The notes under the pieces: generated by a model
The model's database searches: none
Told to the model about the DNA's origin: nothing
What the model saw: the letters and a program-made list of their open reading frames with translations, nothing else
Part shown: piece by piece, positions 1-13,518 of the stretch
How positions within the stretch are numbered: the stretch's first letter is position 1
Layout of the letters: the number at the start of each line of letters is the position of its first letter
From: an uncultured Spirochaetaceae bacterium
GTDB taxonomy: Bacteria; Spirochaetota; Spirochaetia; Treponematales; UBA12059
Length of the DNA: 13,518 nucleotides
Assembly: GCA_938004315.1 (NCBI GenBank)
Contig: CALKWG010000413.1
Span: forward strand, 1-13,518
Direction of reading: 5' to 3'
Position numbers and translations under genes: made by a program

Positions 1-45
1 CCACCGAGATCTACACTCTTTCCCTACACGACGCTCTTCCGATCT
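1..45. other. Illumina sequencing adapter left in the assembly
   Basis: These 45 bases match the 3' portion of the TruSeq universal (P5-side) adapter as I remember it. They run from CCACCGAGATCTACAC through CTCTTTCCCTACACGACG to the terminal CTCTTCCGATCT. The match stops exactly at 45 and GC-rich coding sequence begins at 46. This is a library artefact at a contig terminus and should be trimmed. Read on the minus strand it would append eight false residues and a false TAG (24-26) to the truncated pncB reading frame. Confidence 0.97.
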
Positions 46-110
46 TGCTTCCAATAGCCCTGGGCCATGGTGAGCTCGTAGAAATCGGTGAACAAGGCGC
101 TCTTACGCAC
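46..110 (-). CDS. pncB: Nicotinate phosphoribosyltransferase, N-terminal fragment (cut by contig end)
   Basis: PncB converts nicotinate and PRPP (with ATP) to nicotinate mononucleotide, the step after nicotinamidase in NAD salvage. Only 21 codons survive. They start with GTG at 110-108 and read MRKSALFTDFYELTMAQGYW then K. The TDxYELTMAQGYW stretch is the very conserved N-terminus of this family, where the Tyr-Glu-Leu-Thr-Met segment lines the active site. The start is fixed by an excellent ribosome site, GGAGGAGGT, eight bases upstream inside the end of pncA. The GTG overlaps the pncA stop (gtgcgtaa), which implies translational coupling and a pncA-pncB operon. The gene is too short to appear in ordinary ORF lists. 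The sequence beyond 46 is adapter, so the remaining 400 or so residues are missing because the contig ends, not because the gene is broken. Confidence 0.88.
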
Positions 111-744
111 GGCCGATTACCTCCTCCGAGGCTATGACGCGGACCCCGCGCTGCCTCATGTACGCCAGGGCTTTCGCAGCGTTACCGGCCGGCTGGTCGA
201 CGGCGCGGCATGCGTCTTGGACCACGGCGACGCCGAAGCCCTCGACGATCGCGTCTATGGCGCTGTAATAGACGCAGTAATCGAGCGCCAGGCCGGCGAG
301 CACGACGGTATTAACCTTGAGGCCGTGGAGGAATCCGGTAAGTCCCGTCGGCGTGGCGCCGTCGTTCTCGTAGAAGGTAGAATAGCTATCCAAGCCTTTG
401 CGGAAGCCCTTCCGGATTATGAGCCGGTACGGCTTTAGATCGAGCTCGGGATGGAAGGCGGCGCCTTGCGTACCTTGTACGCAATGGTCCGGCCAGAGGG
501 TGAGCGCACGGCCGCCTGAATCGGCCGAGTCGTAGGCCTTCTTGTCGGGATAGCTCGAGGCGAAGGAGACGTGGCCCTGCGGATGCCAGTCCTGGGTTAG
601 GAGGGCGATGGGAAAGGCCTTGGCGAGGGCGTTGATCAAGGGCACCACGCGATCGCCCTCGGGCACGGCGAGCGCGCCGCCGGGGCAGAAGTCGTTCTGT
701 ACGTCGACGGCGACGAAGGCGGTCGATCCTAGGTCGAATTCCAT
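103..744 (-). CDS. pncA: Nicotinamidase (pyrazinamidase), isochorismatase-like hydrolase
   Basis: This cytosolic enzyme hydrolyses nicotinamide to nicotinate and ammonia, the first step of nicotinamide salvage to NAD. It has 213 residues, the usual size for bacterial PncA. The cysteine-hydrolase triad is complete: Asp14 in VDVQNDF, Lys112 in IIRKGF and Cys157 in GLALDYCVYY. The metal site is visible in TQDWHPQGHVSF (Asp52, His54, His58). The open frame runs upstream to 1332, but only the ATG at 744-742 has a ribosome site (GAGGAGGT, five-base spacer), and the homologous region begins there. The upstream extension is antisense-free read-through over the beta-barrel gene. It is followed by pncB with an 8-base overlap. 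The 109-bp gap to the gene upstream holds a hairpin but no convincing promoter, so it may be co-transcribed with the beta-barrel gene or use a promoter I cannot see. Confidence 0.95.
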   Translation of the reverse strand: MEFDLGSTAFVAVDVQNDFCPGGALAVPEGDRVVPLINALAKAFPIALLTQDWHPQGHVSFASSYPDKKAYDSADSGGRALTLWPDHCVQGTQGAAFHPELDLKPYRLIIRKGFRKGLDSYSTFYENDGATPTGLTGFLHGLKVNTVVLAGLALDYCVYYSAIDAIVEGFGVAVVQDACRAVDQPAGNAAKALAYMRQRGVRVIASEEVIGRA

Positions 745-807
745 GCTGTACCTCCTCGGCGTCCGGCGCCGCCGGGCCTGCGAACGAGGGCGATCCCCCG
801 GAGGCCG

Positions 808-827
808 GCGACGCCCGAGGGCGTCGC
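808..827. repeat. Perfect 8-bp hairpin between the beta-barrel gene and pncA
   Basis: GCGACGCC (808-815) and GGCGTCGC (820-827) are exact inverted repeats around a CGAG loop. On the minus-strand transcript it lies about 27 bases after the beta-barrel stop codon and 63 bases before the pncA start. There is no T-tract on either side, so it is not a classical intrinsic terminator. It may slow transcription, protect an RNA end, or be chance in GC-rich DNA. Confidence 0.4.
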
Positions 828-853
828 GAGCAGGATACTCCGCGCGGGCGTTA

Positions 854-2335
854 TCAGTAAAGCGCGAGGGCGGCCGAAACGCATAGGCCGAGCTCGAAGG
901 AGGCCGGTGCGCCGGTCGCGGGAGGGCCCCCGGGAAGCTCATAGGGGCTCCATCCTGGACTGCGCCCGAAGGCCGCGATCCTAAGCGCCCGGCCGAGCGG
1001 CGCGTCCAGCTCAATGCGCCAGCGGTAGCTCCGGGCCTCGGGCGCGGCGCGCCAGGCGGCCTCCGCGCGGAGCGCCGGCCGCTTCGCGCCGAATGACAAG
1101 GCGAGGCCCGCGCCGAGCTCCAGGGCCAGTGGCCGGGCGCCCTCGGCCCGCCACGAGCCGAAGGCGGAGAGGCCGAGCGGGGCGCGCGGCGCGCCCGGGG
1201 CGCTCCGCCCGAGGCCGAGCCGAGCGGCGACGCCGATACTCTCGTACGCGTCGGCCCGAGGCGCCCGATAGTTCGCGCGTAGCTGCAGCGATACGCCGGG
1301 GACGCCGAGGCCGAGCCCGGCGGCGATGGCATGACGCGGCTCGCCGGAACCGGGCGCGAGCTCCCCCGTATAGCGAAGCGAGGCCGCGTTATATCGACGC
1401 GCGTAACCCAAGCTAGCCTGGGCGAAGGCCGGCGACGCGGCGCTAAGCCGCGGACCGAGCCAAGCGGCCGCGTCGCCGCCCGATCCGGACATGCCGGGCG
1501 CTCCGGCGAGCGCGACGACTGTCTCTAGCGCGAAAGAACCGAGCTTAAGGCGGCTTTCGTGGCGAAACGCGTAGGCGTCGCCCCCCGGCGAGACGCTCTC
1601 GACGCCCGCGGCGAGCGCCCCGCGATACGATCCGGCGCCGAAGGCGGCGGCGCCGAATGCGACGGCGCCGGCTAGCCACCGTATCCGGCGCGGCGGGACG
1701 GGCGCGGCGTACCATGAACCGTCGCCGGGCTTAGCCGGGGCCTCCGCCGCTGCCAGGAGCGCCGAGAGCCCGGAGCCCGAAGGCGCGACCCAGGCGCCTA
1801 CGAAGGCGGGCGTCCGATATCCGTTCGGCTCCATGGCGAAGAGCCCCCCTTCGGCCCCGACGGCCGCGCCGGACCAGCTCGCCCCCAGGGGCGGAGCCGA
1901 GGAGAGAGGGCGGCCCCTACCTGACGGCAGGTACAGGCGGTACGACAGCCCGTGGGGGCGTATGATGAAGGAGGCCAAGCCCGCTGGTTCCACGGCGCCG
2001 GCCGCGCCGGCCGGCCCCGATAGGCTCCAAGCGAGGCGCGGGGCGGGCTCGCCCGCCGCGGGGAGCGCCCCTGCGGCGCCGACGCGCAGGCGCCAGCGCC
2101 CGTAAGCGAGGCTCGCGTCCAGCCTAAGCTCGTCGAGCCCGTTCAGGCCGGAAGCCTCGCCCTCGAGGCCGAGCCAGAGGGCCGGTTTATCGGGCGCGGC
2201 CGGATTCGGGGCGGCGCTCGCTTGGGCCTCGAGCGGCGAAAAGCCCGGCGCCGTAAGTTCGGCGGCCAGGAAGGCGGCGATCACGGCGGCCCGGCTCGGC
2301 GGCCGCGCCGCGGAACGTAGGCGGCGGTCGTTCAT
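854..2335 (-). CDS. Predicted outer-membrane beta-barrel protein of unknown function
   Basis: I do not recognise the family. The 493-residue product begins with arginines (MNDRRLRSAARPPSR), then a hydrophobic stretch (about 16-30) and an AQA|S site near residue 39, all consistent with a Sec signal peptide cut by signal peptidase I. The mature part is rich in Gly, Ala and Ser with short alternating polar/apolar stretches, for example SLAYGRWRLRVG and ALRAEAAWRA. It ends in an aromatic residue (ALALY), as beta-barrels recognised by the BAM machinery usually do. There are no long hydrophobic helices, so it is not an inner-membrane protein. The ATG at 2335-2333 lacks a clear ribosome site, so the start is less certain than the frame. 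It is divergent from the glutaredoxin gene. A barrel role is inferred from composition and ends, not from homology. Confidence 0.72.
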   Translation of the reverse strand: MNDRRLRSAARPPSRAAVIAAFLAAELTAPGFSPLEAQASAAPNPAAPDKPALWLGLEGEASGLNGLDELRLDASLAYGRWRLRVGAAGALPAAGEPAPRLAWSLSGPAGAAGAVEPAGLASFIIRPHGLSYRLYLPSGRGRPLSSAPPLGASWSGAAVGAEGGLFAMEPNGYRTPAFVGAWVAPSGSGLSALLAAAEAPAKPGDGSWYAAPVPPRRIRWLAGAVAFGAAAFGAGSYRGALAAGVESVSPGGDAYAFRHESRLKLGSFALETVVALAGAPGMSGSGGDAAAWLGPRLSAASPAFAQASLGYARRYNAASLRYTGELAPGSGEPRHAIAAGLGLGVPGVSLQLRANYRAPRADAYESIGVAARLGLGRSAPGAPRAPLGLSAFGSWRAEGARPLALELGAGLALSFGAKRPALRAEAAWRAAPEARSYRWRIELDAPLGRALRIAAFGRSPGWSPYELPGGPPATGAPASFELGLCVSAALALY

Positions 2336-2420
2336 GCCGGCTATACGCCGCGCGAAGAGCTCCCGCTTGCGCCCGTCGGCGCTCGTAAGCTCGCATCACG
2401 GCGGCGACGCGCGTCCAACC

Positions 2421-2449
2421 TTGACGCCGCCGCGTCGCCTGCGTATATT
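2421..2449 (+). promoter_or_regulatory. Sigma-70-type promoter of the glutaredoxin gene
   Basis: TTGACG (2421-2426), a 17-bp spacer and TATATT (2444-2449) make a near-consensus housekeeping promoter. It sits in a short AT-rich island (about 2443-2471) in otherwise GC-rich DNA. Transcription would start near 2456, giving a leader of about 28 bases that contains the GGAGG ribosome site at 2473-2477. No equally good promoter is visible on the opposite strand for the divergent beta-barrel gene. Confidence 0.75.
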
Positions 2450-2483
2450 ACATATAGTTTTTTATATATTTCGGAGGATAATC

Positions 2484-2711
2484 ATGGCCGTAGCCGTATA
2501 TACCACCCCCAGTTGCTCCTACTGCCGTATGGTAAAGGATTGGCTCAAGCAACGGAACGTCCGCTTCGACGAGTACAACGTCGCTAGCGACCCGCGGCGC
2601 GCCGAGGAGATGGTGAGGAAGTCCGGGCAGATGGGCGTCCCCGTCACCGACGTGAACGGCCGGGTCATCATCGGCTTCAATACCGGCGAGCTCGAGCGCG
2701 CCCTGCGCTGA
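2484..2711 (+). CDS. Glutaredoxin-family thiol-disulfide oxidoreductase (YruB-like)
   Basis: This small cytosolic thioredoxin-fold protein has 75 residues. It carries the redox motif Cys11-Ser-Tyr-Cys14 in TTPSCSYCRMV and the cis-proline loop GQMGVPVTDVNG (Pro53), followed by VIIGFNTGELERAL. The GVPV and GF-x(4)-L pattern fits the short YruB/NrdH-like glutaredoxins, which usually accept electrons from glutathione or thioredoxin reductase. The partner here is unknown. The open frame extends upstream to 2334, but the promoter at 2421-2449 and the GGAGG six bases before ATG 2484 fix this start. It stands alone and converges on the threonine-synthase-like gene 39 bp away. CSYC instead of the common CPYC is a mild variation that would alter redox potential. 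Confidence 0.93.
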   Translation: MAVAVYTTPSCSYCRMVKDWLKQRNVRFDEYNVASDPRRAEEMVRKSGQMGVPVTDVNGRVIIGFNTGELERALR

Positions 2712-2715
2712 GCCG

Positions 2716-2752
2716 GGCCGCTCGCGGCCGCCCAGGCGGGGGACTCGTCCCT
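2716..2752. terminator. Weak paired hairpins between convergent genes
   Basis: The 39 bp between the glutaredoxin stop and the opposing stop contain GGCCG-CTCG-CGGCC (2716-2729) and GGGA-CTCG-TCCC (2740-2751). The second is followed on the plus strand by a TATTTATC stretch. Both stems are short and share a CTCG loop. Position suggests a bidirectional terminator, but the lack of a real T-run keeps this tentative. Confidence 0.3.
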
Positions 2753-3854
2753 ATTTATCCGACTTAAGCCCGGCTCCGCAGAGCGGGATCAGAGCATCGG
2801 CCCCCGGCTCATCAGGATCCCTGGTCAGCCATGCCAGATACGCGGCGTAGGTCGCCGCCGTCGTGTGCTCGACGTAGAGCCCCTTGGCGGCGAGCGCTTC
2901 GCGCGCAGCCAAGATATCGGCCTCCGGCGCCGCGACGAACTCGGCGCCGAGCTCCCGCGCCTCGCGGAGTATACGCCGGGCCCGCGCCGGCTCGCCGATG
3001 GCTATGCCCTCGGCCAAGGTCGGAAGCGTCAATGATGGCGCGGCGGTCTCGGCCCCCGCGGCGGCGGCTTCGACCAAGGGGGCGCAACGCTCGCTCTGCA
3101 CCGCGACCACGCGAGGGAAGGCCTTGATAAGCCCCGCCGCGAGGAGCTCCTTCAAGGCTAGGCTTACGCCTAGGAACAGCGTCCCGTTGCCGACCGGTAT
3201 GAAGAGGACCTCGGGCAAACGACCCAACTGCTCGTAGACTTCGTACAGGTAAGTCTTCGTGCCTTCGTAAAAGAGCGGATTGAACACGTGGCTGGCGTAA
3301 TACGCCCCGTCGCGCCGCACGGCCTCGCGGCAGGCGCGCGCCGTGTCGTCGCGGCTGCCGGGCACGACGACGAGCGCGGCGCCGTGGGCCTTGATCATGG
3401 CCATCTTGCGGGGGGAGGTACCCTCGGGCACGTAGATCTCGCAGGCGACGCCTGCCCGGGCGCAGTAGGCGGCGACCGCGTTGCCGGCGTTGCCGCTGGA
3501 ATCCTGGACCACCCGCCCGACGCCGATATCAGCGCAGTGGGCGGCCAGGACGGCCGCCCCCCGGTCCTTGAACGAGAGCGTGGGCATGAGGTAGTCAAGC
3601 TTCGCCAGGGTACGACCGTCCAAGCGGACGACGGGCGTCCTACCCTCCCCCATGCTCATCCGCCGCCAGGCTTCGCCGGCCAGCGGCATGAAGCGCCGGT
3701 AGCGGAACAGGCTCCATTCGCTTTGGTCGACGAGGGCCGGGTCGTAACTCGGCGCCTCGCTCCGCAGCTCGAAGAGCCCGCCGCAGGCGCAGGCCGGCTC
3801 GCGGGTATCGAGGGGGTAGGACGAACCGCAGTCGGGGCAGTAAAGCTCGCTCAT
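2751..3854 (-). CDS. Threonine-synthase-like PLP-dependent enzyme (fold type II)
   Basis: The 367-residue protein has the layout of threonine synthase. An N-terminal zinc ribbon (Cys6, Cys9, Cys22, Cys24 in CPDCG and CACGG) is followed by the PLP lysine Lys96 in PTLSFKDRGAAV, the substrate loop SSGNAGN (119-125), and the phosphate-cradle glycine loop PVGNGTLFLG (220-229). Threonine synthase converts O-phosphohomoserine to threonine. Close relatives perform other beta/gamma eliminations or replacements (cysteate synthase, serine/threonine dehydratases), so thrC is the default name but not proven. It starts 5 bp after the stop of the aminotransferase gene with no strong ribosome site of its own, suggesting translational coupling. 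It is the last gene of the symporter-racemase-aminotransferase series. No homoserine kinase or dehydrogenase gene is nearby, which leaves an alternative substrate open. Confidence 0.82.
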   Translation of the reverse strand: MSELYCPDCGSSYPLDTREPACACGGLFELRSEAPSYDPALVDQSEWSLFRYRRFMPLAGEAWRRMSMGEGRTPVVRLDGRTLAKLDYLMPTLSFKDRGAAVLAAHCADIGVGRVVQDSSGNAGNAVAAYCARAGVACEIYVPEGTSPRKMAMIKAHGAALVVVPGSRDDTARACREAVRRDGAYYASHVFNPLFYEGTKTYLYEVYEQLGRLPEVLFIPVGNGTLFLGVSLALKELLAAGLIKAFPRVVAVQSERCAPLVEAAAAGAETAAPSLTLPTLAEGIAIGEPARARRILREARELGAEFVAAPEADILAAREALAAKGLYVEHTTAATYAAYLAWLTRDPDEPGADALIPLCGAGLKSDK

Positions 3855-3859
3855 GCACT

Positions 3860-5146
3860 CTAGGCCAGGAGGCCGCTCGCCGCTTCGTCGATCGACCTGA
3901 AGACCTTGGCCAGGTTCTCGAGGTCGACGCTGGAGTAGGCGACGCGCAGGTACTTGTCCTGGAAGGAGATGGTGCCGATGCCGTAGCGCTCCAGGAGCAG
4001 GCGCCGCAGGGCCTCGGTCTTGCCGACGGACGAGTAGAAGGTCATGAAGTAGCCGGAGTTGAACGGCAGGGCCTTGAGCGGCCCCTTCATGGCCGCGACG
4101 AGGCGCTTGGTCTCGTCGTAGCGCGCCTTGATGGCGGCGAAGGTGGCGGCCTTCTCCTCTTCGTGGCTCGGCGACTCCAGGGCCTTCAGGACCAAGGCCT
4201 GGCCGGGCGTATTCGAGCAGGAGATAGAGGCGCGGATGCTCGCCATGGCCTTCTGGATCAAGGCCTCGTGCGCGGCCTGGGAGAGTCCCTTAGCGGCGAA
4301 GGACAAGAAGCCCACGCGGAGGCCCCAGACCAGCTCTTCCTTGGTGGCGGCGTCGGCCTTCACGGCCAGCACGTTCTCGTGCAGGTCGGCCAGCTCGACG
4401 AACATCGACTCGGTCCGTATACCGGCCTCGTAGAAGAGGCCGAAGTAGGCGTCGTCGCAGACGGCCACGATCGCGGTACCGCGCTCCGCCTCGGCCTTGA
4501 TGGCTGCGGCGATGGCGGCGCCTTCGTCGGCGCGCAGGCTGTAGCCGGTTGGATTATTCGGGAAGTTCAGGACCATGAAGGCCTTCTTACCGCGGGCCTT
4601 GGCCAGGGCGGCCGAAAGACCCTCGACGTTGTAGCCGCCGGCGGCGTTGAAGAGCGGATAGCCGATAATTTCTGCCGAAGACTTCTCGGCGAAGATGAGG
4701 TCGTAGTTATCCCAGACTAAGTCGGGCACGACGACCGCGTCGCCCGGGTCCAGGAAAAGCTCGGCCAGGATGGAGATGCCGTGGGTGAGGCCCGTGGTCA
4801 CCACGGGCAGGCCGAAGGGTTTAGCGGACAGGCCGGGGTTCTTCAGCAGGGTCTGGGCCTTCCAAGCCTCGCGCAGCTTAGGCAGTCCGGCGGTCGGGGC
4901 GTAGGGGAAGACCTCGCCCAGGCCCAGCTGCGGTAGGGCGCCGCGTATGGCCGACAAGTTCATCGGGGCGCCCTTGTCGGTGGCTATGCCGATGGTGGCG
5001 TCGACCGCGTAGGCTTCTTTCTTCGCCTCCGCCGACTGGGCGATGATGCCCTTGGGGAAATACATGCGTCGGCCGAGGGCCGAGAGGGCCCTGCCGGCGA
5101 CGCAGCCGTCCAGCACCGCGTTGAGTTCCTGGGCGATGGGGTTCAC
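3860..5146 (-). CDS. Class I (fold type I) PLP-dependent aminotransferase
   Basis: A soluble aminotransferase of 428 residues, moving an amino group between an amino acid and a 2-oxo acid. Visible landmarks are PYAPTAGLPKLREAW (81-95), the PLP-contact loop NFPNNPTGY (194-202), DDAYFGLFY (231-239; Asp/Tyr contact PLP), the Schiff-base lysine Lys269 in ATKEELVWGLRVG (eight residues before Arg277), and Arg401 in YLRVAYS, which should hold the substrate alpha-carboxylate. The start is GTG (5146-5144) with AGGAG six bases upstream. Amino-donor specificity cannot be read from sequence. The symporter and racemase upstream suggest aspartate or glutamate. A 94-bp gap separates it from the racemase gene, and it is followed at 5 bp by the threonine-synthase-like gene. 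Confidence 0.9.
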   Translation of the reverse strand: MNPIAQELNAVLDGCVAGRALSALGRRMYFPKGIIAQSAEAKKEAYAVDATIGIATDKGAPMNLSAIRGALPQLGLGEVFPYAPTAGLPKLREAWKAQTLLKNPGLSAKPFGLPVVTTGLTHGISILAELFLDPGDAVVVPDLVWDNYDLIFAEKSSAEIIGYPLFNAAGGYNVEGLSAALAKARGKKAFMVLNFPNNPTGYSLRADEGAAIAAAIKAEAERGTAIVAVCDDAYFGLFYEAGIRTESMFVELADLHENVLAVKADAATKEELVWGLRVGFLSFAAKGLSQAAHEALIQKAMASIRASISCSNTPGQALVLKALESPSHEEEKAATFAAIKARYDETKRLVAAMKGPLKALPFNSGYFMTFYSSVGKTEALRRLLLERYGIGTISFQDKYLRVAYSSVDLENLAKVFRSIDEAASGLLA

Positions 5147-5240
5147 GAAGCGCTCCTTTTTTCGGCCCCGCGCGCTCGGGGCGCGTCGGAGCCGTCGCCT
5201 ACCAGGGCGGGGTGCGCGGCACGCCCCCGTATTTCCCTGT

Positions 5241-6023
5241 TTAGGCCCGCGGCGCCAGCTTGGCGGGCGCCGCCTCCCGCAGCATGGCCCTGGCGAGGGC
5301 CTCTACGGGATCTAGTAATGGCATACCGTATAAGGGGCTTTCAGTCAACGCAAGCGGGAGCTCGGTGCAGCCCAGGATTAGGACCTCGGCGCCGCCGTCG
5401 GCCAAGAGCCTAGCCATGGTAAAGAGCTCCGTGAGCGCCCGCTCGCTGGCCGGATAGCAGGCCTTGAGACCCCAGGAACGGTCATAGATGCAGGCGTGCA
5501 GGAGCTCCTGCATGGCTTCGGGGACCTGGATGACGCGCGCTCCCGAGTCCGCTAGGGCTCGCTCGTAGAGGCCGACGCGGCGGGTGCCGGTCGTGGTCAT
5601 GAGCCCGACCGCCCGGGCGGCGGGATAGGCTTCGCGGAGGGCGGCCGCCGTCTCGGCGATCATGTCGATGACGCTCAGGGCCGAGCCCAGGGCGGCAGCC
5701 TTCGCGGCCGCGAGCTCCTTGAAGGGATCGAAGATGGGAGCCGCATGGAAGGTGTTACAGGGCACGCCGACGACGACGCGCCTCGGCGCGAAGCCCGCCA
5801 AGGCCATGCCGAGCGCCGCGCCCATGCCGATGGCCGGATTCTCCCCCGTTTTACCTAGGAGATAGTCCGTACGGTCGGGGATAGAGCCCGAGAGCGAGAG
5901 GTGGCAGAGGTCGGGGTGATCCCCGTCGCCCGAGGCCAAGGTGTTGCGCACGATATGGCCGTGGAGGGCGACGCCGGCCATGGGCCCGACGCCGCCGCCG
6001 ATGATGAGCGCTGCTTCGTCCAT
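5241..6023 (-). CDS. Aspartate/glutamate racemase-family protein
   Basis: Members are cofactor-independent racemases that use two cysteines to remove and replace the alpha-proton of aspartate, glutamate or related acids (hydantoins in some relatives). This 260-residue protein has both: Cys89 in GVPCNTFHA and Cys219 in ILGCTELPL. It also has the N-terminal glycine loop IIGGGVGPMAG and the LMTTTGTRRVGLYE segment (141-154). Length is normal for the family. ATG 6023-6021 is supported by a CCGGAGA ribosome site. It lies 90 bp downstream of an acidic-amino-acid symporter gene, separated by two hairpins, and upstream of an aminotransferase gene. This context favours a catabolic or interconversion role for D/L-Asp or Glu over cell-wall supply by MurI, whose motifs differ. 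The exact substrate is not determined. Confidence 0.88.
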   Translation of the reverse strand: MDEAALIIGGGVGPMAGVALHGHIVRNTLASGDGDHPDLCHLSLSGSIPDRTDYLLGKTGENPAIGMGAALGMALAGFAPRRVVVGVPCNTFHAAPIFDPFKELAAAKAAALGSALSVIDMIAETAAALREAYPAARAVGLMTTTGTRRVGLYERALADSGARVIQVPEAMQELLHACIYDRSWGLKACYPASERALTELFTMARLLADGGAEVLILGCTELPLALTESPLYGMPLLDPVEALARAMLREAAPAKLAPRA

Positions 6024-6040
6024 ACGGTCTCCGGGAAGGA

Positions 6041-6062
6041 GGCGGCCGCGGGGGCGGCCGCC
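6041..6062. repeat. Perfect 9-bp GC hairpin in the symporter-racemase gap
   Basis: GGCGGCCGC (6041-6049) and GCGGCCGCC (6054-6062) are exact inverted repeats with a GGGG loop. On the minus-strand transcript the structure ends about 17 bases before the racemase ATG and just before its ribosome site, so it could limit translation of the racemase or stabilise the downstream mRNA. See the companion hairpin at 6072-6102. Confidence 0.5.
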
Positions 6063-6071
6063 CGGGGGATG

Positions 6072-6102
6072 GCCTGCCGGGCTTCGTCGAGCCCCGGCAG
6101 GC
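6072..6102. repeat. 10-bp stem-loop after the symporter gene
   Basis: GCCTGCCGGG (6072-6081) and CCCGGCAGGC (6093-6102) pair perfectly around an 11-base loop that can itself pair in part (CTT with GAG). It follows the symporter stop codon (6116-6114) by about 11 bases on the minus-strand transcript. It has the stem of a terminator but no T-tract. A leaky terminator or a 3'-end stabiliser that lowers racemase expression relative to the transporter is the likely role. Confidence 0.5.
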
Positions 6103-6113
6103 TGAAGCTTAGA

Positions 6114-7430
6114 TCAAGAAGCCCACTTGGACTGGTCGAGCTCGCCTTCGGTCTTGGCCACGATGACGGTGCCGACCATGTCGCCGGTGACGTTGAGGCT
6201 GGTGCGGCCCATGTCGAGCAGGGCGTCGATGCCTAGGATCATGGCGTAGGCCGCCGCGACGGCGGAGCCTTCGGTGACCTTGAGGCCGATGGACTCGAGC
6301 ACCATGAGGAGCATGATGGCGCCGGCGCCCGGCACGCCCGCGGTGCCGATGGAGGCCAGGGTCGCCGTGATGATCACGGTGAGCTGCTGATTGAAGGTCA
6401 GGGGCTGGCCGATTGCGTAGCCTATGAACATGGCGCAGACGCCCAGGTAGATGGCGGTGCCGTCCATATTGATAGTGGCGCCCAAAGGCAGGCTGAAGGA
6501 GCTGATGCTGCGGGGCACGCCCATGTTGTCCTCGGTGTTGCGGAGGGTGATGGGAAGGGTGCCGCCGGAGGAGCGGGTGACGAAGGCGGTGATCATGGCC
6601 TCGTTACCGCGCTTTAAGAACTTGACGAGGCCGAACTTGAAGACCGCGAGCACGCCGCCGTAGACGCCCACGAGGTGGACGATGAGGCCCAGGTACACCG
6701 TCAGCGTCACGAGGAGGAGGGGACCCAAGGCCCGCGCGCCCTGCTGGGCGAAGACGATGGAGATGAGGGCGAAGACGCCGATGGGGGCGTATTGCATGAT
6801 GCCGTGGACGACCTTGTACATGGCCTCGACGGCGCCGTTCGCCAGGTCGAGCACGGTCGCGCCGGCCTTGGCCAGGCCCGCGTCCTTGGAATCCTTGACG
6901 TAGGACAGGGCGATGCCGAAGGCTACCGAGAAGAAGATGATCGGGAGCACGTCGCCCTTGGCCAGCGAGTCGATGGGGTTGGTCGGGATGATGTTGAGGA
7001 GAACCTGCACCAAGGTCGGGGCCTGGGCGGCCCTGCCCGCGGCGCCGGCGGCGCCCACGATGCCCATGCCCAAGCCCGGGCGGAAGATGTTGGCGAACAC
7101 GAGGCCGATGGTGACGGCGAAGGCGCTCGTCAAGAGGTAGTAGGCCATGATCTTAACGCCCACGCGGCCTAAGCGGTTGGGGGCGATGCTCGCCGCGCCC
7201 GCGATGAGCGAGAGGAAGATCACCGGCACCACGATCATGCGTAAGAGCCGCACGAAGACGTCGCCGAAGGGTTTAACCCAGTCGACGAAGGCCTTGACCG
7301 CGTCGGGCGTGAAGCCTAAGACCACGCCGACGGCGATACCGGCGACAAGGCCGATGAGGATGCGTAACAGCAGGTTCGACTTAAAGTACCAATCGAACGC
7401 GCCCTTTTTCTTGGATTTCTGATCGCCCAT
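6114..7430 (-). CDS. Glutamate/aspartate:cation symporter (DAACS/GltP-like)
   Basis: A 438-residue inner-membrane secondary transporter of the dicarboxylate/amino acid:cation symporter family, taking up acidic amino acids or dicarboxylates with Na+ or H+. The N-terminus is Lys-rich and followed by about eight hydrophobic helices. Signature pieces are the HP1 hairpin RSSGGTLP (286-293), NMDGT (321-325) in TM7, the HP2 tip SIGTAGVPGAG (360-370), and TM8 LLDMGRTSLNVTGD (404-417). Aligned by eye with archaeal GltPh, Asp406, Arg409, Thr410 and Asn413 match the substrate-binding Asp394, Arg397, Thr398 and Asn401. The arginine marks preference for side-chain carboxylates (Asp/Glu) over neutral amino acids. 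ATG 7430-7428 follows an AAGGAGT ribosome site. First gene of the series; the AT-rich patch and palindrome at 7516-7542 are its probable control region. Confidence 0.94.
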   Translation of the reverse strand: MGDQKSKKKGAFDWYFKSNLLLRILIGLVAGIAVGVVLGFTPDAVKAFVDWVKPFGDVFVRLLRMIVVPVIFLSLIAGAASIAPNRLGRVGVKIMAYYLLTSAFAVTIGLVFANIFRPGLGMGIVGAAGAAGRAAQAPTLVQVLLNIIPTNPIDSLAKGDVLPIIFFSVAFGIALSYVKDSKDAGLAKAGATVLDLANGAVEAMYKVVHGIMQYAPIGVFALISIVFAQQGARALGPLLLVTLTVYLGLIVHLVGVYGGVLAVFKFGLVKFLKRGNEAMITAFVTRSSGGTLPITLRNTEDNMGVPRSISSFSLPLGATINMDGTAIYLGVCAMFIGYAIGQPLTFNQQLTVIITATLASIGTAGVPGAGAIMLLMVLESIGLKVTEGSAVAAAYAMILGIDALLDMGRTSLNVTGDMVGTVIVAKTEGELDQSKWAS

Positions 7431-7515
7431 AACGACTCCTTAGGTACATGCTACGGCCGACCGCTCGAAGCGGACCCTGGCCTATTCGGAGTCTAGGGGC
7501 GTTTTAGTCGGCGCG

Positions 7516-7542
7516 ATATGCACCAAAAGGTGTATTTTTATA
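7516..7542 (-). promoter_or_regulatory. Palindrome and AT-rich promoter patch upstream of the symporter
   Basis: CACCAAAAGGTG (7521-7532) is a perfect palindrome. The arms extend imperfectly to ATATGCACC and GGTGTATTT, i.e. about 9-bp half-sites around AAAA. The minus strand next to it reads TATAAAAATACACC, so a -10-like TATAAA lies at 7542-7537 and the predicted start would fall inside the palindrome, about 100 bases before the symporter ATG. No good -35 is visible at the right distance (the DNA there is pure GC), which is typical of an activator-dependent promoter. The adjacent NarL-type regulator is the natural candidate to bind here. This is inference from position. Confidence 0.5.
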
Positions 7543-7543
7543 C

Positions 7544-7577
7544 GGGGTCCGGGCGGCGGCGCCGCGCCGCGTACCCC
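7544..7577. repeat. GC-rich inverted repeat downstream of the response regulator
   Basis: GGGGT (7544-7548) and ACCCC (7573-7577) flank a GC-rich core that contains the palindrome GCGGCGCCGC. On the minus strand this would fold about 35 bases after the response regulator stop, but it is followed by A-rich, not T-rich, sequence. It could end or attenuate transcription from the kinase/regulator pair before the symporter promoter, though it lacks a classical terminator tail. Confidence 0.3.
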
Positions 7578-7612
7578 AAGCGGGGGCCTCCCGGTTCGTG
7601 CATCGGGCAGTA

Positions 7613-8278
7613 CTAGATAAGGCCTTCCTCAAGAGCCTTGCGCACGACCTCCGCCTTCGAGCTGACGTTCAGCTTTTGATAAATATGCAGGATATGCTTC
7701 TTCGCGGTGGACGCGGCGATATGGTGCTTGTCCGCCAACTCCCGATAGGTCAAGCCCTCTACGACGTCGCGCAGGACCTCGAGCTCGCGGGCCGTCAGGG
7801 CGTAGTCGACGGTCCTGGCGGGGGCGGCCTTGCGGAGCTCCTCCAGGATGCGCCTGGCCACCGTCGGGCTGATGGGGGAGCCGTCGCCCGAGGCGCTGAC
7901 GATTTGGTCGATCAAGGCTTCCGGCTTAGTGTTCTTAAGGATGTAACCGGTCGCCCCGGCCTTTATAGAATCGAGGATAGCGTCCTGATCCTCGAAGATA
8001 GTCAGGATGAGGACCACGAGCTCGGGCCAGCGGCCTTGGAGTAGCCTGGTCGCCGCGATACCGTCCATGCCCGGCAGATGGATGTCCATGAGGACGATAT
8101 CCGCCTGGCCGCCGGTTTCCAAGAACTGGATGAAGTCCTCGGCCTTAGCGAAGGCGCCGGCGATTCTAAGGCGCCCGTCCAAGCCCAGGAGGTAGCGTAG
8201 GCCCTCGCGGACGTCGCGCTCGTCCTCCACGATGGCCAAGGCCAGCTGCCCGCCGGGGCGGGCGTTACGCGCTATCAC
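7613..8278 (-). CDS. NarL/FixJ-type response regulator (REC-LuxR HTH)
   Basis: A 221-residue transcription regulator of a two-component system. The receiver domain (about 12-130) has the acidic pair Glu18/Asp19 in AIVEDE, phospho-acceptor Asp65 in VLMDIHLPGMDG, Thr93 and Lys115 in GYILKN. The LuxR-type DNA-binding domain (about 158-218) reads YALTARELEVLR, then GLTYRELADKHHIAASTAKKHI. The start is GTG (8278-8276), which overlaps the kinase stop codon (GTGA), with GGAGG seven bases upstream. This predicts coupled translation in equal amounts with the kinase. It gives an 11-residue lead before the domain. The next gene downstream is the symporter, 182 bp away behind a palindrome, so the amino-acid genes are its most likely target. 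Confidence 0.94.
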   Translation of the reverse strand: MIARNARPGGQLALAIVEDERDVREGLRYLLGLDGRLRIAGAFAKAEDFIQFLETGGQADIVLMDIHLPGMDGIAATRLLQGRWPELVVLILTIFEDQDAILDSIKAGATGYILKNTKPEALIDQIVSASGDGSPISPTVARRILEELRKAAPARTVDYALTARELEVLRDVVEGLTYRELADKHHIAASTAKKHILHIYQKLNVSSKAEVVRKALEEGLI

Positions 8279-10107
8279 GTACGAGCCTCCGCGACGAGCT
8301 CGTCGCCCTCTTCGCGCCCCTCGGCGAGCGCCGCCAGCGGGAGCTCGACGGCGAACGACGCGCCCTTCCCCGGCTCCCCGCGTACGGACAGCGCCCCGCC
8401 CAGGCCCTCGACGCGGTAGCGCACGTTATTCAGGCCCGAGAGCTCGCGGCCGCCGGGGAGGCCTGAGAAGCCGCGGCCGTCGTCGGCGTAGCTGGCTCGG
8501 ATACGGCGCTCGTCGGCGTCGATGCGTAGCCGCGCCTTCTGGGCGCCCGCATGCTTCAAGGTATTGCTCACCAGCTCCTCCAGGACCGCCGCCAGCTCCC
8601 GGCGCGTCTCGAAAGGAGCTTCGTCATAGGCGGCGCGCCCGGCGATACGGCACTCGAAGGCCAAGCCGCCGTCCTGAAGGCGCCGCCGTATGCCGGCCGC
8701 CAGGCTGGCGGCGCTGTATTCGGCCACGGCTTGGCCGTCCCGCATGCCGTGCACGATCTCCCTGAGCTTCTGCACGCCCTCGAGGCAGTTGCGTTCGACG
8801 CCGGATAGGGCCTCGACCAGCCGCGGGTCCGCTTCCGAGGCCAGGGACGAGGCGACGCCGTTGCAGAAGAAGATATTGGTCAGCTTTGCGCCTATGGAGT
8901 CATGGAGGTCGCGGTAGATCCGGGTGCGCTCCTCGGCGACGCGGAGCGCCGTCACCTCGCGCTGCAGGGACAAGAGCTCGTCGGTGCGCTCGCGAACCTT
9001 GGCCTCCAGGTCGCTCGAATAGCCGTCGGCCGTATCGAAGAGCTTATTAAGCTCGGCCCCCAGGATGCCGAACTCGTCGCCCGAGCGTATCTTGACGCGG
9101 GCGCCGCGATCCCCGCCTTCCTTGGCCGCGATGACCTTTACGATGTCCCCCAGGGGCATGAGCACGAGGCGCCCGCTGATGGCCGCCACGGCCAACAGGA
9201 GTAGGGTCATCATGATCAGGTCGAAGAGCGTGACGACGCGCAGGAGCTCGACCGTGCCCTCTTGGATGGCCGCGTTCGGCATGCCGATGACGAGGGTCCA
9301 GTCCGGCCGCTCCATGCGGCGATAGACCATATGCGTACTATAGCCGTCGACGAGCGCGTCGAACGAGCCTCGGCCCGAGGCGGGACTCTCGTTCAGGCCT
9401 TGTAGCTCGGCTCGGCGGAGCCCCGACTGGTCCGGGCCGCCGAATTCCGGGAACTGGCTGGCTATCACGAAGCCCGAGCTATCCAGAAGCATCGCCCGGC
9501 CCGCCATGGGGATCTCCAGGGTGGTGAGCACCCCGGCCAGGCTATCGAGGAGTATATCCATCCCGAGTACGCCGACGAAGCGCCCTCCCGCTCCGTAGAC
9601 GGGGAGGACGCAGGTTATGCCGATGGCCTCGACGCTGGCGTAGAGATACGGCGGGGAGACGCTGAATCCGCCCGACTCCAAGGCGACGCGGTACCAGGGG
9701 CGCTTCCTCGGGTCATAGCCGGGGGGGAAGGTCGGGACATGATCGACGAAGCCCTCGCCGTAGCCCCATTCGTACATCAGGCCGTCCTCGGTCCCGAGGT
9801 ATATAGCGCGTAGGAAGTCCTTCCTGGCCAGGACGTGCGAGAGGAAGAGCTCGCGCATGCGCGACGGATCGGGCTCGCGTAGCTCGGGCATCGACGCGAG
9901 CGCGACGGACAGCGACTCGAGCTCGTTGAAGAACTGCCCGAGCTGGCGCTCCGCCCGGTCGATGATGGCGCCGGCCAGCTCGTCCGCGCCGCGCAGGGCG
10001 TGGCGCCGTAGTAAATCCTGGCTGATGACGAGGGTAAGGGCCAGGAAAGACGCTACGGCGAGGGCTATGAAGAGGATGAATTTTTGGCTGATGCCGAGAT
10101 TCTTCAC
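8275..10107 (-). CDS. dCACHE-HAMP sensor histidine kinase, NarX/HPK7 type
   Basis: A membrane sensor kinase that phosphorylates the overlapping NarL-type regulator. From the chosen GTG start it has 610 residues: TM1 (about 10-30), periplasmic double CACHE domain (about 35-285), TM2 (about 291-316), HAMP (to about 370), a coiled stretch, a HisKA_3 dimerisation domain with His402 in YRDLHDSIGAKLTN, and a HATPase domain with N-box Asn515 in EELVSNTLKHA, G1 DDGRGF (542-547) and GLNNVRYRVEGLGG (558-571). The CACHE domain holds YDPRKRPWY (131-139), Tyr154 and Asp184, matching the amino-acid-binding pattern of dCACHE_1 sensors such as PctA. The open frame reaches 10368 but overlaps the divergent gene and the promoter there. 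GTG 10107 is preferred over ATG 10131 because the predicted transcript starts near 10139 and only GTG has an AAGGCGG upstream. The ATG adds eight residues. Confidence 0.93.
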   Translation of the reverse strand: MKNLGISQKFILFIALAVASFLALTLVISQDLLRRHALRGADELAGAIIDRAERQLGQFFNELESLSVALASMPELREPDPSRMRELFLSHVLARKDFLRAIYLGTEDGLMYEWGYGEGFVDHVPTFPPGYDPRKRPWYRVALESGGFSVSPPYLYASVEAIGITCVLPVYGAGGRFVGVLGMDILLDSLAGVLTTLEIPMAGRAMLLDSSGFVIASQFPEFGGPDQSGLRRAELQGLNESPASGRGSFDALVDGYSTHMVYRRMERPDWTLVIGMPNAAIQEGTVELLRVVTLFDLIMMTLLLLAVAAISGRLVLMPLGDIVKVIAAKEGGDRGARVKIRSGDEFGILGAELNKLFDTADGYSSDLEAKVRERTDELLSLQREVTALRVAEERTRIYRDLHDSIGAKLTNIFFCNGVASSLASEADPRLVEALSGVERNCLEGVQKLREIVHGMRDGQAVAEYSAASLAAGIRRRLQDGGLAFECRIAGRAAYDEAPFETRRELAAVLEELVSNTLKHAGAQKARLRIDADERRIRASYADDGRGFSGLPGGRELSGLNNVRYRVEGLGGALSVRGEPGKGASFAVELPLAALAEGREEGDELVAEART

Positions 10108-10145
10108 GCTGGCCGCCCGCCTTGAGCACATCGTAGGATGGCGGG

Positions 10146-10174
10146 ATTGTACAACGGCCGCGGGCGGGCGGCAA
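10146..10174 (-). promoter_or_regulatory. Promoter of the kinase-regulator operon
   Basis: On the minus strand, TTGCCG (10174-10169), a 17-bp spacer and TACAAT (10151-10146; five of six consensus bases) form a good sigma-70-type promoter. Predicted transcription start is near 10139, about 32 bases before the GTG at 10107 but only about 8 before the alternative ATG at 10131, which favours the GTG. Confidence 0.6.
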
Positions 10175-10186
10175 GGACGGTCGCGT

Positions 10187-10222
10187 CTGACGGACGCGGC
10201 GCGCCTGACGGACGCGGCGCGC
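10187..10222. repeat. Two exact tandem copies of an 18-bp repeat
   Basis: CTGACGGACGCGGCGCGC occurs at 10187-10204 and again, back to back, at 10205-10222. Each copy leads into a GGCGCGCC palindrome. The pair lies between two divergent genes, just upstream of the kinase promoter (about -48 to -83 from its predicted start) and upstream of the metallopeptidase-like gene. It could be a double regulator site or a replication-slippage duplication. Confidence 0.9.
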
Positions 10223-10276
10223 CGGCGCTTCACCGGCCGCGGCTCGGCGTAGTATGGTGCCCGCCGGGGGGACGGC

Positions 10277-11065
10277 ATGAACCAAGACCAGGCGAAGGAA
10301 GCGCTGCTCAGGGTAGACGAATGCAAGACGGAGTTCAGCGTCGTATTCAGCGGCAAGAAGAGCTCCATGGTGAACGGCCTCTATAAGCCGCAGAGCCGCG
10401 AGATCATCATCCATAATAAGAATTTCGAGAACGACCAGCAGCTCATCTACACGGCGCTGCACGAGTACGCCCACCACCTACACTGTGAGCGCCGCCCCCA
10501 CCTGCCCGGCGCCCGGGCCCACAGCAACGAGTTCTGGGCCATCTTCCATGAGCTCCTAGAGAAGGCCGAGGCGGTGGGCGTCTATCGTTCGCTCTTCGAT
10601 CAGGAGCCGGAGTTCATCGAGCTTACCGAGCGCATCAAGGCGCTCCTGCCGCGGAACGGCGAGCTGATGCTGACGCTCGGCCAGCTGGTCAAGGAGGCCG
10701 AGGCCCTCTGCAAGAAGCACTTCGTCCGCTTCGAGGACTACATAGACCGCGCCGTGGGCGTGCCGCGGACGAGCGCGACGGCCGCCATGAAGGCGGCCGC
10801 CTATCAGGTGCCGGCCGAGCTGGGTTGGGACGCGATGAAGCTGGTCGCGGGCCTACGAAAGCCCGAGGCCCGCGAGGCGGCCGTGGAGGCTTTCAAGGCC
10901 GGCAAGAGCCAGGAGGCGGTCAAGTCGCTCGTGCGCGCAGAGCCGCCGTCGGAGGATCCGCGCGAGCGCCTCGATAAGGAGCGCGCCCGCCTCGAGCGTA
11001 CCATCCACAACCTGCAGGAGCGCCTGGCGACCGTGGAGAGCGAGCTGCAGAAGCTCGAGGGCTAG
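10277..11065 (+). CDS. HExxH zincin-like protein with C-terminal coiled coil
   Basis: I do not recognise a named family. The 262-residue product has a metallopeptidase-like zinc motif, His62-Glu-Tyr-Ala-His66 in ALHEYAHHLH, followed 16 residues later by His82 in AHSNEFWAIFHEL. That arrangement recalls the third-ligand helix of SprT/WLM-type minigluzincins. The region before it (IIIHNKNFENDQQLIYTALHE) fits the strand-helix that precedes the site in such folds. After about residue 125 the protein changes to helical sequence. This includes a possible helix-turn-helix (about 144-173) and a heptad-like coiled coil (228-261; DKERARLERTIHNLQERL). There is no signal peptide, so it should be cytosolic. 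ATG 10277 follows a GGGGGGA tract. A weak TAGTAT -10 lies at 10250-10255. Its stop is only 7 bp from the convergent lysO stop. Active protease versus DNA- or protein-binding role is undetermined. Confidence 0.8.
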   Translation: MNQDQAKEALLRVDECKTEFSVVFSGKKSSMVNGLYKPQSREIIIHNKNFENDQQLIYTALHEYAHHLHCERRPHLPGARAHSNEFWAIFHELLEKAEAVGVYRSLFDQEPEFIELTERIKALLPRNGELMLTLGQLVKEAEALCKKHFVRFEDYIDRAVGVPRTSATAAMKAAAYQVPAELGWDAMKLVAGLRKPEAREAAVEAFKAGKSQEAVKSLVRAEPPSEDPRERLDKERARLERTIHNLQERLATVESELQKLEG

Positions 11066-11072
11066 GGCGCGG

Positions 11073-12053
11073 CTAGAGGGCGTACACGAGCGGCACGAGG
11101 AATGGCACGAGCAGCGACAGCAGCGCCCCGCTCGTGAAGCTCACCGGCACCGCGGCGGGCCCGACGCATTGCTCTATCAAAGGTAAAGTCACGTCCATCG
11201 CCGTCGCGCCGCCGGCGCCGATGGCGGTATAGGGCCGCTTGCTCGCCGCTAATATGGGTATGAGGACGAGGGCCAGCGCCTCGCGGAGCATGTTCGCCAG
11301 GAACGCGGCCGAACCCAGGGCCGGGTCGCCGAGATCCGCTATAAGCACGCCCGAGAGGCTGTACCAGCCGAAGCCGGCGGCCAGGGCCATGCCTTTGCCG
11401 ATTCCAATGCTGAAGATAAGGGCGACGAGCGCCCCGCCGACAAGGCTTCCGACGGCCGTGGCCGCGGGCACGAGGATCGTGTCGACGCGGGCGAAGGCTG
11501 CCTTGAGCGAGAGGCCCGACTGGGCGAACTGCATACCTACCATGAACAAGAGCGCGTTCAAGACCCATCCGGTCACGGCCCCGTAGTCGAAGCCGCGGAG
11601 CTCGGGGCTCGCGACGCCGGCTATGGCGCCTACGACGACGACGGCTAAGAGGATGGCGGGCGCCTTGAAGTGGGCCCAGTCGACGCCAGGCCGAACATGA
11701 GCGGGGGCGCCGTGCGCGGGGGCGGGGGCGGGTTCGGTCGCGGCCGCGCCGCGGCCCGTAGCCCGGCGGCCGCGCGCGAAGTCGAGGGTCGCGTAGGCCA
11801 GGCGTATGGCCAGAACCGTGCCCGCCAAGGCTAGGACCGCGGTCGCCGTAGCCATGGCGCCGATCTCGCCCATGCGTTCGAAGAGCTCGCTCGAGTTCCC
11901 CAAACGGTAGCCCATGACGAAGAGCAAGGCCCAGAGCGTCAACTTTAAGAGGAAATCGACGACGACCGGCTTAGGCGCCAGCTTAAAGATCTGAAGCGCC
12001 GCGCCGGCCAGGAGAAAGGCGATGAGGACGGCTATTTGAAGGAGGGCGTCCAT
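11073..12053 (-). CDS. lysO: LysO-family lysine exporter (DUF340)
   Basis: An inner-membrane protein of 326 residues, mostly hydrophobic helices, related to E. coli LysO (YbjE), which exports L-lysine and confers resistance to toxic lysine analogues. Conserved family blocks are GFGWYSLSG (227-235), GSAAFLANMLRE (247-258), GGATAMDVTLP (281-291) and a LLSLLVPFL C-terminus. An Ala/Pro/His-rich linker (about 95-125) joins the two halves and makes it slightly longer than the roughly 300-residue E. coli protein. It begins 3 bp after the B3/4-domain gene with no clear ribosome site, so translation is probably coupled. It ends 7 bp from the opposing gene's stop. Family membership is firm; lysine as substrate is by analogy. 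Confidence 0.9.
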   Translation of the reverse strand: MDALLQIAVLIAFLLAGAALQIFKLAPKPVVVDFLLKLTLWALLFVMGYRLGNSSELFERMGEIGAMATATAVLALAGTVLAIRLAYATLDFARGRRATGRGAAATEPAPAPAHGAPAHVRPGVDWAHFKAPAILLAVVVVGAIAGVASPELRGFDYGAVTGWVLNALLFMVGMQFAQSGLSLKAAFARVDTILVPAATAVGSLVGGALVALIFSIGIGKGMALAAGFGWYSLSGVLIADLGDPALGSAAFLANMLREALALVLIPILAASKRPYTAIGAGGATAMDVTLPLIEQCVGPAAVPVSFTSGALLSLLVPFLVPLVYAL

Positions 12054-12056
12054 AGC

Positions 12057-12743
12057 TTAGGCTATCTCGAGCGCGACGGCGCTACGCGCGCCGGCGTGCG
12101 CGGCCAAGAGCTCGGCGAAGCGCTTGCCCACGGCCAAGAGGGCGTCGCTGCTATAGAGCGAAGCCGGGGCGTAGATGAAGCCGGCCAAGTCGACGCTGTC
12201 ATCGCGGAGCTTACCAGCCATGGAATCCTTGACCGGGTTCCCGAGCGGCCTACCCGCCGCGTCGCAGACGCAGAGGAGGCCCTCCAGGTCCATCTCGTGG
12301 CCGGAGGCGTTGAAGACGTAGGCTTCGCCGGCGCCGCAGATACGCACGGTCGCGCCTACGTCCGCGGCGCCGCCGCCCGACGCGTCGCCGAAGGCGCGCA
12401 GGTCGAGGAGGCTTATAGGTAAGCCCGTCTCCAATGAGAGGAGATTATTACAATCGACCGGGCCGTTGATGACGGGGAAGCGGCCCTCCCGGGCGGCCTG
12501 GGCTAGGTACTCGCTCGCCGGCTTCTGGCGGCCGGCGGGTTTATAGCCGCCGGCGCGGAGCATGCCGCGCACCGCGTCCTTGACGTCGGCCGGCGGAAAA
12601 TCCTCGGCAGCTCGCCGGGCCGCCAGAGCCTCGAGCTCGGCTACCAAGGCGGGGGGCGTCGTGGCGACGGCGCAGCCTTCGGCTAGGACGAGGCACACGA
12701 GGGTCGCGTCGAGGCGGGGGTCGTCGTCTTTATGGAGGGTCAT
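12057..12743 (-). CDS. Stand-alone B3/4 (PheT-like) tRNA-editing-type domain protein
   Basis: The 228-residue protein resembles the B3/B4 module of the phenylalanyl-tRNA synthetase beta chain, which in PheRS hydrolyses mischarged Tyr-tRNA(Phe). Free-standing versions are widespread and largely of unknown function. Typical pieces are GGYKPAGRQKPASEYL (65-80), INGPVDCNNLLSLETGLPIS (92-111), and a C-terminal part with NPVKDSMAGKLRDDS (169-183). There is no aminoacylation core, anticodon-binding domain or signal peptide, so it should act alone in the cytosol. ATG 12743-12741 has an AAGGAG site seven bases upstream. It is the first gene of a two-gene unit with lysO, 3 bp apart, which hints at a shared role in amino-acid quality control or homeostasis (inference). 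Confidence 0.85.
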   Translation of the reverse strand: MTLHKDDDPRLDATLVCLVLAEGCAVATTPPALVAELEALAARRAAEDFPPADVKDAVRGMLRAGGYKPAGRQKPASEYLAQAAREGRFPVINGPVDCNNLLSLETGLPISLLDLRAFGDASGGGAADVGATVRICGAGEAYVFNASGHEMDLEGLLCVCDAAGRPLGNPVKDSMAGKLRDDSVDLAGFIYAPASLYSSDALLAVGKRFAELLAAHAGARSAVALEIA

Positions 12744-12773
12744 GGCTCGGCTCCTTATCCGCTATTTCGCCTA

Positions 12774-12802
12774 ACCCTACCATGGGCTAGCCGCCCGGGC
12801 AA
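12774..12802 (-). promoter_or_regulatory. Probable promoter of the B3/4-lysO operon
   Basis: On the minus strand TTGCCC (12802-12797), a 17-bp spacer and TAGGGT (12779-12774) are correctly placed. Start is predicted near 12767, about 24 bases before the ATG and upstream of the AAGGAG ribosome site. The -10 is a modest match. Its -35 is only 10 bp from the -35 of the divergent pyrK promoter. Confidence 0.4.
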
Positions 12803-12812
12803 GCGCGCGCGA

Positions 12813-12842
12813 TTGACACGGCGGGCGCGGCGCGGCTAGGCT
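12813..12842 (+). promoter_or_regulatory. Probable promoter of pyrK
   Basis: A perfect TTGACA (12813-12818) is followed after 18 bp by TAGGCT (12837-12842), a poor -10. The predicted start near 12849 leaves a leader of only about a dozen bases before the pyrK ATG, with a GGGGGT stretch as a weak ribosome site. Confidence 0.45.
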
Positions 12843-12860
12843 CGGGGCCCGGGGGTATGC

Positions 12861-13518
12861 ATGAAACGCTTCGACGCCCGGATCGCGAGCCTGACGGCCG
12901 TCTCGGACGATTACTACGAACTCCGATTCGCCTGGCCGGCCGGGCTTCCTAAGCCCGAGCCCGGCGCCTTCATGACCGTCCGCTCGGGCGGCGAGTACGA
13001 CCCTATCCTCCGCCGACCCTTCGCGTTCTCCGACTTCCGCGACGCGGCGCCGGATTCGAGCGCGGCCGAGGCCGCCGGCGAGGCCGAGGCCGCCTTCATC
13101 TTCCAGCGCCGAGGCCGCGGGACGGCCTACCTGGCCGGCCTCCGCGCGGGCGATACTCTCGACGTCCTCGCGCCGCTGGGCAAGGGCTTCACCCCGCCGC
13201 CCCGGGGATCGCGTCCCGTGCTCCTTGCCGGCGGCATAGGCCTGGGCCCCATGCTCTACCTGGCGGCGCGCTTGGCCGATGAATCCGCCGCCGGAGGCTT
13301 CGAAGCGCCGATCCTAGCGCTCGGGTTCAGGACCGGGAACCATATCCCGAACGTCGGGCTGCCGCCCGGCGCCGTCATCTGCACCGACGACGGCTCCGCC
13401 GGCTTTTCTGGCACCGTCGTAGACTGGCTCTGGGGCTTCGATCCAGGCGCGCCGCCGGCGCTCTACGCCTGCGGCCCGGCCGCGATGATGGCGGCGGCGG
13501 ACCTCTACGCGGCGGCGC
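12861..13518 (+). CDS. pyrK: Dihydroorotate dehydrogenase B electron-transfer subunit, partial (cut by window end)
   Basis: PyrK carries FAD and a [2Fe-2S] cluster and passes electrons from dihydroorotate oxidation (by PyrD) to NAD+ in pyrimidine synthesis. The 219 residues present show a ferredoxin-reductase-like barrel with the FAD motif RRPFAFS (51-57), GRGTAYLAGLRAGDTL (85-100), LGKGF, the nucleotide-binding GGIGLGPMLYLA (124-135) and the CGP motif (204-206). The family is usually about 250-260 residues, so only the C-terminus with the cysteine cluster is missing because the window ends. An Ala/Glu-rich insert (about 61-77) lies in the FAD domain. NfnA/SudB-type ferredoxin:NADP reductase subunits share this architecture and cannot be fully excluded until the neighbour beyond 13518 is seen; pyrD there would settle it. 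Confidence 0.83.
   Translation, partial: MKRFDARIASLTAVSDDYYELRFAWPAGLPKPEPGAFMTVRSGGEYDPILRRPFAFSDFRDAAPDSSAAEAAGEAEAAFIFQRRGRGTAYLAGLRAGDTLDVLAPLGKGFTPPPRGSRPVLLAGGIGLGPMLYLAARLADESAAGGFEAPILALGFRTGNHIPNVGLPPGAVICTDDGSAGFSGTVVDWLWGFDPGAPPALYACGPAAMMAAADLYAAA

Follow-up and report, generated by a model that had tools for sequence, protein, structure and literature searches.

What does a sensor kinase control when it heads a run of transport and metabolic genes, and which of those genes belong to one system? The stretch of DNA analyzed here (the window, 13,518 nt), from an uncultured spirochaete, contained six same-strand gene calls, all on the minus strand and spanning positions 10107-2751, in the order of sensor histidine kinase, NarL/FixJ-type response regulator, symporter, Asp/Glu-racemase-family enzyme, aminotransferase, and threonine-synthase-like enzyme (TSL). 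The kinase and regulator genes overlapped by 4 bases, and the genes that followed were separated by gaps of 182, 90, 94, and 5 bases. The Pfam scores of SDF (400 bits, cut-off 27.9), PALP (240, cut-off 35), Aminotran_1_2 (100, cut-off 19.7), Asp_Glu_race (75, cut-off 31), dCache_1 (80, cut-off 45), and Response_reg (79, cut-off 30.2) were far above the cut-offs, and chance matches were therefore excluded. The six consecutive genes from which a sequence-only reading had drawn a route for sensing, importing, racemizing, and transaminating acidic amino acids were thus present with strong matches.

Comparison with relatives revealed which genes kept together. The large protein set was queried with the racemase only, and this search fetched 80 other loci. 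The expectation that the two-component pair neighbors the transport and enzyme genes in relatives was borne out by the order kinase-regulator-symporter-(TSL)-racemase in 24 of these loci; the exact six-gene set was found in none of the 80, and a conserved six-gene unit was thus not supported. A close symporter adjoined the racemase, directly or with the TSL between them, in 34/80 loci, and in eight cyanobacterial loci a distant SDF symporter and a distant racemase were no more than ~1.3 kb apart. Sixteen further genomes were found via the regulator; the symporter adjoined the regulator in 10 of them and the racemase lay beside it in none, two contigs ending too early to tell. In genome G136, a single contig carried the kinase, regulator, and symporter genes. 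These counts bear on an alternative in which the regulated unit comprises the kinase, regulator, and symporter only, with the racemase, aminotransferase, and TSL as chance or housekeeping neighbors. The missing racemase in the 16 genomes argues for such a unit, as does the aminotransferase, which had a relative of 46-52% identity outside the cluster in 10 of the 13 genomes searched and lay in the cluster in just one of the 80 loci (L001). However, the symporter-racemase neighborhoods in the 34 and the eight cyanobacterial loci speak against it, as does the TSL, which kept to the cluster at varying positions (13/80 loci, differing from its position in the window), and we consider this unit unlikely. 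A wider conserved neighborhood was also rejected, because the families recurring in more than 6 of the 45 clustered loci were those of the racemase, symporter, regulator, kinase, and TSL. The remaining families above that count were frames positioned like the opposite strands of these five genes, not each of which was checked.

The kinase (8275..10107, minus strand, start codon uncertain) contained dCache_1, HAMP, HisKA_3, and HATPase domains, with the HAMP score under the Pfam cut-off, and matched the receptor PctA. All residues of the dCache_1AA motif (Y121, R126, W128, Y129, Y144, and D173 in PctA numbering), whose roles are described in parts of PMC10104139 and PMC11237719, were kept in 26/26 kinases, whereas the position of PctA D146 was occupied by Tyr or Phe in all 26. 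The kinase is probably an extracellular amino acid sensor, and the motif lends support to the amino-acid-binding CACHE domain proposed before. According to a portion of PMC11237719, the tested dCache_1AA domains bound none of the D-amino acids tried, and D-isomers are therefore disfavored as the sensed signal. The regulator (7613..8278, minus strand) carried both the REC and the GerE domain of the NarL/FixJ type, and 17 close copies of it were found across 16 of the 17 relatives searched. Two regulator searches detected close regulators in only 17/96 and 23/198 relatives, so the system is patchy.

The 182-base gap before the symporter carried the palindrome ATACACC-TTTT-GGTGCAT (7518..7535, sequence as on the minus strand), a predicted regulator site with the form of a NarL-like 7-2-7 inverted repeat and one mismatch to TACACC-N4-GGTGTA. 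The palindrome had not been mentioned in the sequence-only reading. With up to two mismatches, this pattern, which was picked after the gaps had been inspected, occurred in 27 of the 29 gaps upstream of the symporter, the window included, and at most 2 of 200 shuffles reached the match in each of those 27 gaps. Exact sites were rare genome-wide, totaling 13 in 25 genomes, with eight in the symporter gap and one adjoining a paralogous pair, and the pattern read backward gave 2 exact sites in the same genomes. The predicted -10 box TAGACT (7490..7495, minus strand) was located 22 nt after the 18-base site. This distance was found in 13 of 30 regions, none of 36 other distances occurred in more than 6, and 10 of the 13 regions carried closely similar sites and may represent one clade. 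TACACT or TACAAT was also found 22 nt past the site in 6 of 8 genomes that were found later via the regulator. According to PMC9314961, a lone NarL 7-2-7 site, positioned 32 bp ahead of the -10 box, is enough in E. coli. Among the 16 genomes found via the regulator, the site (at most two mismatches) adjoined the regulator in 11, and the 5 without it at that threshold included one at a contig end. In genome G017, the kinase-regulator pair was ~22 kb from the symporter and the site remained with the symporter; on this ground, the idea that the palindrome terminates the regulator gene was rejected. Autoregulation was rejected as well, since just two of the 24 operon starts had a site with at most two mismatches, the start of L132 being a guess, and a site-like match within the symporter gene of many loci was read as a coding coincidence arising from the codons of the conserved APIGVF. 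Direct control of the symporter by the regulator through the palindrome is likely, and the gene order, the sensor motif, and the conserved site together favor the earlier suggestion that import is controlled directly by the sensor.

The SDF/DAACS symporter (6114..7430, minus strand) showed both PF00375 and the DMGRT-x2-N motif of the GltPh-like group and matched 6xwn with 484 bits over nearly its whole length. The DMGRT motif, which we take to have a role in GltPh-like SDF aspartate symporters, was present in 31/31 symporters and NMDG in 30/31. The likeness extends to the archaeal GltPh/GltTk symporters, although the protein here is bacterial and apparently under two-component control; the matched archaeal structures are presumably the GltPh/GltTk aspartate symporters, named glutamate symporters in the PDB. 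The symporter is probably an importer of aspartate (glutamate). The racemase-family enzyme (5241..6023, minus strand) aligned with the aspartate racemase 1jfl, presumably from Pyrococcus horikoshii, in PF01177, both catalytic cysteines, IPDRT, and a lysine, and the cysteines C89 and C219 were invariant in 36/36 racemases. It differed in scoring below the aspartate racemase cut-off of TIGR00035 (87.6 vs 93.1); among three relatives, L023 (100.7) and L029 (101.1) passed this cut-off and L015 had no listed match at E 1e-20. Of 25 relatives, a set that did not include the genome of the window, 19 had a separate MurI (TIGR00067) above cut-off and the other 6 had none above it; a housekeeping MurI is the less likely identity of the clustered enzyme.

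The enzymes downstream varied between lineages. The aminotransferase (3860..5146, minus strand; class I/II) belonged to the PRK08637 family (504.7 bits, cut-off 301), with 2x5f as its nearest structure, and a plasmid search with it returned distant matches only, the best at 41%. With its single other locus, it was rejected as a regular cluster member. Glutamate dehydrogenase was found immediately 3' of the racemase in 4 loci. The proposed racemize-transaminate route thus stood in part: racemization and deamination are plausible from the invariant cysteines and the glutamate dehydrogenase, whereas a regular aminotransferase was not supported. The TSL (2751..3854, minus strand), a fold-II PLP enzyme whose N-terminal part has a stretch rich in Cys, shared with threonine synthase the PALP fold and the Lys in SFKDRG. 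The cluster might accordingly be read as biosynthetic, with imported aspartate turned into threonine by a real threonine synthase, and the TSL of L023 (178), L007 (177), and L030 (172) did exceed the cut-off of TIGR00260 (thrC, 167.1). However, the TSL of the window (126.8 bits), L002 (144), and L015 (130) fell under it, 22 of 25 relatives had as their best thrC match another gene, outside the cluster, that passed the cut-off (the L007, L023, and L030 genomes among them), and the TSL carried Phe where three threonine synthases carry Arg. A housekeeping threonine synthase is the less likely assignment for the TSL, and the biosynthetic reading of the cluster is very improbable.

The same enzymes raise the matter of the true substrate, which might be a rarer acidic amino acid, for example 3-hydroxyaspartate or cysteate. 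An aspartate symporter might carry either compound, the racemase would determine which isomer is used, and ammonia (or sulfite) would be eliminated by the fold-II PLP enzyme. A hydroxyaspartate-dehydratase/serine-racemase-like PLP enzyme directly followed the racemase in L032 and L043, with BhcB as its best NCBIfam model; the best model of the racemase was the cysteate racemase CuyB (NF052483), and a fold-II PLP enzyme recurred in the cluster as the TSL. However, the BhcB scores (387 and 402 bits) missed the cut-off of 550, CuyB membership was rejected at 126.2 bits against a cut-off of 190, no sulfur-metabolism gene was recognized among the annotated neighbors in a non-exhaustive survey, and glutamate dehydrogenase points to glutamate. 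A rare substrate is rather improbable.

We therefore consider, with fair confidence, that the locus encodes an acidic amino acid uptake module under two-component control, with a racemase and a lineage-variable nitrogen-removing enzyme. An amino acid, which we infer to be L-aspartate or L-glutamate, would be bound by the extracytoplasmic dCache domain, and the kinase would phosphorylate the regulator. The regulator would bind the palindrome, centered 31 bases before the symporter -10 box, and presumably activate transcription. The GltPh-like symporter would import aspartate or glutamate, the racemase, where present, would interconvert the D- and L-forms so that both could be used, and the aminotransferase, the TSL or the hydroxyaspartate-dehydratase-like PLP enzyme, or the NAD-glutamate dehydrogenase would remove the nitrogen and pass on the carbon skeleton. 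It is possible, although we lean against it, that these parts make up a regulon of environmental spirochaetes in which an extracellular L-amino acid acts through a dCache_1AA kinase and a near-unique genomic palindrome on a symporter-racemase pair that uses both enantiomers, with a swapped deaminating step; its substrate would be Asp/Glu and possibly also 3-hydroxyaspartate or cysteate. A literature search found no description of such a sensor-palindrome-symporter-racemase regulon type.

The closest known logic is that of AauR/AauS of Pseudomonas, and the module adds a new case to a well-known type of nutrient circuit. Parts of PMC7962211 describe AauR as inducing acidic amino acid uptake, through AatJQMP, in response to those amino acids, and its section headings present the role of the kinase AauS as hypothesized. 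AauR is a sigma-54 enhancer-binding protein with an ABC transporter, whereas a REC+GerE regulator, an SDF symporter, and often a racemase are found here. NarX/NarL share the HisKA_3 kinase, the REC+GerE regulator, and a 7-2-7 repeat whose distance from the -10 box is functional in E. coli, but the sensor here is dCache_1 with the amino acid motif. The half-site also differs from what we take to be the NarL consensus. If true, the module would connect, in uncultured spirochaetes, an extracellular amino acid with a DNA site, a promoter, and an importer through steps that can be tested. It would also tie dCache_1AA sensing to the utilization of D-amino acids, common constituents of aged organic matter. 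TSL PLP enzymes, which may be misnamed in annotations, could be approached through the exchangeable enzyme. In two genomes, a TRAP transporter adjoining paralogous pairs was preceded by the same palindromic site, and the ligand and target therefore need not be aspartate.

All six genes that the sequence-only reading had placed on one strand were present on the minus strand of the window: a sensor histidine kinase (10107-8275; start uncertain), a NarL-type regulator (8278-7613), an SDF symporter (7430-6114), a racemase-family enzyme (6023-5241), an aminotransferase (5146-3860) and a threonine-synthase-like enzyme, TSL (3854-2751). The GTG start of the kinase at 10107 was preceded by a weak promoter match ending at 10146, and a longer alternative frame opened at 10368.

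One scan of species genomes with the racemase alignment gave 80 loci (L numbers). A close SDF symporter (at least 54% identity) adjoined the racemase, directly or across TSL, in 34 of them, and the one-strand order kinase-regulator-symporter-(TSL)-racemase was found in 24, including L032, in which 2.6 kb separated the regulator from the symporter. The order in L044 was symporter-racemase-kinase-regulator, a truncated regulator lay upstream in L001 and L052, L013, L014 and L031 started inside or at the symporter, and the kinase-regulator pair was absent from view in L034, L039, L046 and L048. TSL occurred in 13 of the 80 loci, ahead of the kinase in six (that of L002 was just 36% identical, with different motif residues), between symporter and racemase in six, and in one at the very start of a contig, with the racemase following. 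The aminotransferase appeared once (L001, 76%) and the exact six-gene set in 0/80, so one conserved set of six was not supported. Downstream of the racemase at L023:11871-12851 was an unnamed gene whose start looked signal-like and which had relatives in 6 of 45 clustered loci.

Because these loci had been selected by racemase, a second sampling was made by regulator. A close regulator was found in 16 of 17 genomes searched, and 15 of its 17 copies adjoined the symporter; in genome G017 it was about 22 kb from the symporter, apparently on the same contig, and one copy in G009 preceded a TRAP transporter. Wider searches, which scored up to 31 candidates per genome in 96 genomes and up to 15 in 198 (query, the L023 regulator), showed close regulators in at least 17 and at least 23 genomes, respectively. 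The symporter directly followed the regulator in 10 of 16 new genomes (G028, G032, G034, G035, G037, G039, G045, G071, G112, G113, G136, G153, G171, G182, G194 and G252; G181 and G201 were left out as apparent duplicates of L032 and L044). A TRAP transporter was beside it in G171, the contig ended at it in G194, and neither transporter was beside it in G028, G034, G035 and G113. The racemase was beside the regulator in none of the 16, the contigs of G045 and G112 ending too early to tell, and a genome-wide search of eight of them revealed no racemase at E 1e-20 in five and a 36-39% match at best in three. The expected adjacency of the two-component pair to the transport and enzyme genes thus stood in the 24 ordered loci, but for the racemase it was lost on sampling by regulator, so that kinase, regulator and symporter make up the core and the racemase is a frequent yet dispensable partner.

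The regulator-symporter gap contained an inverted repeat (7518-7535 in the window), first noticed by reading gaps and only afterwards scored as TACACC-N4-GGTGTA. Among 29 gaps scored, window included (the 300-base stretch ahead of the symporter stood in for the gap in L032, L034, L039 and L044), the best site had no mismatch in nine, one in ten, including the window, and two in eight; the poorest were L002 (three) and L039 (four). In each of the 27 gaps with two or fewer, the site was equalled by 0-2 of 200 dinucleotide shuffles. L001, outside this set, had a site with one mismatch. Exact sites in 25 genomes numbered 13 (eight in this gap, one beside the G009 paralogous pair and four elsewhere), and the control pattern, read backwards, gave two. 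A site with at most two mismatches adjoined the regulator in 11 of the 16 later genomes, and none did in G034, G113, G136, G153 and G194. The gap of G136 and G153 carried TGGGCCAAATGGCCCA in place of the consensus, a diverged palindrome with both halves altered together (L191:7500-7690 and L192:7600-7790). Paralogous kinase-regulator pairs with the same exact site preceded a DctP-type TRAP transporter (L094:145-5589 and L193:1993-8192), and for this reason the regulator family may control several transporters via one site type.

A -10-like hexamer (predicted TAGACT, 7490-7495, in the window) lay 22 nt past the site in 13 of 30 regions; ten of these had closely similar sites and perhaps form a single clade. 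No other distance between 8 and 44 was found in more than six regions. TACACT or TACAAT occurred at 22 nt in 6 of 8 later genomes examined. As a control, 24 operon starts were scored, and palindromic sites with at most two mismatches were found at only two. Written as TACACCA-AA-TGGTGTA, the predicted site is a 7-2-7 repeat like that of NarL. At this spacing its centre is 31 bases ahead of the -10 box; in E. coli, one NarL site 32 bp ahead of -10 suffices, according to PMC9314961.

The symporter matched structure 6xwn (GltTk) with 484 bits, and its DMGRT and NMDG motifs were kept in 31/31 and 30/31 aligned proteins. The DMGRT Arg in GltPh holds the side-chain carboxylate of the substrate. The kinase contained dCache_1, HAMP (under its cut-off), HisKA_3 and HATPase domains (Pfam), and its sensor part matched the chemoreceptor PctA. 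An alignment of the window kinase with 25 relatives showed that the dCache_1AA residues Y121, R126, W128, Y129, Y144 and D173 (PctA numbers) were kept in 26/26, and that the D146 position was Tyr or Phe in all 26. PMC10104139 and PMC11237719 describe the roles of the motif residues; in the latter, the D-amino acids tried were bound by none of the tested domains.

Both cysteines of the racemase family were kept in 36/36, and R51 and K187 aligned with an Arg and a Lys of 1jfl. The window racemase scored slightly under the cut-off for aspartate racemase (87.6 vs 93.1) and far under that for cysteate racemase (126 vs 190). The aminotransferase was a PRK08637 member (505 vs cut-off 301). The window TSL fell short of the cut-off for each of the threonine synthase models listed and, like 13 cluster relatives, had Phe at the position aligned to an Arg of three threonine synthases, where this Arg binds phosphate. 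As a contrary sign, the thrC cut-off of 167.1 was exceeded by TSL from L007 (177), L023 (178) and L030 (172). Since MurI was above cut-off in 19/25 relatives and the best thrC match was a cut-off-passing gene outside the cluster in 22/25, the cluster racemase and TSL are probably not the relatives' housekeeping MurI and thrC.

The sequence evidence gives good support to a regulated module for the uptake of acidic amino acids, with racemisation and deamination as plausible steps alongside it and the use of D-isomers as a possibility; the aminotransferase was not supported as a regular part of the proposed sense-import-racemise-transaminate route. The nearest known logic is that of AauR in Pseudomonas (PMC7962211), but the window module is assembled from other parts.

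Immediately past the racemase was an NAD-glutamate dehydrogenase in L005, L013, L017 and L057; in L032 and L043 this place was taken by a hydroxyaspartate-dehydratase/serine-racemase-like enzyme. In L029, an amidohydrolase, a DUF5058 protein and a peptidase S58 protein preceded the racemase, a run only suggestive of the use of D- or beta-linked residues; it (4882-10762) also held an rpiR-type regulator. Eight cyanobacterial loci (L071-L077 and L079; Planktothrix, Okeania and others) had a 31-33% identical racemase within about 1.3 kb of a 23-26% identical SDF symporter (PF00375 confirmed in L074, the one checked) and no match to the regulator of this system.

Elsewhere in the window, a LysO-type lysine exporter family protein (11073-12053; 204 bits, Pfam) was beside a B3/4-domain match under cut-off (12057-12743), and a YruB-like glutaredoxin (2334-2711), convergent with TSL, was slightly short of its NCBIfam cut-off (86.2 vs 88.55). 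A 262-residue protein with HEYAHH (10277-11065), without a Pfam match at E 0.001, is perhaps metalloprotease-like.
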